This document shows positions 1 through 51,643 of a DNA stretch of 51,643 nucleotides, piece by piece. The position numbers and the translations under genes are program-made. The notes beneath the pieces were generated by a model. The model did not search any database. It was not told where the DNA came from and was given only the letters and a program-made list of their open reading frames with translations. This DNA comes from an uncultured Gemmiger sp. (GTDB lineage Bacteria > Bacillota > Clostridia > Oscillospirales > Ruminococcaceae), in NCBI GenBank assembly GCA_944382785.1, contig CALWNO010000016.1, positions 1 to 51,643 on the forward strand, read 5' to 3'. Position 1 is the first letter of the stretch; the number at the start of each line of letters is the position of its first letter.

Positions 1-419
1 GAGTAGACGATGATGTCCTCTGGCGCAACATACTTCATGTAAACCTGATAGATGCGGGTGCTGTACTCCATGTAGTATGCCATGCGCGGCGGTGCGATGA
101 TAAAGTCAATGGCAAGGGACGGGTTCTCTTGCAGCTCGGAGAAGAGGTACGACGAGCCTTCCAACCTTCGGCCTGGTGCGTCATGCTGCCGTCCGGCATT
201 TGCCTCCTTGACACGCTGCTTGACTTCAAACAGCCTTCCGCGCCCGGAGATACCGTAGCTCTTGAGAGAGGGTGTGACTGCAAGGCAGATGGTCTTGTCC
301 GTCCGGCTCTCATCCGCAACGACGAGATTTGTGTCCAGCGGGTCTAAGTTTCTCTCGCGGCATTCCACCGAAGCATAAAAGCTTTTCAGGTCGATTGCAA
401 TATAGGTGCGCTGCTTCAT
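1..419 (-). CDS. Y-family DNA polymerase (UmuC/DinB-like), partial
   Basis: Probable error-prone translesion polymerase of the ImpB/MucB/SamB type common on Firmicute mobile elements. Only the first 139 codons are present; the rest lies beyond the left edge. The N-terminus carries the palm motif IAIDLKSFYASVE (residues 6-18), with the conserved metal-binding Asp and the SFYASVE stretch of Y-family polymerases. It continues with LVVADESRTDKTICLAV and KSYGISGRGRLFEVK, also typical. The start is the ATG at 417-419, preceded by a strong GAAAGGAGGC. It is the last visible gene of the leftward XRE-ImmA-kinase operon, which suggests control by the element's repressor system. The family is clear; whether it is mutagenic polymerase V-like or polymerase IV-like cannot be told from this part. 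Confidence 0.9.
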   Translation of the reverse strand, partial: MKQRTYIAIDLKSFYASVECRERNLDPLDTNLVVADESRTDKTICLAVTPSLKSYGISGRGRLFEVKQRVKEANAGRQHDAPGRRLEGSSYLFSELQENPSLAIDFIIAPPRMAYYMEYSTRIYQVYMKYVAPEDIIVY

Positions 420-436
420 GCTTCGGCTGCCTCCTT

Positions 437-982
437 TCACTCGATTCGGTTTTGTCCGCTTTTCAGGTGTGCTTTGATGCTTTCGATTGTTTCAAGAACA
501 GTCTGCTCGGTTGTATCAATCACATTTGCTTCGTATTTCCCTAAATTGCAGAACTGTTCCCACATGACTTCTACTAACTCGGTGTTAGTTTCCAAATCCA
601 GCTTTGACCGTTCCACCGCCCGTCTTAGGGTTGTTTCTCTGGAAGCTCGGAGCACAATGTAATGCACCTCATATCCTTCGCGTGCAGCCCTCAGCCACGG
701 CTCTAAAAACCACGGACCGACAATCCCATCTACATACACATCGTAGCCGCCCCGGACAAATCGTTTTGCAGTCTCCAAAAACGCTTCAATCACCACACCG
801 TTTTGTGCGTTTGACTCCGGCAAATGTGGAGGGATTGCACCTTTTTTGAGATAGTGAAAGAAATCATCTGTCCTAATACAAACGGACTTCTCCATATCCG
901 ATTCCATAGCCGCTTTATCAGCCACAGTGCTTTTACCTGTCCCAGGCGACCCGGTTATAATAGTGATTCTTCCGTGTGTCAT
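437..982 (-). CDS. P-loop NTPase, kinase-like (AAA family)
   Basis: Small 181-aa ATP-binding protein with a Walker A motif GSPGTGKST at residues 11-19. The sequence IRTDDFFHYLKKG (from about residue 36) resembles the acidic substrate-binding segment of zeta-toxin, chloramphenicol phosphotransferase and nucleoside-kinase-like P-loop proteins. The region around residues 105-140 (VLRASRETTLRRAVERSK) has the Arg-rich lid expected of a small-molecule kinase. The substrate is unknown. It sits 17 bp upstream of the Y-family polymerase and 61 bp downstream of immA in the same leftward transcription unit. No cognate antitoxin is adjacent, so a toxin role is not supported by context. It could be a phosphotransferase for a nucleotide or antibiotic. 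Confidence 0.75.
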   Translation of the reverse strand: MTHGRITIITGSPGTGKSTVADKAAMESDMEKSVCIRTDDFFHYLKKGAIPPHLPESNAQNGVVIEAFLETAKRFVRGGYDVYVDGIVGPWFLEPWLRAAREGYEVHYIVLRASRETTLRRAVERSKLDLETNTELVEVMWEQFCNLGKYEANVIDTTEQTVLETIESIKAHLKSGQNRIE

Positions 983-1043
983 CTAATCAGCATCCTCTTG
1001 TTTCTGTTCATGTAATATTGCTTTTTTCTTTGTGCTCGCTTGC

Positions 1044-1553
1044 CTATCTTAAAAAGTCGCTACGATGCTCAATCCGGCGAAGATCATATCCGGTTTCCGC
1101 CAGATGCGCAATCTTCAAAGCGACAAGATTGATGTCTGTTCCCATTGCACGAGCTATCTGCTCAGATGTGTAGCCGTACCCGTAAATGTAGTCAAGCACT
1201 TCGTTCGTATCAAGCAGTATTTCGGCGGCGACAATGTTTGCCTCATACTCCGGCTTCGTGGTCATGTCGTACAGCATAAACTCTTTCAGGGCATTGTCTT
1301 TAGCAAGGCTTCTATGTAATTGATCGTGACCCAGCTCATGGGCGCAGACGATTCTCTGCATTTTCTCACTAAGATTGTCATTGATGATGATAAACCGGTT
1401 TCGCTTGATTACCCTGTACATTCCTTTTAGCGATGCAAGGTCTTTGCAAAACATGACCTCCACACCGATTTGCCGGGCAATGCAAAAAGGGTCTCTTGTC
1501 TCACAGCGTCTCACAAGATCACTTCCGATCTTTGAGAGGTTTCTGGCATCCAT
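1044..1553 (-). CDS. immA: ImmA/IrrE-family metallopeptidase
   Basis: Putative zinc metalloprotease of 169 aa. The motif HELGH lies at residues 72-76 (CAHELGHDQLH), and a downstream EYEANIVAAEILL segment supplies the probable third zinc ligand Glu. In ICEBs1 and related elements such peptidases cleave the adjacent XRE repressor (ImmR) and so relieve repression after DNA damage; the same order (repressor then peptidase) is seen here with a 60-bp gap. I chose the ATG at 1551-1553 because GGAGGTGGGATA precedes it. An upstream in-frame start 12 codons earlier has no such site. The catalytic motif is intact. Its target is inferred from context only. Confidence 0.85.
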   Translation of the reverse strand: MDARNLSKIGSDLVRRCETRDPFCIARQIGVEVMFCKDLASLKGMYRVIKRNRFIIINDNLSEKMQRIVCAHELGHDQLHRSLAKDNALKEFMLYDMTTKPEYEANIVAAEILLDTNEVLDYIYGYGYTSEQIARAMGTDINLVALKIAHLAETGYDLRRIEHRSDFLR

Positions 1554-1613
1554 TATCCCACCTCCATTCGTGGGGCCATAATAGAACAAGGGACGTTCAT
1601 CGATACGATGAAC

Positions 1614-2033
1614 TCATTTCTGTGCCCCACCGTCGCGGTACTTTTTCGGCGTGTATTTCTTGTTCTTGGCTTTTGCGATCCAATAGGCATCGTTCAATGC
1701 TTTCATCGCGCCATCAAGCGCGTCTTCGCTCAAAGAACCACCAGCGAACATACCGGTTACTTCGGAGACCAGCTCGTCAATGTCCCGGGCCGCCTTCGAG
1801 CCGCCTTTTTCATGGGCAGCAACAACAAGCATTCCACTCTGTCCCAGAAGATACTCAGGGGTGGTATCTAAAACTTTTGCGATTCTCTCGACAATTTCAT
1901 ACTTCGTGGGCTTACGGGAACCCATCTCATAATTCTGAATTGTCCTCGTACTTACAGATACCTTTTCCGCAAGCTGTACCTGTGTGAGATTCGCTTCCAA
2001 CCTTTTTTCCTTTAGCCTGTCCTTGAAGCTCAT
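1614..2033 (-). CDS. immR: XRE-family (Cro/CI) repressor, ImmR-like
   Basis: 139-aa repressor with an N-terminal helix-turn-helix at about residues 5-60 (LKEKRLEANLTQVQLAEKV, then the recognition helix around VSTRTIQNYEMG). A C-terminal part of about 75 residues probably mediates oligomerisation and contains the region an ImmA protease would act on. The start is the ATG at 2031-2033 with AGAGGTGCCTT in front. Upstream lie repeated palindromes matching a CI-like operator ladder, and one of them fills the spacer of the divergent promoter. Together with immA this forms the lysogeny-like switch of integrative conjugative elements. Function is inferred from family and context. Confidence 0.88.
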   Translation of the reverse strand: MSFKDRLKEKRLEANLTQVQLAEKVSVSTRTIQNYEMGSRKPTKYEIVERIAKVLDTTPEYLLGQSGMLVVAAHEKGGSKAARDIDELVSEVTGMFAGGSLSEDALDGAMKALNDAYWIAKAKNKKYTPKKYRDGGAQK

Positions 2034-2062
2034 AAGGCACCTCTTTCTAAATTTTTCTGCGA

Positions 2063-2175
2063 ACACGAACAGATGTTTCATGCTACCCGTTGACACGAAA
2101 CAGATGTTCGTGCTATACTCTGTTCAACACGAACGCAACTTTCGTGTTCATGATAACACACGAACAGTTTGTGTG
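2063..2175. promoter_or_regulatory. Operator ladder between divergent operons
   Basis: Repeated sites with half-site ACACGAA and spacing ACACGAA-N7-TTCGTGT. Site 1 begins at 2063 (one mismatch), site 2 at 2093 (ACACGAAACAGATGTTCGTG), site 3 at 2127 (perfect 7-7-7 palindrome). A degenerate fourth copy, ACACGAACAGTTTGTGTG, is at 2158-2175. Start-to-start distances are 30, 34 and 31 bp, close to three helical turns, which suits cooperative binding on one DNA face. The likely ligand is the XRE repressor encoded to the left. Confidence 0.8.
2090..2119 (+). promoter_or_regulatory. Consensus sigma-70 promoter of rightward element operon
   Basis: A perfect -35 box TTGACA at 2090-2095, an 18-bp spacer, and a -10 box TATACT at 2114-2119. 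Operator site 2 (2093-2112) occupies the spacer and overlaps the -35 box; site 3 begins near the expected transcription start. Repressor binding would therefore block this promoter. It reads toward the gene at 2236. Confidence 0.8.
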
Positions 2176-2235
2176 TCAATGCAATACGCAGGATTCCAGT
2201 CATTTCGAGAGTTATTCTTTGAACGGAGGTCGATT

Positions 2236-2496
2236 ATGCTGAACACAAGATGCCGGAAGGCTTATGTCTCCGTAAATGTAGATATTGATGAGGAAGGGGA
2301 TGTGCAGCCCTGCTACATTCGTTGGGATAATGGCTTAATTTATCAGATTGACCAAATACTCTACAAGTGTCGGGCCGCCTCGAAGAAAGTGGGCGGCGGA
2401 GGAATTCGCTACACGGTATTGATCAGAGGGAAAGAATCCTATCTCTTTCAGGAGGGTAGCAAGTGGTTTGTAGAAGCGAAGGTGAAGCGACCATGA
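2236..2496 (+). CDS. Hypothetical protein, small, element-borne
   Basis: 86-aa protein that I do not assign to a named family. The N-terminal half is acidic (VDIDEEGDVQP) and the C-terminal half is basic and beta-rich (YTVLIRGKESYLFQEGSKWFVEAKVKRP). The sequence CYIRWDNGLIYQIDQIL around residues 26-42 suggests a small beta-barrel fold. No signal peptide, membrane segment or metal-binding motif is visible. The ATG at 2236 follows ACGGAGGTCGATT. Its stop codon overlaps the start of the next gene (ATGA), so the two are translationally coupled. Being first in the operon driven from the operator region, it is probably an early-expressed partner of the ImmA-like peptidase that follows. Confidence 0.7.
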   Translation: MLNTRCRKAYVSVNVDIDEEGDVQPCYIRWDNGLIYQIDQILYKCRAASKKVGGGGIRYTVLIRGKESYLFQEGSKWFVEAKVKRP

Positions 2497-3227
2497 TCCT
2501 TTCCTATATTCAACTTGAAGAAATAGCTGCCGCCGTAGTCAAAGACTTTAACCATTTCTTTTTTGGGGATAAGCACGACCAGAACAGATATGTGCCGCAA
2601 GCGACACCCATTGATTCGTTGGCAAAGGAGTATCTCGGGTTGACGGTTCGCTTCATCCATCTGTCTGCTGATGGCAATCTTTGCGGCCTGACCTCCTATG
2701 TGGACACGGAGTATGTCATAGAGGAAATGGGAGTACAACGTACCATTTTACTGAAAAGGAATCAGGTGCTTTTGGATGATAGTTTCGTTCGTCCTGGCCA
2801 AGTGTATAAGCTCTGCGGAAAGCGGCGGTTTACTTTGGCACACGAATGCGCCCACCAAATTCTGTTCCAGATGGAGTCCGAGGAAGGAAAGCGTATCTGT
2901 GAGAGGAAATACTCTGCGCGAACCGCTTATTCGCTTCGTGATCTGAAAACCCGCGAGGATTGGAATGAGTGGCAGGCTAATGCACTGGGGGCAGCCATTC
3001 TGATGCCACCCGCTGAGATTGAGCGAGCTATGTGGATGTTCGCTCAATGCCGTAAACTCGTTAACTATGAGGGGAGGTTCTCTTACCCGGACAAGTTGGC
3101 GCTCAAGCTACTCTGTGATTCCCTTGGCGTATCAAAAGCCGCAGCTATCATTCGCCTACGGCAACTTGGCTACATGGAAGATCGCCCCTACGCAGAATTC
3201 ATTGACCCGTTGGAGGTGTGGCCATGA
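2493..3227 (+). CDS. Second ImmA/IrrE-type metallopeptidase
   Basis: 244-aa putative zinc metallopeptidase. The active-site helix FTLAHECAHQIL contains HECAH at residues 117-121. A second helix, WNEWQANALGAAILMP (about 154-170), supplies the expected Glu ligand. An N-terminal extension of about 100 residues, absent from the 169-aa ImmA on the other side of the operators, may recognise a partner. Residues 175-244 have a helical tail ending in a winged-helix-like segment (LKLLCDSLGVSKAAAIIRLRQLGY), as often follows this domain. The start ATG at 2493 overlaps the previous stop and the 3' end overlaps the next start, so three genes are coupled. The substrate is unknown; the preceding 86-aa protein is a candidate. 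Confidence 0.8.
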   Translation: MILSYIQLEEIAAAVVKDFNHFFFGDKHDQNRYVPQATPIDSLAKEYLGLTVRFIHLSADGNLCGLTSYVDTEYVIEEMGVQRTILLKRNQVLLDDSFVRPGQVYKLCGKRRFTLAHECAHQILFQMESEEGKRICERKYSARTAYSLRDLKTREDWNEWQANALGAAILMPPAEIERAMWMFAQCRKLVNYEGRFSYPDKLALKLLCDSLGVSKAAAIIRLRQLGYMEDRPYAEFIDPLEVWP

Positions 3228-3460
3228 GCAAAAACATTCGCATTACAGAACCATCTCCCGAGATGATGGGGAAAATCATTCAAGCACGAAAGGCCATCGC
3301 CGAACAAAAGCCGAGGTATATCAAATGCCCTTATTGCCAGCACAACTCCATTGTAGTGTATGAAGATACCAGAGGCCATGTCGAAACAAAATGCAAAAAA
3401 TGTGGGAAAATTACTGTTTTTGATGTTCTGAACATGAGAAGAATCAGAGTCAAATTCTAA
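3224..3460 (+). CDS. Zinc-ribbon protein
   Basis: 78-aa protein with paired CPYC (residues 35-38) and CKKC (57-60) knuckles separated by 18 residues, which together form a classical zinc ribbon (IKCPYCQHNSIVVYED...VETKCKKCGKITVFDV). The basic C-terminal tail MRRIRVKF suggests nucleic-acid contact. The ATG at 3224 overlaps the preceding stop codon by four bases, and the gene ends the rightward three-gene operon. It resembles small Com-like or transcription-factor-type ribbons on mobile elements, but no specific role can be given. Confidence 0.75.
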   Translation: MSKNIRITEPSPEMMGKIIQARKAIAEQKPRYIKCPYCQHNSIVVYEDTRGHVETKCKKCGKITVFDVLNMRRIRVKF

Positions 3461-3499
3461 TGGGAAAAATTAAAATCAAATAAGCATAGCTGAGCTGTG

Positions 3500-3597
3500 G
3501 AGCCGCCTGACAGGTGTAGTCATCCTAATGCCGCATGAGCAGAGTCGAAAGACTTTGCTTATCGGTATGGAATGAAACTAACACCGTCATGCGGCTC
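3500..3597 (+). ncRNA. Rod-like structured RNA, candidate leader element
   Basis: The whole segment folds into one long interrupted hairpin. Helices visible by eye: GAGCCGC 3500-3506 with GCGGCTC 3591-3597; TGAC 3508-3511 with GTCA 3586-3589; GGTGT 3513-3517 with ACACC 3581-3585; ATGCCG 3528-3533 with CGGTAT 3563-3568; AGCAGAGTC 3538-3546 with GACTTTGCT 3551-3559. A GAAA tetraloop closes it. No T-run follows, so it is not a plain terminator. It lies in the leader of the sigma-like gene at 3647. I do not recognise a known riboswitch or ribozyme class. Confidence 0.55.
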
Positions 3598-3601
3598 TTA
3601 A

Positions 3602-3646
3602 TGTCTTGCCTTTCCGTTGGTCCACGCCAGCGGAAAGGACAAGACA
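3602..3646 (+). promoter_or_regulatory. Hairpin sequestering the ribosome binding site of the sigma-like gene
   Basis: TGTCTTG (3602-3608) pairs with CAAGACA (3640-3646), and CCTTTCCG (3609-3616) pairs with CGGAAAGG (3631-3638), giving 15 base pairs with one bulged A at 3639. The 3' arm contains the Shine-Dalgarno GGAAAGG and ends directly against the ATG at 3647. Translation should be off unless the hairpin is opened. Confidence 0.75.
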
Positions 3647-4120
3647 ATGAAAACGCCTGCCAATTTTGAGTACGACCTGTGGGTATCCGAGGACGGGAAA
3701 TGCATGGTTCGCATAAAGCGTACCGGAGAAACCTGCGAGGTAAGCAGGGAGACCATGAGATTACTTCGCTGTGAGGAGAAAAGGCTTAGAAGGTCACAGA
3801 CGGGGGTCCCTGTTTCAGGTTGCCATGAGGATGAGAAAAAGGCTCTTCTCTCTTTGGATTATGTGAGTGTGGAGGATGCAGAAGAAATGAGCCCAGCCTG
3901 GTTAGAAGATCACACAAGCATTGAGAACGATGTTGAGGTGCAAATTCTTGAACGGGAATTTCGGGCTTCTCTGACACTTGTCCAACGCGAAATATATGTT
4001 TCTTGCATTCTGAATGGCTTGAGCTATAAGGAGTTTGCCGCCAGAAAAGGCGTTACCTACCAAAGTGTTCAGCAGGCAATTCTGCTGATTCGCAAAAAGG
4101 CAAAAAAATTCTTCAAATAA
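3647..4120 (+). CDS. Sigma-70 region 4-like protein
   Basis: 157-aa protein whose C-terminal 60 residues (from about LEREFRASLTLVQREIYVSCILNGLSYKEFAARKGVTYQSVQQAILLIRKKAKKFF in parts) have the helix-turn-helix layout of sigma region 4 as in Tn916 orf7-type and other element-borne sigma-like regulators. The N-terminal part (YDLWVSEDGKCMVRIKRTGETCEVS) is a small beta-rich domain without a recognised match. The ATG at 3647 is set by GGAAAGGAC, which is itself locked in a 15-bp hairpin. It may activate recombinase or transfer genes of the element. It could also act as a DNA-binding regulator without core polymerase binding, since no region 2 is present. Confidence 0.75.
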   Translation: MKTPANFEYDLWVSEDGKCMVRIKRTGETCEVSRETMRLLRCEEKRLRRSQTGVPVSGCHEDEKKALLSLDYVSVEDAEEMSPAWLEDHTSIENDVEVQILEREFRASLTLVQREIYVSCILNGLSYKEFAARKGVTYQSVQQAILLIRKKAKKFFK

Positions 4121-4136
4121 ATCTTGGAGGATACTT

Positions 4137-4232
4137 GTGTTTCAATACATTTCTGTCCGTTGTATTTTGAAGAAGCTAAATGCAGATTCATGGCATCTTG
4201 AAAATAGAATAGACAGCATTTTTGGTACATAA
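4137..4232 (+). CDS. Possible 31-aa small protein
   Basis: Short ORF beginning with GTG at 4137, preceded by TTGGAGG at 4124-4130. It encodes a mildly basic, aromatic-containing peptide (MFQYISVRCILKKLNADSWH and 11 more residues) ending at TAA 4230-4232. It starts 16 bp after the sigma-like gene. The good ribosome binding site supports translation; nothing else is known, and it could be spurious. Confidence 0.35.
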   Translation: MFQYISVRCILKKLNADSWHLENRIDSIFGT

Positions 4233-4565
4233 CCCATGCATGAGCGAATCAGGCGCGCCGCCAAGAAGGACAAGCCAAGGAGGTGATGAACGGGCTGTCC
4301 TGAGCGATCAACGCAAGCCTGAAGCCCGGAGGTGGCACGTCGGGAGCGCGGTGACTGCATGGGGAATTAAAGATACTTCCTCACGGCCTCCTAAAGACTT
4401 GGGGGGAACCCTGCGGCGCACGAGTAAAACGACGCTGCGGAGTTATGACATCCGCGCCAGCGGAGACCAGGAATGTTCCCATCGTCAGGGGTGCGTGGCA
4501 AATGTGACGAAATATCTATTGCGTGATAATCTGTGGGCGCACTGGAGAGCTTTCCAGTGCGCCCA
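4233..4565 (+). ncRNA. Structured, apparently non-coding stretch before the recombinase
   Basis: No convincing coding region lies here, but several helices do. They are CGGGCT 4291-4296 with AGCCCG 4323-4328; GTGA 4351-4354 with TCAC 4381-4384; GCGGCG 4413-4418 with CGCTGC 4433-4438; TCCGC 4451-4455 with GCGGA 4460-4464 (GCCA loop); and a perfect 13-bp stem TGGGCGCACTGGA 4534-4546 with 4553-4565. The last stem has no T-run. The GC content is higher than in the flanking element genes. It may be a structured RNA or a recombination/transfer region; I cannot name a class. Confidence 0.4.
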
Positions 4566-4592
4566 TTGGTTTATACAAGAGGAGCTAACATT

Positions 4593-4700
4593 ATGAAACA
4601 TAACACAGACACAATCGCACTGAAACTGGTTCATATGATGTTTTGCAAGGGCCTGATCAACAGTGTCATATATTATCAGGTCTTGAACCGATACGCATAA
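4593..4700 (+). CDS. 35-aa conserved-type small protein before recombinase
   Basis: Short ORF from ATG 4593 to TAA 4698-4700, preceded by AAGAGGAGCTAACATT, a good ribosome binding site. The peptide reads MKHNTDTIALKLVHMMFCKG followed by LINSVIYYQVLNRYA. The hydrophobic-aromatic composition with KLV..M..KGLIN....Y resembles short helical proteins often seen next to element recombinases. I infer a real gene from the start signal and codon order. It could be an excision accessory factor, but there is no direct evidence for this. Confidence 0.5.
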   Translation: MKHNTDTIALKLVHMMFCKGLINSVIYYQVLNRYA

Positions 4701-4785
4701 AATGTCAAGCATATCAATAGGCGTATCCGTATCCTAAACAAATGTAGCCTTCCTCTTTATACTCAAAGCGGAAGGAGGAAATGGT

Positions 4786-6564
4786 ATGGACGGTATGCAA
4801 CAACTATACTTCGGGAATCTGGCCCTAGACCCCAACCGGCAGCGCCAGATCGTTTATTATGGTCGTGTTTCAACAGAGCATGAGGCGCAGTTAGAGGCGC
4901 TGGAAAAGCAAATGCAGTGGTATGAGGATCAGACCAGGTACCACCCGAACTGGACCGTTGTAGGTCGATACATAGATGAAGGTATTACGGGAACGCTGGC
5001 TAAAAAGCGCCCGGCTTTCATGCGGATGATTGAGGATGCAAAGCAGCGGAAATTTGATCTTATTGTTACCCGTGAGGTGTGCCGCTTTGCCCGCAATACT
5101 GTGGATACCTTGGTATTGACCCGAGAACTAAAAAACTATGGGGTTGAGGTTTACTTTGTGTCGGACAATATCTGGACATTGGACGGCGACGGTGAGCTTC
5201 GGCTCACAATCATGGCTACACTGGCCCAGGAGGAAAGCCGCAAAATATCAGAACGGGTCCGAGCTGGACAAGCTGTTAGTCGTGAGAATGGCGTCTTATA
5301 TGGGAACGGCAATATCATCGGCTATGACCGCGTAGACGGGACCTATGTTATCAACCCCGAACAAGCCGCAACCATCCGAACAGTCTTTGAATTGTACGCC
5401 CAAGGTTTTGGTCAGAAGGAAATCGTGAATGAGCTGACGCGACGCGGCTGCAAGGACGGCAATGGTAATGTGAAATGGTCTTGTGTCAAAATCAGCCGGA
5501 TACTTCGCAATGCCACCTATATGGGGTATGTTTGCTACAACAAGTCCAAGGTCAACAACTTTCTGGAAAAGAAGCGTATTAAAAATCTGGATGAAGATAC
5601 CTTTGTTCTCAAGAAAGGTGATTTTGAGCCGATTGTTTCAGAAGCTCTTTGGAGGCGATGTGAGTGTATCCGAAAAAGCCGAATCCAGAAATATCAAATG
5701 CCTTCCGGTGAGGAACGGCGGCGAGGCACGAGGATTCCACAACACCTGTGGGTTAAAAAGCTCCGGTGCCGCTGCGGTTCGGGATATAACCGCTTCAAAT
5801 GGAGAGTTCTTCAAGATGGTACGCCAATCTATGGATACCAATGTAATTACCGCACACAAAGTCCCGCCAAGAGCTTTGTGGAGAAAAACCATCTCACCGG
5901 TCAAAAGAGTTGCGATGCCATTTCCATTTGCGAGTGGAAGTTGGACCTGATGGCCAAGCGAATTTTTGAGCAACTCTGGGGAGATCAGAGAGAGGCAGTT
6001 CTGAAAGCCTGTCAGATGGTCGAATCCTGCATGGCAGCTGTGGCTATGCAATCTGATGCTGGCAATGCAGAACTTCAGCGAAAAGCTAACAAGTTGGAGC
6101 AGCGGATTTTGAACCTGGGGCAGATGCGCGCAGACGGTGAACTGACAAAAGAGCAGTTTCACAAGCTGTATAGTCAAGCTACAAAAGAGCTGGAGGCGCT
6201 CCAAAGTAAAATGGGCGGCCAGTCAAATGAGCCGGAAAGTGCAAGCAGGTTTGACCTGGATAAAATCAAGAAGGGTCTGTCCCAAATGGTAGACATCTCC
6301 ACACCGAGAATTTCAGAAGCGCTGATCGAGGAATTTGTGGAAGTGATTACTCCCGTTAAAAACCATCATTACCGTTGGAAGCTGAACTTTGGTGAATCCA
6401 AAACGCCTCAGGAGCGGAGTAATCTTCTGGAACCCGAAAATCCTCCGGTGCTGGCCTTCACGATAGACTTTGAGACTGCCCGCAAATTCCGATACGCAAA
6501 CGGCCTGCCGACTCAGTTCCGCAAGCGAGATTGGAATGACTTAACCGTTGAAGTGTATCTGTAA
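4786..6564 (+). CDS. Large serine recombinase (integrase) of the element
   Basis: 592-aa site-specific recombinase, probably responsible for integration and excision of the element. The N-terminal resolvase domain (about residues 21-165) contains YYGRVSTEHEAQ with the catalytic Ser29, and the conserved TREVCRFARNTVD and LAQEESRKISERVRAG segments. A recombinase domain follows (about 180-290: GYDRVDGTYVINPEQA...FELYAQGFGQKEIVNEL). A zinc-ribbon segment starts near residue 325 (RCRCGSGYNRF), and a coiled-coil (about 420-485) precedes the C-terminal DNA-binding part. Length suits large serine integrases. GGAGGAAATGGT precedes the ATG. It is the last element gene before chromosomal ppdK, as expected for an integrase next to an attachment site. 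Confidence 0.93.
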   Translation: MDGMQQLYFGNLALDPNRQRQIVYYGRVSTEHEAQLEALEKQMQWYEDQTRYHPNWTVVGRYIDEGITGTLAKKRPAFMRMIEDAKQRKFDLIVTREVCRFARNTVDTLVLTRELKNYGVEVYFVSDNIWTLDGDGELRLTIMATLAQEESRKISERVRAGQAVSRENGVLYGNGNIIGYDRVDGTYVINPEQAATIRTVFELYAQGFGQKEIVNELTRRGCKDGNGNVKWSCVKISRILRNATYMGYVCYNKSKVNNFLEKKRIKNLDEDTFVLKKGDFEPIVSEALWRRCECIRKSRIQKYQMPSGEERRRGTRIPQHLWVKKLRCRCGSGYNRFKWRVLQDGTPIYGYQCNYRTQSPAKSFVEKNHLTGQKSCDAISICEWKLDLMAKRIFEQLWGDQREAVLKACQMVESCMAAVAMQSDAGNAELQRKANKLEQRILNLGQMRADGELTKEQFHKLYSQATKELEALQSKMGGQSNEPESASRFDLDKIKKGLSQMVDISTPRISEALIEEFVEVITPVKNHHYRWKLNFGESKTPQERSNLLEPENPPVLAFTIDFETARKFRYANGLPTQFRKRDWNDLTVEVYL

Positions 6565-6590
6565 TTCAAATAAATGGGTATAAAACAAAA
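6565..6590. other. Probable right end / attachment junction of the element
   Basis: The element must end after the recombinase stop at 6564 and before or within the T-tract of the ppdK terminator, which is best read as native chromosomal sequence. The 8-bp word ATTCAAAT occurs at 6564-6571 and again at 6624-6631, beyond the terminator. The core dinucleotide cannot be set without the left end. Confidence 0.4.
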
Positions 6591-6621
6591 ACAAGCGCAC
6601 CGCCATAGACGGTGCGCTTGT
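6591..6621 (-). terminator. Intrinsic terminator of ppdK
   Basis: A perfect 12-bp stem, ACAAGCGCACCG (6591-6602) with CGGTGCGCTTGT (6610-6621), and a 7-nt loop. On the minus strand it is followed by GTTTTTGTTTTAT, a good U-tract. On the plus strand no U-tract follows, so it mainly serves ppdK. Confidence 0.9.
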
Positions 6622-6656
6622 TGATTCAAATGTGGTTTTTCGTCGCTGTTATGCGA

Positions 6657-9332
6657 TTACTTCTCCATCGCACGGGGTGCTTTAATAGCAGCCTGGGCAG
6701 CAGCCAGACGAGCGATAGGCACACGGTAGGGAGAGCAGCTGACGTAGTCCAGGCCCACATTGTGGCAGAACTCAACGCTGCTGGGGTCGCCGCCGTGCTC
6801 GCCGCAGATGCCGAGGCCCAGGTTCGGGTTGGTCTCACGGCCGTCATGGGCGGCCATCTTGATCAGCTTGCCGACGCCGACCTGGTCGAGATGCTGGAAC
6901 GGATCGCTCTCGTAGATCTTGTTGTCGTAGTAAGCGGTCAGGAACTTGGCAGCGTCGTCACGGCTGAAGCCGAAGGTCATCTGGGTCAGGTCGTTGGTGC
7001 CGAAGCTGAAGAAGTCAGCTTCCTTGGCAATCTGGCCGGCGGTCAGGGCAGCACGCGGAATTTCGATCATGGTGCCGACCTGATACTTCATGTCAACACC
7101 GGCCTCGGCGATCAGCTTGTCGGCGGTCTTGACGACGACGTCCTTGACGTACTTCAGTTCCTTGACTTCGCCCACCAGAGGAATCATGATGTGCGGGGTG
7201 ATCATCTTGCCGGTCTCAGCAGAAACCTTCAGAGCGGCCTTGATGACGGCGTTGGTCTGCATCTCGGCAATTTCGGGGTAGGTGACGCACAGACGGCAGC
7301 CACGGTGACCCATCATGGGGTTGAACTCGTGCAGGCTGACAACCACGTTGTTCAGCTCTTCGGTGGTCATGCCCATATCCTTGGCCAGAGCCTCGATCTC
7401 TTCGGGCTTGGTGGGCAGGAACTCATGCAGAGGCGGGTCCAGATAACGGATGGTCATCGGACGGTCGCCCATGATGCGGTACATAGCGGTGAAGTCAGCT
7501 TCCTGGTACGGCTCAACCTTGGCCAGAGCAACCTTGCGCTCTTCCACGGTGCGGGCGCAGATCATCTCACGGACAGCCTTGATGCGGTCCTCGGCGAAGA
7601 ACATATGCTCGGTACGGCACAGGCCGATGCCTTCAGCGCCCATATCCACAGCGTTCTGAGCGTCGCGCGGGTTGTCGGCGTTGGTCAGGACCTTCATCTG
7701 ACGGGCGGCGTCAGCCCAGGCCATGAAGCGCTGGAAGTTGGCGTTCTCGGTGGAAGCCACGGTAGCGATCTGACCTTCGTAGATGTTGCCGGTGGAGCCG
7801 TCGATGCTCATCCAGTCGCCTTCATGGAAGACATGATCGTTGATGCTGATGGTCTTGGCGTCATAGTCGATGGCAACCTTGTTGTCGTTGCCGCAGCCGG
7901 AGACACAGCAGGTGCCCATGCCACGGGCCACAACGGCGGCGTGGCTGGTCATGCCGCCGCGGACGGTCAGGATGCCCTGAGAAACCTGCATGCCGACGAT
8001 GTCTTCGGGGCTGGTTTCCAGACGGACCAGGACAACGCGCTTCCATTCGGGGTCCTTGACCTTCTCTTCGGCGTCTTCAGCGCTGAAGACCACACGGCCG
8101 CAGGCAGATCCCGGAGAAGCGGCCAGACCCTTGCCGATAGCCTCGGCAGCCTTCAAGGCGGCAGCGTCAAACTGGGGATGCAGCAGGGTATCCAGCTGCT
8201 TGGGCTCCACGCGCAGCACAGCGGTGCGCTGATCGATCACGCCCTCGTCCACCAGGTCGCAGGCAATCTGCAGAGCAGCCTGGGCGGTACGCTTGCCGTT
8301 ACGGGTCTGCAGCATGAACAGCTTACCATCTTCGATGGTGAACTCCATGTCCTGCATATCCTTGTAGTAGTTTTCCAGGCGGGTGGCGATCTCCACGAAC
8401 TGGTCGTAGACCTCGGGCATCTCCTCATGCAGCTTGCTGATGGGGGAGGGGGTACGGATACCGGCCACGACGTCTTCGCCCTGGGCGTTGATCAGGTATT
8501 CGCCCATCAGCTTCTTCTCGCCGGTGGCGGGGTTACGGGTGAACGCAACGCCGGTGCCGGAACGCATGCCGGAGTTGCCGAACGCCATCTGCTGAACGTT
8601 GACGGCGGTGCCCCATTCGTAGGGGATCTCGTTCATCTTACGATAAACGTTGGCGCGGGGGTTGTCCCAGGAACGGAAGACGGCCTTGACGGCGCCGATC
8701 AGCTGTTCCTTCGGGTCCTGCGGGAATTCGCTGCCCTGCTTTTCCAGGTAGATGGCCTTGAACTCCTTGACCAGTTCCTTCAGGTCGTCGGCGGTCAGGT
8801 CCACGTCCTGGGTCACGCCCTTCTTTTCCTTCATGGCGTCGATGCGCTCTTCGAAGAAGCTCTTGCCCAGTTCCATGACCACGTCGGAGTACATCTGGAT
8901 GAAACGGCGATAGCAGTCATAGGCGAAACGGGGGTTGTCGGTCTTCTTGGCCAGACCTTCCACAGCCTGATCGTTCAGGCCCAGGTTCAGGATGGTATCC
9001 ATCATGCCGGGCATGGACATACGGGCGCCGGAACGGACGGAAACCAGCAGGGGGTTCTCGATGTCGCCGAACTTCTTGCCGGTCTGCTCTTCCAGAATGC
9101 CCATGTACTTGAAGATGTCGGCGCGGATCTCTTCATTGATCTCGCGATTATCGGCATAATACTGGGTGCAGGCTTCGGTGGTGATGGTGAAGCCCTGGGG
9201 AACCGGCATGCCGGCATGGGTCATCTCGGCCAGGCCGGCGCCCTTGCCACCCAGAATGTTCTTCATGGTGGTCTGGTCGCCGCCGAAGGCGTCATGACCT
9301 TCTTTGAACAGGTAAAGGAACTTCTTGCTCAT
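6657..9332 (-). CDS. ppdK: Pyruvate, phosphate dikinase
   Basis: 891-aa cytosolic enzyme that interconverts pyruvate + ATP + phosphate and PEP + AMP + PPi; in anaerobic Firmicutes it links glycolysis and gluconeogenesis and can use PPi. The N-terminal ATP-grasp domain starts with GGKGAGLAEM (28-37) and includes SVRSGARMSMPGMMDT (98-113). The swivelling phosphohistidine domain contains GGMTSHAAVVARG with His464 as the phosphorylated residue. The C-terminal PEP/pyruvate barrel ends with the GICGEHGGDP active-site Cys segment. Length is normal for the family. GGAGGTAAGAT precedes the ATG. The gene is monocistronic, with its own terminator and divergent from the GlmU-like gene; it is the chromosomal neighbour of the integrated element. 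Confidence 0.97.
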   Translation of the reverse strand: MSKKFLYLFKEGHDAFGGDQTTMKNILGGKGAGLAEMTHAGMPVPQGFTITTEACTQYYADNREINEEIRADIFKYMGILEEQTGKKFGDIENPLLVSVRSGARMSMPGMMDTILNLGLNDQAVEGLAKKTDNPRFAYDCYRRFIQMYSDVVMELGKSFFEERIDAMKEKKGVTQDVDLTADDLKELVKEFKAIYLEKQGSEFPQDPKEQLIGAVKAVFRSWDNPRANVYRKMNEIPYEWGTAVNVQQMAFGNSGMRSGTGVAFTRNPATGEKKLMGEYLINAQGEDVVAGIRTPSPISKLHEEMPEVYDQFVEIATRLENYYKDMQDMEFTIEDGKLFMLQTRNGKRTAQAALQIACDLVDEGVIDQRTAVLRVEPKQLDTLLHPQFDAAALKAAEAIGKGLAASPGSACGRVVFSAEDAEEKVKDPEWKRVVLVRLETSPEDIVGMQVSQGILTVRGGMTSHAAVVARGMGTCCVSGCGNDNKVAIDYDAKTISINDHVFHEGDWMSIDGSTGNIYEGQIATVASTENANFQRFMAWADAARQMKVLTNADNPRDAQNAVDMGAEGIGLCRTEHMFFAEDRIKAVREMICARTVEERKVALAKVEPYQEADFTAMYRIMGDRPMTIRYLDPPLHEFLPTKPEEIEALAKDMGMTTEELNNVVVSLHEFNPMMGHRGCRLCVTYPEIAEMQTNAVIKAALKVSAETGKMITPHIMIPLVGEVKELKYVKDVVVKTADKLIAEAGVDMKYQVGTMIEIPRAALTAGQIAKEADFFSFGTNDLTQMTFGFSRDDAAKFLTAYYDNKIYESDPFQHLDQVGVGKLIKMAAHDGRETNPNLGLGICGEHGGDPSSVEFCHNVGLDYVSCSPYRVPIARLAAAQAAIKAPRAMEK

Positions 9333-9735
9333 ATCTTACCTCCATATGTACTACGGTTTCTTCCCGGCGCGTACGCATGGTACACGCCTGCAAAGTCATG
9401 GACTGATTGCAAAGTCCATTATAACAGACCCAACTCCGAATTACCAGTGGATTGTTAAAAAAATGCGCAATGCTTTGACTGAAAAAGTGACGAATTTTTT
9501 GCGCATTTATCTTGCAATCTGCCCAAAAATGAGGTAAATTATAATGGGCGGGAAGTTCGAAAAAGTTTCCCCCATGACCGTTTTGACACCAAAATGTGCA
9601 TTGCGGTCTTACTTTCCATTTTCCGTGGCGTCTGGTATAATGAAAGCCGCGGGGTATTGTGCTGCCGTCATGCCGCCTGTGCGGCTTCGCCCGTATCTGC
9701 CTGTATGGCCGACACATATAAGGAGGGCCTTTACT
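9333..9735. other. Divergent control region, ppdK / GlmU-like gene
   Basis: About 400 bp without a gene. For ppdK the -10 TATAAT lies at 9418-9423 (minus strand) with a poor -35. For the rightward gene a -10 TATAAT lies at 9636-9641, with TTTCCA 17 bp upstream (9613-9618). A 10-bp inverted repeat, AAATGCGCAA at 9461-9470 and TTGCGCATTT at 9499-9508, sits upstream of the ppdK promoter and could bind a regulator. Another TATAAT at 9540-9545 lacks a usable -35. Confidence 0.5.
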
Positions 9736-10467
9736 ATGGCTACTGCAAGAGAAAACTATCTGGCCGCCAAGCAGCGGTTTGCCGAAACCTTCCAGAAACA
9801 CCTGGAGAACGGCGTCGAGTTTATCAGCGACGACGTATATATTGACCCGGAGGTCGTGATTGCTCCGGGGGTCACCATTTTGCCCGGCTGCATCCTGCGG
9901 GGCAATACGGTCATTGAAGCGGGCTGCGTCATCGGTCCCAACACTTTGCTGGAAAACACCACGGTGGGACAGAACTCCACCGTCAACGCCAGCCAGTGCT
10001 ATGACAGCACTTTGGGCCCCAACAACAAGATCGGTCCCTTCACCCATGTGCGCACCGGCACCAAGACCGGGGAGGGCGTGCATCTGGGGGCTTATGTGGA
10101 AACCAAGAACGCCGATTTTGCCGAGGGCAATACCGTCAGCCACCTGACCTATATCGGCGACGCCACCGTGGGTAAGTACTGCAACTTCGGCTGCGGCACC
10201 GTGACCTGCAACTACGATGGGGAGGGCAAGTTCCACACCACCATCGGGGATTATTGCTTCATCGGCTGCAACACCAACCTGGTGGCGCCGGTGACGGTGG
10301 GGGACCATGCCTTTACGGCGGCGGGCTCCACCATCGGCAAGGATGTGCCGGAAGGGGCCCTGGGCATCGAGCGCGCCCGGCAGGCAAACGTGCCTTCCTG
10401 GGGTGAGAAAAAGCTGCAGGCCTATATCGCCAAAAAGAAGAAGCTGGAGGCCGAAAAGAAGGGGTGA
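9736..10467 (+). CDS. GlmU-type N-acetyltransferase domain protein (acyltransferase only)
   Basis: 243-aa left-handed beta-helix protein matching only the C-terminal acetyltransferase half of GlmU. Hexapeptide turns run from about residue 36 (YIDPEVVIAPGVTILPGCIL) to 215. The GlmU acetyl-transfer signature is intact: VETKNADF, then SHLTYIGDATVGKYCNFGCG with the catalytic-type His, then TVTCNYDGEGK and NLVAPVTVGDHAFTAAGSTI. A basic Lys-rich tail ends the protein. The N-terminal uridyltransferase domain (GxGTRM) is absent, and nothing upstream could encode it. GGAGGGCCTTTACT precedes the ATG. It probably acetylates glucosamine-1-phosphate for UDP-GlcNAc synthesis, with the uridylyl step made elsewhere. 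It could instead act on another sugar amine. Confidence 0.85.
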   Translation: MATARENYLAAKQRFAETFQKHLENGVEFISDDVYIDPEVVIAPGVTILPGCILRGNTVIEAGCVIGPNTLLENTTVGQNSTVNASQCYDSTLGPNNKIGPFTHVRTGTKTGEGVHLGAYVETKNADFAEGNTVSHLTYIGDATVGKYCNFGCGTVTCNYDGEGKFHTTIGDYCFIGCNTNLVAPVTVGDHAFTAAGSTIGKDVPEGALGIERARQANVPSWGEKKLQAYIAKKKKLEAEKKG

Positions 10468-10473
10468 TCCGCT

Positions 10474-10746
10474 ATGAGATCCTTCCTGACGGACCTGCTG
10501 GCGTGGACCGAACTGCTGGCCACATTTGACGTTGCCTGTTTTGCCGCGGTGTCGGAGTCACTGCGGCGCGCCGGTATTCCGTTCCGCACCCGGACAACCG
10601 TCTTCGGTCACGGTACCCGGCGGGGCGGGACACTTTCCGCCCTGGGCGAAAAGCCGGAATACAGTACCCAGTACCGCATTCTGGTGAAAAAAGCGGACCT
10701 GTCCGCCGCCCGGAATGTGCAGCGGAACAGCCGTGTGGGCGACTGA
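10474..10746 (+). CDS. Hypothetical small protein, DUF2007-like C-terminus
   Basis: 90-aa protein starting seven bases after the GlmU-like stop, with GAAGGGGTGATCCGCT before the ATG. The N-terminal half (LLAWTELLATFDVACFAAVSES) is helical. The centre is basic, with GIPFRTRTTVFGHGTRRGG. The end, YSTQYRILVKKADLSAARNV, resembles the short ferredoxin-like YxIxVxxxDxxxA unit of DUF2007-type signal-transducing proteins. I see no catalytic motif. Position suggests co-transcription with the cell-wall precursor gene before it and pth after it. Confidence 0.6.
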   Translation: MRSFLTDLLAWTELLATFDVACFAAVSESLRRAGIPFRTRTTVFGHGTRRGGTLSALGEKPEYSTQYRILVKKADLSAARNVQRNSRVGD

Positions 10747-10802
10747 CCCGGGAGCAGAGAGCCCCCGAATTCCGTTTATATGATAGGAGACTACCGCACT
10801 GT

Positions 10803-11396
10803 ATGTCGTTTTTCAGCAACACTTCCGGGGCAGACTGGCTGATTGCCGGTCTGGGCAACCCGGAATCCAAATATGAAGGCACCCGTCACAACGCAGGCTT
10901 TGCCGCACTGGACTACCTGGCATCCCAGTGGAAATGTGATATTGCCAAATCCAAATGGCAGGGCCTGTATGGCGTGACCACGGTGGGCAACCACAAGGTC
11001 ATGCTGCTCAAACCCCTGACTTATATGAATCTGAGCGGCCAGAGTATTGCCCCGGCGGCCCAGTTCTACAAGATTCCCCACGATCATGTCATCGTTCTGT
11101 GCGATGATATTGCCCAGGAACCCGGCCATCTGCGCATCCGCGCCAAAGGGTCTGCCGGGGGACACAACGGTCTCAAGAGCATTATCCAGAGTCTGGGCGG
11201 GGAAGACTTTGCCCGGATTCGCATCGGCGTGGGGGCCAAGCCCCACCCTGACTACGACCTGGCCGCCTGGGTGCTGGGCAAGTTCCCTCCCGATGCCGCC
11301 AAGGCCATGACCGACCGTTACCCTGATATTGAAACTGCCTGCCGCCTGATCATGGACGGCAAGCTGGGCGAAGCCCAAAACCGCTGCAACCGCTGA
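10803..11396 (+). CDS. pth: Peptidyl-tRNA hydrolase
   Basis: 197-aa enzyme that releases peptides from prematurely dissociated peptidyl-tRNA. Family motifs are all present: LIAGLGNPESKYEGTRHNAGF (from residue 13; catalytic His in TRHN), LLKPLTYMNLSGQS, CDDIAQEPGHLRIRAKGSAGGHNGLKSI, and the C-terminal DYDLAAWVLGKF. It has about ten more N-terminal residues than usual (MSFFSNTSGADW). The ribosome binding site TAGGAGA lies somewhat far (about 13 nt) from the ATG. It follows the small hypothetical gene by 56 bp on the same strand. Confidence 0.96.
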   Translation: MSFFSNTSGADWLIAGLGNPESKYEGTRHNAGFAALDYLASQWKCDIAKSKWQGLYGVTTVGNHKVMLLKPLTYMNLSGQSIAPAAQFYKIPHDHVIVLCDDIAQEPGHLRIRAKGSAGGHNGLKSIIQSLGGEDFARIRIGVGAKPHPDYDLAAWVLGKFPPDAAKAMTDRYPDIETACRLIMDGKLGEAQNRCNR

Positions 11397-11474
11397 CCGG
11401 CGGACAGTGGCGCTCCCTCCCTGTATATGGCACCGCTGTCAGCCGACAAACTGCCGAACCGAAAAGGAGGAGCC

Positions 11475-13670
11475 ATGATGAAACAAAGAATCCTGTCCCT
11501 GACCCTGGCCGGCGCCATGCTGGCCGGGCTGTTTGCGTGTGCCCCGGCGCAGAGCCAGACCGCCGGCGGCACGGACGCCGACAGCACCCAGACCCAGCAG
11601 ACCACCCCGGCGGCAGCAACGGCAATTTCGCTGCTGGATGGTCTTCCGGTCCTGTACGATACCAGCCTGACCCCGGCTGTGCCGACGTTTACGGTGGAAC
11701 CGGATCTTTCCAATGTGATCAATGCGGACACCACCGACTTCTGGAGCGACGAGGCCCGTCAGAAACTGGCGGAAAACGGTTTTCTGGTCTCTTCCGGCGG
11801 CTGGGAATTCTATGAACAGTATGAAAGCAACCGGTATGCCTATACCCCCAACTTCGTCACCACGGATGCACTGCTGCACACCTATCATCTGTATTTTGTG
11901 TATCTGCAGAGCAAGGTGGAGAAAAAACAGCTCAGCCCGGCGCTGCTCTCCCTGAGCACCACCATGCAGCAGCAGAGCCAGGCCCAGTACGAGGCTTTGC
12001 AGGGTACCGCCTGGGAGCAGGCGGCTCTGCGCAATCTGGCCTTCTTCAGCGTGGGAGTCTCGCTCCTGCAGCCGGATGCTGCGGTGCCCTCGGCCGTGGC
12101 CGATCTGGTGAGTCAGGAGCTGGCTTTGATCCAGGCGGGGGAGGGGATTGCGCCTTCTCCGGTGATGAACCTTGACCAGGTGAATTCCCCCGATGCCCTG
12201 CAGGAGGACTACACCCAGTATATTCCCCGCAGTTACTACGCCGGGGATGAGGTTCTGGAACCCTATTTCCGTGCCATGATGTGGTATGGGCGGATGACCT
12301 TCCGGGCTTCGGACGAGGACCAGACCCGCAGCGCTGCCCTGATGACCCTGGCCCTGCGGGATGAAGCCGCCCGGGAAGCCTGGGAGCGCATCTATGCGGT
12401 GACCTCCTTCTTCACGGGTACCAGCGACGATGCCACCTGCCTGGATTATGATCCGCTGCTGACCGCTGCCTATGGAGAGAACGCAACGGTTGCGGACATG
12501 CCGGACAAGGACAAGGCGTTTGAGGAGTTTGCCACGTCCCTGCAGACCCTGACCCCGGCGGCCATCAATTCCATGCCCATTTATGATGACCAGGACAAGG
12601 ATACGGCCACCGCCGGCCTGCGGTTCATGGGGCAGCGGTTCACCCTGGATGCCGCTGTGTTCCAGCAGCTGATCTATGACAATGTTTCGCCCAAGACGGA
12701 CGGCACCCAGCGGATGCTGCCCGATGCCCTGGATCTGCCGGCGGCCCTCGGTTCGGACACGGCGCTGAATCTGCTGACCGAACAGGGAGAGGCAGAGTAC
12801 CCCAACTATTCCGAAAACATGCAGGCTCTGCGCACCACCCTGACCCAGGCCCCGGAGCAGGCCTGGTCGTCCAGCCTCTATGCCGCCTGGCTGGACGCGC
12901 TGCGTCCCCTGACCCAGGCCAAGGGCGAAGGCTGGCCCCAGTACATGCAGTCCGACGCATGGGCCCGCAAGGACCTGTCCACCATGCTGGGCAGCTGGAC
13001 CGAACTCAAGCACGACTCCGCCCTGTACGCCAAGCAGGTTTACGCCGAGATGGGCGGCGGAGGCATTGAAGAGAAGGACGACCGCGGCTGGGTGGAAGCC
13101 GAGCCGGCGGTGTTCGGCAAACTGTCCGCCCTGTCTCAGGCCACCGCCGACGGACTGAACGGTCTGGGCCTGCTGGAGGAAAGCGACGGAGAAAACCTGG
13201 GCATTCTGGCGGAACTCTGCCGTCAGCTCATGGTTATTGCGGAAAAAGAACTGAAAAATGAACTGCCCACGGATGACGAGTTTGAACTCATCCGGAGCAT
13301 CGGCGGCCAGCTGGAACATTTCTGGACCGAAACGGTCTATGATGAGGAAGCCGGTCTGTATACGCCCCAGCAGGCGCCCGCCGCCCTGGTGGCGGATGTG
13401 GCCACCGACCCCAATGGCACGGTACGTCAGGTGGGCACCGACGTGAACACCATCTATGTGATCGTGAATGTGGACGGTTCCCTGCGCATTGCCAGCGGCA
13501 GCGTGTTCGGCTTCTACCAGTTCGACCAGCCCATGAGCGAACGCATGACCGACCAGCAGTGGTGGGCCGAGCTGGGCCTGAGCCCGGATGAAAGCGGAAA
13601 CTGGAACCTGAATGACCTTCCCCAGTATCCGTCCTGGATCAACTATACTTTGGAGAACGTATACCAGTGA
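11475..13670 (+). CDS. DUF3160 lipoprotein
   Basis: 731-aa exported lipoprotein. The signal peptide MMKQRILSLTLAGAMLAGLF ends in the lipobox LFAC, followed by a Thr/Gln-rich linker to about residue 60. The rest matches the DUF3160 family: FVTTDALLHTYHLYFVYL (about 130-150), MMWYGRMTFR, and the C-terminal IYVIVNVDGSLRIASGSVFGFYQF. The family is surface-located in Firmicutes and its biochemical role is unknown. AAAGGAGGAGCC precedes tandem ATG codons at 11475 and 11478. Its stop overlaps the GTG start of the next gene by four bases, so both are translated together. Confidence 0.88.
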   Translation: MMKQRILSLTLAGAMLAGLFACAPAQSQTAGGTDADSTQTQQTTPAAATAISLLDGLPVLYDTSLTPAVPTFTVEPDLSNVINADTTDFWSDEARQKLAENGFLVSSGGWEFYEQYESNRYAYTPNFVTTDALLHTYHLYFVYLQSKVEKKQLSPALLSLSTTMQQQSQAQYEALQGTAWEQAALRNLAFFSVGVSLLQPDAAVPSAVADLVSQELALIQAGEGIAPSPVMNLDQVNSPDALQEDYTQYIPRSYYAGDEVLEPYFRAMMWYGRMTFRASDEDQTRSAALMTLALRDEAAREAWERIYAVTSFFTGTSDDATCLDYDPLLTAAYGENATVADMPDKDKAFEEFATSLQTLTPAAINSMPIYDDQDKDTATAGLRFMGQRFTLDAAVFQQLIYDNVSPKTDGTQRMLPDALDLPAALGSDTALNLLTEQGEAEYPNYSENMQALRTTLTQAPEQAWSSSLYAAWLDALRPLTQAKGEGWPQYMQSDAWARKDLSTMLGSWTELKHDSALYAKQVYAEMGGGGIEEKDDRGWVEAEPAVFGKLSALSQATADGLNGLGLLEESDGENLGILAELCRQLMVIAEKELKNELPTDDEFELIRSIGGQLEHFWTETVYDEEAGLYTPQQAPAALVADVATDPNGTVRQVGTDVNTIYVIVNVDGSLRIASGSVFGFYQFDQPMSERMTDQQWWAELGLSPDESGNWNLNDLPQYPSWINYTLENVYQ

Positions 13671-14227
13671 GGGAGCACCGTAAGATCCGCCGTTTTGTTC
13701 CGGCGCTTTACTGGCTGGCGGTCTGCGTCCTGTGCCTGGCACTGCTATGGTACCGGGGGGCCTTCCTGGCGCCCGGGCAGGCAAAAAGCGGTCAATGGGG
13801 CACACTGGAACTGACCTTGTCCCCGGCGGGGCGATTTATCGCCGCTGTCCCGGGGCAGCAGGGCGCTGCGTTTGCCTCTGAACCCGGCTGGCGGGTGCAG
13901 GACTTCCTGGTGGGAGATCTGGACCAGGATGCCGAGGCAGAACTGCTTTTGCTGGTCTGGCGCCGGGGCCATTACGGCCCCAGCCATCCCTTCTGGGTCA
14001 GCCGGAATGACTATGCCTATTCTCAGCACATTTTTATCTACAAACAGGAGCAGGGCACCGTACAGCCGGTGTGGATGTCCAGCAGCCTGAACCCCCGTGT
14101 CCGGTCCTGGTCCATGACCGGGGAGGGCAATCTGCAGATCCTCACCCCGGCAGGGGAAGATACCCTGTGGGGGTGGGGGTCCTGGGGGATCGAACGCCTG
14201 GACGCCCCTCTGCTGCCCCTGGTGTAA
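13667..14227 (+). CDS. Membrane-anchored protein partner of DUF3160 lipoprotein
   Basis: 186-aa protein with a basic N-terminus (MREHRKIRRF) and one transmembrane segment (VPALYWLAVCVLCLALLWYR, about 11-30), so the remainder is predicted outside the membrane. The extracytoplasmic part contains VGDLDQDAEAELLLLVW (about 82-98), which resembles an FG-GAP/calcium-loop DxDxDxD-like repeat, and several Trp residues. It starts with GTG overlapping the stop of the DUF3160 gene, implying coupled translation and perhaps a complex. I do not recognise a family. Confidence 0.75.
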   Translation: MREHRKIRRFVPALYWLAVCVLCLALLWYRGAFLAPGQAKSGQWGTLELTLSPAGRFIAAVPGQQGAAFASEPGWRVQDFLVGDLDQDAEAELLLLVWRRGHYGPSHPFWVSRNDYAYSQHIFIYKQEQGTVQPVWMSSSLNPRVRSWSMTGEGNLQILTPAGEDTLWGWGSWGIERLDAPLLPLV

Positions 14228-14272
14228 TGACCTGCCGTCATGGTTTCTGACAACACGATTGGATTATACCCT

Positions 14273-17200
14273 ATGTTTTACGAACTTTTCCAACAGACAC
14301 AGGAACACAAAAAACTTATCGGAGCGCTGTCCGGCAAAGGAGCCAGCGCTCTTTTCGGGTTGCCTTCCGCCGGGCGGGCCCAGGTGTACGCGGCTCTTTC
14401 CCGGGAACTGGGACGGCCGCTGTGCATCGTTACCCCCGGGGAGGCCGAAGCCACCCGCTTTGCCGCCGACCTGAACACTCTGAGCATTCCCGCCGCCGTT
14501 TTTCCGGCCCGGGACTATGTGCTGCGCCCCATTGAGGGGACTGCCCGGGAATATGAATACCGCCGTCTGGCTGTGCTGGGAGATCTGGTGGGCGGGCGGC
14601 TGCAGGCCGTCTGTGTGCCCATCGAAGGCCTGACCCAGTTCACCACCCCCAGGGAGGATTTCTGCCGCAACACCCGCACGTTGCATCCCGGAGATTCCGT
14701 TCCCCGGGAGGAACTCAACGCCATGCTGCTGGACGCGGGTTATGTGCGCCGGGACCGTGTAGAAGGCCCGGGCCAGTTCTCCATCCGTGGCGATATCCTG
14801 GACCTGTACGCCCCCGAAATGAAATCCCCTGTGCGTGTGGAATTCTGGGGGGACGAGATCGACACCATGCATACCTTCGACCTGTCCACCCAGCGCCGGG
14901 AGGAGAGCGTGGAAAAAATCTATCTCAGCCCGGCCCGGGAGGTGCTTTTCGGCGCGCCCGCCCAGGCGGCTGAGGCCCTGCGTGCCTACTGGAAGCGCCA
15001 GCGGGGCAAAAAGCGCACTGCCATGGAGCAGGTCATGGCGCCTGACCTGGCCCAGCTGGATGCAGGCATCCTGCCGGTGTCCATGGACAAGTATCTGAAT
15101 GTGCGGTATCCCCAGCCGGCCACCTTGCTGGACTATTTTGACGACCCGCTGCTCTGCGTGGAAGAACCTGCCTCGGTGCGGGAGGCCGAGCGGGCTGCCA
15201 ATTATCGCCGGGGAGAGGAACTCTCCGCCCTGTTTGAGGACGGTGTCCTCTGCGCCGGGCTGGACCATCTGTACGCCGACGCGGGCTGGCTGTGGACCCA
15301 GACCGGCCGTTGCCGCACCCTGCTGGCCGAAAACTTTGCCCGCAGCATCCCGGACCAGCCCCTGAAAGAGATCATCAATGCCCCCGCCCACAACCTGCCT
15401 TCCTGGAACGGGGAAGTGGCGGCCCTGTGGGAGGAACTGGAACCCCTGCGCGGCCGGGGCTTTGCGGTCACTGTGCTGGCGGGCACCGCCCGCGCTGCGG
15501 CAGGTCTGGCCCAGGACCTGCGGGGCAGGGGATGTTCCGTTTCCACCGACCCGGACACCCCGGCGGCTCCCGGCCTGGTGCAGGTGCTGCCCGGCCAGCT
15601 TTCCGCCGGGTGTGAGCTGCCCTTTGCCAAATTCGCGCTGCTTACCGCCCGCGCCTTTGGCCAGAGCGGCACCGCCAAACGCAAGGTCCGGCGGAACAAA
15701 GATGCTCTGGACAGCCTCACCGACATCACCCCCGGAGATCTGGTGGTGCACCAGAACCATGGTATCGGCCGCTATGCGGGCATCCGCCGCATGGAGGTGC
15801 AAGGGGTCATCAAGGACTACCTGCGCATTGAGTACGCCAAGGGGGACGCCCTTTACGTGCCGGTCACCCAGTTGGACCTGCTCTCCCGGTACACCGCCCC
15901 CGGCGATGCCGAAAACGTCAAGCTCAACCGCCTGGGTGGAGCCGAGTGGGCCAAGACCCGCAAAAAGGTCCGTGCCGCCACCGAGGCCATGGCCAAGGAG
16001 CTCATCGAACTGTATGCCCGGCGCAAGCAGGCTCATGGCTATGCCTTCCCCCAGGATGATACCTGGCAGGGGGACTTCGAGCAGCGCTTCGCGTATGATG
16101 AAACCCCGGACCAGCTGACCAGCACCGCCGAGATCAAACACGATATGGAACAGCCCTGGCCCATGGACCGGCTGCTCTGCGGCGACGTGGGGGTAGGCAA
16201 GACCGAGGTGGCCCTGCGCGCCGCCTTCAAGTGTGTCATGGGGGGCAAGCAGTGCGCCATTCTGGCCCCCACCACCATCCTGGCCTGGCAGCATTTCAAC
16301 ACCGCCATGGCCCGCATGGAGGCATTTCCCATCCGTATCGGGCTGCTCTCCCGCTACCGCAGCGCCCGGGAGCAGAAGGAGACCCTGCGCGGGCTCAAGG
16401 ATGGCACCGTGGACATCGTGGTGGGCACCCACCGCCTTCTGTCCGACGATGTGAAATTCAAGGACCTGGGCCTGCTGATCATCGACGAGGAACAGCGCTT
16501 CGGGGTCAAGCATAAAGAAAAACTGAAAGAAAACTTTGTGGGGGTGGATGTGCTCACCCTGTCCGCCACCCCCATTCCCCGTACGCTGAACATGGCCCTG
16601 TCCGGTATCCGGGATATGTCCACCATTGAGCAGCCGCCCATCGAGCGCCAGCCGGTGGAGACCTATGTGCTGGAATATGATGAAGGCATCATCGCGGAGG
16701 CCATCCGCAAGGAACTGGCCCGGGGCGGACAGGTCTACTACCTGCACAACCGGGTGGACGACATCGAACAATGCGCTGCCCGGGTGGGCAAGATGGCCCC
16801 CGGGGCCCGCATCGGCATCGCCCACGGCAAGATGACCGAGGAACAGATCTCGGTGGTGTGGCGTCAGCTGCTGGACAACGAGATTGACATTCTGGTCTGC
16901 ACCACCCTCATCGAAACCGGCGTGGACGTGCGCAACTGCAATACCCTGGTCATTGAAAATGCCGACCGGATGGGGCTGTCCCAGCTGTACCAGATCCGTG
17001 GCCGGGTGGGGCGTTCCTCCCGCAAGGCGTATGCCTACTTTACCTTCCGGCGGGACGCGGTGCTCACCGAAATTGCCGCCAAGCGGCTTTCGGCTATCCG
17101 GGAATTCACCGCCTTCGGGTCCGGGTTCCGCATCGCCATGCGGGACCTGCAGATCCGCGGCGCCGGCAGCCTGCTGGGCCACAGCCAGCACGGCCACATG

Positions 17201-17728
17201 GAGGCCGTGGGCTATGAGCTGTATGTGAAGATGCTCAACCAGGCTATTGCCGCCGCCAAGGGCCGCCCCCTGGAACCGGACAAGAGCGACTGCCTGGTGG
17301 ATGTGACCGCCGACGCCTACCTGCCCGAAAACTATATCCCCGACGCGGCAGGCCGCATCGAAGCGTACAAGCGGATCGCTGCCATTGAGAGTGCCGAGGG
17401 CGCCGAGGATGTGCTGGACGAACTCATCGACCGTTACGGCGACCCGCCCAAGTGTGTGCAGAGCCTGGTGGATGTGTCCCTGGTGCGGGTCACCGCTGCC
17501 CGGGCCGGCATTGTGGAGATCGTGCAGAAGGGGGACAACCTGATCCTCTACTCCGACGTGGTGGGGCCCGCTCAGCTGGGGGCGCTCATGGACGCTATGC
17601 CTCATCGGGTGCTGTACAGCGCCGTGGGACGGCCGTATATCAGCCTGCATCTGCTCAAAGGGGAAGACCCCCTGGTCATCCTGCGGGACGGGGTGGCCCT
17701 GCTGCCCGGCGCCAACCCCAAGGGCTGA
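14273..17728 (+). CDS. mfd: Transcription-repair coupling factor
   Basis: 1151-aa ATP-dependent DNA translocase that removes stalled RNA polymerase and recruits UvrA. The N-terminal UvrB-like region is followed by the RNA polymerase interaction domain (GDLVVHQNHGIGRYAGIRRMEVQG near residue 495). The helicase core has Walker A GDVGVGKTEVALRAAF, the Mfd TAEIKHDME stretch before it, DEEQRFGVKHKE and LSATPIPRTLNMALSGIRDMS. TRG-type QIRGRVGR and the C-terminal domain that binds UvrA follow. I chose ATG 14273 (MFYELFQQT) as family-typical; an in-frame ATG at 14240 would add 11 residues. Neither has a clear ribosome binding site, so the start is uncertain. Confidence 0.97.
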   Translation: MFYELFQQTQEHKKLIGALSGKGASALFGLPSAGRAQVYAALSRELGRPLCIVTPGEAEATRFAADLNTLSIPAAVFPARDYVLRPIEGTAREYEYRRLAVLGDLVGGRLQAVCVPIEGLTQFTTPREDFCRNTRTLHPGDSVPREELNAMLLDAGYVRRDRVEGPGQFSIRGDILDLYAPEMKSPVRVEFWGDEIDTMHTFDLSTQRREESVEKIYLSPAREVLFGAPAQAAEALRAYWKRQRGKKRTAMEQVMAPDLAQLDAGILPVSMDKYLNVRYPQPATLLDYFDDPLLCVEEPASVREAERAANYRRGEELSALFEDGVLCAGLDHLYADAGWLWTQTGRCRTLLAENFARSIPDQPLKEIINAPAHNLPSWNGEVAALWEELEPLRGRGFAVTVLAGTARAAAGLAQDLRGRGCSVSTDPDTPAAPGLVQVLPGQLSAGCELPFAKFALLTARAFGQSGTAKRKVRRNKDALDSLTDITPGDLVVHQNHGIGRYAGIRRMEVQGVIKDYLRIEYAKGDALYVPVTQLDLLSRYTAPGDAENVKLNRLGGAEWAKTRKKVRAATEAMAKELIELYARRKQAHGYAFPQDDTWQGDFEQRFAYDETPDQLTSTAEIKHDMEQPWPMDRLLCGDVGVGKTEVALRAAFKCVMGGKQCAILAPTTILAWQHFNTAMARMEAFPIRIGLLSRYRSAREQKETLRGLKDGTVDIVVGTHRLLSDDVKFKDLGLLIIDEEQRFGVKHKEKLKENFVGVDVLTLSATPIPRTLNMALSGIRDMSTIEQPPIERQPVETYVLEYDEGIIAEAIRKELARGGQVYYLHNRVDDIEQCAARVGKMAPGARIGIAHGKMTEEQISVVWRQLLDNEIDILVCTTLIETGVDVRNCNTLVIENADRMGLSQLYQIRGRVGRSSRKAYAYFTFRRDAVLTEIAAKRLSAIREFTAFGSGFRIAMRDLQIRGAGSLLGHSQHGHMEAVGYELYVKMLNQAIAAAKGRPLEPDKSDCLVDVTADAYLPENYIPDAAGRIEAYKRIAAIESAEGAEDVLDELIDRYGDPPKCVQSLVDVSLVRVTAARAGIVEIVQKGDNLILYSDVVGPAQLGALMDAMPHRVLYSAVGRPYISLHLLKGEDPLVILRDGVALLPGANPKG

Positions 17729-17773
17729 ATATGCCTTTTTTGTGAAAGGTAGGCGCTCTGTGGTCCCTTTTGC

Positions 17774-17802
17774 TTGCAAAGAACCCCAAAAAGCGGTATA
17801 AT
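17774..17802 (+). promoter_or_regulatory. Promoter of lipoprotein gene
   Basis: TTGCAA at 17774-17779, 17-bp spacer, TATAAT at 17797-17802. It lies between mfd and the gene at 17860 and reads toward the latter. Confidence 0.75.
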
Positions 17803-17859
17803 CACTTCATATATGCGCTGCGGAGCGCAAGCGAAAGGTATAAAGGAGCGTTAATCTCA

Positions 17860-18996
17860 ATGAAGTCCTTACATGCAAGATTTCTCAGCCTGGGTCTGGC
17901 CCTGGCCATGCTGCTGGGTGTGACCGGCTGCACCATCAGCACCCCTGCCACGGTGGGGTCCATCGGCGGGGTGGAAATTCCCGCCGGCATCTATCTGTTG
18001 GCCCAGTACAATGCCTACCAGACTGTATCCAGCCTGGCCGATCTGGCAACCGGTGAGACGGCCGACGATGTGAAGGCGGTTCTGAAAGCCCAGTGCACCG
18101 GTACCATCGGGGATGAGGAAGTCACCACCGACGGTGCCGACTACATCCAGCGGCTGACCCTGCGCAGTCTGCAGTATTACGCGGCAGTGGAAACCAAGTT
18201 CGCCGAATTGGGCGCCACTCTGGAAGATGCCGCTACCTCCGAAGCTGCGGATACTGCCGCATCCATGTGGGAATCCGACGGGGATGTGTACACGGCCAAC
18301 GGTATCAGCCAGGCTACCCTGGAGCAGTACCAGCTGAACAGCGCCAAGGCGGATGCCTGCCTGGAGCTGATCTACGGCGAAAACGGCCAGACCCCGGTCA
18401 CCGATGATGAGTATCTGGCGTTCCTGAACGACGAATGCCGGTATGTGGATGTGGTGCAGCTGCCGCTGTTTGACTCTGCCTCCTATGCCTTTGCGGATGA
18501 GGACCAGAGCGCCCAGATCCAGTCTCTGGCCGAAGAGTGCGCCGCCACCCTGAACAGCTGGGCCACTGCGGAGCAGGGCCGCACCGAGCGCTTCACCTCC
18601 ATGTATGAAGCTGCTGAACAGTATGTGCCCCAGGCCATGGAAGCCCTGGGGGCCACGCCGGAATCCGGCATGGGAGCTTACTATGTGGGCAGCCAGCTGC
18701 TCACCCCGGACACTCTGAGCAGCTACGGCACCACCCTCACCGACGCCCTGGATGCGGCGGGCAAGGGCGTGTGGACCACCGTCAACCTGGGCATGAGCAT
18801 CGGCGTCATGTGTGATGTGAACCCGCTGGATGCCGACACCCTGGAAAACTTCAAGACCAATTACGACCTGCTCACAGTCCTCAAGGGCGATGAACTGGAG
18901 GATCAGTTCTATGCCGACGGTGCAGCCATGGAGCAGAACCTGGATTCTTCGGCCATGAACACCTACAAGGCATCCAAAATCAAGACAACCGCATAA
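17860..18996 (+). CDS. Lipoprotein, SurA/PrsA-like N-terminal fold possible
   Basis: 378-aa lipoprotein. The signal peptide MKSLHARFLSLGLALAMLLG ends in lipobox VTGC at about residue 23. The mature part begins TISTPATVGSIGGVEIPAGIYLLAQYNAYQ, which resembles the start of SurA/PrsA foldases (a substrate-binding helical segment after V..VNG..I). It continues as a mostly helical, acidic protein without a parvulin PPIase domain. TAAAGGAGCGTTAATCTCA precedes the ATG. It has its own promoter and is followed by a strong terminator, so it is monocistronic. A chaperone role at the outer face of the membrane is an inference; it may simply be a lineage-specific lipoprotein. Confidence 0.7.
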   Translation: MKSLHARFLSLGLALAMLLGVTGCTISTPATVGSIGGVEIPAGIYLLAQYNAYQTVSSLADLATGETADDVKAVLKAQCTGTIGDEEVTTDGADYIQRLTLRSLQYYAAVETKFAELGATLEDAATSEAADTAASMWESDGDVYTANGISQATLEQYQLNSAKADACLELIYGENGQTPVTDDEYLAFLNDECRYVDVVQLPLFDSASYAFADEDQSAQIQSLAEECAATLNSWATAEQGRTERFTSMYEAAEQYVPQAMEALGATPESGMGAYYVGSQLLTPDTLSSYGTTLTDALDAAGKGVWTTVNLGMSIGVMCDVNPLDADTLENFKTNYDLLTVLKGDELEDQFYADGAAMEQNLDSSAMNTYKASKIKTTA

Positions 18997-19001
18997 AACA
19001 G

Positions 19002-19046
19002 CGGGGCACGCGCGAGCCAAAGCGCGCGCCCCGTTTTTTGTTTTTT
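19002..19046 (+). terminator. Intrinsic terminator after lipoprotein gene
   Basis: A GC-rich stem (CGGGGC...CGCGCG with CGCGCGCCCCG, a two-base bulge) is followed by GTTTTTTGTTTTTT. It begins six bases after the stop at 18996. Confidence 0.9.
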
Positions 19047-19099
19047 ACAAAAGAGTTGTTCTCAATTGCAGGAAGATAAAACAAAAGGAGGGACCCTGA

Positions 19100-20857
19100 A
19101 TGACCAACTGGAAACTGCGCGTGGCAAGCCTGATGCTGGCTGCTGCCGTTTTTTGTGCGGCCCCGGCCCCGATACTGGCAGCTTCGGACGAGAGCGAAAA
19201 GGGCGGCTGGTTCCAGACACTGCTGGATGTTCCCGTGCTGGGGGACCTGGTGCGCTTTTTCACCGGGGAGGAAAAAGAGACGGATGCCGCTGAACAGGCC
19301 ACCCATGAGACTGCTACGCAGGAGACCGCGACTCCGGAAAACGCCAATCCTTTACAGGTCACTCCGGAAACGGCCTGGACCGCCGTGGATACCCCCTGGA
19401 TGCAGGGGAGCGTGCAGGCTGGTGTGGCCTATCCGCTGAACGGGGCACAGACCCTGTCGGAGGAACCGCAGGCGGAAAGCACCCTGGCGGTACAGCAGTG
19501 GGCCAGTGTGGATCTGGCGGCGGGTACCACCCTGGACCCCGCCTGCCGGGAGGAAACCAACTTCGGCGACCTGGCGGCGGATGCCGCCGCCAACGCGGCT
19601 GCTGCCTGGCTGTGGCAGCAGAGCGACCAAGAGGGGACCGCCCTGCGGGGAATGCCGGTGGTGGCCCTCATTGATGGCGCCAGCCTGACCAAGAACGCGG
19701 CAGCCGGTTCCACCCTGACCGAGACTGCTGCCTGTGTGGACCAGACTACCGCCCTGGCCATGGTACAGGTCACCCCTAAAAAGCTGTATGAGATCCTGAC
19801 CCTGGGCCTGCAGGATATGCACGAAAGCACCGGGGACAATTACGGCGGCTTCTGGCAGGTCAGCGGCATGCGGGGCGAATATCAGACCAGCGATGATGAA
19901 GCCCGCTTTGTGGCGGTCTGGCTCTCGGATGCCCAGGAGGCGGAGGGAATCCGCCTGGACGGTCAGGATGAGACGGGGACTCTGCTGCTGGTTCTGCCTG
20001 CCGATCTGCTGGATCGCTGCGGTGTGAACGCAGATGCGGGTTACACCAACTATCTGGCCGATGCTTCCCTGACTCTGGCCGGTGCCATCACCGCCCTGCC
20101 CCAGAACGTGAATGCCGAGACCCTGACGGCCATTCTCAGCCGGGGCGGCAGCGCGGGGCGGCTGTTGCCGGTCAGTGCCGGGACCTATGATGGAGTGGTG
20201 CAGCTGGGAGCAGCCTACGCCAACAAGCAGATCAGTTTCTTGCTGGATGGGGTGGCCCGTACCGCCGTCACCGATGCCCAGGGGAATCTGACCATTACAG
20301 GACTGACAGCCGGTTCCCATACCTTCAGTATGGCGGCAGGGGAGCCCGCCTACTACCTGAGCAACCTGACCTTCGTGGGCACGTCGGACGCCGGTTCCAC
20401 CGTCGTAACCATAGCCAGCGTTCCCGCGGCCTGTGTGCAGGATGCCCCGGCGGCGCCCACGGCCGCGCCGACGCCCACGCCCCAGGTGGTCACGGTGACC
20501 AGCCCGGATGACCCGGCCCCCACCCCGGTGCCCACCCCCACGGCAGTGCCGGCAACCCCCACCCCGGCCCCCACGGCCCGGGCTACGGCCGCCCCGGTGC
20601 AGGACCCCACCGCGGGCCTGCTGGACACCACCCCGGCCCCCACCCTGGAACCAACCCCCACCCCCAGCCCTACGCCGGAACCCACGCCTGATCCCGAAAC
20701 CCTGGAAAAGCAGGAGGAACTGCGCCAGACCAGCAGCATGCTGCCCCTGTATATCGGCATTGGTGTGGTGGTGATCGGCGGTGTGACCGCAGCCATTCTG
20801 ATCCTGCGCAGCCGTGCACAGGACGGGGGCCGTACTTATCGCCGCCGCAGAAAGTAA
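19100..20857 (+). CDS. Surface protein with 5'-nucleotidase C-terminal-like domain
   Basis: 585-aa exported protein. A signal peptide (MTNWKLRVASLMLAAAVFCA, cleavage near ILAAS) is followed by a domain from about residue 125 to 335. That domain resembles the C-terminal domain of 5'-nucleotidases (REETNFGDLAADAAANAAAAW, VVALIDGAS, VTPKKLYEILTLGLQDM). The NGGGIR substrate loop is replaced by LIDGASLT, and no N-terminal metallophosphatase domain is present, so catalysis is doubtful. A small beta domain (FLLDGVARTAVTDAQGNLTITGL) follows, then a long Pro-Thr stalk of PTPTP-type repeats (about 445-540). A single transmembrane helix (LYIGIGVVVIGGVTAAILIL) and a basic RRRRK tail end it. AAAGGAGGGACCCTGA precedes the ATG. 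Confidence 0.72.
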   Translation: MTNWKLRVASLMLAAAVFCAAPAPILAASDESEKGGWFQTLLDVPVLGDLVRFFTGEEKETDAAEQATHETATQETATPENANPLQVTPETAWTAVDTPWMQGSVQAGVAYPLNGAQTLSEEPQAESTLAVQQWASVDLAAGTTLDPACREETNFGDLAADAAANAAAAWLWQQSDQEGTALRGMPVVALIDGASLTKNAAAGSTLTETAACVDQTTALAMVQVTPKKLYEILTLGLQDMHESTGDNYGGFWQVSGMRGEYQTSDDEARFVAVWLSDAQEAEGIRLDGQDETGTLLLVLPADLLDRCGVNADAGYTNYLADASLTLAGAITALPQNVNAETLTAILSRGGSAGRLLPVSAGTYDGVVQLGAAYANKQISFLLDGVARTAVTDAQGNLTITGLTAGSHTFSMAAGEPAYYLSNLTFVGTSDAGSTVVTIASVPAACVQDAPAAPTAAPTPTPQVVTVTSPDDPAPTPVPTPTAVPATPTPAPTARATAAPVQDPTAGLLDTTPAPTLEPTPTPSPTPEPTPDPETLEKQEELRQTSSMLPLYIGIGVVVIGGVTAAILILRSRAQDGGRTYRRRRK

Positions 20858-20894
20858 AATCCGAAATGAAACCCAAAGAGACAGAGAGGACCCT

Positions 20895-21767
20895 ATGACC
20901 CAAAAACGCCTGAAACACATCTTCCTTGAAACGCTGGGCTGCTTTATCTCGGCCCTGGGCATGTACAGCTTTGCGGTGGCCGCCCAGGTCCCCATCACCG
21001 GTGTAGCCGGTATCGGCGCCATCCTGTACCACCTGTTCGGTCTGCCCATCGGTATTTCCAACATCCTGCTGAACATCCCTATTGTGCTGTTCTGCTATAA
21101 ACTGCTGGGACGGGACTTCTTCCTGCGCAGTGTCTGGTGTATGATCATGTTTGCCGTTTTTTCCGACTGGGTGCTTCCCATGCTGCCGGTCTACACCGGG
21201 GACCGAATGCTGGCTGCCATCTGCGGCGGTGTCATCAGCGGTATCGGAGATGCCCTGATCTATATGCAGAACTCCAGCACCGGCGGTATGGACTTCATCA
21301 CCATGGCCGTCAAGGTCAAGCATCCCCACATGCCCTTCGGCAACCTGACCTTCGGCGCGGCACTCACCGTTATCCTGGCCAACGGTCTGGTCTTCCGGGA
21401 TGTGGATACCATCATCTATGGTCTGATCCTCAATTTCCTGACTTCCTACATCATCAACTGGATGATGTTCGGCTTCAACTCCTGTATGCTGGCCATGATC
21501 GTCACCGATAACGGCCCCGCCGTCTGCGATGCCATCGTGCGTACCGTGGACCGGGGGTCCACCCTCCTCAAAGCCTACGGCGGCTATAAGGGGGATCCCC
21601 GGGACGTGGTGCTGTGCGCCTGCAGCAGCAAACAGCTGTATGAGATCGAGCACGAAATCAAAAAGATCGACCCCAACAGCTTCACCATCATGCTCCAGGC
21701 CAATGAGGTCCAGGGCGAAGGTTTCCGCCGCCTGGTCCTGGGCAACACCGAAAAGAACGACCGCTGA
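20895..21767 (+). CDS. YitT family membrane protein
   Basis: 290-aa integral membrane protein of the YitT type (DUF161 plus DUF2179). The first 200 residues contain five to six hydrophobic segments, including FLETLGCFISALGMYSFAVA, and the family motif GGMDFITMAVKVKH (around residue 135). The cytosolic C-terminal DUF2179 domain carries DNGPAVCDAIVRTVDRGSTLLKAYGGYKG and VVLCACSSKQLYEIEHEIKKIDPNSF. The start ATG at 20895 is preceded by GAGAGGACCCT. The family is widespread in Firmicutes; a transport function is suspected but not established. A strong terminator follows. Confidence 0.93.
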   Translation: MTQKRLKHIFLETLGCFISALGMYSFAVAAQVPITGVAGIGAILYHLFGLPIGISNILLNIPIVLFCYKLLGRDFFLRSVWCMIMFAVFSDWVLPMLPVYTGDRMLAAICGGVISGIGDALIYMQNSSTGGMDFITMAVKVKHPHMPFGNLTFGAALTVILANGLVFRDVDTIIYGLILNFLTSYIINWMMFGFNSCMLAMIVTDNGPAVCDAIVRTVDRGSTLLKAYGGYKGDPRDVVLCACSSKQLYEIEHEIKKIDPNSFTIMLQANEVQGEGFRRLVLGNTEKNDR

Positions 21768-21783
21768 ATTTTGCCTGCATACC

Positions 21784-21830
21784 AAAAGACCCGCCCTCCG
21801 CAGCACAAGCGTTGCGGGGGGCGGGTCTTT
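21784..21830. terminator. Bidirectional terminator, yitT / glycosyltransferase
   Basis: The stem AAAGACCCGCC pairs with GGCGGGTCTTT, with additional inner pairing (CTCCGCA with TGCGGGG). A-rich and T-rich flanks on the two sides let it end both the rightward yitT transcript and the leftward operon. Confidence 0.85.
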
Positions 21831-21840
21831 GTATAAGGAA

Positions 21841-22830
21841 TCAGGTGATTTTCAGGGCGCGCTGTACCCGGTACACGATATACTGGAACAGCCCCACAAT
21901 CAGGCTGCACTCCACCCAGATATAATTGGGGAGATTGCGCCAGTAGAATTTGGGCTTGTTCAGTTTGGGCAGAGCTACCCGGGCTTCGGCAAAGCCCTTG
22001 GCGTAGTCACCACCAAAGCCACGCAGCCGGAACATGAACACCTTCAAAAGGTACCCCAGCACCAGGGGCACAATGTTGAGCAGGATCATCAGGGCGGGCA
22101 TGTTCTTGTAGGGCAGCAGGATGCTGTTGCGGCCGCTCTGGATGCTTTTGAAGGGGTTGTAGCGCACCGCACCGGTGGTGGCGCCGCAGATATGACGGCA
22201 GCGGGCGGTGGGGCAGTAGACGTTTTTGTAGCCGAAGTTGTTGGCCCGCCAGCTGAGGTCCACATCCTCGTAGTAGGCAAAAAACAGCTCGTCAAAGACG
22301 CCGATCTCATCCAGGATGGATTTGCGGTACAGGGCAGCCCCGCCGCAGGCGGAAAACATCCGGCAGGGCTTCTGGTAGCGGCTGGCCTTCAGTCCGTCGC
22401 CTCGCTTGCAGGCAAAGCCCAGCAGAGTCACATAATCACCGGCATCGTCGGCCAGTTCCGGCTCATAGTAGCGCAGCATCAGGCTGGACACTGCAAAGAT
22501 GCGCGGGTCGGCGTTGGCTGTGCGGATCAGCTCGGCCAGCCAGTCCGGCTCGGCAAAGGCGTCGTTGTTGAACAGTACCATGTACTCGCCCTTGCCGATG
22601 GCAATGCCCTGGTTCACGGCGTGGGAAAACCCCGTATTGGTGGAATTCTCGATCAGGGTATACCGGTCCCGTCCGCGGTAACTGCGGGCGATTTCCAGGC
22701 TTTCGTCGGTGGAACCATTGTCAATGACGATGAGTTCAAAGTCCTGTTCGGTCTGCGCCCAGACGGATTCGATGGAATCCCGCAGCCACCCGGCCCCGTT
22801 CAGGTTGGGGATGATGACACTTGCTTTCAC
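21841..22830 (-). CDS. Family 2 glycosyltransferase
   Basis: 329-aa inverting GT-A glycosyltransferase, rhamnosyltransferase-like. The N-terminus has SVIIPNLNGAGWLRDSIESV (4-23) and IVIDNGSTDESLEI (34-47). The metal- and nucleotide-binding FNNDAF lies near residue 90. CGGAALYRKSILDEIGVFDELFFAYYEDVDLSWR (about 165-200) holds the acceptor/catalytic ED segment typical of cell-surface GT2 enzymes. A hydrophobic stretch ALMILLNIVPLVLGYLLKVF (about 248-267) anchors the C-terminal part to the membrane. It probably adds a sugar to a surface polymer. It is the last gene of a leftward three-gene group with a zinc-ribbon membrane protein and an Lrp regulator. Confidence 0.9.
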   Translation of the reverse strand: MKASVIIPNLNGAGWLRDSIESVWAQTEQDFELIVIDNGSTDESLEIARSYRGRDRYTLIENSTNTGFSHAVNQGIAIGKGEYMVLFNNDAFAEPDWLAELIRTANADPRIFAVSSLMLRYYEPELADDAGDYVTLLGFACKRGDGLKASRYQKPCRMFSACGGAALYRKSILDEIGVFDELFFAYYEDVDLSWRANNFGYKNVYCPTARCRHICGATTGAVRYNPFKSIQSGRNSILLPYKNMPALMILLNIVPLVLGYLLKVFMFRLRGFGGDYAKGFAEARVALPKLNKPKFYWRNLPNYIWVECSLIVGLFQYIVYRVQRALKIT

Positions 22831-22849
22831 AGAAGCACCTCTTTGCCTT

Positions 22850-23290
22850 TCAGTAGTAGAACGGATAGTACATCATACGGTAGGCTATCTGGCTCATGAC
22901 AGCCGAAAACACCAGGGCCGCCACCAGCAACAACGCCGAGAAGATCACCGTGCGGATCAGATAGGCCTGGGCCAGCCGGTGACGTTCGGGGCGTACCCGC
23001 TCGCTGATGGACCAGATCAGCATGAAGATCAGGCCAACCACGGGAATGGCGAACAGGATCAGGGAGCCAAAATAGCCGGACAGTCCCATGGGTCCCTTTT
23101 CCGGACGGGGGCTGTCATAGCGGGGACCGTTCACCGGCGCTTTGGGGCTGGATGCGGCGGTCTCATATAAAGGCGGCCGTGCCGGTGTGGCGGACGGTGC
23201 AGAGGGCAGGGAAGCGGGAGCACCGCATCGGGGACAAACAGTCTTTCCGGCGGGCAGCAGCAGCCCGCACTCTTTGCAAAAAATCAACAC
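22850..23290 (-). CDS. Zinc-ribbon membrane protein
   Basis: 146-aa protein with an N-terminal zinc ribbon (FCKECGLLLPAGKTVCPRCG, two CxxC pairs within residues 4-23). A Pro/Ser/Ala-rich linker follows (24-75). Two transmembrane segments come next (FGSLILFAIPVVGLIFMLIWSI, about 74-95; TVIFSALLLVAALVFSAVMS, about 113-133). The short C-terminal tail is rich in Tyr and Met. Many Firmicutes have such zinc_ribbon_2 membrane proteins of unknown role. It lies 19 bp upstream of the glycosyltransferase in the same operon. Confidence 0.75.
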   Translation of the reverse strand: MLIFCKECGLLLPAGKTVCPRCGAPASLPSAPSATPARPPLYETAASSPKAPVNGPRYDSPRPEKGPMGLSGYFGSLILFAIPVVGLIFMLIWSISERVRPERHRLAQAYLIRTVIFSALLLVAALVFSAVMSQIAYRMMYYPFYY

Positions 23291-23329
23291 AGAACAGGAT
23301 CTCCTTCCTTTTTGGGCACAAAGTCAATC

Positions 23330-23758
23330 TCAGGGATTCAGCTGGCGGTCCAGCTGAGTGGCCAGGATAATCTGAGTATTGGTGGTACCCAGCTGCTGCA
23401 GCTTGGTCAGCAGATGCTCCAACTCCTCAATACCCGCACAGCTGACCTTGACCGTAAAATTGTATACGCCGGTCACCCGGTAGCATTGCAGCACATCCGG
23501 CTCGCTCTGCACCAGGGCCAGAAACTCATCCCGGGCGGCGGGGGCGGTCTGTACCGAGACCAAAGCCTGCACCCGGTTGGGTTCGTCCGGGCGATGGAGC
23601 AGCACGGTATACCCACCAATGACTCCCTCCTGTTCCAGACGATGAATACGGCTGGATACCGCAGGGCTGGTCAGGCTGATCTGCTGTGCAATTTCTTTCA
23701 CCGGCATACGGGCGTTTTTCTGCATCAGTTGGATGATTTTCCGGTCCAGTTCGTCCAT
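23330..23758 (-). CDS. Lrp/AsnC family transcriptional regulator
   Basis: 142-aa feast/famine regulator. The N-terminal winged helix (DELDRKIIQLMQKNARMPVK, then EIAQQISLTSPAVSSRIHRLEQEGVIGGYTV in parts) is followed by a RAM ligand-binding domain (VQALVSVQTAP..., VTGVYNFTVKVSCAGIEELEHLL). These proteins usually sense amino acids and form octamers. I chose the ATG at 23756-23758 because AAGGAGGTCGTAT precedes it; an upstream in-frame start has no such signal. It is transcribed from a divergent promoter region shared with the rightward unit at 23939, so autoregulation and control of that unit are plausible. Confidence 0.93.
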   Translation of the reverse strand: MDELDRKIIQLMQKNARMPVKEIAQQISLTSPAVSSRIHRLEQEGVIGGYTVLLHRPDEPNRVQALVSVQTAPAARDEFLALVQSEPDVLQCYRVTGVYNFTVKVSCAGIEELEHLLTKLQQLGTTNTQIILATQLDRQLNP

Positions 23759-23900
23759 ATACGACCTCCTTGCGGCAACTTTTTGTTCAATGCGCACAAA
23801 AAAATAAAATGAAGAAAATAATGCTTGTGCAGAACAACAAAATGGGAAAACGACACCATTCGACGGTTACCGCTGAATAAAATAAAGCATTTCTTGCCTA

Positions 23901-23929
23901 ATTATAATAAAATGAAAACAAAATTACAA
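23901..23929 (-). promoter_or_regulatory. Promoter of lrp operon
   Basis: On the minus strand TTGTAA (plus 23924-23929), a 17-bp spacer, then TATAAT (plus 23901-23906). The predicted leader before the lrp ATG is about 135 nt, AT-rich, and without an ORF I can support. Confidence 0.7.
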
Positions 23930-23938
23930 GATGCTCGT

Positions 23939-23966
23939 TTGACAATTGAGCCGAAAACTGTATAAT
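23939..23966 (+). promoter_or_regulatory. Strong rightward promoter
   Basis: Perfect TTGACA (23939-23944), a 16-bp spacer and perfect TATAAT (23961-23966). It lies 10 bp from the lrp promoter and drives either a short RNA or the ywlG-yggS leader. Confidence 0.8.
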
Positions 23967-23972
23967 AATAAC

Positions 23973-24053
23973 CATAACAAAGACATTCACTGACCTTTAT
24001 ATACTTTCCCACCCCTCTATGCACAAAGGCCCGCTTTTCAGCGGGCTTTTGTG
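23973..24053 (+). ncRNA. Candidate small RNA or attenuated leader of about 80 nt
   Basis: From the start expected for the promoter at 23939-23966 to a terminator hairpin there are only about 80 nt and no ORF with a ribosome binding site. The hairpin is CACAAAGGCCCGC (24022-24034) with GCGGGCTTTTGTG (24041-24053), 13 pairs including one G-U, loop TTTTCA. The region before it is pyrimidine-rich (ACTTTCCCACCCCTC). It may be a small RNA, or premature termination may control the gene at 24101. Confidence 0.45.
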
Positions 24054-24100
24054 TTATGTGGGATTTTTGTGATATAATGGTTAAAAAGGGGGAAGGTACC

Positions 24101-24661
24101 ATGACACAAACCTTTGATCCGGCTGCCATCACGGCCCAGAGCCGCCAGGCAGCGGAGGAATTGCTGGCGGTGGCGCATCTGCGTCCGGGAGACATTTTTG
24201 TGGTGGGCTGTTCCAGCAGCGAAATTGTAGGCGGTCACATCGGCAAGGACAGCAGCATGGACGCTGCTGCTGCGGTGCTGGCGGGGATCCTGCCGGTGGT
24301 ACAGGCACACGGGCTGTATCTGGCGGCCCAGTGCTGTGAGCACCTGAACCGGGCCATTGTGCTGGAGCGGGAAGCGGCCGAAAAACACGGCTGCACCGAG
24401 GTCAACGCCATCCCACAGCCCCACGCCGGGGGCAGCTGGGCTACCAACTGCTGGCAGACATTTAAGGAACCTGTTTTGGTGGAGGAAGTCCGCGCCGGTG
24501 CCGGCATTGACATTGGCGGGACCCTCATTGGGATGCACCTGCGCCGTGTGGCGGTGCCGGTGCGGCTCAGTCTGAACAAGATCGGCTGTGCCAATATTTT
24601 GTGTGCACGCACACGGCCGCCTTATATCGGTGGCTGCCGTGCGGTTTATCAGGAAAGGTGA
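24101..24661 (+). CDS. YwlG / TIGR01440 family protein (DUF436)
   Basis: 186-aa conserved protein of the YwlG family, of unknown biochemical function. Family features are visible: DIFVVGCSSSEIVGGHIGKDSS (about 30-51), QCCEHLNRAIVLEREAAEKHG, VNAIPQPHAGGS, and DIGGTLIGMHLRRVAVPVRLS. AAGGGGGAAGGTACC precedes the ATG, and a -10 TATAAT lies at 24073-24078, so it may have its own promoter apart from the one at 23939. It is followed after four bases by yggS, suggesting one transcript. Confidence 0.93.
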   Translation: MTQTFDPAAITAQSRQAAEELLAVAHLRPGDIFVVGCSSSEIVGGHIGKDSSMDAAAAVLAGILPVVQAHGLYLAAQCCEHLNRAIVLEREAAEKHGCTEVNAIPQPHAGGSWATNCWQTFKEPVLVEEVRAGAGIDIGGTLIGMHLRRVAVPVRLSLNKIGCANILCARTRPPYIGGCRAVYQER

Positions 24662-24665
24662 TCAG

Positions 24666-25382
24666 ATGCTTAGTCAGGAAACCGTGGCCCGTATGGCCGA
24701 AAATGTTGCCCGCATCCGGGAAGAAATCAATCAGGCCGCCCGTGAGGCCGGCCGCTACCCGGACGATATTCTGCTGTGTGCAGCCTGCAAGACCCGCACG
24801 GTGGAGGAGGTCCGCGCCAGCGCCGACCTGCCCATTGATGTCTTTGGGGAAAACCACGTCCAGGAACTGGTGGAAAAGTACGATGCCGGTGCTTATGGAG
24901 ATAAGCTGGCCCATTTCATCGGCCATCTGCAGACCAACAAGGTCAACAAGGTGGTGGGGCGTGCGGCGCTCATCCAGAGCGTGGACAGCGTGCGCCTGCT
25001 GGATAAGATCGACCATGCCGCCGAAGCTGCCGGAATCAAGCAGGAGATCCTGGTGGAAGTAAACATCGGCGGGGAAGCCTCCAAGAGCGGCGTGGTAGGG
25101 GAGAAAGAGCTGTGGAACCTGCTGGACCAGGCCACGGCCCGTGACCATGTGGAGCTGCGGGGGCTGATGGCCATTCCGCCGGTGGATGCCACCGAGAGCC
25201 AGACCCGTTCCTTCTTCTCTGACATGCGGGAACTGCTGAACCACGCCCGGGAGCAGTACGGCGTGGGGCTGACCATCCTGTCCATGGGCATGAGCGGCGA
25301 TTTCATCGACGCCATCAAGGAAGGCGCTACCATCGTGCGTATCGGTACCGCCATTTACGGCGCTCGGGATTACTCCAAATAA
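24666..25382 (+). CDS. yggS: YggS family PLP-binding protein (PLP homeostasis)
   Basis: 238-aa single-domain alanine-racemase-like barrel that binds pyridoxal 5'-phosphate and keeps vitamin B6 and amino-acid pools in balance; it is not known to be catalytic. Typical motifs are ILLCAACKTRTVEEV (PLP Lys at about residue 41), FGENHVQELVEKY, AHFIGHLQTNKVNKVVGRAALIQSVDS, VEVNIGGEASKSGV, RGLMAIPP and LSMGMSGDFIDAIKEGATIVRIGTAIYG. Length is normal. AGGAAAGGTGATCAG precedes the ATG. In many Firmicutes it is near sepF; here it follows ywlG. Confidence 0.96.
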   Translation: MLSQETVARMAENVARIREEINQAAREAGRYPDDILLCAACKTRTVEEVRASADLPIDVFGENHVQELVEKYDAGAYGDKLAHFIGHLQTNKVNKVVGRAALIQSVDSVRLLDKIDHAAEAAGIKQEILVEVNIGGEASKSGVVGEKELWNLLDQATARDHVELRGLMAIPPVDATESQTRSFFSDMRELLNHAREQYGVGLTILSMGMSGDFIDAIKEGATIVRIGTAIYGARDYSK

Positions 25383-25401
25383 CCTTGCTCCAATAACACA
25401 A

Positions 25402-25443
25402 CGGCCCGACCGGAACTTGTCATCCGGCCGGGCTGTTTTTTAT
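25402..25443 (+). terminator. Terminator after yggS
   Basis: CGGCCCGACCGGA pairs with TCCGGCCGGGCTG (one mismatch, one G-U), followed by TTTTTT. The 3' end of the leftward pentapeptide-repeat gene abuts the T-tract. Confidence 0.85.
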
Positions 25444-26024
25444 TCGATCTGAATGCCGCTGCTGTCCAGCAAAGCCACCACATCGGGAAAACTGAACCGG
25501 GCTCCCTTCATCCGGTTGTCGGCGGGATTGATGGCATACGCTTCCGCCATGCGGAAATCCGCTTTCTGCAGATCGCACCGGGTGAACGCGGTGCGGCCCA
25601 GAGGCACGCCGTGGAACCCGGCCCCGGTGAGCTTGCAGTCGTCAAACACGCATTCCCGGAATTCGCAGCTGGAAAAGTCGAACCCCGCCAGGGCCATGCC
25701 GGAAAACTCGTTGTACTGAAAGACGCGGTTTTTCAGTCGGGCAAAGGGCTGGACCAGGGCACTGCGACCCTGCAGTCCGCCCCAGGAGATGCCCCGGAAG
25801 GCACACCCTTCCATGACAGCATCCTTCATCAGGCAGAAGCTGAACACCACCGCCGAAAACTGGCACCGCAGAAACCGGCAGCCGGAGAAGGTGCAGTTCT
25901 GCACCCGAACGCCGTTCCAGCGGCAGCCCTCAAAGGTACAGTCGATAAACTCGGTGTCCCGCAGTTCGGCACCGGGGGTAAAGGCGGACAGGACTTCACC
26001 CTGCCGCCGCAGCTTGGCAGCCAT
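25440..26024 (-). CDS. Pentapeptide-repeat protein
   Basis: 194-aa protein built of A(D/N)LXX-like repeats, with Phe or Leu at the central position: DTEFIDCTFEGCRWNGVRVQ (23-42), NCTFSGCRFLRCQFSAVVFS, GMALAGFDFSSCEFRECVFD and RTAFTRCDLQKADFRMAEAY. Such proteins form right-handed quadrilateral helices. It resembles Qnr/McbG-type proteins that mimic DNA and protect gyrase, but similar repeats occur in many proteins, so resistance is not claimed. Its first base overlaps the last base of the upstream ATPase gene, so the two are translationally coupled. Confidence 0.85.
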   Translation of the reverse strand: MAAKLRRQGEVLSAFTPGAELRDTEFIDCTFEGCRWNGVRVQNCTFSGCRFLRCQFSAVVFSFCLMKDAVMEGCAFRGISWGGLQGRSALVQPFARLKNRVFQYNEFSGMALAGFDFSSCEFRECVFDDCKLTGAGFHGVPLGRTAFTRCDLQKADFRMAEAYAINPADNRMKGARFSFPDVVALLDSSGIQIE

Positions 26025-26878
26025 CAGAATTCCTCCTCATGTTCCTTGAAAAAGTCGTAGTACGCCCGCACGTTTTCCAGCTCGGTCCAGGGGCGGGGAC
26101 GCACCGGGTCGCTGTCCAGATCATACACCCGGGCTCCCGGCATGGCCAGCAGAAAAGGGGAGTGGGTGGACAGGATGAACTGGCAGTGGTAGAACCGGGC
26201 GGATTCCTGCAAAAACTGTGCCAGTTCCATCTGCCGCCGGGGCGAAAGACTGTTTTCCGGCTCGTCCAGCAGATACAAAGCCCCGTCCCGGATCTTCTGG
26301 GTGAAGAAGAGGAAAGCGCTTTCCCCGTTGGAGCGGGTGCGCACGTTGGGCATTACCCGCCGCCGGGCGTACCGGGACTGGCTGGTGCGCCGTGCTTCCG
26401 CTACCTGCTTCAGCCGATCGTAATCCTCCAGGCTGTGCATCCGGAATTGGGCGTTGCGGGCTTCTTTGGCCTCGGCCAGCAGTTCCTCCCGGCGGCGGTC
26501 CACCCCCTCATTGATGGCCCGCAGATCCAGCATGGTATCGAACACGTCGTCACTGGTCAGGATGCAGCTGGCATCGGGCAGAGGATGGAGCAGGTGGGGG
26601 CTGCACAGCTGGCAGTAGGGCCTGAAAAAGCTGGTTCCATTGAAAGGGGCACCCCGGCGCAGATGCAGAGTCTCGGCTATCACGTTCAGAGCGGTGGTTT
26701 TGCCGGAACCGTTACCACCGTACAGGATGGTGATGTCGGTCAGGTCCAGGGCGTGCAGACCCCGCTCAGGAAAAATCTGAAAAGGATAGAAGGAATCATA
26801 ACAGGTTCGCTGGAACCCGGCAAAAAAACGCCACTCCGCTTCCTCGGTGGCAAAATGAAAGCTGGAAAGGTAAATCAT
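26024..26878 (-). CDS. AAA family ATPase (ABC/SMC-like fold)
   Basis: 284-aa ATPase with Walker A GGNGSGKTTALN (about residues 54-65) and a compact helical arm (about 118-175: VDRRREELLAEAKEARNAQF). A Walker B-type segment LYLLDEPENSLSPRRQMELAQF (about 215-236) and a D-loop/H-loop FILSTHSPFLLAMPGARVYDL follow. This is the layout of AAA_21/OLD-like ATPases rather than transporters; no membrane partner is adjacent. The partner gene is the coupled pentapeptide-repeat protein. The ATG at 26876-26878 starts directly after the upp terminator. Role unknown; RecF/SMC-like DNA transactions or defence are possible. Confidence 0.85.
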   Translation of the reverse strand: MIYLSSFHFATEEAEWRFFAGFQRTCYDSFYPFQIFPERGLHALDLTDITILYGGNGSGKTTALNVIAETLHLRRGAPFNGTSFFRPYCQLCSPHLLHPLPDASCILTSDDVFDTMLDLRAINEGVDRRREELLAEAKEARNAQFRMHSLEDYDRLKQVAEARRTSQSRYARRRVMPNVRTRSNGESAFLFFTQKIRDGALYLLDEPENSLSPRRQMELAQFLQESARFYHCQFILSTHSPFLLAMPGARVYDLDSDPVRPRPWTELENVRAYYDFFKEHEEEF

Positions 26879-26895
26879 GGTACACCTCGCCCGTA

Positions 26896-26933
26896 CAACA
26901 AAAGACCCGCGGCATGCCGGGGCACACCGCGGG
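26896..26933 (-). terminator. Terminator of the tsaE-tsaB-rpiB-upp operon
   Basis: On the minus strand CCCGCGG and CCGCGGG form a 7-bp stem around a GC-rich loop, followed by TCTTTTGTT. Confidence 0.8.
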
Positions 26934-26965
26934 AGAGTACGGGTCCTGCCCGTTGGATTCGGATT

Positions 26966-27595
26966 TTACTTGGTGCCGAAGATACGGTCACCGGCATCGC
27001 CCAGGCCGGGCACAATGTAGCCCTGGCTGTTGAGCTTTTCATCCAGCGCACCCACGTAGATGTCCACGTCGGGATGGGCTTCATGCAGGGCATTCAGACC
27101 TTCGGGAGCAGCCAGCAGGCCGATGAACTTGATGTGCTTGGCGCCGCGCTTCTTGATCTGGGTGATGGCATCCTTGGCGCTGCCGCCGGTGGCCAGCATG
27201 GGGTCCAGAACCAGGACTTCCCGCTCGGCAATGTCCTTGGGCAGCTTGCAGTAGTATTCCACCGGAACCAGGGTCTCCTCGTTGCGGTACAGGCCAATGT
27301 GGCCCACCTTGGCAGCGGGGATCAGGTTCAGCATGCCGTCCACCATGCCCAGACCGGCGCGCAGGATGGGAACCAGCGCCAGTTTGCGGCCGGCCAGCAC
27401 CTTGGTGCGGGCCAGAGCGATGGGGGTCTCCACCTCCACTTCCTCGGTGGGCAGGTCACGGGTGGCTTCGTAGCAAAGCAGCATGGCCACTTCGCTGACC
27501 AGGTCGCGGAATTCCTTGGTGCCGGTGTTGCGGTCACGCAGCAGGCTGATCTTGTGCTGGATCAGGGGATGATCAACGATTTCAACAACGCTCAT
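26966..27595 (-). CDS. upp: Uracil phosphoribosyltransferase
   Basis: 209-aa pyrimidine-salvage enzyme that makes UMP from uracil and PRPP. Motifs: [20 protein letters not shown] (7-26), the [16 protein letters not shown] segment (about 76-91), the PRPP loop [18 protein letters not shown] (about 125-142), and [17 protein letters not shown] at the C-terminus, where uracil binds. Length matches E. coli Upp. The start is preceded by AAGGAGCTACCACT. It is last in the operon with tsaE, tsaB and rpiB and is followed by a terminator. Confidence 0.97.
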
Positions 27596-27655
27596 AGTGG
27601 TAGCTCCTTATTCGTGAATGATATGTTCAACTGCCCGGCAGTTCGGGGTACGGGT

Positions 27656-28114
27656 TCAGCGCGTTTCCAGGGCCATGACCTTTTCCACGCGGCGGGTGTG
27701 ACGACCGCCCTCAAAGGGGGTGTTCAGGAAAATATCCACAATGGACAGCGCCAGGCCTTCACCCACCACACGGCCACCCATGCACAGGGCATTGGCATCG
27801 TTGTGGCGGCGGGTAAACTCGGCGCTGAAGGTGTCGCTGCAGCAGCAGGCACGGATGCCGTGAATCTTGTTGGCACACATGGACATGCCCACGCCGGTGC
27901 CGCAGCACAGGATGGCTGCCGAGCATTCACCGGACACCACCGCGTCACAGGCCGGGGCGGCCAGATCGGGGTAGTCGCAGCTTTCGGTGCTGTGGGTGCC
28001 AAAGTCGCGGTAAGCGATACCCTGGCTCTCCAGATGGGCTTTGATGGCTTCTTTCAGCGCGTAGCCGCCATGGTCGGCAGCCAGCGCCACGGGGGCGGTG
28101 CGGAATTCCTTCAT
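27656..28114 (-). CDS. rpiB: Ribose 5-phosphate isomerase B
   Basis: 152-aa RpiB-type isomerase of the pentose phosphate pathway (ribose 5-phosphate to ribulose 5-phosphate). Motifs: VALAADHGGYALKEAIKAHL (9-28), DYPDLAAPACDAVVSGE, AILCCGTGVGMSMCANKIHGIRAC with the catalytic Cys of CCGTG, and RRHNDANALCMGGRVVG. The enzyme also appears as LacAB-like isomerases, but the sequence fits RpiB. It lies 60 bp before upp and 23 bp after tsaB; supply of ribose 5-phosphate for PRPP links it in function to upp. Confidence 0.94.
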   Translation of the reverse strand: MKEFRTAPVALAADHGGYALKEAIKAHLESQGIAYRDFGTHSTESCDYPDLAAPACDAVVSGECSAAILCCGTGVGMSMCANKIHGIRACCCSDTFSAEFTRRHNDANALCMGGRVVGEGLALSIVDIFLNTPFEGGRHTRRVEKVMALETR

Positions 28115-28137
28115 ACTTTCTGTACTCCTCTTATTGT

Positions 28138-28842
28138 TTACACGTGGTTCTGTGCCCGGGCTTCCCGTTCAGCCCGTTCCCGTTCCGCCTGGCTCAGCCG
28201 ATGATAGTCAGGCAGCAACTGGGCAGGGGGTACGGCAAGTCCGTTTTCCCACATCCGGCGGGCGGCCAGTGCCACCCCGGCCCCGCGCAGTCCGCGCAGA
28301 GGCGCCGGGCAGTCCAGTACACCGTCGGCATTTCCAAACCTATTGTAACACAACCCGGCGCCGTCGCCAACAAAAATCAGCGGCTTTTTGCAGCCGGCCA
28401 CAAATTTTTCCAGGCTGTCTACCGGGGCGGCGGCATCGGGGGTCAGCCGTTCATGGGTGGCCAGGTCAAACCCGGCCCAGTATACCTGACCCCGGCGGGC
28501 ATCCAACGCGCCCACCACGGTGCCCTCACCGCTCATGTCGCAGGCCAGTGCTTCCAGGGTGGAAACCCCGGCGCAGGGCACATCCCGGTCAAAGGCCAGC
28601 CCCTTGACCGCCGAAAGCCCGATGCGCAGCCCGGTAAAACTGCCCGGCCCGGCCGTCACCCCGAAAAGGTCAATGTCCCGGCAGCCCAGGCCGCAGGCTT
28701 TCAGGGCGGCGTCCACCATGGGAATCACTGTCTCGCTGTGGGTCAGACCGGTGTTTGTGTTGCATTCATACAAAAGGGTATCGTCCCGCATGACTGCCAC
28801 GGCAGCGGTGCGTCCGGCGGTATCGATGGCCAGAATGTTCAT
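28138..28842 (-). CDS. tsaB: tRNA threonylcarbamoyladenosine biosynthesis protein TsaB
   Basis: 234-aa ASKHA-fold scaffold needed with TsaD and TsaE for t6A37 modification of ANN-decoding tRNAs. Motifs: NILAIDTAGRTAAVAVM (2-18), THSETVIPMVDAAL, and the family hallmark GVTAGPGSFTGLRIGLSAVKGLA (about 61-83), then VVGALDARRGQVYW. The C-terminal RLSQAERERAEREARA is the usual basic tail. It lies 12 bp after tsaE, the classical pair. Confidence 0.96.
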   Translation of the reverse strand: MNILAIDTAGRTAAVAVMRDDTLLYECNTNTGLTHSETVIPMVDAALKACGLGCRDIDLFGVTAGPGSFTGLRIGLSAVKGLAFDRDVPCAGVSTLEALACDMSGEGTVVGALDARRGQVYWAGFDLATHERLTPDAAAPVDSLEKFVAGCKKPLIFVGDGAGLCYNRFGNADGVLDCPAPLRGLRGAGVALAARRMWENGLAVPPAQLLPDYHRLSQAERERAEREARAQNHV

Positions 28843-28854
28843 GGTATCCTCCCT

Positions 28855-29277
28855 TTACGCCGGATCTTCAATGGTGATCCGGCGGGTGGTGTCGTCCAGG
28901 CGCTCAATGTGGATGCGCATGGGATGCTCCAGCGCCAGAATATCGGCGCAGTTCTCGCTCCATTCAGCGGCCACAATGGCTCCGCTGTCCAGGTAATCGT
29001 AGAACCCGGCGGAAGCCAGGTCGTTCTCGGTGTGGATGCGGTACAAGTCAAAGTGCGCCAGCGGCCGGGGTCCGCGATAATAATTCACAATGGCAAAGGT
29101 GGGGCTGGACACCGGGTCGGTGCAGCCCAGACCTTCTGCCAGGCCCTGGCAGAAGGCGGTCTTGCCTGCACCCAGACCACCGGTAAAGGCAATCAGGGTA
29201 CCGGGGGCCAGGGTGGGGGCCAGGCGGCGCCCCAGAGCCACGGTCTCCTCGCGGCTGTGTGTCATATATTCCTGCAT
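28855..29277 (-). CDS. tsaE: tRNA threonylcarbamoyladenosine biosynthesis ATPase TsaE
   Basis: 140-aa P-loop ATPase of the t6A pathway. Walker A is FTGGLGAGKTAFCQGLAEGLG (near residue 33), followed by VSSPTFAIVNYYRG and LAHFDLYRI, which are family signatures, and AAEWSENCADIL. I prefer the ATG at 29275-29277 because the AAGGAG lies only two bases from the other in-frame ATG at 29286 and 11 bases from this one. First gene of the tsaE-tsaB-rpiB-upp operon; promoter at 29317-29345. Confidence 0.95.
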   Translation of the reverse strand: MQEYMTHSREETVALGRRLAPTLAPGTLIAFTGGLGAGKTAFCQGLAEGLGCTDPVSSPTFAIVNYYRGPRPLAHFDLYRIHTENDLASAGFYDYLDSGAIVAAEWSENCADILALEHPMRIHIERLDDTTRRITIEDPA

Positions 29278-29316
29278 GACGCGCATACTCCTTATGGTGA
29301 AAGCTTAAATCAATTC

Positions 29317-29345
29317 ATTATACACCGTTTGGGGATATTTGTAAA
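29317..29345 (-). promoter_or_regulatory. Promoter of tsaE operon
   Basis: On the minus strand TTTACA (plus 29340-29345), a 17-bp spacer, TATAAT (plus 29317-29322). Confidence 0.8.
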
Positions 29346-29369
29346 ATTTTACCCTGTTTACAAGTGTAT

Positions 29370-29399
29370 CTGGCACAATTTGTGCCGCTGCGCTATAAT
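29370..29399 (+). promoter_or_regulatory. Promoter of rodA-like gene
   Basis: CTGGCA at 29370-29375, an 18-bp spacer and TATAAT at 29394-29399. It is back-to-back with the tsaE promoter. Confidence 0.65.
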
Positions 29400-29473
29400 A
29401 GACCCATCCGGAACCGTTCGCGGAACAAAAACGGGGCCGGACTACCCCGAATTTTCCGGAAAGGAGACTCCGT

Positions 29474-30640
29474 ATGCTCACCCTTGCCCGCCGGTATCTG
29501 CGCCGCGCCGATGCTTTGTACCTTGCCCTGTGCATGGTGTGTTCCACTATCAGTGTCTTTGTGCTGATGTCGGTGGAGCGCAGCCAGTTGGGCGGGGTGT
29601 ACAGCAAGGCCTCGGTGCAGGTGATTGCCAGTCTGCTGGGCGTGATGCTGGCGGTGATCGGTTCCACGGTGGATTACCGCGCCCTGGCCCACGCCTGGCC
29701 CCTGCATGCAGTGGTGACCTGGGGGATGGTTCTGCCCACCCTGTTCCTGCGCAATGTGCGGGCCGGGTTTGTGGTTATTGGCTATGATGCGGGCGGCACC
29801 TCCAATTACAGCTGGTACAAGATCGGCGGCATGACCTTCCAGCCCGCCGAACTGGCCAAGATCAGTTTTATTCTTACCCTGGCCTGGCATCTGGACCGGG
29901 TGCGGGGCAAGGTCAACCGCCCGCTGAATCTGCTGCTGTTGCTGGCGCATGTGGCGCTGCCGGTGGCGGCCATCCATATTCAGGGGGACGACGGCACCGC
30001 CTTGGTCTTTGCCGGCATCGGTGTGGTCATGCTCTTTGCGGGCGGGTTGAGCATCCCGCTGGCTCTGGGCGGGCTGGCGGCGGCTGCTGCCGGCGGCACC
30101 GCGTTGCTCATCACCCATCCCAATATTCTCAAAGGCTACCAGTTTCAGCGGATTCTGGCGGTCCTGACGCCGGAAGATCCGGCTCTGTCCGATATTGCCT
30201 ACCAGCAGAACAAGGCCGCCATGGCCATCGGCACCGGCGGGCTGACAGGGCAGGGGCTGTTCCGGGATGAAAGCATCTTTATCCCCAACGCCTGGAACGA
30301 CTTCATTTACAGTTACCTGGCCAACGCCGCCGGTTTTCTGGGCGCCATCCTGGTACTGGTATTGCTCTTCGGCATCATGGCCCGCACCCTGCGCACGGCG
30401 TATCGCAGCGTGGACCTGCTGGGACGGCTGATCTGTACCGGCGTCTTTGCGGCCCTGTTCTGGCAGTGCGTCATCAATATCGGCATGAACCTGCAGGTGT
30501 TGCCGGTCATCGGCGTGACCTTGCCCTTCTTCTCAGCGGGTGGGTCCAGCGTGGTGATGGTCTATCTCAGCGTGGGGCTGGTGATGAGCGTGGGGATTAC
30601 TTCCCGGCGCAGTGCCGGACTGGCCGTTCCCTTGGATTAA
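29474..30640 (+). CDS. rodA: FtsW/RodA/SpoVE family peptidoglycan polymerase
   Basis: 388-aa SEDS protein, a membrane glycosyltransferase that polymerises lipid II together with a class B PBP. About ten hydrophobic segments are present. Signature stretches: YSWYKIGGMTFQPAELAKISFILTLA (about 116-141, QPaEl motif), then QGDDGTALVF with the catalytic-type Asp, and GTGGLTGQGLF. The final FIYSYLANAAGFLGAILVLV and LPVIGVTLPFFSAGGSSVVMVYLSVGLVMSV complete the family pattern. AAAGGAGACTCCGT precedes the ATG. Elongation-type RodA is favoured because the context is not a division cluster and mreB lies in the same window. A bidirectional terminator follows. Confidence 0.93.
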   Translation: MLTLARRYLRRADALYLALCMVCSTISVFVLMSVERSQLGGVYSKASVQVIASLLGVMLAVIGSTVDYRALAHAWPLHAVVTWGMVLPTLFLRNVRAGFVVIGYDAGGTSNYSWYKIGGMTFQPAELAKISFILTLAWHLDRVRGKVNRPLNLLLLLAHVALPVAAIHIQGDDGTALVFAGIGVVMLFAGGLSIPLALGGLAAAAAGGTALLITHPNILKGYQFQRILAVLTPEDPALSDIAYQQNKAAMAIGTGGLTGQGLFRDESIFIPNAWNDFIYSYLANAAGFLGAILVLVLLFGIMARTLRTAYRSVDLLGRLICTGVFAALFWQCVINIGMNLQVLPVIGVTLPFFSAGGSSVVMVYLSVGLVMSVGITSRRSAGLAVPLD

Positions 30641-30653
30641 AACTAAAACAAAA

Positions 30654-30709
30654 TACCAAAAGCAACCGCCCTGCCTGGAACAATTCCCGGCAGAGCGGTT
30701 GTTTTTGGG
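30654..30709. terminator. Bidirectional terminator, rodA / DUF378 gene
   Basis: AAAAGCAACCGC pairs with GCGGTTGTTTTT, with inner CTGCC/GGCAG pairing. A-run on one side and T-run on the other make it work for both strands. Confidence 0.85.
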
Positions 30710-30716
30710 GGCGCAG

Positions 30717-30956
30717 TTACGGCGCGTGGGGTTCGGGGCCGGCACGGCGGGCTTCCGGTTCCTGATAGAACAGAGCCGGAATCAGTGCCAGGGAGGCCAC
30801 ACCCACCACGATAAAGATGGTGCGGGCCAGCCAGCCCAGGCTGCCGCCCAGCAGCCAGCCGATGGCGTTCAGGCCCCAAATGCCGTACACGCCCCAGTTC
30901 AGGCCGCCGACGATCAAAAGCAGCAGCAGTACTTTGGAAAACATAGAACGAAACAT
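30717..30956 (-). CDS. DUF378 family membrane protein
   Basis: 79-aa protein with two transmembrane helices (VLLLLLIVGGLNWGVYGIWG, about 9-28; IFIVVGVASLALIPALFY, about 47-64). The NWGVYGIWGLNAIGWLLGG segment, with its NWG motif, is the DUF378 signature. The C-terminal tail is Glu/Arg/Pro-rich. Function is unknown. Its ribosome binding site AAAGGGGA lies inside the stem of the terminator that ends the upstream leftward UPF0210 transcript, so expression by read-through may be restricted. Confidence 0.88.
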   Translation of the reverse strand: MFRSMFSKVLLLLLIVGGLNWGVYGIWGLNAIGWLLGGSLGWLARTIFIVVGVASLALIPALFYQEPEARRAGPEPHAP

Positions 30957-30965
30957 GATAAAAAT

Positions 30966-30999
30966 CCCCTTTCCGGTTTTAGTCTTTGCCGGAAAGGGG
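30966..30999 (-). terminator. Terminator of UPF0210 operon that overlaps a ribosome binding site
   Basis: CCCCTTTCCGG (30966-30976) pairs with CCGGAAAGGGG (30989-30999), an 11-bp stem. On the minus strand it is followed by ATTTTTATC and then the ATG of the DUF378 gene. Confidence 0.85.
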
Positions 31000-31021
31000 A
31001 GCTTTATACAATTTTGGGCAA

Positions 31022-32389
31022 TCAGTTTTTCAGCGCCTGCATGGGGGCGGGAATCCGTCCGCCGCGGTGGATCATCACCGCGGGGCTGAACTTGCTGATG
31101 GGCATGATGGGCGCGTGGCCCAGCAGTCCGCCGAAGTCCAGCACGTCCCCGGCCTTGTGGCCGATGGCGGGGATGACGCGCACGGCGGTGGTCTTGCTGT
31201 TCACCATGCCGATGGCGGCCTCGTCGGCAATCAGAGCGCTGATGACCTCAGCGGGGGTATCGCCGGGGATGACCACCATGTCGATGCCCACCGAGCAGAC
31301 GGCGGTCATGGCTTCCAGCTTTTCCAGAGTCAGGCTGCCGCATTCGGCGGCCTTGATCATGCCGTCATCCTCCGACACGGGGATAAAGGCACCGGACAGA
31401 CCGCCCACATGGTTGGAGGCCATGACGCCGCCTTTCTTGACGGCATCGTTGAGCAGGGCCAGGCAGGCGGTGGTGCCGCAGCAGCCGCAGCTTTCCAGGC
31501 CCATCTCCTCCAGAATGTTGGCCACGCTGTCGCCGATGGCCGGGGTGGGGGCCAGGGACAGGTCAATGATGCCCGCAGGCACGCCCAAGCGCTCACTGGC
31601 CAGATTTGCCACCAGCTGGCCCAGACGGGTGATCTTGAAGGCGGTGCGTTTGACCAGCTCGGCCACCTCGTCCATGGGGGCGTCCTTGGGCAGCTTGGCC
31701 AGGGCGGCGCGCACGGCGCCGGGGCCGGAAACACCCACATGAATCTCGCAGTCCGGTTCGCCGGGGCCGTGGAAGGCGCCCGCCATAAAGGGGTTGTCCT
31801 CCGGTGCATTGCAGAAGACCACCAGCTTGGCGTCGCCCATGCACATGTTGTTTTTGGTCAGCTCGGCGGTCTCGCGGACCACCTTGCCCATCAGGGCCAC
31901 CGCATCCATGTTAATGCCGGACTTGGTGGAGCCCACGTTGATGCTGGAGCAGACCAGATCGGTCTCGGCCAATGCACGGGGGATGCTCTCGATCAGGCGG
32001 GTATCCCCGGCGGAAAAGCCCTTGTGTACCAGGGCACCGTAGCCGCCGATGAAGTTGACCCCCACCGTCTTGGCGGCGGCGTCCAGGGCCTTGGCGTACT
32101 CCACCGGGTCGGCGTCGGGGGCGGCGCCCAGCAGCATGGCAATGGGGGTCACGCTGATGCGCTTGTTCACAATGGGAATGCCGAACTCGTCCGAAATGCC
32201 GTTCACCACCTTCACCAGGTCTTTGGCCCGGGTGGTGATTTTGTTGTAGATTTTTTCGCAGGCTTTCTTGCCGTCGGGGTCAATGCAGTCCAACAGACTG
32301 ATGCCCATGGTGACGGTGCGCACATCAAGATTTTCGGCGGTGAGCATCTTGATGGTTTCCATAATGTCGCCGCTGTTCAAAATTTTCAT
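31022..32389 (-). CDS. UPF0210 / DUF711 (PFL) family protein
   Basis: 455-aa conserved protein of the UPF0210 family, structurally related to glycyl-radical (pyruvate formate-lyase) barrels but without a known reaction. Visible features: [13 protein letters not shown]-type N-terminus ([20 protein letters not shown], 20-39), [44 protein letters not shown], and [21 protein letters not shown] (about 290-310) with a Cys cluster. The C-terminal glycyl-radical loop of true PFL is not evident. It is preceded by its usual ACT-domain partner (18-bp gap). Confidence 0.95.
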
Positions 32390-32407
32390 CTGTCTGCCGC
32401 CTTTCCC

Positions 32408-32677
32408 TTACACCTTGTGCATCGCGTCAAACACTTCCTGGCGCGTAAAGGTAACCTGCATGCCCATCTGTTCACCCAGGGCGGCAAAGTGCTCGCGCAC
32501 CGCACCGGGTTCCACGGTGCAGGCGCTCAGGTTGACCAGCATGATCATGCAGAACATATTCTGCATGATGCTCTGGGTCACGTCCTCAATGTTGATGTTC
32601 AGCTCGGCGCACACAGCGCTGACCTTGGCCACGACACCCACGGTGTCCTGCCCGATAACGGTGATGACAGCTTTCAT
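32408..32677 (-). CDS. ACT-domain protein (UPF0237)
   Basis: 89-aa single ACT domain: MKAVITVIGQDTVGVVAKVS (1-20) with the ligand-loop Gly and Asp, NINIEDVTQSIMQNMFCMIMLVNL, and a C-terminal helix with FDAMHKV. These proteins bind small molecules, usually amino acids, and almost always precede a UPF0210 gene, as here. AGAGGTGCTTAACC precedes the ATG. A candidate minus-strand -10 (TATAAT) lies at about 32723-32728. Confidence 0.95.
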   Translation of the reverse strand: MKAVITVIGQDTVGVVAKVSAVCAELNINIEDVTQSIMQNMFCMIMLVNLSACTVEPGAVREHFAALGEQMGMQVTFTRQEVFDAMHKV

Positions 32678-32895
32678 GGTTAAGCACCTCTTTTAGCGTG
32701 ATCGGTTGGTTTTGACCCTGCTATTATACCAGATATTTCCCGGTTTGAATATCTTTTTTCCGGGGCAGGACCCAAAAATTGCGCCATGGACCCCGGCAAG
32801 AGTGCAAAACGGACATAATTGTGGTATAATGGCGCCGTACAAATCACAAAGGCCCGGCTGCGGCCGGACCATTTGTCTGCATGGAGGGATATTGC

Positions 32896-34287
32896 ATGAA
32901 CGATCCGCGTTTTGCATCGATCGATGCTTTTGCTGAACAGAACCGGGACGCCATCCTGCGGGACATCACCCGTCTGGTGGCTGTGCCCAGCGTGGAGGGC
33001 ACCCCGGCCCCCGGCGCACCCTTTGGCCCCGGCCCCCGCGCCGCCCTGGACAAGGCGCTGGAAATTGCCGCTGAGCTGGGTCTTGCCACCCATAACGCCG
33101 ACGGCTATATCGGCTGGGCCGAGACCGGCCCCGTGGCCGAAGGCCAGAAGTACCTGGCCACCATCACCCACTGCGATGTGGTGCCCGAGGGCAACGGCTG
33201 GGACGCCGACCCCTACACCGTCCGGGTGCGGGACGGCTGGCTGCTGGGCCGCGGCGTGGCCGATGACAAGGGCCCGGCCATCCTGACCCTGTACGCCCTG
33301 AAGTATCTCAAGGACAACGGTGTGGAGCTCAAGTATCCCGTGCGCGCTCTGCTGGGCGTGAACGAGGAAACCCGCATGGAAGATGTGGACTACTACGCCG
33401 AGCATTATGAGCAGCCCGCCTTCTGCTTCACCCCGGACGCTGAATTCCCGGTGTGCAACGGTGAGAAGGGCGGCTTCAACGGCGAGATCGTCTCGCCTGT
33501 GCTGGACGGCGTCATCCGTGACTTCGCGGGCGGTGTGGCCCACAACGCCGTGCCCGACCGTGCTTTCTGCGTGGTGGCGGTTCCGGCGGCCAATCTGAAG
33601 GCGGGCACCGGCCTGACCTTCACCGAGGAAAACGGCCTGACCACCATCCATGCCGTGGGCAAGAGCGGCCATGCCGCCACGCCGGAAGGCACCATCAACG
33701 CCATCGGCCTCATCGTCAACTGCCTGCTGGACAGCGGCGTCTGCTCCGAGACCGAGACCGCCTATCTGCAGGTCCTGGCCAAGCTGCATGCCACCACCGA
33801 CGGCAGCGCCCTGGGCATTGCGGCGGATGACGGCCTGTTCACCCCGCTGACCATCATCGGCGGCACCATCGAGTGCAAGGACGGCCGCCTGCGCCAGACC
33901 TTCGACTGCCGCTATCCCACCAACACCGACGCCGACAAGCTGACCGCCGCCATGCAAGCGGCGTGCGGTACTGCCGCCACGGTGGAGAACGTCACCAGCC
34001 GTGTGCCTTTCTATATCGAGGCGGACAGCCCGGCTATCCAGACCCTCATCAACACCTATAACGAGGTCACCGGGGAACACCAGAAGCCCTTCACCATGGG
34101 CGGCGGCACCTATGCCCGTCACTTCCCCTATGCGGTGAGCTTCGGCCCTGAACACGCCGACCTGCCCCTGCCGGAGTTCGCCGGTCCCATGCACGGTGCC
34201 AACGAGGGCGCCAACTTCGATAAGCTCATCGAGGCGCTGAAGATTTATATCCTGGCTCTGCTGCGTCTGCAGGAGATCGAACTGTAA
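32896..34287 (+). CDS. M20 family dipeptidase (Sapep/PepV-like)
   Basis: 463-aa zinc metallopeptidase that probably cleaves dipeptides in the cytosol. The two-metal site is intact: ATITHCDVVPEGNGWDADPY (about 89-108, zinc His and Asp), GRGVADDKGPAILTLYALKYL (bridging Asp), LGVNEETRMEDVDYY (catalytic and zinc Glu), FTPDAEFPVCNGEKGG, and the late His in AGPMHGANEGA. Length and insert match PepV/Sapep rather than PepT. GGAGGGATATTGC precedes the ATG. A -10 TATAAT lies at 32824-32829. Confidence 0.94.
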   Translation: MNDPRFASIDAFAEQNRDAILRDITRLVAVPSVEGTPAPGAPFGPGPRAALDKALEIAAELGLATHNADGYIGWAETGPVAEGQKYLATITHCDVVPEGNGWDADPYTVRVRDGWLLGRGVADDKGPAILTLYALKYLKDNGVELKYPVRALLGVNEETRMEDVDYYAEHYEQPAFCFTPDAEFPVCNGEKGGFNGEIVSPVLDGVIRDFAGGVAHNAVPDRAFCVVAVPAANLKAGTGLTFTEENGLTTIHAVGKSGHAATPEGTINAIGLIVNCLLDSGVCSETETAYLQVLAKLHATTDGSALGIAADDGLFTPLTIIGGTIECKDGRLRQTFDCRYPTNTDADKLTAAMQAACGTAATVENVTSRVPFYIEADSPAIQTLINTYNEVTGEHQKPFTMGGGTYARHFPYAVSFGPEHADLPLPEFAGPMHGANEGANFDKLIEALKIYILALLRLQEIEL

Positions 34288-34311
34288 CCCAAAACCGGAA
34301 AACAGATTCAG

Positions 34312-34366
34312 AACAGCCGTCCGCAGCGGACCAAATCCCGGTCCGGCGGGCGGCTGCTTTTTGCGC
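34312..34366 (+). terminator. Terminator after the M20 dipeptidase
   Basis: AGCCGTCCGC pairs with GCGGGCGGCT, with an inner CGGACC/GGTCCG helix, followed by GCTTTTTGC. Confidence 0.8.
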
Positions 34367-34517
34367 CTGTACGCAGATACGTTCCTTTTTTGTGCAATTT
34401 ATGTAAAAATACGCAAACCACTGGCATCCGACGGCAAAATGGTGTAAAATAAAACGGTTACCGACAAACCAAAATGCAGCATACACGCTTTACCAACCCA
34501 CACAGGAAGGAACCGTT

Positions 34518-35909
34518 ATGTCAAGCAAAGGAAATAAGAAAGCCAAACAGAGTTTCTGGTCCCGGCTCAACGCCAAGGGAAAAATGTATTTTGTGCTGGC
34601 CGTCTGCTGTGCCATCGTATTTGTCACATCCGTGGCGGCATTCCTCATTGTACATGGTCTGAGCACGCCGGCCGAGGAATCCGCGGATAGCCAGACCACT
34701 GATTCCATGGTGGATGAGCAAGGGTATGACAAGGACCAGAACGCCATCGACACCACCCAGTACTCCTCCACCATTCTGGAGGAAAGCGAGGACGCCGGGC
34801 AGGACTATGTGGATGAAACTCTGTTCCTGGGCGACTCCAACACAGTGCGTATGCGCCTGCTTAATTACTGCACCTACGATAATGCCATCGGTTCGGTGGG
34901 CATGTCGGCCCGGTCCCTGGCGACCTATGAATGCGTGAAGTTCCAGGGCATTTCCGGCTACAAGACCATGCCCGAAGCCGTGGCCATCATGCAGCCCCAG
35001 AGGGTGATCATCACCTTTGGCACCAACGACCTGAGCCCCTCCAACAGCACCGACAACTTCATCGAAAGCTATGAGAAGGGCATCAAGGCGGTGCAGGAAG
35101 CCTACCCCAGTGTGGATATCATCATCAATGCCATTCCGCCCTTGGGCAAGCAGCATTCCAACGACGGCCTGACCCAGACCCAGGTGGATGAGTACAATAA
35201 AGCCATCGTGGAGATGTGCAAGGAAAATGACTGGAAGTTCCTCAACAGTGCCGAAGTGCTGAAGGATTCCTCCACCGGCTACGCCAAGAGCGGGTATGTG
35301 GAAACCAGCGACGGTATCCACCTGACCAAGACGGCCATGGATGCGCTGTTTGAATACATCCGCACCCACAGTTACATCACCGAGGACGACCGTCCCACCC
35401 TGACCAGCGTGCCCAAGCACATCGAGGATAAGGATGTGAGCACCACCACCGCCGCCACCGTGACCACCACCACGCCTTCCTCCAGCAGTTCTTCCGAGGA
35501 GACGACCCAGGCCACCGAGACGCCTACCGAGCAGCCGACGGCAACGCCCAGCTACACTTGGTCCACCGAGGTTGTCAATCCTACTTGTACGGAACAGGGG
35601 TATACAAAGCATATCTGCAACGAGGATTCCAGTCAGAACTATAACGACAGTTATGTGGCTGCTCTTGGACATACTTCCCCTAATAGTGAAGGAAAATGTG
35701 ACCGTTGCGGTGCGCAACTGACTGACCCGCCAGCGGCTACCACTCCACCGGAATCCAGCAGCGGAAGTACCAGCACCGATAATGGCTCTGGTAGCCAGAC
35801 GGACTCCTCTCAGACTTCGACCGAAACGCCGAAACCTGTGGAAACTCCGGCGCAGAACGCGGAAAATCAGGTCTCAACTGAAAACACTAACCAGGCTCCG
35901 CAAGCCTGA
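34518..35909 (+). CDS. Membrane-anchored SGNH/GDSL hydrolase with modular tail
   Basis: 463-aa surface protein: a basic N-terminus, one transmembrane helix (YFVLAVCCAIVFVTSVAAFL, 24-43), then an SGNH esterase-type domain (about 98-285). Catalytic blocks are visible: FLGDSNT with Ser107, GTND at 168-171, and DGIH at 265-268. The tail contains a Ser/Thr-rich linker (305-345), a module YTWSTEVVNPTCTEQGYTKH...LGHTSPNSEGKCDRCGAQL (about 346-401), and a low-complexity end. That module is a widespread Cys-containing Firmicute surface repeat. Its DNA (about 35,553-35,718) is clearly more AT-rich than the rest. The enzyme probably deacylates a wall polymer or glycan; substrate unknown. AGGAAGGAACCGTT precedes the ATG. 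Confidence 0.88.
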   Translation: MSSKGNKKAKQSFWSRLNAKGKMYFVLAVCCAIVFVTSVAAFLIVHGLSTPAEESADSQTTDSMVDEQGYDKDQNAIDTTQYSSTILEESEDAGQDYVDETLFLGDSNTVRMRLLNYCTYDNAIGSVGMSARSLATYECVKFQGISGYKTMPEAVAIMQPQRVIITFGTNDLSPSNSTDNFIESYEKGIKAVQEAYPSVDIIINAIPPLGKQHSNDGLTQTQVDEYNKAIVEMCKENDWKFLNSAEVLKDSSTGYAKSGYVETSDGIHLTKTAMDALFEYIRTHSYITEDDRPTLTSVPKHIEDKDVSTTTAATVTTTTPSSSSSSEETTQATETPTEQPTATPSYTWSTEVVNPTCTEQGYTKHICNEDSSQNYNDSYVAALGHTSPNSEGKCDRCGAQLTDPPAATTPPESSSGSTSTDNGSGSQTDSSQTSTETPKPVETPAQNAENQVSTENTNQAPQA

Positions 35910-35927
35910 TAAGCCTGATAGGAAAGA

Positions 35928-35972
35928 AAAACCGCCCTCAGCCAATCCGGCCGGGGGCGGTTTTATTTCCTT
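35928..35972. terminator. Bidirectional terminator, SGNH gene / rrf2
   Basis: AAAACCGCCC pairs with GGGCGGTTTT around a GC-rich loop, then ATTTCC. It separates two convergent genes. Confidence 0.85.
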
Positions 35973-36408
35973 ATTCCAATTCAGGCAACGGCAGATCATC
36001 TGCCTTCATGGTGCGCAGTTGCTCCAGGGTGATGCCGTCCACATACCGGTCGATCACCTGGCGCAGCCCATCCCAGAATCCGATGGTGTGGCACTGGGGC
36101 CGACGGGGACAGGTTTCGGCCTGACTGGCCAGGCAGGGGATGGGCACCAGATCCCCCTCAATGGCCCGCAGAATATCCCCGGCGGTGATCTCATTGGCCG
36201 GGCGGGTCAGACGGTAGCCGCCCTGACTGCCCCGGCTGCTGCTCACCAGCCCGGCGCGGGACAGAGGGGTGACGATCTGTTCCAGATACTTCTGGCTGAT
36301 TCCCTGTCTGTCGCTCACGCTTTTCAGAGACAACGGCTCCCCCGGACCGCGGTTGGCCAGCTCCACCATCAGGCGCAGGGCATAGCGGTCTCTGGTCGAA
36401 AATTTCAT
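35971..36408 (-). CDS. Rrf2 family regulator with three conserved Cys
   Basis: 145-aa regulator. N-terminal winged helix: MKFSTRDRYALRLMVELANR (1-20), SLKSVSDRQGISQKYLEQIV (27-46), GGYRLTRPANEI. Cys92, Cys100 and Cys106 (PCLASQAETCPRRPQC) match the IscR-type [2Fe-2S] ligand region, with slightly different spacing, so an iron-sulfur or redox sensor is likely. Rrf2 proteins also include CymR, the repressor of cysteine metabolism. It is divergent from the methionine transporter and its leader, so control of that operon is plausible. I chose the ATG at 36406-36408, preceded by GAAGGGAGAAAACTCC. Confidence 0.92.
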   Translation of the reverse strand: MKFSTRDRYALRLMVELANRGPGEPLSLKSVSDRQGISQKYLEQIVTPLSRAGLVSSSRGSQGGYRLTRPANEITAGDILRAIEGDLVPIPCLASQAETCPRRPQCHTIGFWDGLRQVIDRYVDGITLEQLRTMKADDLPLPELE

Positions 36409-36442
36409 GGAGTTTTCTCCCTTCCAAAAGGATAACATCCCT

Positions 36443-36471
36443 ATCATACCAATTTTGATGCCCGCAGACAA
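36443..36471 (-). promoter_or_regulatory. Promoter of rrf2-type gene
   Basis: On the minus strand TTGTCT (plus 36466-36471), a 17-bp spacer and TATGAT (plus 36443-36448). Confidence 0.7.
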
Positions 36472-36531
36472 GTAAAACATAGAAAAAATATAGGAAAACT
36501 TTGTTTCCGGCTGTTTTTTGCCGCCAAAGGC

Positions 36532-36560
36532 TTGACACAGGCAGACAAAGGGGGTATACT
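36532..36560 (+). promoter_or_regulatory. Promoter of met leader / metQNI
   Basis: Perfect TTGACA (36532-36537), 17-bp spacer, TATACT (36555-36560). The expected start near 36567 puts about 35 nt before the first leader peptide. Confidence 0.85.
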
Positions 36561-36601
36561 GTCACCATTCCAACCGAAATTGCAGGAAAGGGGATGCTGT
36601 C

Positions 36602-36700
36602 ATGACTTGTAACGAACGCCGTGATGGTATGATGATGTGCATGTGCAGTGGGCTTCGGCAACCTGCGCATGTTTCCCCTTGCCCGTTTTTCGGGGCTTAA
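36602..36700 (+). CDS. Met/Cys-rich leader peptide, 32 aa
   Basis: Short ORF with AGGAAAGGGG upstream. It encodes MTCNERRDGMMMCMCSGLRQ followed by PAHVSPCPFFGA. Four of its Met/Cys residues run nearly in a block (MMMCMC, residues 10-15), as expected for a leader peptide that measures charged Met-tRNA or Cys-tRNA. It ends 14 bases before a perfect intrinsic terminator and lies 197 bp upstream of the methionine transporter operon. No SAM riboswitch is visible in this leader, so the peptide is the most likely sulfur-amino-acid sensor. The C-terminal RQPAHVSPCP resembles the second peptide (RQPGVRMCPR), which argues that the peptide sequence itself also matters. Confidence 0.7.
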   Translation: MTCNERRDGMMMCMCSGLRQPAHVSPCPFFGA

Positions 36701-36714
36701 GGCAGGAGACAGCA

Positions 36715-36749
36715 GCGGCAGGGCGCCGAAAGCGCCCTGCCGCTTTTTT
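36715..36749 (+). terminator. Leader terminator (attenuator) of metQNI
   Basis: Perfect 12-bp stem GCGGCAGGGCGC (36715-36726) with GCGCCCTGCCGC (36732-36743), loop CGAAA, then TTTTTT. It lies between two leader peptides and the transporter genes, so it should be regulated. Upstream CCTGC (36662-36666) and GCAGG (36702-36706 or 36718-36722) allow competing pairings. Confidence 0.9.
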
Positions 36750-36785
36750 GTTTGTCTTGCCCTGATAAGAAAAGGAGGAGATCTC

Positions 36786-36839
36786 ATGAAGACCAGCCCC
36801 AGCTGCCGCCAACCCGGCGTGCGAATGTGCCCCCGCTGA
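36786..36839 (+). CDS. Second leader peptide, 17 aa, Cys-containing
   Basis: ORF with AAAGGAGGAGATCTC directly before the ATG. It encodes MKTSPSCRQPGVRMCPR. It sits after the attenuator and 57 bp before metQ, so it is translated only from read-through transcripts. It shares RQPxxV..CP-like spacing with the C-terminal part of the first leader. The strong ribosome binding site makes chance unlikely. It may act as an arrest peptide that controls metQ translation, or simply couple ribosomes to the message. Confidence 0.6.
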   Translation: MKTSPSCRQPGVRMCPR

Positions 36840-36896
36840 AAACGCTTGCCCCCGCACCTTTGTGCACATCAATACAACCGTAAAGGAGAAAACACC

Positions 36897-37832
36897 ATGA
36901 AAAAGAAACAACTGCTGTCCGGCCTGCTGGCCGCCGCCCTGACCCTGAGCCTGGCCGCCTGCGGCAGCGCTCCCGCTTCCGAGAGCACCTCTGCTCCTTC
37001 CTCTGAGAGCACCGCTGCCACCTCTGACACCGCTGCAGCCGAGACCACCGGTGCCACCGGTGACGGCTTCGATCCCACCGTGGACTATGAGGCGCTCAAG
37101 GGAACCACCATCACGGTGGCCGCCTCTCCGGTGCCCCACGCCGAGATCCTGAAGGTGGCCGGTGAGATCCTGGCCGGTGCCGACATCAACCTGAAGGTGG
37201 TGGAATTCACCGACTACATCCAGCCCAACAAGGCCACCGAGAACGGGGAAGTGGACGCCAACTATTTCCAGCATGGCCCCTACCTGGACAATTTCAATGA
37301 GGAAAACGGCACCCATCTGGTGAGCGTGGCCGCCATCCATTACGAGCCCCTGGGCCTGTACCCGGGCAAGACCAAAACTCTGGATGAGCTGGCCGACGGC
37401 GCCCAGATCGGTGTGCCCAACGACACCACCAACGAAGCCCGCGCCCTGCAGCTGCTGGCTGCCCAGGGGCTCATCACCCTGAAGGACGGCGCCGGTCTGA
37501 CCGCCACCAAGAACGATATTGTGGATAACCCCAAGAACCTGAACATTGTGGAGATGGAAGCCGCTCAGCTGCCCCGTCAGCTGTCCTCCCTGGATATGGC
37601 CGTCATCAACGGCAACTACGCCACCGAAGCCGGTTTCTACTCCGCCGATGACGCCATTGCCGCCGAGGATGCCGACAGCGAAGCCGCTCAGACCTACGCC
37701 AACATCCTGGTGGTGAAGGAAGGCAACGAGGAGACCCCCGCCACCAAGGCCCTGATCGCCGCCCTCAAGAGCCAGAAGGTCAAGGACTACATTACCGACA
37801 CCTATCACGGCGCTGTGGTTGCCATTTTCTGA
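36897..37832 (+). CDS. metQ: Methionine ABC transporter, substrate-binding lipoprotein
   Basis: 311-aa NlpA/MetQ-family lipoprotein that delivers methionine to the MetNI permease. The signal peptide MKKKQLLSGLLAAALTLSLA ends in lipobox LAAC at about residue 22. An acidic Ser/Thr linker (25-58) is followed by the binding domain: ITVAASPVPHAEILK (about 72-86), VEFTDYIQPNKA, VDANYFQHGPYLDNF, ALGVPND-type (IGVPNDTTNEARAL), and MAVINGNYATEAGF. These are all MetQ signatures. TAAAGGAGAAAACACC precedes the ATG. First gene of the metQ-metN-metI operon behind the peptide leader. Confidence 0.95.
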   Translation: MKKKQLLSGLLAAALTLSLAACGSAPASESTSAPSSESTAATSDTAAAETTGATGDGFDPTVDYEALKGTTITVAASPVPHAEILKVAGEILAGADINLKVVEFTDYIQPNKATENGEVDANYFQHGPYLDNFNEENGTHLVSVAAIHYEPLGLYPGKTKTLDELADGAQIGVPNDTTNEARALQLLAAQGLITLKDGAGLTATKNDIVDNPKNLNIVEMEAAQLPRQLSSLDMAVINGNYATEAGFYSADDAIAAEDADSEAAQTYANILVVKEGNEETPATKALIAALKSQKVKDYITDTYHGAVVAIF

Positions 37833-37855
37833 AAAACATGATAGCATAAAAAGCG

Positions 37856-37886
37856 GGAACGCCCGGTACCCGGCGTTCCTCTTTTT
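37856..37886 (+). terminator. Hairpin between metQ and metN
   Basis: GGAACGCC (37856-37863) pairs with GGCGTTCC (37872-37879), followed by TCTTTTT. As the operon continues, it is probably a partial terminator or 3'-stabilising hairpin that raises metQ mRNA relative to metNI. Confidence 0.65.
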
Positions 37887-37970
37887 ATGAAAACACAACG
37901 CGGCCGTCTGCGGCCCAGGGCGTCCGTGCCCCGGCAGATCCGACCCGGCCCGGTGGGAGGAATCACAACC

Positions 37971-38972
37971 ATGATCGAACTGCAACATCTGACCAAACGG
38001 TTTGCCACCAAGGCAGGCACGCTGGTTGCCCTTCAGGATATCTCCCTGACCATCCAGGACGGGGATATCTTCGGCATCATCGGTATGTCGGGCGCGGGCA
38101 AGTCCACCCTGGTGCGCTGCATCAATATGCTGGAAAAGCCGGACGAGGGCAGCGTCATTGTAAACGGCCGCAAAATGGAGACCCTGGATGCCCGCGGTCT
38201 GCGGGAAGCCCGGCGGGAGATCGCCATGATCTTTCAGCAGTTCAACCTGCTCATGCAGCGCAACTGCCTGAAAAACGTCTGCTTCCCCATGGAGCTGGCC
38301 GGTGTGCCCAAAGACAAGGCGGAGGCCCGTGCCCGGGAACTGCTGGAGCTGGTGGGCCTGCCCGACAAGGCCGAAAGCTACCCGGCCCAGCTTTCCGGTG
38401 GCCAGAAACAGCGTGTGGCCATCGCCCGCGCCCTGGCCACCGACCCTAAGGTCCTGCTGTGCGACGAAGCCACCAGCGCCCTGGACCCCAACACCACCCA
38501 CGCCATCCTCCAGCTGATCCAGAACATCAACAAGGAGCTGGGCATCACGGTGGTCATCATCACCCACCAGATGAGCGTGGTGGAGCAGGTCTGCCAGAAC
38601 GTGGCCATCCTGGACGCCGGCAAGGTGGTGGAGCAGGGTTCCGTAGCGGAAATCTTCTCCAACCCCAAGACTCCGGCGGCCCGCCGTCTGGTCTTCCCGG
38701 CCGGCGCTCCCCAGGGCGAACTGCCCGCCGGTCACCGGTTGGTGCGGGTGGCCTTCAACGGCACCCAGACCACCGACAAGCCTCTGGTGGCCAGTCTGGC
38801 CATCGAATGCGGGGCCCTGGTCTCCATCGTGGCGGCGGATACCCGCATCGTCAACGGCCAGACCCTGGGCAGCATGCTCCTGGCCCTGCCCGATAACGCC
38901 GACGAGGCCGAAAAGGCCATCGCCTACATCCGCACCTATCCCGGTCTGACATATGAGGAGGTACAGGCATAA
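37971..38972 (+). CDS. metN: Methionine ABC transporter, ATP-binding protein
   Basis: 333-aa ATPase. Walker A GMSGAGKSTLVRC (about 39-51), Q-loop IFQQFNLL, ABC signature LSGGQKQRVAIARAL (about 139-153), Walker B VLLCDEATSALDP and H-loop IITHQ. The C-terminal 80 residues (HRLVRVAFNGTQTTDKPLVA... to the end) form the NIL domain that senses methionine and shuts transport (trans-inhibition) in MetN proteins. I chose the ATG at 37971, after GGGAGGAATCACAACC; an in-frame ATG 28 codons upstream has only the hairpin before it. Its stop shares a base with the start of metI. Confidence 0.96.
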   Translation: MIELQHLTKRFATKAGTLVALQDISLTIQDGDIFGIIGMSGAGKSTLVRCINMLEKPDEGSVIVNGRKMETLDARGLREARREIAMIFQQFNLLMQRNCLKNVCFPMELAGVPKDKAEARARELLELVGLPDKAESYPAQLSGGQKQRVAIARALATDPKVLLCDEATSALDPNTTHAILQLIQNINKELGITVVIITHQMSVVEQVCQNVAILDAGKVVEQGSVAEIFSNPKTPAARRLVFPAGAPQGELPAGHRLVRVAFNGTQTTDKPLVASLAIECGALVSIVAADTRIVNGQTLGSMLLALPDNADEAEKAIAYIRTYPGLTYEEVQA

Positions 38973-39670
38973 TGGAATTTCTGTTTGCTTCGGATGAATG
39001 GCAGGTCCTGCTGGACAACCTGCCCAACCTGCCCTTTGCCACCTGGGAAAGCTTTTACGCCACCGCCATCTCCACCATCCTGGCCATGGTGGTGGGCCTG
39101 CCCCTGGGCGTTCTGCTGGTGGCGGGGGAGAAGGACGGCGTCCTGCCTCTGCCCGGCTGGCTCATGACCCTGCTCAATGCCGTCATCAACCTGCTGCGCA
39201 GCGTGCCCTTCCTGATCCTGATGATCGCCGTGCTGCCTCTGTCCATGGTGGTGCTGGGCACCTCCATCGGCACCCCGGCCTCCATCATTCCGCTGTTCAT
39301 TGCCTCCTTCCCCTTTGTCTCCCGTCTGGTGGAAACCAGCCTGCGGGAGGTGGACGGCGGCGTGATCGAAGCGGCCCAGAGCATGGGCGCCACCCCGCTG
39401 CAGATCATCATCAAGGTGATGATCCCCGAAAGCCTGCCCAGCCTGATTGCCAACGCTACCATCGCCATGACTACCATTCTGGGCTACTCGGCCATGGCGG
39501 GTATCATCGGCGGCGGTGGTCTGGGCCAGATCGCCATCAACTACGGCTACTACCGCTATAAGTACCTCATCATGGTGGTGGCTACGGTGCTGCTGGTCAT
39601 CATGGTACAGATCTTCCAGTCCATCGGCACCTGGCTGGCTGTGCGGTGCGACAAACGCCTGCGCAAGTGA
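38972..39670 (+). CDS. metI: Methionine ABC transporter, permease
   Basis: 232-aa inner-membrane permease with five or six hydrophobic segments. The coupling-helix EAA motif is visible as VIEAAQSMGATPLQIIIKVMIPESLPSLI (about 131-159). FYATAISTILAMVVGLPLGVLL and TTILGYSAMAGIIGGGGLGQIAINYGYYRY are typical of MetI. Its ATG overlaps the metN stop by one base (TAATG), so both subunits are made together. A strong terminator follows. Confidence 0.96.
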   Translation: MEFLFASDEWQVLLDNLPNLPFATWESFYATAISTILAMVVGLPLGVLLVAGEKDGVLPLPGWLMTLLNAVINLLRSVPFLILMIAVLPLSMVVLGTSIGTPASIIPLFIASFPFVSRLVETSLREVDGGVIEAAQSMGATPLQIIIKVMIPESLPSLIANATIAMTTILGYSAMAGIIGGGGLGQIAINYGYYRYKYLIMVVATVLLVIMVQIFQSIGTWLAVRCDKRLRK

Positions 39671-39685
39671 GCCAATCGTTTCATA

Positions 39686-39731
39686 AACAGCCAAGCCCGC
39701 TCCCGGTTGATTGCCGGGAGCGGGCTTTTTG
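39686..39731 (+). terminator. Terminator of metQNI operon
   Basis: AAGCCCGCTCCCGG pairs with CCGGGAGCGGGCTT, loop TTGATTG, then TTTTTGTG. Confidence 0.95.
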
Positions 39732-39807
39732 TGTGGGCGGGGCAGATTCTGTCGGTCATAAATCGTTCAAATTTTGTTACCAAATTCTTCAAACCCCTTT
39801 TATACGT

Positions 39808-39836
39808 TTGCCACAATCTCTCTGTATACTTATAAC
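39808..39836 (+). promoter_or_regulatory. Promoter of orphan intergenic transcript
   Basis: TTGCCA (39808-39813), a 17-bp spacer and TATAAC (39831-39836). No protein gene follows on this strand. Confidence 0.6.
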
Positions 39837-39842
39837 TGTCAA

Positions 39843-40068
39843 AAGGAACTGAAAAGCAAAAGACAAACGGCCTCCAGGCCGAAACCTACTTACTGTGCCC
39901 TTTGCCAATGCGAGGAATGGCCGCAATCGCGGTCAAAGATCCGGCAAAGGCCAGACAACCAACAACGCCGGTCCCCAACCGGCTTTACATAGATTCCTCC
40001 TCTTACAATATGGCAAGCAACACAAACCCCCGCTTTCTGTAGCAACGGAAAGCGGGGGTTTGTGTTTT
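39843..40068 (+). ncRNA. Candidate structured non-coding RNA of about 225 nt
   Basis: An intergenic unit with its own promoter and terminator and no ORF with a start signal. Helices: CGGCC 39868-39872 with GGCCG 39877-39881 (TCCA loop); CCTTTGCC 39899-39906 with GGCAAAGG 39943-39950, enclosing TGGCCGC 39918-39924 with GCGGTCA 39929-39935; GCCGGT 39967-39972 with ACCGGC 39978-39983. A single-stranded TTCCTCCTC (39994-40002) is complementary to Shine-Dalgarno sequences. The unit ends at the hairpin 40021-40064. It does not fold end-to-end like 6S RNA, and I do not recognise a named family. Confidence 0.55.
40021..40068. terminator. Bidirectional terminator, intergenic RNA / threonine aldolase operon
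   Basis: CACAAACCCCCGCTTTC (40021-40037) pairs with GAAAGCGGGGGTTTGTG (40048-40064), 17 bp, then TTTT. The leftward operon ends just before it at 40091. Confidence 0.95.
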
Positions 40069-40090
40069 GGTATTCAGCTGAGATCAAAAA

Positions 40091-41137
40091 TTACAGGGCG
40101 GCAATGTCCTGCAGCAGGGCGTCCACGTCCTCGTCCCGGGTGGCCCAGCTGGTGCAGAACCGCACCAGGGTGGTGCCGGGTTCCACGCTGCCCATCTCGC
40201 TGACGCTGTACTTGTCTTCCAGCTTCTGCAGCCAGCTGTTGGGCAGGATGGGGAACTGCTGGTTGGTGGGGGAGTCATACCGCATGGAGCATCCCTTGGC
40301 TGCAAAGGCGTCCCGGATGCGCATGGCCTGCTCGTCGGCTTTTCTGGCCAGGGCCAGGTAGGGCATGGCATCGCCTTCGCCCTCGAGCAGGGCCAGGAAC
40401 TGGAGCCCCAGCAGCCGGCCCTTGGCCAGCATGCCGCCGTGCTGCTTGATGGCGTAACGGAAATCCTTCTGCAGGGCGGGATTGACCAGTACCAGTGCTT
40501 CCCCAAAGAGGGCCCCGCACTTGGTACCGCCCAGATAGAAGGCATCACACAGGGCGGCGTAGTCTTTCAGGGTCAGGTCGTTGGCCTCGCTGGTCAGGCC
40601 GTAGGCCATGCGGGCGCCGTCCACAAAGAGATACAGCCCGCAGGCCCGGCACACCCGGGAAAGCTCGGTCAGCTCGTTTTTCGAGTACAGGGTGCCCCAC
40701 TCGGTGGGGTTGGAGATGTATACCATGCCGGGCTGGACCTCATGCTCGTGGCTGGGATTGGCCCAGTGGGCATCCACGGCGGCCCGCACCTGGGCGGCGG
40801 TGATCTTGCCGTCGTGGCCGGGCAGAGTCAGGCACTTGTGGCCGGTGGCCTCCACGGCACCAGTTTCGTGCACATGGATGTGCCCGCTGTCCGCACACAG
40901 CACCCCCTGCCAGGGCTTGAGGGCCGCATCGATCACGGTAAAGTTGGCCTGGGTGGCGCCCACCAGAAACTGCACGTCGGCATTGGGAGCCTCGCACAGA
41001 GCGCGGATGCGCTCCCGGGCCTGCTCGCAGTAGATGTCCTCCCCGTAGCCGGGGGTCTGTTCCAGATTGGTGCGGCAGAGGGCATCCAGTACCGGGGCGG
41101 CTGCGCCCTCGCCATAGTCACATTCAAAACGGATCAT
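40091..41137 (-). CDS. Low-specificity threonine aldolase-type PLP enzyme
   Basis: 348-aa fold-type I PLP enzyme of the beta-eliminating lyase family, most like L-threonine aldolases that split threonine into glycine and acetaldehyde. Features: FECDYGEGAAAPVLDAL (4-20), QTPGYGEDIYC, VGATQANFTVIDAAL, ADSGHIHVHETGAVEATGHK (stacking His), VYISNPTEWGTLYSKNEL, FVDGARMAYGL with the PLP-ring Asp and Arg, and FYLGGTKCGALFGEALV with the Schiff-base Lys. It is last in an operon with glyA and hisB, which suits glycine and one-carbon metabolism. The ATG follows AAGTGAGGCATATATCCTTTT, a weak site. Confidence 0.93.
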   Translation of the reverse strand: MIRFECDYGEGAAAPVLDALCRTNLEQTPGYGEDIYCEQARERIRALCEAPNADVQFLVGATQANFTVIDAALKPWQGVLCADSGHIHVHETGAVEATGHKCLTLPGHDGKITAAQVRAAVDAHWANPSHEHEVQPGMVYISNPTEWGTLYSKNELTELSRVCRACGLYLFVDGARMAYGLTSEANDLTLKDYAALCDAFYLGGTKCGALFGEALVLVNPALQKDFRYAIKQHGGMLAKGRLLGLQFLALLEGEGDAMPYLALARKADEQAMRIRDAFAAKGCSMRYDSPTNQQFPILPNSWLQKLEDKYSVSEMGSVEPGTTLVRFCTSWATRDEDVDALLQDIAAL

Positions 41138-41161
41138 AAAAGGATATATGCCTCACTTCAG

Positions 41162-42415
41162 TTATTCATACAGCGGGAACCGTGCGGTCAGATCGGCCAC
41201 ACGTGCCGCCACTTCCTCTTTCTTGTTCTCAAAGTCGAAGATGCAGTCGGCGATGCAGTCGGCAATGATCTTCATCTCCGCCGGGCCCATGCCGCGGGTG
41301 GTCACGGCGGGGGTGCCCAGACGCACGCCGCTGGTCACGAAGGGGCTGCGCTTCTCGCCGGGCACGGTGTTCTTGTTGGCGGTGATGTGCACCTCGTCCA
41401 GGTTGTGCTCCAGCTCCTTGCCGGTGCAGCTTTCCTCGCTCAGGTCCACCAGCATCAGGTGGTTGTCGGTGCCGCCGGACACCAGCTTTACGCCCCGGGC
41501 GGTCAGGGCGTCGGCCAAAGCCGCGGCATTCTCCACGATCTTGCGGGCGTATTCCTTAAAGGCGGGGGTGAGAGCCTCCCCGAAGCAGACCGCCTTGGCG
41601 GCGATGACATGCTCCAGCGGGCCGCCCTGGGTGCCGGGGAAGATGGCGGAGTTGATGCGCTTGGCAATGTAGGGGTTGTTGGTCAGGATCAGGCCGCCCC
41701 GGGGCCCGCGCAGGGTCTTGTGGGTGGTGGTGGTCACCACATCGGCATAGGGCACCGGGTTCTGGTGCATGCCGCCGGCCACCAGGCCCGCAATGTGGGC
41801 CATGTCCACCATGAGCATGGCGCCGTAGCCGTGGGCGATCTCGCCCAGCTTTTCAAAGTCGATGGCCCGGGGATAGGCGGAAGCACCGGCCACCAGCAGC
41901 TTGGGCCGGACCTTGGCCACCTGCTTGGCCAGGGCGTCGTAGTCGATGAAACCGTTTTCGTTGACGCCATAAGCCACGAAGTTGTAGTTTTTGCCGCTCA
42001 TGTTCACCGGGGAACCGTGGGTCAGATGTCCGCCCTGGGACAGATCCATGCCCATGACGGTATCGCCCACGTTGAGCAGGGCAAAGTAGACGGCCAGATT
42101 GGCCTGGGCGCCGGAATGGGGCTGGACATTGGCGTATTTGGCGCCGAACAGCTGGCAGGCCCGGCGGATGGCGATGTTCTCCACCTCATCCACATACTGG
42201 CAGCCGCCGTAGTAGCGGTGGCCGGGGTAGCCTTCGGCATACTTGTTGGTAAGCACGCTGCCCATGGCGGCCATGACCGCAGGGGAGACAATGTTCTCGC
42301 TGGCAATCAGCTCAATGTTCTGGCGCTGGCGGCCCAGCTCCCGCTGCATGGCGGCACCCAGTTCGGGGTCGGCAGCTTCCACAAAGCCGATGGTGTTCAT
42401 CATATCCTGATACAT
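41162..42415 (-). CDS. glyA: Serine hydroxymethyltransferase
   Basis: 417-aa PLP enzyme that converts serine and tetrahydrofolate to glycine and methylene-THF. Hallmarks: [23 protein letters not shown] (31-53), [48 protein letters not shown], and the PLP-lysine stretch [29 protein letters not shown] and [13 protein letters not shown] are also present. Length is normal. AAAGGAGCCAGCT precedes the ATG. It lies 27 bp after hisB and 24 bp before the threonine aldolase gene, so glycine made from serine and from threonine is expressed together. Confidence 0.98.
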
Positions 42416-42442
42416 AGCTGGCTCCTTTCAGTTGGCGGGCAG

Positions 42443-43030
42443 TCACAGACTGCCCTTGGTGGAAAGCACTCCCTCAATGCGGGGGTCCTGCCGGGTGGCG
42501 GCGTCCAGAGCCTTGGCAAAAGCCTTGAACATCGCCTCCAGCTTGTGGTGGTCGTTTTCTCCGTACAGCACCTTCAGGTGCAGGTTCATGGCCGCCGTGT
42601 AGGAAACGGCGTAGAAGAATTCCCGGGCCATCTGGGTATCCATGCCCCCGCAGTTCTGGGAGGCAAATGTCGCGTCGTACACTAGATACGGCCGCCCGCC
42701 CAGGTCCACGGCGCACAGAGCCAGGGTCTCGTCCATGGGCAGCATGCAGCTGCCGTACCGCACGATCCCCGCCTTGTCCCCCAGGGCTTTGGCGATGGCC
42801 ATGCCCAGGGTGATGCCGGTGTCCTCAATGGTGTGGTGGCTGTCCACAAACAGGTCGCCCTCACACTGCACGGTCAGATCGAACAGTCCGTGACGGGCAA
42901 AACCATCCAGCATGTGGTCAAAGAACCCGATGCCGGTGTGCAGATCGGCACGCCCCGTTCCGTCCAGATCGATGGTCACGGTCACACGGGTCTCCCGGGT
43001 CTGACGGGTCACCGTTGCCGAACGTCCCAT
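42443..43030 (-). CDS. hisB: Imidazoleglycerol-phosphate dehydratase
   Basis: 195-aa monofunctional IGPD (step six of histidine synthesis). Two manganese-binding repeats are present: GIGFFDHMLDGFARHG (about 34-49) with FVDSHHTIEDTGITLG (about 61-76), and then DTQMAREFFYAVSYTAAMNLHLKVLYGENDHHKLEAMFKAFAKAL. I start at the second ATG (43028-43030, MGRSATVTR) because AAGGAGGG lies too near the first ATG at 43036. No other his gene is nearby; instead it sits between a GntR regulator (12-bp gap) and glyA, an unusual placement. Confidence 0.95.
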   Translation of the reverse strand: MGRSATVTRQTRETRVTVTIDLDGTGRADLHTGIGFFDHMLDGFARHGLFDLTVQCEGDLFVDSHHTIEDTGITLGMAIAKALGDKAGIVRYGSCMLPMDETLALCAVDLGGRPYLVYDATFASQNCGGMDTQMAREFFYAVSYTAAMNLHLKVLYGENDHHKLEAMFKAFAKALDAATRQDPRIEGVLSTKGSL

Positions 43031-43042
43031 ATCCATCCCTCC

Positions 43043-43765
43043 TTATTCTTGGCTGGCCGCCTCCTTTTTTCGTGCCGGGTCGGGCCAGCGGGTGCCGGGC
43101 ACAAAGTAATCGGCAAATTTGGTGGGCAGTTCCTGTCCCAGGCGGGTTACCCCGCCGTACAGGTGTCTGGAACAAACCGCCCGCACCTGGTCGGCATTCT
43201 TGTCGGCAATGGCCTGCAACAGCGCATCGTGCTCTGTCACGATCTCCGCAAAGTTGCGGGCCTCCACCAGATCCAGCATCCGGAACCGGGAATAGCTGTT
43301 CTGGTTGGTCTGGATCAGGTTCCACAGCTGGTCCTTTCCGGTGGCGGTGAACCAGTATTCATGCAGGCAGCTGTCCAGATGGTAAAACATCTCCGGGGTA
43401 GGGTTGGGCTGGGCACTCAGGCGGCGCAGCGCGTTGTTGCGTCCCTTGAGCTGCTCCATCTCCTCGGGGGTGCACAGTTCGCAGAAATCCAGCAGCACCG
43501 CCGTCTCCACCGCCACCCGCAGATAGATCTGCTGGCTGATGGTATCAAAATCCAACCGGGTCACATGGGTGGATTTATAGGGAGTCACTTCGATCAATCC
43601 GGCAATGCGCAGTTCCTGGAGCACGCTGCGGATGGGGGTGCGGGACACCCCGAATTCCTCACACAGCGCGTTTTCCCGCAGTACAGCCCCGGGCTTGCGC
43701 TGTAAAGACATGATCTCATTGTACAATTGCTTGTAAATATCACGACTTGTATAATTTTGCGCCAC
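43043..43765 (-). CDS. GntR family regulator, FadR/FCD subfamily
   Basis: 240-aa regulator. The N-terminal winged helix (DIYKQLYNEIMSLQRKPGAV, then ENALCEEFGVSRTPIRSVLQELRIAGLIEV in parts, 9-60) is followed by an all-helical FCD ligand domain (about 75-215). The latter has the metal/ligand His and Asp positions in HYLDSCLHEYWF-like and FAEIVTEHDALLQAI segments. Ligands in this subfamily are usually small carboxylates or amino acids. The start is GTG at 43763-43765 after AGGAGCTAGTTGCT. First gene of the hisB-glyA-aldolase operon; an operator-like palindrome lies upstream at 43803. Confidence 0.92.
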   Translation of the reverse strand: MAQNYTSRDIYKQLYNEIMSLQRKPGAVLRENALCEEFGVSRTPIRSVLQELRIAGLIEVTPYKSTHVTRLDFDTISQQIYLRVAVETAVLLDFCELCTPEEMEQLKGRNNALRRLSAQPNPTPEMFYHLDSCLHEYWFTATGKDQLWNLIQTNQNSYSRFRMLDLVEARNFAEIVTEHDALLQAIADKNADQVRAVCSRHLYGGVTRLGQELPTKFADYFVPGTRWPDPARKKEAASQE

Positions 43766-43802
43766 AGCAACTAGCTCCTGTTTTCATATTGACACCTGTT
43801 AA

Positions 43803-43822
43803 GGTATAGTACAAAATATACC
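43803..43822. promoter_or_regulatory. Operator-like palindrome upstream of GntR operon
   Basis: GGTATA (43803-43808) and TATACC (43817-43822) form a perfect inverted repeat around 8 bp. It sits 38 bp upstream of the GntR GTG start and overlaps candidate -10 sequences, so autoregulation is likely. Confidence 0.6.
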
Positions 43823-43943
43823 ATTCCCGTGCGGCATCGTCAACCCAGAGGACCTTGTGGAGGGCCGCCTCGCAATTTTCGCATACTGTTTACGATTTGG
43901 CAACACATTCAAAGACCCGCCGCGCTACAATAATGGAAACAGG

Positions 43944-43998
43944 GGCGTGGTGTCTGCGGGGCTGCCACGCCGAACCGGCATTGCGGGCCGGCTTTTTT
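43944..43998 (+). promoter_or_regulatory. Two-hairpin leader with T-tract before dnaK-like gene
   Basis: GGCGTGG (43944-43950) pairs with CCACGCC (43965-43971). CCGGC (43975-43979) pairs with GCCGG (43987-43991), followed by CTTTTTT. An outer CCGAA (43970-43974) with TTCGG (43997-44001) is possible. The T-tract ends a few bases before the ribosome binding site, so it looks like an attenuator. No CIRCE element was seen. Confidence 0.5.
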
Positions 43999-44018
43999 CG
44001 GAAAGGAATTTATACGCA

Positions 44019-45812
<1,794 letters not shown>

Positions 45813-45818
45813 GAAATA

Positions 45819-45856
45819 AAAAGAGGCTTCCCTCTGCGGGAAGCCTTTTTTGTTTT
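45819..45856. terminator. Bidirectional terminator, dnaK-like / mreB
   Basis: GGCTTCCC pairs with GGGAAGCC (loop TCTGC), with AAAAAGA on the left and TTTTTTGTTTTT on the right. Confidence 0.9.
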
Positions 45857-45888
45857 TGGTTGTCTGCCGGTGGGGCAGGGGAGAACGC

Positions 45889-46962
45889 TCACAGATAGCT
45901 GGGCTCCTCCCGCCGCTGGCCGGCCAGGTCGGGACGGTCCAGCACCGCCCCGGCACCCAGGGCCACGCAGTCCAGGGGGGCTTCGGCAATATGCACCTCA
46001 ATGCCAGTCTCGTTCTGGATCAGAGTATCCAGCCCGCGCAGCAGCGCGCCGCCCCCCGAGAGCATGATGCCCCGGTCGATGATATCGCTGGAAAGTTCCG
46101 GCGGCGTGCATTCCAGGGTATCCTTGATGGCGTCCACAATGCGAAGCAGGCACTCGCTCATGGCCTCCCGCACCTCCTCGGAGCGGATCAGGATATCCTT
46201 GGGCAGACCGTCCACCAGGTTGCGGCCCTTGATTTCCATGGAGGTTTCCGGGTCCTGGGGACAGGCGGAACCGATCTCCATCTTGATCTGCTCGGCGGTG
46301 CGCTCGCCCACCAGCAGGTTGTATTTCCGCTTGATGAAGGCGATAATGCTCTGGTCCAGGGCGTCGCCGGCACAGCGCACACTGCGGCTGGCCACAATGC
46401 CGGACAGGCTGATCACCGCCACCTCGGCGGTGCCGCCGCCGATATCCACGATCATGCTGCCGATGGGCTCGGTGGTGGGCAGTCCGGCACCGATGGCGGC
46501 GGCCATAGGCTCCTCGATCACCGTGACCTGTTTGGCACCCGCCCGCACGGCGGCCTGGCGCACGGCCCGGCGTTCCACCTCGGTCACGCCGGAGGGCACA
46601 CAGATGACCACCCGGGGCCGGGCAAACAGACTTTTGCCGCAGGCCTGGCGGATGAAACTCTGAAGCATGGCAGCGGTGATGTCAAAATCGGCAATGACGC
46701 CGTCTTTCAAAGGGCGCACCGCCACGATGGACCCCGGCGCCCGGCCGATGACAGCTTTGGCCTCGTGGCCCACGCTGCGCACCCGCAGTTCGTCGGTGCG
46801 GGTATCCACCGCCACCACGCTGGGTTCCCGCATGATGATGCCGCGGCCTTTCATGTACACCAGGGTGTTGGCGGTGCCCAGGTCGATGCCGATATCTTTG
46901 GTAAACATGTTGTGCAGTCCCTCACTGATGCTGTGAAAAAATCGGGTCAGAAAATTTGCCAT
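45889..46962 (-). CDS. mreB: Rod shape-determining protein MreB
   Basis: 357-aa bacterial actin that guides lateral wall synthesis. Motifs: KDIGIDLGTANTLVYMKGRGIIMREPSVVA (phosphate-1 loop, about 22-50), VCVPSGVTEVERRAVRQAA, EEPMAAAIGAGLP, the phosphate-2 loop SMIVDIGGGTAEVAVIS, and the adenosine-binding GIMLSGGGALLRGLDTLI. The N-terminal amphipathic MANFLTRFFHSI suits membrane binding. I use the ATG at 46960-46962, after AAAGGAGAGTATC. mreC and mreD do not follow; the gene ends the zapA-U32-dut-maf-mreB operon. It could be the Mbl paralogue, which sequence reading alone cannot exclude. Confidence 0.95.
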   Translation of the reverse strand: MANFLTRFFHSISEGLHNMFTKDIGIDLGTANTLVYMKGRGIIMREPSVVAVDTRTDELRVRSVGHEAKAVIGRAPGSIVAVRPLKDGVIADFDITAAMLQSFIRQACGKSLFARPRVVICVPSGVTEVERRAVRQAAVRAGAKQVTVIEEPMAAAIGAGLPTTEPIGSMIVDIGGGTAEVAVISLSGIVASRSVRCAGDALDQSIIAFIKRKYNLLVGERTAEQIKMEIGSACPQDPETSMEIKGRNLVDGLPKDILIRSEEVREAMSECLLRIVDAIKDTLECTPPELSSDIIDRGIMLSGGGALLRGLDTLIQNETGIEVHIAEAPLDCVALGAGAVLDRPDLAGQRREEPSYL

Positions 46963-47002
46963 GATACTCTCCTTTGCGCCGGGTCCCCGGCACAAAGAGC
47001 GG

Positions 47003-47563
47003 TCACAGCGCCATGAACTGGCTCAGCAGCTGTGCCGTACGGTGGACGGGCAGGCCCATAATGTTGTAATAACATCCCTCAATACCGCTGCACCACAGCG
47101 CGGCATGCCCCTGAATCGCGTAGGCCCCGGCTTTGTCGTAGGGCTCCGGCGTGCGCACATACCGCAGCAGATCCTCCTCCGCAATGGGGGCAAAATGGAC
47201 GCGGGATGTTTCCACGCAGTAGGCGGCGCGGCCCTTGCCGCAGACACAGACCCCCGTATGTACCAGATGGGTGTGGCCGGACAGGGCCCGCAGCATGCGG
47301 GCGGCATCGGCCTCATCCCGGGGCTTGCCGAACACCTCGCCCTCACATTCCACTACTGTGTCGCATCCCAGAACTACGTCATCCGGATGCTGTACTTCCA
47401 CCGCCCGTGCTTTGGCGATGGCCAGAGCCTGGGCCAGATGAGCGGGACAGTCGGCGGCAATTTTGCTTTCGTCCACATCGCTGGCACAGACGGTGAAATC
47501 TCGGGTAATCAGGGCCAGCAGTTCCCGGCGACGGGGACTGCCGGAGGCAAGGATCAAAGGCAT
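47003..47563 (-). CDS. maf: Maf family nucleotide pyrophosphatase
   Basis: 186-aa enzyme that hydrolyses modified or canonical nucleoside triphosphates. Signature: LILASGSPRRRELLALI (3-19, the SxSPRR loop), DVDES, VVLGCDTVVECEGEVFGKPRDEADAARML (about 63-91), HTGVCV, and EPYDKAGAYAIQGHAALWCSGIEGCYYNIMGLPV with the catalytic-type DKAGAYAIQG. I chose the ATG at 47561-47563, after GAAAGGAAACATCCC; a longer in-frame extension reads into the dut gap. Pairing with mreB is common in Firmicutes. Confidence 0.95.
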   Translation of the reverse strand: MPLILASGSPRRRELLALITRDFTVCASDVDESKIAADCPAHLAQALAIAKARAVEVQHPDDVVLGCDTVVECEGEVFGKPRDEADAARMLRALSGHTHLVHTGVCVCGKGRAAYCVETSRVHFAPIAEEDLLRYVRTPEPYDKAGAYAIQGHAALWCSGIEGCYYNIMGLPVHRTAQLLSQFMAL

Positions 47564-47654
47564 GGGATGTTTCCTTTCGTTGGCTATTATATAGCGCTGC
47601 CGGATAAAATTCTGACGAAATCTAGGGGCACAGGGGCCCAAAAGGGCCGGAGGT

Positions 47655-48104
47655 TCAACCCCGCCCGGTGGAGCCGAATCCGCCTTCTCCGCGGTCGGTG
47701 TCGCCCAGAGTCTCGGCAGGCGCAAACACGGCCTGCCATACCGGGGCAATGCACAGCTGGGCTACCCGCTCCCCGGGGGCGATGGTGTAAGCCTCGCTGC
47801 CCAGGTTCACCATGGGAACTTTCAGCTCCCCGCGGTAGTCGCTGTCCACCACGCCCACACCGTTGGCCATGCACAGCCCGTGCTTGATGGAAAGTCCGCT
47901 GCGGGCATAGACCAGGGCCACACATTCGGGGCCGGGCAGCTCAATGGCCAGCCCGGTGGGAACCAGCACCCGCTGCATGGGTTCCACGGTCAGCGGTGCC
48001 TCCAGCAGGGCGCACAGGTCGGCGGCTGCCGCACCGGCGGTGGCGTAGGCAGGGGCTTTGGCGGCGGGATTCAGCCGCTTGAATTTGACGGTCTTTCGTT
48101 CCAT
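47655..48104 (-). CDS. dut: Deoxyuridine triphosphatase (dUTPase)
   Basis: 149-aa homotrimeric dUTPase that prevents uracil incorporation and makes dUMP. All five motifs are present: AGAAAADLCA (motif 1), YARSGLSIKHGL (2), GVVDSDYRGELKVPMVNLG (3, with the catalytic Asp), GERVAQLCIAPV (4), and the P-loop-like C-terminal RGEGGFGSTGRG (5). AAAGGAGACAAT precedes the ATG. It belongs to the zapA-U32-dut-maf-mreB operon; dut and maf together form a nucleotide-pool cleaning pair. Confidence 0.97.
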   Translation of the reverse strand: MERKTVKFKRLNPAAKAPAYATAGAAAADLCALLEAPLTVEPMQRVLVPTGLAIELPGPECVALVYARSGLSIKHGLCMANGVGVVDSDYRGELKVPMVNLGSEAYTIAPGERVAQLCIAPVWQAVFAPAETLGDTDRGEGGFGSTGRG

Positions 48105-48128
48105 ATTGTCTCCTTTTTCAAAAAAGGT

Positions 48129-50207
48129 TCAACCAGTATAGTATAAGCCACGGGTGAACTCGCTGTCAAATCCGCGGCCTGCCAGCAGCAGCTCCAAAAT
48201 CTGGTGCACCCGGTCGGAAGCTTCCAGCGTAAAGGCTGCCAGGGCAAAGTCTGCGGGCAGTTCGCCCAGCCGGTCTCCCATGTACAGGGGGACCGGATTG
48301 TAGACGGTGCGGATACCGGCCATACCCGGCGCCGAACACTGAACCGGGAAATCCCGGCCCTTGCGGTCCCGCAGACTGCCGCTGCGGGAGCAACCCTTGC
48401 AATCCCGCACGTTGCGCAGCGGGCAGGCCCGGGTGAGCATCAGGGGCATATGCCCATAGCACAGAGCCGCGGTGGGCACGCCGGGGTCGATGAGCCGCAT
48501 GGCGGGCAGAGGCGTTTCAGGGTGTACCAGCATTCCCAACAGGCCCAGCTCTTTCCAACGCCCGGCAGCCACCGGGTTGGTCACGTTCAGGCCCATGCCG
48601 CCGTACCGGGGCAGGGAAGTGGCATACCGCAGGTGGGCGGGGTTGTTCAGCACCACGCCCTTGAATCCCTGCCCCTCGCAGGCGGCCAGGGCGGCCTTTG
48701 CCGCCTCCTCGGCAGCGCCGAAGCAGACCCGGGGCAGTTCCAGCAGGGTGCGGGAACGCAGCTCCTCGGGCAGCTTTGCGGCCTGGTTCACCGGCAGGAC
48801 CAGAAAAGCCAGTTTGTCCGTCAGGTCCACGGGAATCTGCTCCGCCCGCTCGAACCGGGCGGCCAGGGCAGGTACGCCGGGGCTGCGGGGTGTCCAGTCG
48901 GGCAGAGAACAGGGGTGCGCGGCTTTGGGAGCGGGGGCGCTGCGGAATTCCAGCAGCCGTTCCAGCGTCTCCCGGCGCAGCTCGTTCCATTCGCTGCCCG
49001 GCAAAAAGGCGGTGTGTGCTTCTTCCGGCAGCTCAATACTGCCCACACAGAAAGGGGTGCCGCCGGTCTTGGACAGAGCCCGGGCGATGGCCTCGCTCTG
49101 GTCCTTCTGGGCAGGCTGGGGCGGTGTGCGGCTCACAGCCCGGGCGGCGCGGCCTTCCGGGTCGGCAGCGGTCAGGACGACGCCCTCCGGCTGCACTTCC
49201 ACCTGGAAAGTCACCGGAATCCGGGACAGTTCCCGGCGGAACAGCTCCCGGGCTTTGGGAGTGGCGGCCCGGGTGGCATCGGCGTCCGCCTGGGTGCGCA
49301 CGCCGAACATGTTCTTGCCGTTGCGGCCCACGAAATACCCGTCGGTAAAGCCGGAACGGGAGAAGATATCCCGCAGGAGGGTTTCGTCGTAGGATTTGCC
49401 CTCCCGGGCTGCCCGGCAGGCAGTCACGGCGGCGGCTGCGTATTCGGGGGTACGCAGCCGCCCTTCGATTTTGACGCTGGCCACGCCGGCGTCCATGAGC
49501 TGTGCCATATACGGCACCAGATCCATATCCTTCAGGCTCAGATGGCAGGCGGTCCCGGGTTGACCGGGGCGCAGGCCGGGGGTGGCATCGAAAGGCAGAC
49601 GGCAGGGCCCGGCACAGGCGCCGCGATTGCCACTGCGCCCGCCCAGAAAAGCGCTCATCATACACTGGCCGCTCACCGCCATGCACATGGCCCCGTGGAT
49701 GAATACCTCCACCTCGATGGGGCTGGCCTTGACCACCGCCCGGATCTCCTCCAGAGAGAGCTCCCGGGCCAGGATCACCCGGTCATAGCCCATGGCAGCC
49801 GTCTGCCGGGCTCCCTCGGGGGTGTGAATGGTCATCTGGGTGGAGGCATGCAGATGGACTTCTGGTGCCATCTGCTTGACCAGGGCCGCCACCGCCAGAT
49901 CGTCGGAGATCACCGCGTCGGCGCCGGCTTCGGCCACGGCGCGCACCGCATCGGCCAGGCCGGACAGCTCCGGCCCGAACACCAGAGTGTTCAGGGTCAC
50001 ATGGACCCGCACCCCCCGGGCATGACAAAAGCGCACGGCGTCACAGAGTTCCTCCGGCGTGAAGTTGCCGGCACTGCGCCGTGCGTTATATCCCGTCAGG
50101 CCCAGATAAACAGCATCAGCGCCGCTGAACACAGCGGCGCTGAGCATCTGTGCGTTTCCGGCCGGGGCCAGGATCTCCGGCCGCGGCATTTTCATGGACA
50201 GGCTCAT
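48129..50207 (-). CDS. U32 family protein (peptidase/RlhA-like)
   Basis: 692-aa protein of the U32 family with the C-terminal DUF3656-type part. N-terminal TIM barrel: PEILAPAGNAQMLSAAVFSGADAVYLGLTGYNARRSAGNF (9-48). The family signature is EVFIHGAMCMAVSGQCMMSAFLGGRSGNRGACAGPCRLPF (about 168-207), where the Cys residues probably hold an iron-sulfur cluster; a further Cys cluster lies near CPLRNVRDCKGC. RlhA, a close relative, hydroxylates C2501 of 23S rRNA; others are called collagenases. An RNA-modifying role is more likely here. It starts one base inside the zapA stop (TGATG), so translation is coupled. Confidence 0.93.
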   Translation of the reverse strand: MSLSMKMPRPEILAPAGNAQMLSAAVFSGADAVYLGLTGYNARRSAGNFTPEELCDAVRFCHARGVRVHVTLNTLVFGPELSGLADAVRAVAEAGADAVISDDLAVAALVKQMAPEVHLHASTQMTIHTPEGARQTAAMGYDRVILARELSLEEIRAVVKASPIEVEVFIHGAMCMAVSGQCMMSAFLGGRSGNRGACAGPCRLPFDATPGLRPGQPGTACHLSLKDMDLVPYMAQLMDAGVASVKIEGRLRTPEYAAAAVTACRAAREGKSYDETLLRDIFSRSGFTDGYFVGRNGKNMFGVRTQADADATRAATPKARELFRRELSRIPVTFQVEVQPEGVVLTAADPEGRAARAVSRTPPQPAQKDQSEAIARALSKTGGTPFCVGSIELPEEAHTAFLPGSEWNELRRETLERLLEFRSAPAPKAAHPCSLPDWTPRSPGVPALAARFERAEQIPVDLTDKLAFLVLPVNQAAKLPEELRSRTLLELPRVCFGAAEEAAKAALAACEGQGFKGVVLNNPAHLRYATSLPRYGGMGLNVTNPVAAGRWKELGLLGMLVHPETPLPAMRLIDPGVPTAALCYGHMPLMLTRACPLRNVRDCKGCSRSGSLRDRKGRDFPVQCSAPGMAGIRTVYNPVPLYMGDRLGELPADFALAAFTLEASDRVHQILELLLAGRGFDSEFTRGLYYTG

Positions 50208-50572
50208 CAGTTCAGCGCGGCGTCCCGCAGGTTCAGGCGGCGACGCAGATCATCCACCTGCTTGCGCAGGGCGTCATTTTCCCGGCGCAGCTCCTCGGCG
50301 GCCATCTTGGCGGAGGCGGCATCTTCCAGGTAATTCTTGATCTGGCGGCGCATGTTGTCGGCGCTGCCGCTGGCCTTTTCCAGCTCGTCACGGTAGCTCA
50401 GGGCAGTCATCACAGCGGCGGTGGTGATGGACACGGTGTTGGAGGAGGACATCAGCTCGTTCATGTCCAGGTTCAGCCGGTCGGCCAGATTCTGCATATA
50501 ATCTTCGCTCTCGGTGGTAGCAATCACATAGCTGGAACCGCAGATATTCAAACGTACTTTCGAAGTAGGCAT
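50207..50572 (-). CDS. zapA: Cell division protein ZapA
   Basis: 121-aa FtsZ-ring stabiliser. The N-terminal globular part (TSKVRLNICGSSYVIATTESEDYMQNLADRLN in parts, 3-34) matches ZapA. A long coiled coil (about 70-115: LEKASGSADNMRRQIKNYLE, then a Lys/Arg/Glu-rich AEELRRENDALRKQVDDLRRR) follows. I chose the ATG at 50570-50572, after AAAGGAGTTTATAT. First gene of the leftward zapA-U32-dut-maf-mreB operon, which joins division and elongation functions. Confidence 0.93.
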   Translation of the reverse strand: MPTSKVRLNICGSSYVIATTESEDYMQNLADRLNLDMNELMSSSNTVSITTAAVMTALSYRDELEKASGSADNMRRQIKNYLEDAASAKMAAEELRRENDALRKQVDDLRRRLNLRDAALN

Positions 50573-50900
50573 ATATAAACTCCTTTGCAACATAAAATTT
50601 TGATGCACAAAATCTTTACCCTAAATCAGATTCTACGCTGGAATCACAGATATACTATATTATAGTATAAATTGTGCCGGAGAAAAAGCCCTTATCGCGG
50701 AAAAATGAAAAATTCACGCATTGGGGCAAAAACCCTTGCTAAAAGGGGAAAATTTTACTATAATAAAAATCAAGTGGTTTGCTAAACATGTGTCAAACCC
50801 CGGATTCAGTACCTCAATGCGGCCCGCCGGCCGGCTTTTGGCCCGGCAGGTGCGGCTTGGCAAAAAACGAGAAAATCTGTAAAAGGAGAGAGTCGTTTTG
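50573..50900. other. Divergent control region, zapA / glgP
   Basis: About 330 bp without a gene. A perfect palindrome TATACTATA-T-TATAGTATA lies at 50651-50669 and contains TATAAT on the minus strand, probably the zapA -10. Rightward, TTGCTA (50736-50741), a 17-bp spacer and TATAAT (50759-50764) form the glgP promoter. The leader after it holds a GC-rich potential hairpin around 50821-50860. Confidence 0.6.
50736..50764 (+). promoter_or_regulatory. Promoter of glycogen phosphorylase gene
   Basis: TTGCTA at 50736-50741, 17-bp spacer, TATAAT at 50759-50764; the predicted leader is about 130 nt. Confidence 0.75.
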
Positions 50901-51643
50901 GTGAAATATACAGAAAAAGAGTTTGATAAGCTGCTCAAGGATACCCTGATGAGCGAATGCAACGTCACCCTTGACGTGGCCTCGGTGGACCAGATCTACC
51001 GCTGCATGGCCGCCATCGTGCGTCAGATCATGTCCGACCAGCAGAAGAAGTTCCAGGCCCGCACCCTGGGCGAAGGCAAAAAGCAGGTCTATTACCTGTG
51101 CATGGAGTTCCTGATGGGCCGCAGCCTGCGGACCAGCCTGTTCAACCTGGGCCTGAACAAGGTCGCCGAAGCCGTGCTGGAAAAGGCCGGCGTCAATATT
51201 GACAGCATCTACAACCAGGAACCGGATGCCGGCCTGGGCAACGGTGGTCTGGGCCGTCTGGCGGCCTGCTATCTGGACGGTATGGCCACCGACTGCATCC
51301 CCGGCACCGGCTACTCCATCCTGTATGAGTACGGCATCTTCAAGCAGAAGATCGTGGACGGCTGGCAGCAGGAAACCGCCGACAACTGGCTGCCCGGCGG
51401 TCAGGTGTGGATCAAGAGCCACCCCGACCAGGCTCAGGAGATCCGTTTTGACGGCCAGGCCATCGAGACCTGGGACGGCGGCTTCCATCATGTGAAGTAC
51501 GAAAACTACAACAGCGTCATCGCCGTGCCCAACGATATGTACGTGGCCGGTTACGGCACGTCCGGTGTGGCCAAGCTGCGTCTGTGGCAGGCCAAGGCGC
51601 CCAGCTTCGATATGAGCAGCTTCAACGCCGGCAACTACAACAC
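50901..51643 (+). CDS. glgP: Glycogen/starch/alpha-glucan phosphorylase, partial
   Basis: First 247 codons of a GT35 phosphorylase, which releases glucose-1-phosphate from glycogen or maltodextrin; the gene continues past the right edge. Family stretches: VYYLCMEFLMGRSLRTSLFNLGL (about 67-89), EPDAGLGNGGLGRLAACYLDGMAT (about 111-134), PGTGYSILYEYGIFKQKIVDGWQQETADNWL, and VAGYGTSGVAKLRLWQAKAP. The PLP lysine is in the missing C-terminal half. I use GTG 50901; the adjacent in-frame TTG at 50898 has equal or better spacing from AAAGGAGAG. Confidence 0.96.
   Translation, partial: MKYTEKEFDKLLKDTLMSECNVTLDVASVDQIYRCMAAIVRQIMSDQQKKFQARTLGEGKKQVYYLCMEFLMGRSLRTSLFNLGLNKVAEAVLEKAGVNIDSIYNQEPDAGLGNGGLGRLAACYLDGMATDCIPGTGYSILYEYGIFKQKIVDGWQQETADNWLPGGQVWIKSHPDQAQEIRFDGQAIETWDGGFHHVKYENYNSVIAVPNDMYVAGYGTSGVAKLRLWQAKAPSFDMSSFNAGNYN

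Follow-up and report, generated by a model that had tools for sequence, protein, structure and literature searches.

The Gemmiger metQNI leader: a putative methionine-codon transcription attenuator followed by a second conserved upstream reading frame

The window, by which we mean the whole 51,643-nucleotide stretch analyzed, is contig C16 of genome G000 (2.68 Mb) of an uncultured Gemmiger sp. and carries, on its forward strand, metQ (36897-37832), metN (37971-38972), and metI (38972-39670). The best NCBIfam models were PRK11063 (193.5 bits) and TIGR00363 (191.6 bits) for metQ, both below their cut-offs, ABC_MetN for metN (361.2 bits, below the cut-off of 499.7), and PRK10782 for metI (193.1 bits, below the cut-off of 212). 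Upstream of metQ, on the same strand, lie a promoter at 36532-36560 (TTGACA at 36532-36537, 17 nucleotides, TATACT at 36555-36560); a 32-codon reading frame, ORF1 (36602-36700; MTCNERRDGMMMCMCSGLRQPAHVSPCPFFGA), led by the Shine-Dalgarno (SD) sequence AAAGGGG and containing the codons Met-Met-Met-Cys-Met-Cys at 36629-36646; a perfect 12-bp terminator (arms at 36715-36726 and 36732-36743) with a run of six T residues (36744-36749); and a second small frame, ORF2 (36786-36839; MKTSPSCRQPGVRMCPR), behind the ribosome binding site AAGGAGGAG. Each of these elements, and the metQNI gene order, had been described in the initial annotation and is present at the position given there. S-box riboswitches, T-boxes, or protein repressors are generally regarded as the main controls of methionine genes in Bacillota.

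metQ is present in 32 of 35 Gemmiger genomes, and the Met-run string ATGATGATGTGYATGTRCA occurs exactly once per genome in 30 of the 35, with 0 control matches. A script that required the promoter, the Met run, and a T-run retained 29 of the 30 metQ loci fetched; the only locus dropped, L031, has no upstream DNA. The same TTGACA-17-TATACT promoter and a predicted SD-led ORF1 were found in all 29 kept leaders. We noted that the run reads M-M-M-x-M in 29/29, as aligned, that position 4 is Cys in 28 leaders and Arg in L006, that position 6 is Cys in 23 and Tyr in the six leaders L012-L017, and that the distance from its first Met to the stop codon is 69 nucleotides in 25 of the 29. A covariance model, R1, was built from these leaders, which therefore match it by construction; it matches 33 of the 35 genomes, G004, G030, and G009 being new and outside the training set. 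Of the 32 metQ-bearing genomes (35 searched), 31 have the leader upstream of metQ; 29 of these trained R1, and the other two, G004 and G030, were not part of its training set. In G009, the leader and metQ sit at the ends of separate contigs. The two genomes that R1 misses, G028 and G029, are without metQ, as is G017, in which the R1 match sits at metG. Two further genus matches (G016:C31 and G009:C404) proved on reading not to be leaders; the match G027:C7:70801 and two on the reverse strand are candidates only. Across 197 genomes of the family, R1 matched 17, including 3 Gemmiger; 7 of the 14 others were read, and none was a Met leader. A class-wide Met-run leader pattern found a match in 14 of 391 genomes (loci L270-L283); this pattern, a narrow one, failed to find even G000. 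In the 2.59 of 2.99 Mb of genome G026 that were scanned, 79 short SD-led ORFs combine a run of any residue with a terminator; two of them are Met/Cys ORFs, and a run of 6/6 is seen in the metQ leader only. Because the looser Met/Cys criterion alone is passed by 39 of 8,240 short ORFs, terminator and position matter. We also looked for loss of ORF1 or its Met codons in close relatives, one of the two outcomes that the initial annotation had named as refuting its proposal, and found both to be kept genus-wide.

The terminator is conserved as well: 95.8% of the cells of its stem are paired across the leaders, compared with 38-58% in slid versions, and 8 of the 12 pairs have changed on both sides. 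The codons behind the Met run provide a competing partner. The predicted antiterminator pairs TTCGGC (36654-36659) with GCCGAA (36725-36730) and CCTGC (36662-36666) with GCAGG (36718-36722), so that its 5' arm, region 2 (36654-36666), faces a 3' arm (36718-36730) overlapping the terminator 5' arm, region 3 (36715-36726); pairing 2:3 is thus exclusive with pairing 3:4, in which region 4 (36732-36749) comprises the terminator 3' arm and T-run. The initial annotation had suggested competing pairings of CCTGC with GCAGG at 36702-36706 or within the terminator arm. Both sequences are at the positions given, and it is with the GCAGG of the terminator arm that the pairing of CCTGC is conserved; the antiterminator, as read from the alignment, is longer than the one first proposed. 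When the nascent RNA was folded over the segment starting immediately behind a ribosome placed on the run and extending to the terminator loop, the LRQP-region codons took the terminator 5' arm in 29/29 leaders, and the antiterminator fold ranged from -29.7 to -42.3 kcal/mol versus -22.7 to -32.6 kcal/mol for the terminator. Of 308 antiterminator cells, 93.2% are paired, versus 38-58% in slid versions, and 0/500 shuffles reached as high a value; in a shorter alignment, A2, the figures were 92.9% and 37-67%. In 29/29 leaders, the native codons behind the run gave a better fold than 200 synonymous recodings did on average (z -0.57 to -5.71), a result that does not amount to 29 independent tests, as the leaders are related. 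Swapping terminator arms between species against region 2 did not single out the native pair. Region 1 (36639-36648) is the 5' arm of a putative protector hairpin, P1, with 36663-36672; 91.4% of its cells are paired, with no two-sided covariation and barely above its shuffles. The stop codon of ORF1 falls between regions 2 and 3. Of the three things that the initial annotation had proposed to look for in an alignment, the Met run and the terminator are conserved across the Gemmiger leaders, whereas for the covarying antiterminator the pairing is borne out and the covariation only in part, two-sided change being limited to 2/11 pairs, a number reached by 421 of 500 shuffles.

We then considered where a ribosome on ORF1 would leave region 2 accessible. 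In a simple occlusion model, placing the A-site on the six run codons gave mean antiterminator occupancies of 0.70-0.77, and placing it on the two codons preceding the run gave 0.76; past the run the occupancy fell to 0.48, 0.31, 0.21, and 0.12, recovered to about 0.3 (codons +12 to +15), and was 0.00 on the stop codon. The antiterminator was also favored in free nascent RNA (0.63). In the model, therefore, the Met run is the downstream edge of a permissive zone, the place where a stall would still help, and other places are permissive too. At full-length equilibrium the terminator wins (mean antiterminator 0.00-0.05), which implies that the decision must be kinetic. When charged Met-tRNA is scarce, a ribosome would stall in the run, region 2 would stay free and capture the terminator 5' arm ahead of synthesis of the 3' arm, and transcription would continue into metQNI. 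With ample Met-tRNA, the ribosome would cover region 2 and next sit at the stop between regions 2 and 3; P1 may then re-form, and the terminator would form. The earlier proposal that stalling at Met codons could prevent termination is thus supported by the conserved run, the terminator, the antiterminator, and the modeled geometry. Stalling is an awkward way to sense methionine, because initiation also needs Met. By its anatomy, the Gemmiger metQNI leader is that of a ribosome-mediated attenuator, and we consider it very probable that it is a transcription attenuator like those of trp and his, in which ORF1 acts as a sensor attuned to charged elongator Met-tRNA, with ORF2 as a second, separate element.

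Initiation may be controlled as well. CymR-like repressors had been listed as if absent, but an Rrf2-family gene that had been overlooked lies divergently at 35971-36408 on the reverse strand (NCBIfam rrf2_super, 129.2 bits, above the cut-off of 73.3). It scored 111.5 bits with the IscR model (cut-off 207.55) and 110.1 bits with the CymR model (cut-off 195), both below the NCBIfam equivalog cut-offs, and on these scores it is assigned to the Rrf2 family only, as a CymR/IscR-like member. An Rrf2 homologue is found at 27 of 30 Gemmiger metQ loci, L031, with no upstream DNA, being among the 30. A box resembling CATA-N9-TAGG, in the window a putative operator at 36478-36494, stands 5' of the promoter in 17/29 loci at variable distance, as found with a loose regular expression for which there was no chance control. 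Control of initiation by the Rrf2 regulator may therefore add to attenuation. As a separate observation, the leaders L061, L093, L100, and L103 have GTAGG between -35 and -10, and L093 and L103 also have an upstream Rrf2 homologue.

The same leader precedes metG, the gene for methionyl-tRNA synthetase (NCBIfam PRK12267, 910.9 bits, above the cut-off of 598), in 7 of 34 metG-bearing genomes. The metG leader runs are GMMRMCS, GMVRMCS, GMCMRG, GMYMCS, GMRMRG, GMRMGV, and AMCMGQ. Each run keeps two or more Met codons, and Cys is variable. The terminator arm is held upstream in 7/7 of their nascent folds, and the L299 leader carries a compensating change, UCUGC:GCAGA for CCUGC:GCAGG. Placed on a transporter and a synthetase, and with Met kept and Cys lost, the leader represents a natural mutagenesis experiment. 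Because only Met is common to the two settings, charged Met-tRNA is the likely signal. The initial annotation had allowed for stalling at Met or Cys codons; the Met part is supported by the 29/29 runs and the metG copies, and the Cys part is not. A leader sensing cysteine, or cysteine and methionine together, through the Cys codons of the run would be in keeping with the prevalence of Cys at positions 4 and 6 of the metQ leaders and with some distant leaders that are richer in Cys than in Met (MCCCRMRMC, L063). However, the replacement of Cys by Arg or Tyr in the metQ leaders listed above, the two metG runs that keep Met without any Cys (GMRMRG and GMRMGV), and the fact that the metG product makes Met-tRNA and not Cys-tRNA leave this reading improbable. 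Still less probable, in our estimation, is an aptamer binding SAM or Met that overlaps ORF1 and makes the short ORF incidental. The ORF1 nucleotides are strongly conserved, and S-box riboswitches are described as the usual Firmicutes device in PMC4239095; yet the conserved segment is an ORF that contains a run of Met codons, the distant leaders, which are dissimilar, share only Met/Cys codons and layout, and no Rfam match was obtained in 20 Gemmiger loci (17 metQ and 3 metG). The earlier statement that no riboswitch core is visible holds, as neither a SAM aptamer, the other outcome named there as refuting, nor any Rfam family scored over cut-off in the leader, and none of the Rfam families did so in the window. 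A permissive search for a known RNA family in the leader gave only matches below cut-off, mostly to the terminator stem, the best being DnaX at 24.1 bits on the minus strand. The only SAM-I riboswitch of G000 precedes metK (L001, G000:C18:16671-19768), which indicates that riboswitch and attenuator divide the methionine genes. A T-box scored over cut-off in 1 of 18 loci (L053, 3602-3845), directly before metQ of another lineage; T-box-like sequences were seen by regular expression in L038, L040, L065, and L068, none over the Rfam cut-off.

ORF2, previously remarked on only for its ribosome binding site, is, from its conservation, a separate element in its own right. Before metQ its motif is Q-P-G-[V/I]-R-M, with V replaced by F in the metG copies; its conserved core lies at 36810-36829 in the window, and the end of the motif is 42-123 nucleotides before metQ. 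The Q, P, G, and V codons vary synonymously (CAA/CAG, CCC/CCG, GGC/GGT/GGG), whereas the Arg codon is CGA in 26/26 metQ copies and is followed by Met and then by TGA (14 copies), TGC (9 copies), or TGT (3 copies). As this count was made on copies selected for CGAATGTG, a search on the peptide only was also run over 59 fetched loci (metQ, metG, and other); it returned the same 26 copies and 7 metG copies, all 33 with CGA-ATG-TG(A/C/T), and in these loci no QPG[VIF]RM with another Arg codon. Chance QPGxR strings occur elsewhere in the fetched loci, and one, QPGHRM in L006, likewise uses CGA. A nucleotide pattern with CGAATGTG built into it matches 34 sites, distributed over 27 of the 35 genomes, and gave 0 control matches; all 34 sites precede metQ (27) or metG (7). 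Contigs of two strains of the commensal Gemmiger formicilis, MCC627 and DFI.6.10 (L036/L037), carry both ORF1 and ORF2. G000 itself carries ORF2 on metG (MKTSPRCRQPGFRM, L304), its metG being split over two contigs. Among the 28 of 34 metG-bearing genomes in which upstream DNA was read, 7 have an ORF1-type leader, 7 have ORF2, 0 have both, and 14 have neither. No conserved RNA fold was found around ORF2 (RNAalifold 0.0, 33 copies). The second upstream ORF is thus a very specific conserved element that is open to immediate test.

Because there is neither a conserved fold nor a Rho model match over cut-off, the likely actor in ORF2 is either its peptide or a slow decoding step at CGA-AUG-UGN. 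ORF2 could be a ribosome-arrest peptide, with QPG[VIF]RM in the exit tunnel, a slow CGA, and a weak next codon, in which case the arrested ribosome would protect the mRNA or set metQ/metG translation. In its favor are a peptide conserved through synonymous changes and not through RNA structure, as is typical of arrest peptides, the invariant CGA-ATG-TG(A/C/T) of the 33 copies, the rarity of CGA, which accounts for 0/103 Arg codons across eight genes of the window and for 7% in the long frames of G026, and the confinement of ORF2 to metQ and metG. Against it, three of the 29 metQ loci read (L011, L017, and L020) lack ORF2, as does L303, ORF2 stands on only 7 of the 34 metG genes, and its stop position varies; on these sequence grounds we regard arrest as a serious possibility, though one that we lean slightly against. 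Rho-dependent termination in the downstream linker, for which tnaC is the analogy, would fit the C-rich composition of that linker (pooled C 0.33, G 0.21; C above G in 29/33). But G exceeds C in 4 of the 7 metG copies, and the Rho model was over cut-off in 0/35 genus genomes, compared with 8/14 controls and 12/14 ring genomes; weaker matches, covering part of the model, occur in 31/35 genomes (best 38.3 bits versus a cut-off of 509) and are taken for ATPase paralogues, as candidates only. We therefore give a Rho mechanism almost no credence. Returning to the peptide, we tentatively propose, while holding it rather doubtful, that ORF2 represents a new class of Met-linked regulatory nascent peptide, in which QPG[VIF]RM with an obligatory rare CGA and then UGA or a Cys codon would arrest the ribosome on methionine, SAM, or Met-tRNA and control metQ and metG without conserved RNA structure or Rho. 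Together with the attenuator, this would place one ribosome-based sensor behind another, the two being separable and serving the same amino acid, with their modules shuffled between transporter and tRNA synthetase.

In the proteobacterial trp, his, and leu attenuators, a leader ORF with a run of regulatory codons is combined with 1:2, 2:3, and 3:4 alternatives that end in an intrinsic terminator. The Gemmiger leader has the same layout, its 1:2 hairpin (P1) being putative, but differs in its sensor codons (Met), its phylum (Bacillota), its presence also on metG, and a second conserved upstream ORF past the terminator. The stop codon of trpL lies between regions 1 and 2, whereas that of Gemmiger ORF1 lies between regions 2 and 3. 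Arrest peptides of the TnaC and SecM type are short and conserved, with conserved C-terminal residues. ORF2 resembles them in these respects, and in 14/26 metQ copies UGA follows Met, although no sequence match is claimed, no Rho was found over cut-off in the genus, and arrest of ORF2 is putative. As described in PMC8632094, uORFC-8-2 upstream of cysS in Rhodobacterales comprises a terminator and a leader ORF whose tandem Cys codons fall within the first stem; like the Gemmiger leader on metG, it joins sensor codons and a terminator to an aminoacyl-tRNA synthetase gene, but the amino acid and phylum differ, and the likeness is one of description, not of sequence. PMC2965389 reports a regular His leader peptide at hisZ/hisS* of bacilli where others use a T-box; both are Firmicutes leader peptides with different amino acids and genes. 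In Salmonella mgtCBR, tandem attenuators involve two short ORFs in one leader, according to PMC3641672; two short ORFs are found here likewise, whereas signals and genes differ and Gemmiger ORF2 comes after the terminator without one of its own. For Actinobacteria, PMC1262725 describes Cys leader peptides and reports that the regions preceding methionine operons show no conserved RNA structures. S-box, T-box, and transcription-factor control of methionine genes is covered in PMC4239095 and PMC3771891, and a term search of the latter returned no leader peptide. Among the matches listed for open PubMed Central full text, a scope outside which subscription papers and preprints fall, there was no methionine leader-peptide attenuator.

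Leaders of similar layout occur outside Gemmiger. The distant loci came from the best 80 listed matches to Gemmiger MetQ in named genome contigs, which is not an even sample, and a leader was defined as a short SD-led ORF in which 10 codons include 5 or more for Met or Cys and whose stop is no more than 1500 nucleotides from the next metN/I/Q match. Dissimilar Met/Cys-rich leaders were found before metNIQ genes at 20 of 74 non-Gemmiger loci among these best listed matches (L038-L111), for instance MAQFSNSMMNMDMMMQMSMGMCVMMMCKNIYNTCL in L092, MNTLYFNNTMMMMCSRSMMMSMVSFDACYVPTDCTSAF in L066 (Anaerotignum), and MRTAIFPENGRRMMSEMMCMCRCMCMSCMSCGKEKCAPDVSV in L104 (Roseburia inulinivorans). A terminator is predicted in 17 of the 20 by mechanical calls, of which L078 (at -11) and L093 (at +2) are doubtful. 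In a test of 68 loci among the best MetQ matches listed, Cys+Met led the 190 residue pairs (16 loci, against an antisense expectation of 0.0), and Met led the single residues (9 loci, expectation 0.0). Runs of AUG are thus a likely sensor in Gemmiger and in these 20 of 74 best-match loci, even though AUG also starts proteins, and sensing of this kind makes possible a direct test of how Met-tRNA is shared between elongation and initiation. The nascent-fold test took 15 distant leaders, 14 of the 20 and L113, leaving out L050, L061, L063, L078, L093, and L107, which have no clear terminator. At least half of the terminator arm was paired upstream in 14/15, but only 7/15 clearly beat synonymous recodings (z < -1.5) and 4 folded worse; L100 and L097 have striking antiterminators, and others were not distinct from their recodings. 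On the distant loci, the covariance model found several true leader positions (L113 at 33.9 bits and L097 at 30.2 bits) and also non-leaders at 19-28 bits, so that homology with the Gemmiger leaders is not proven.

Two smaller observations concern these distant loci. In L061, L093, L097, L100, L102, and L103, the MetQ-like frame appears about 300 residues longer upstream of the MetQ-aligned part, and Cys-rich leaders (MCMMMCGC, MCCCRM) precede these genes, which may belong to a different substrate class, e.g. cystine. Further, L061 (-132), L097 (-135), and L103 (-136) have second short ORFs just 5' of the gene with a shared RMP[QL][GA]RRC motif, perhaps a counterpart of ORF2.
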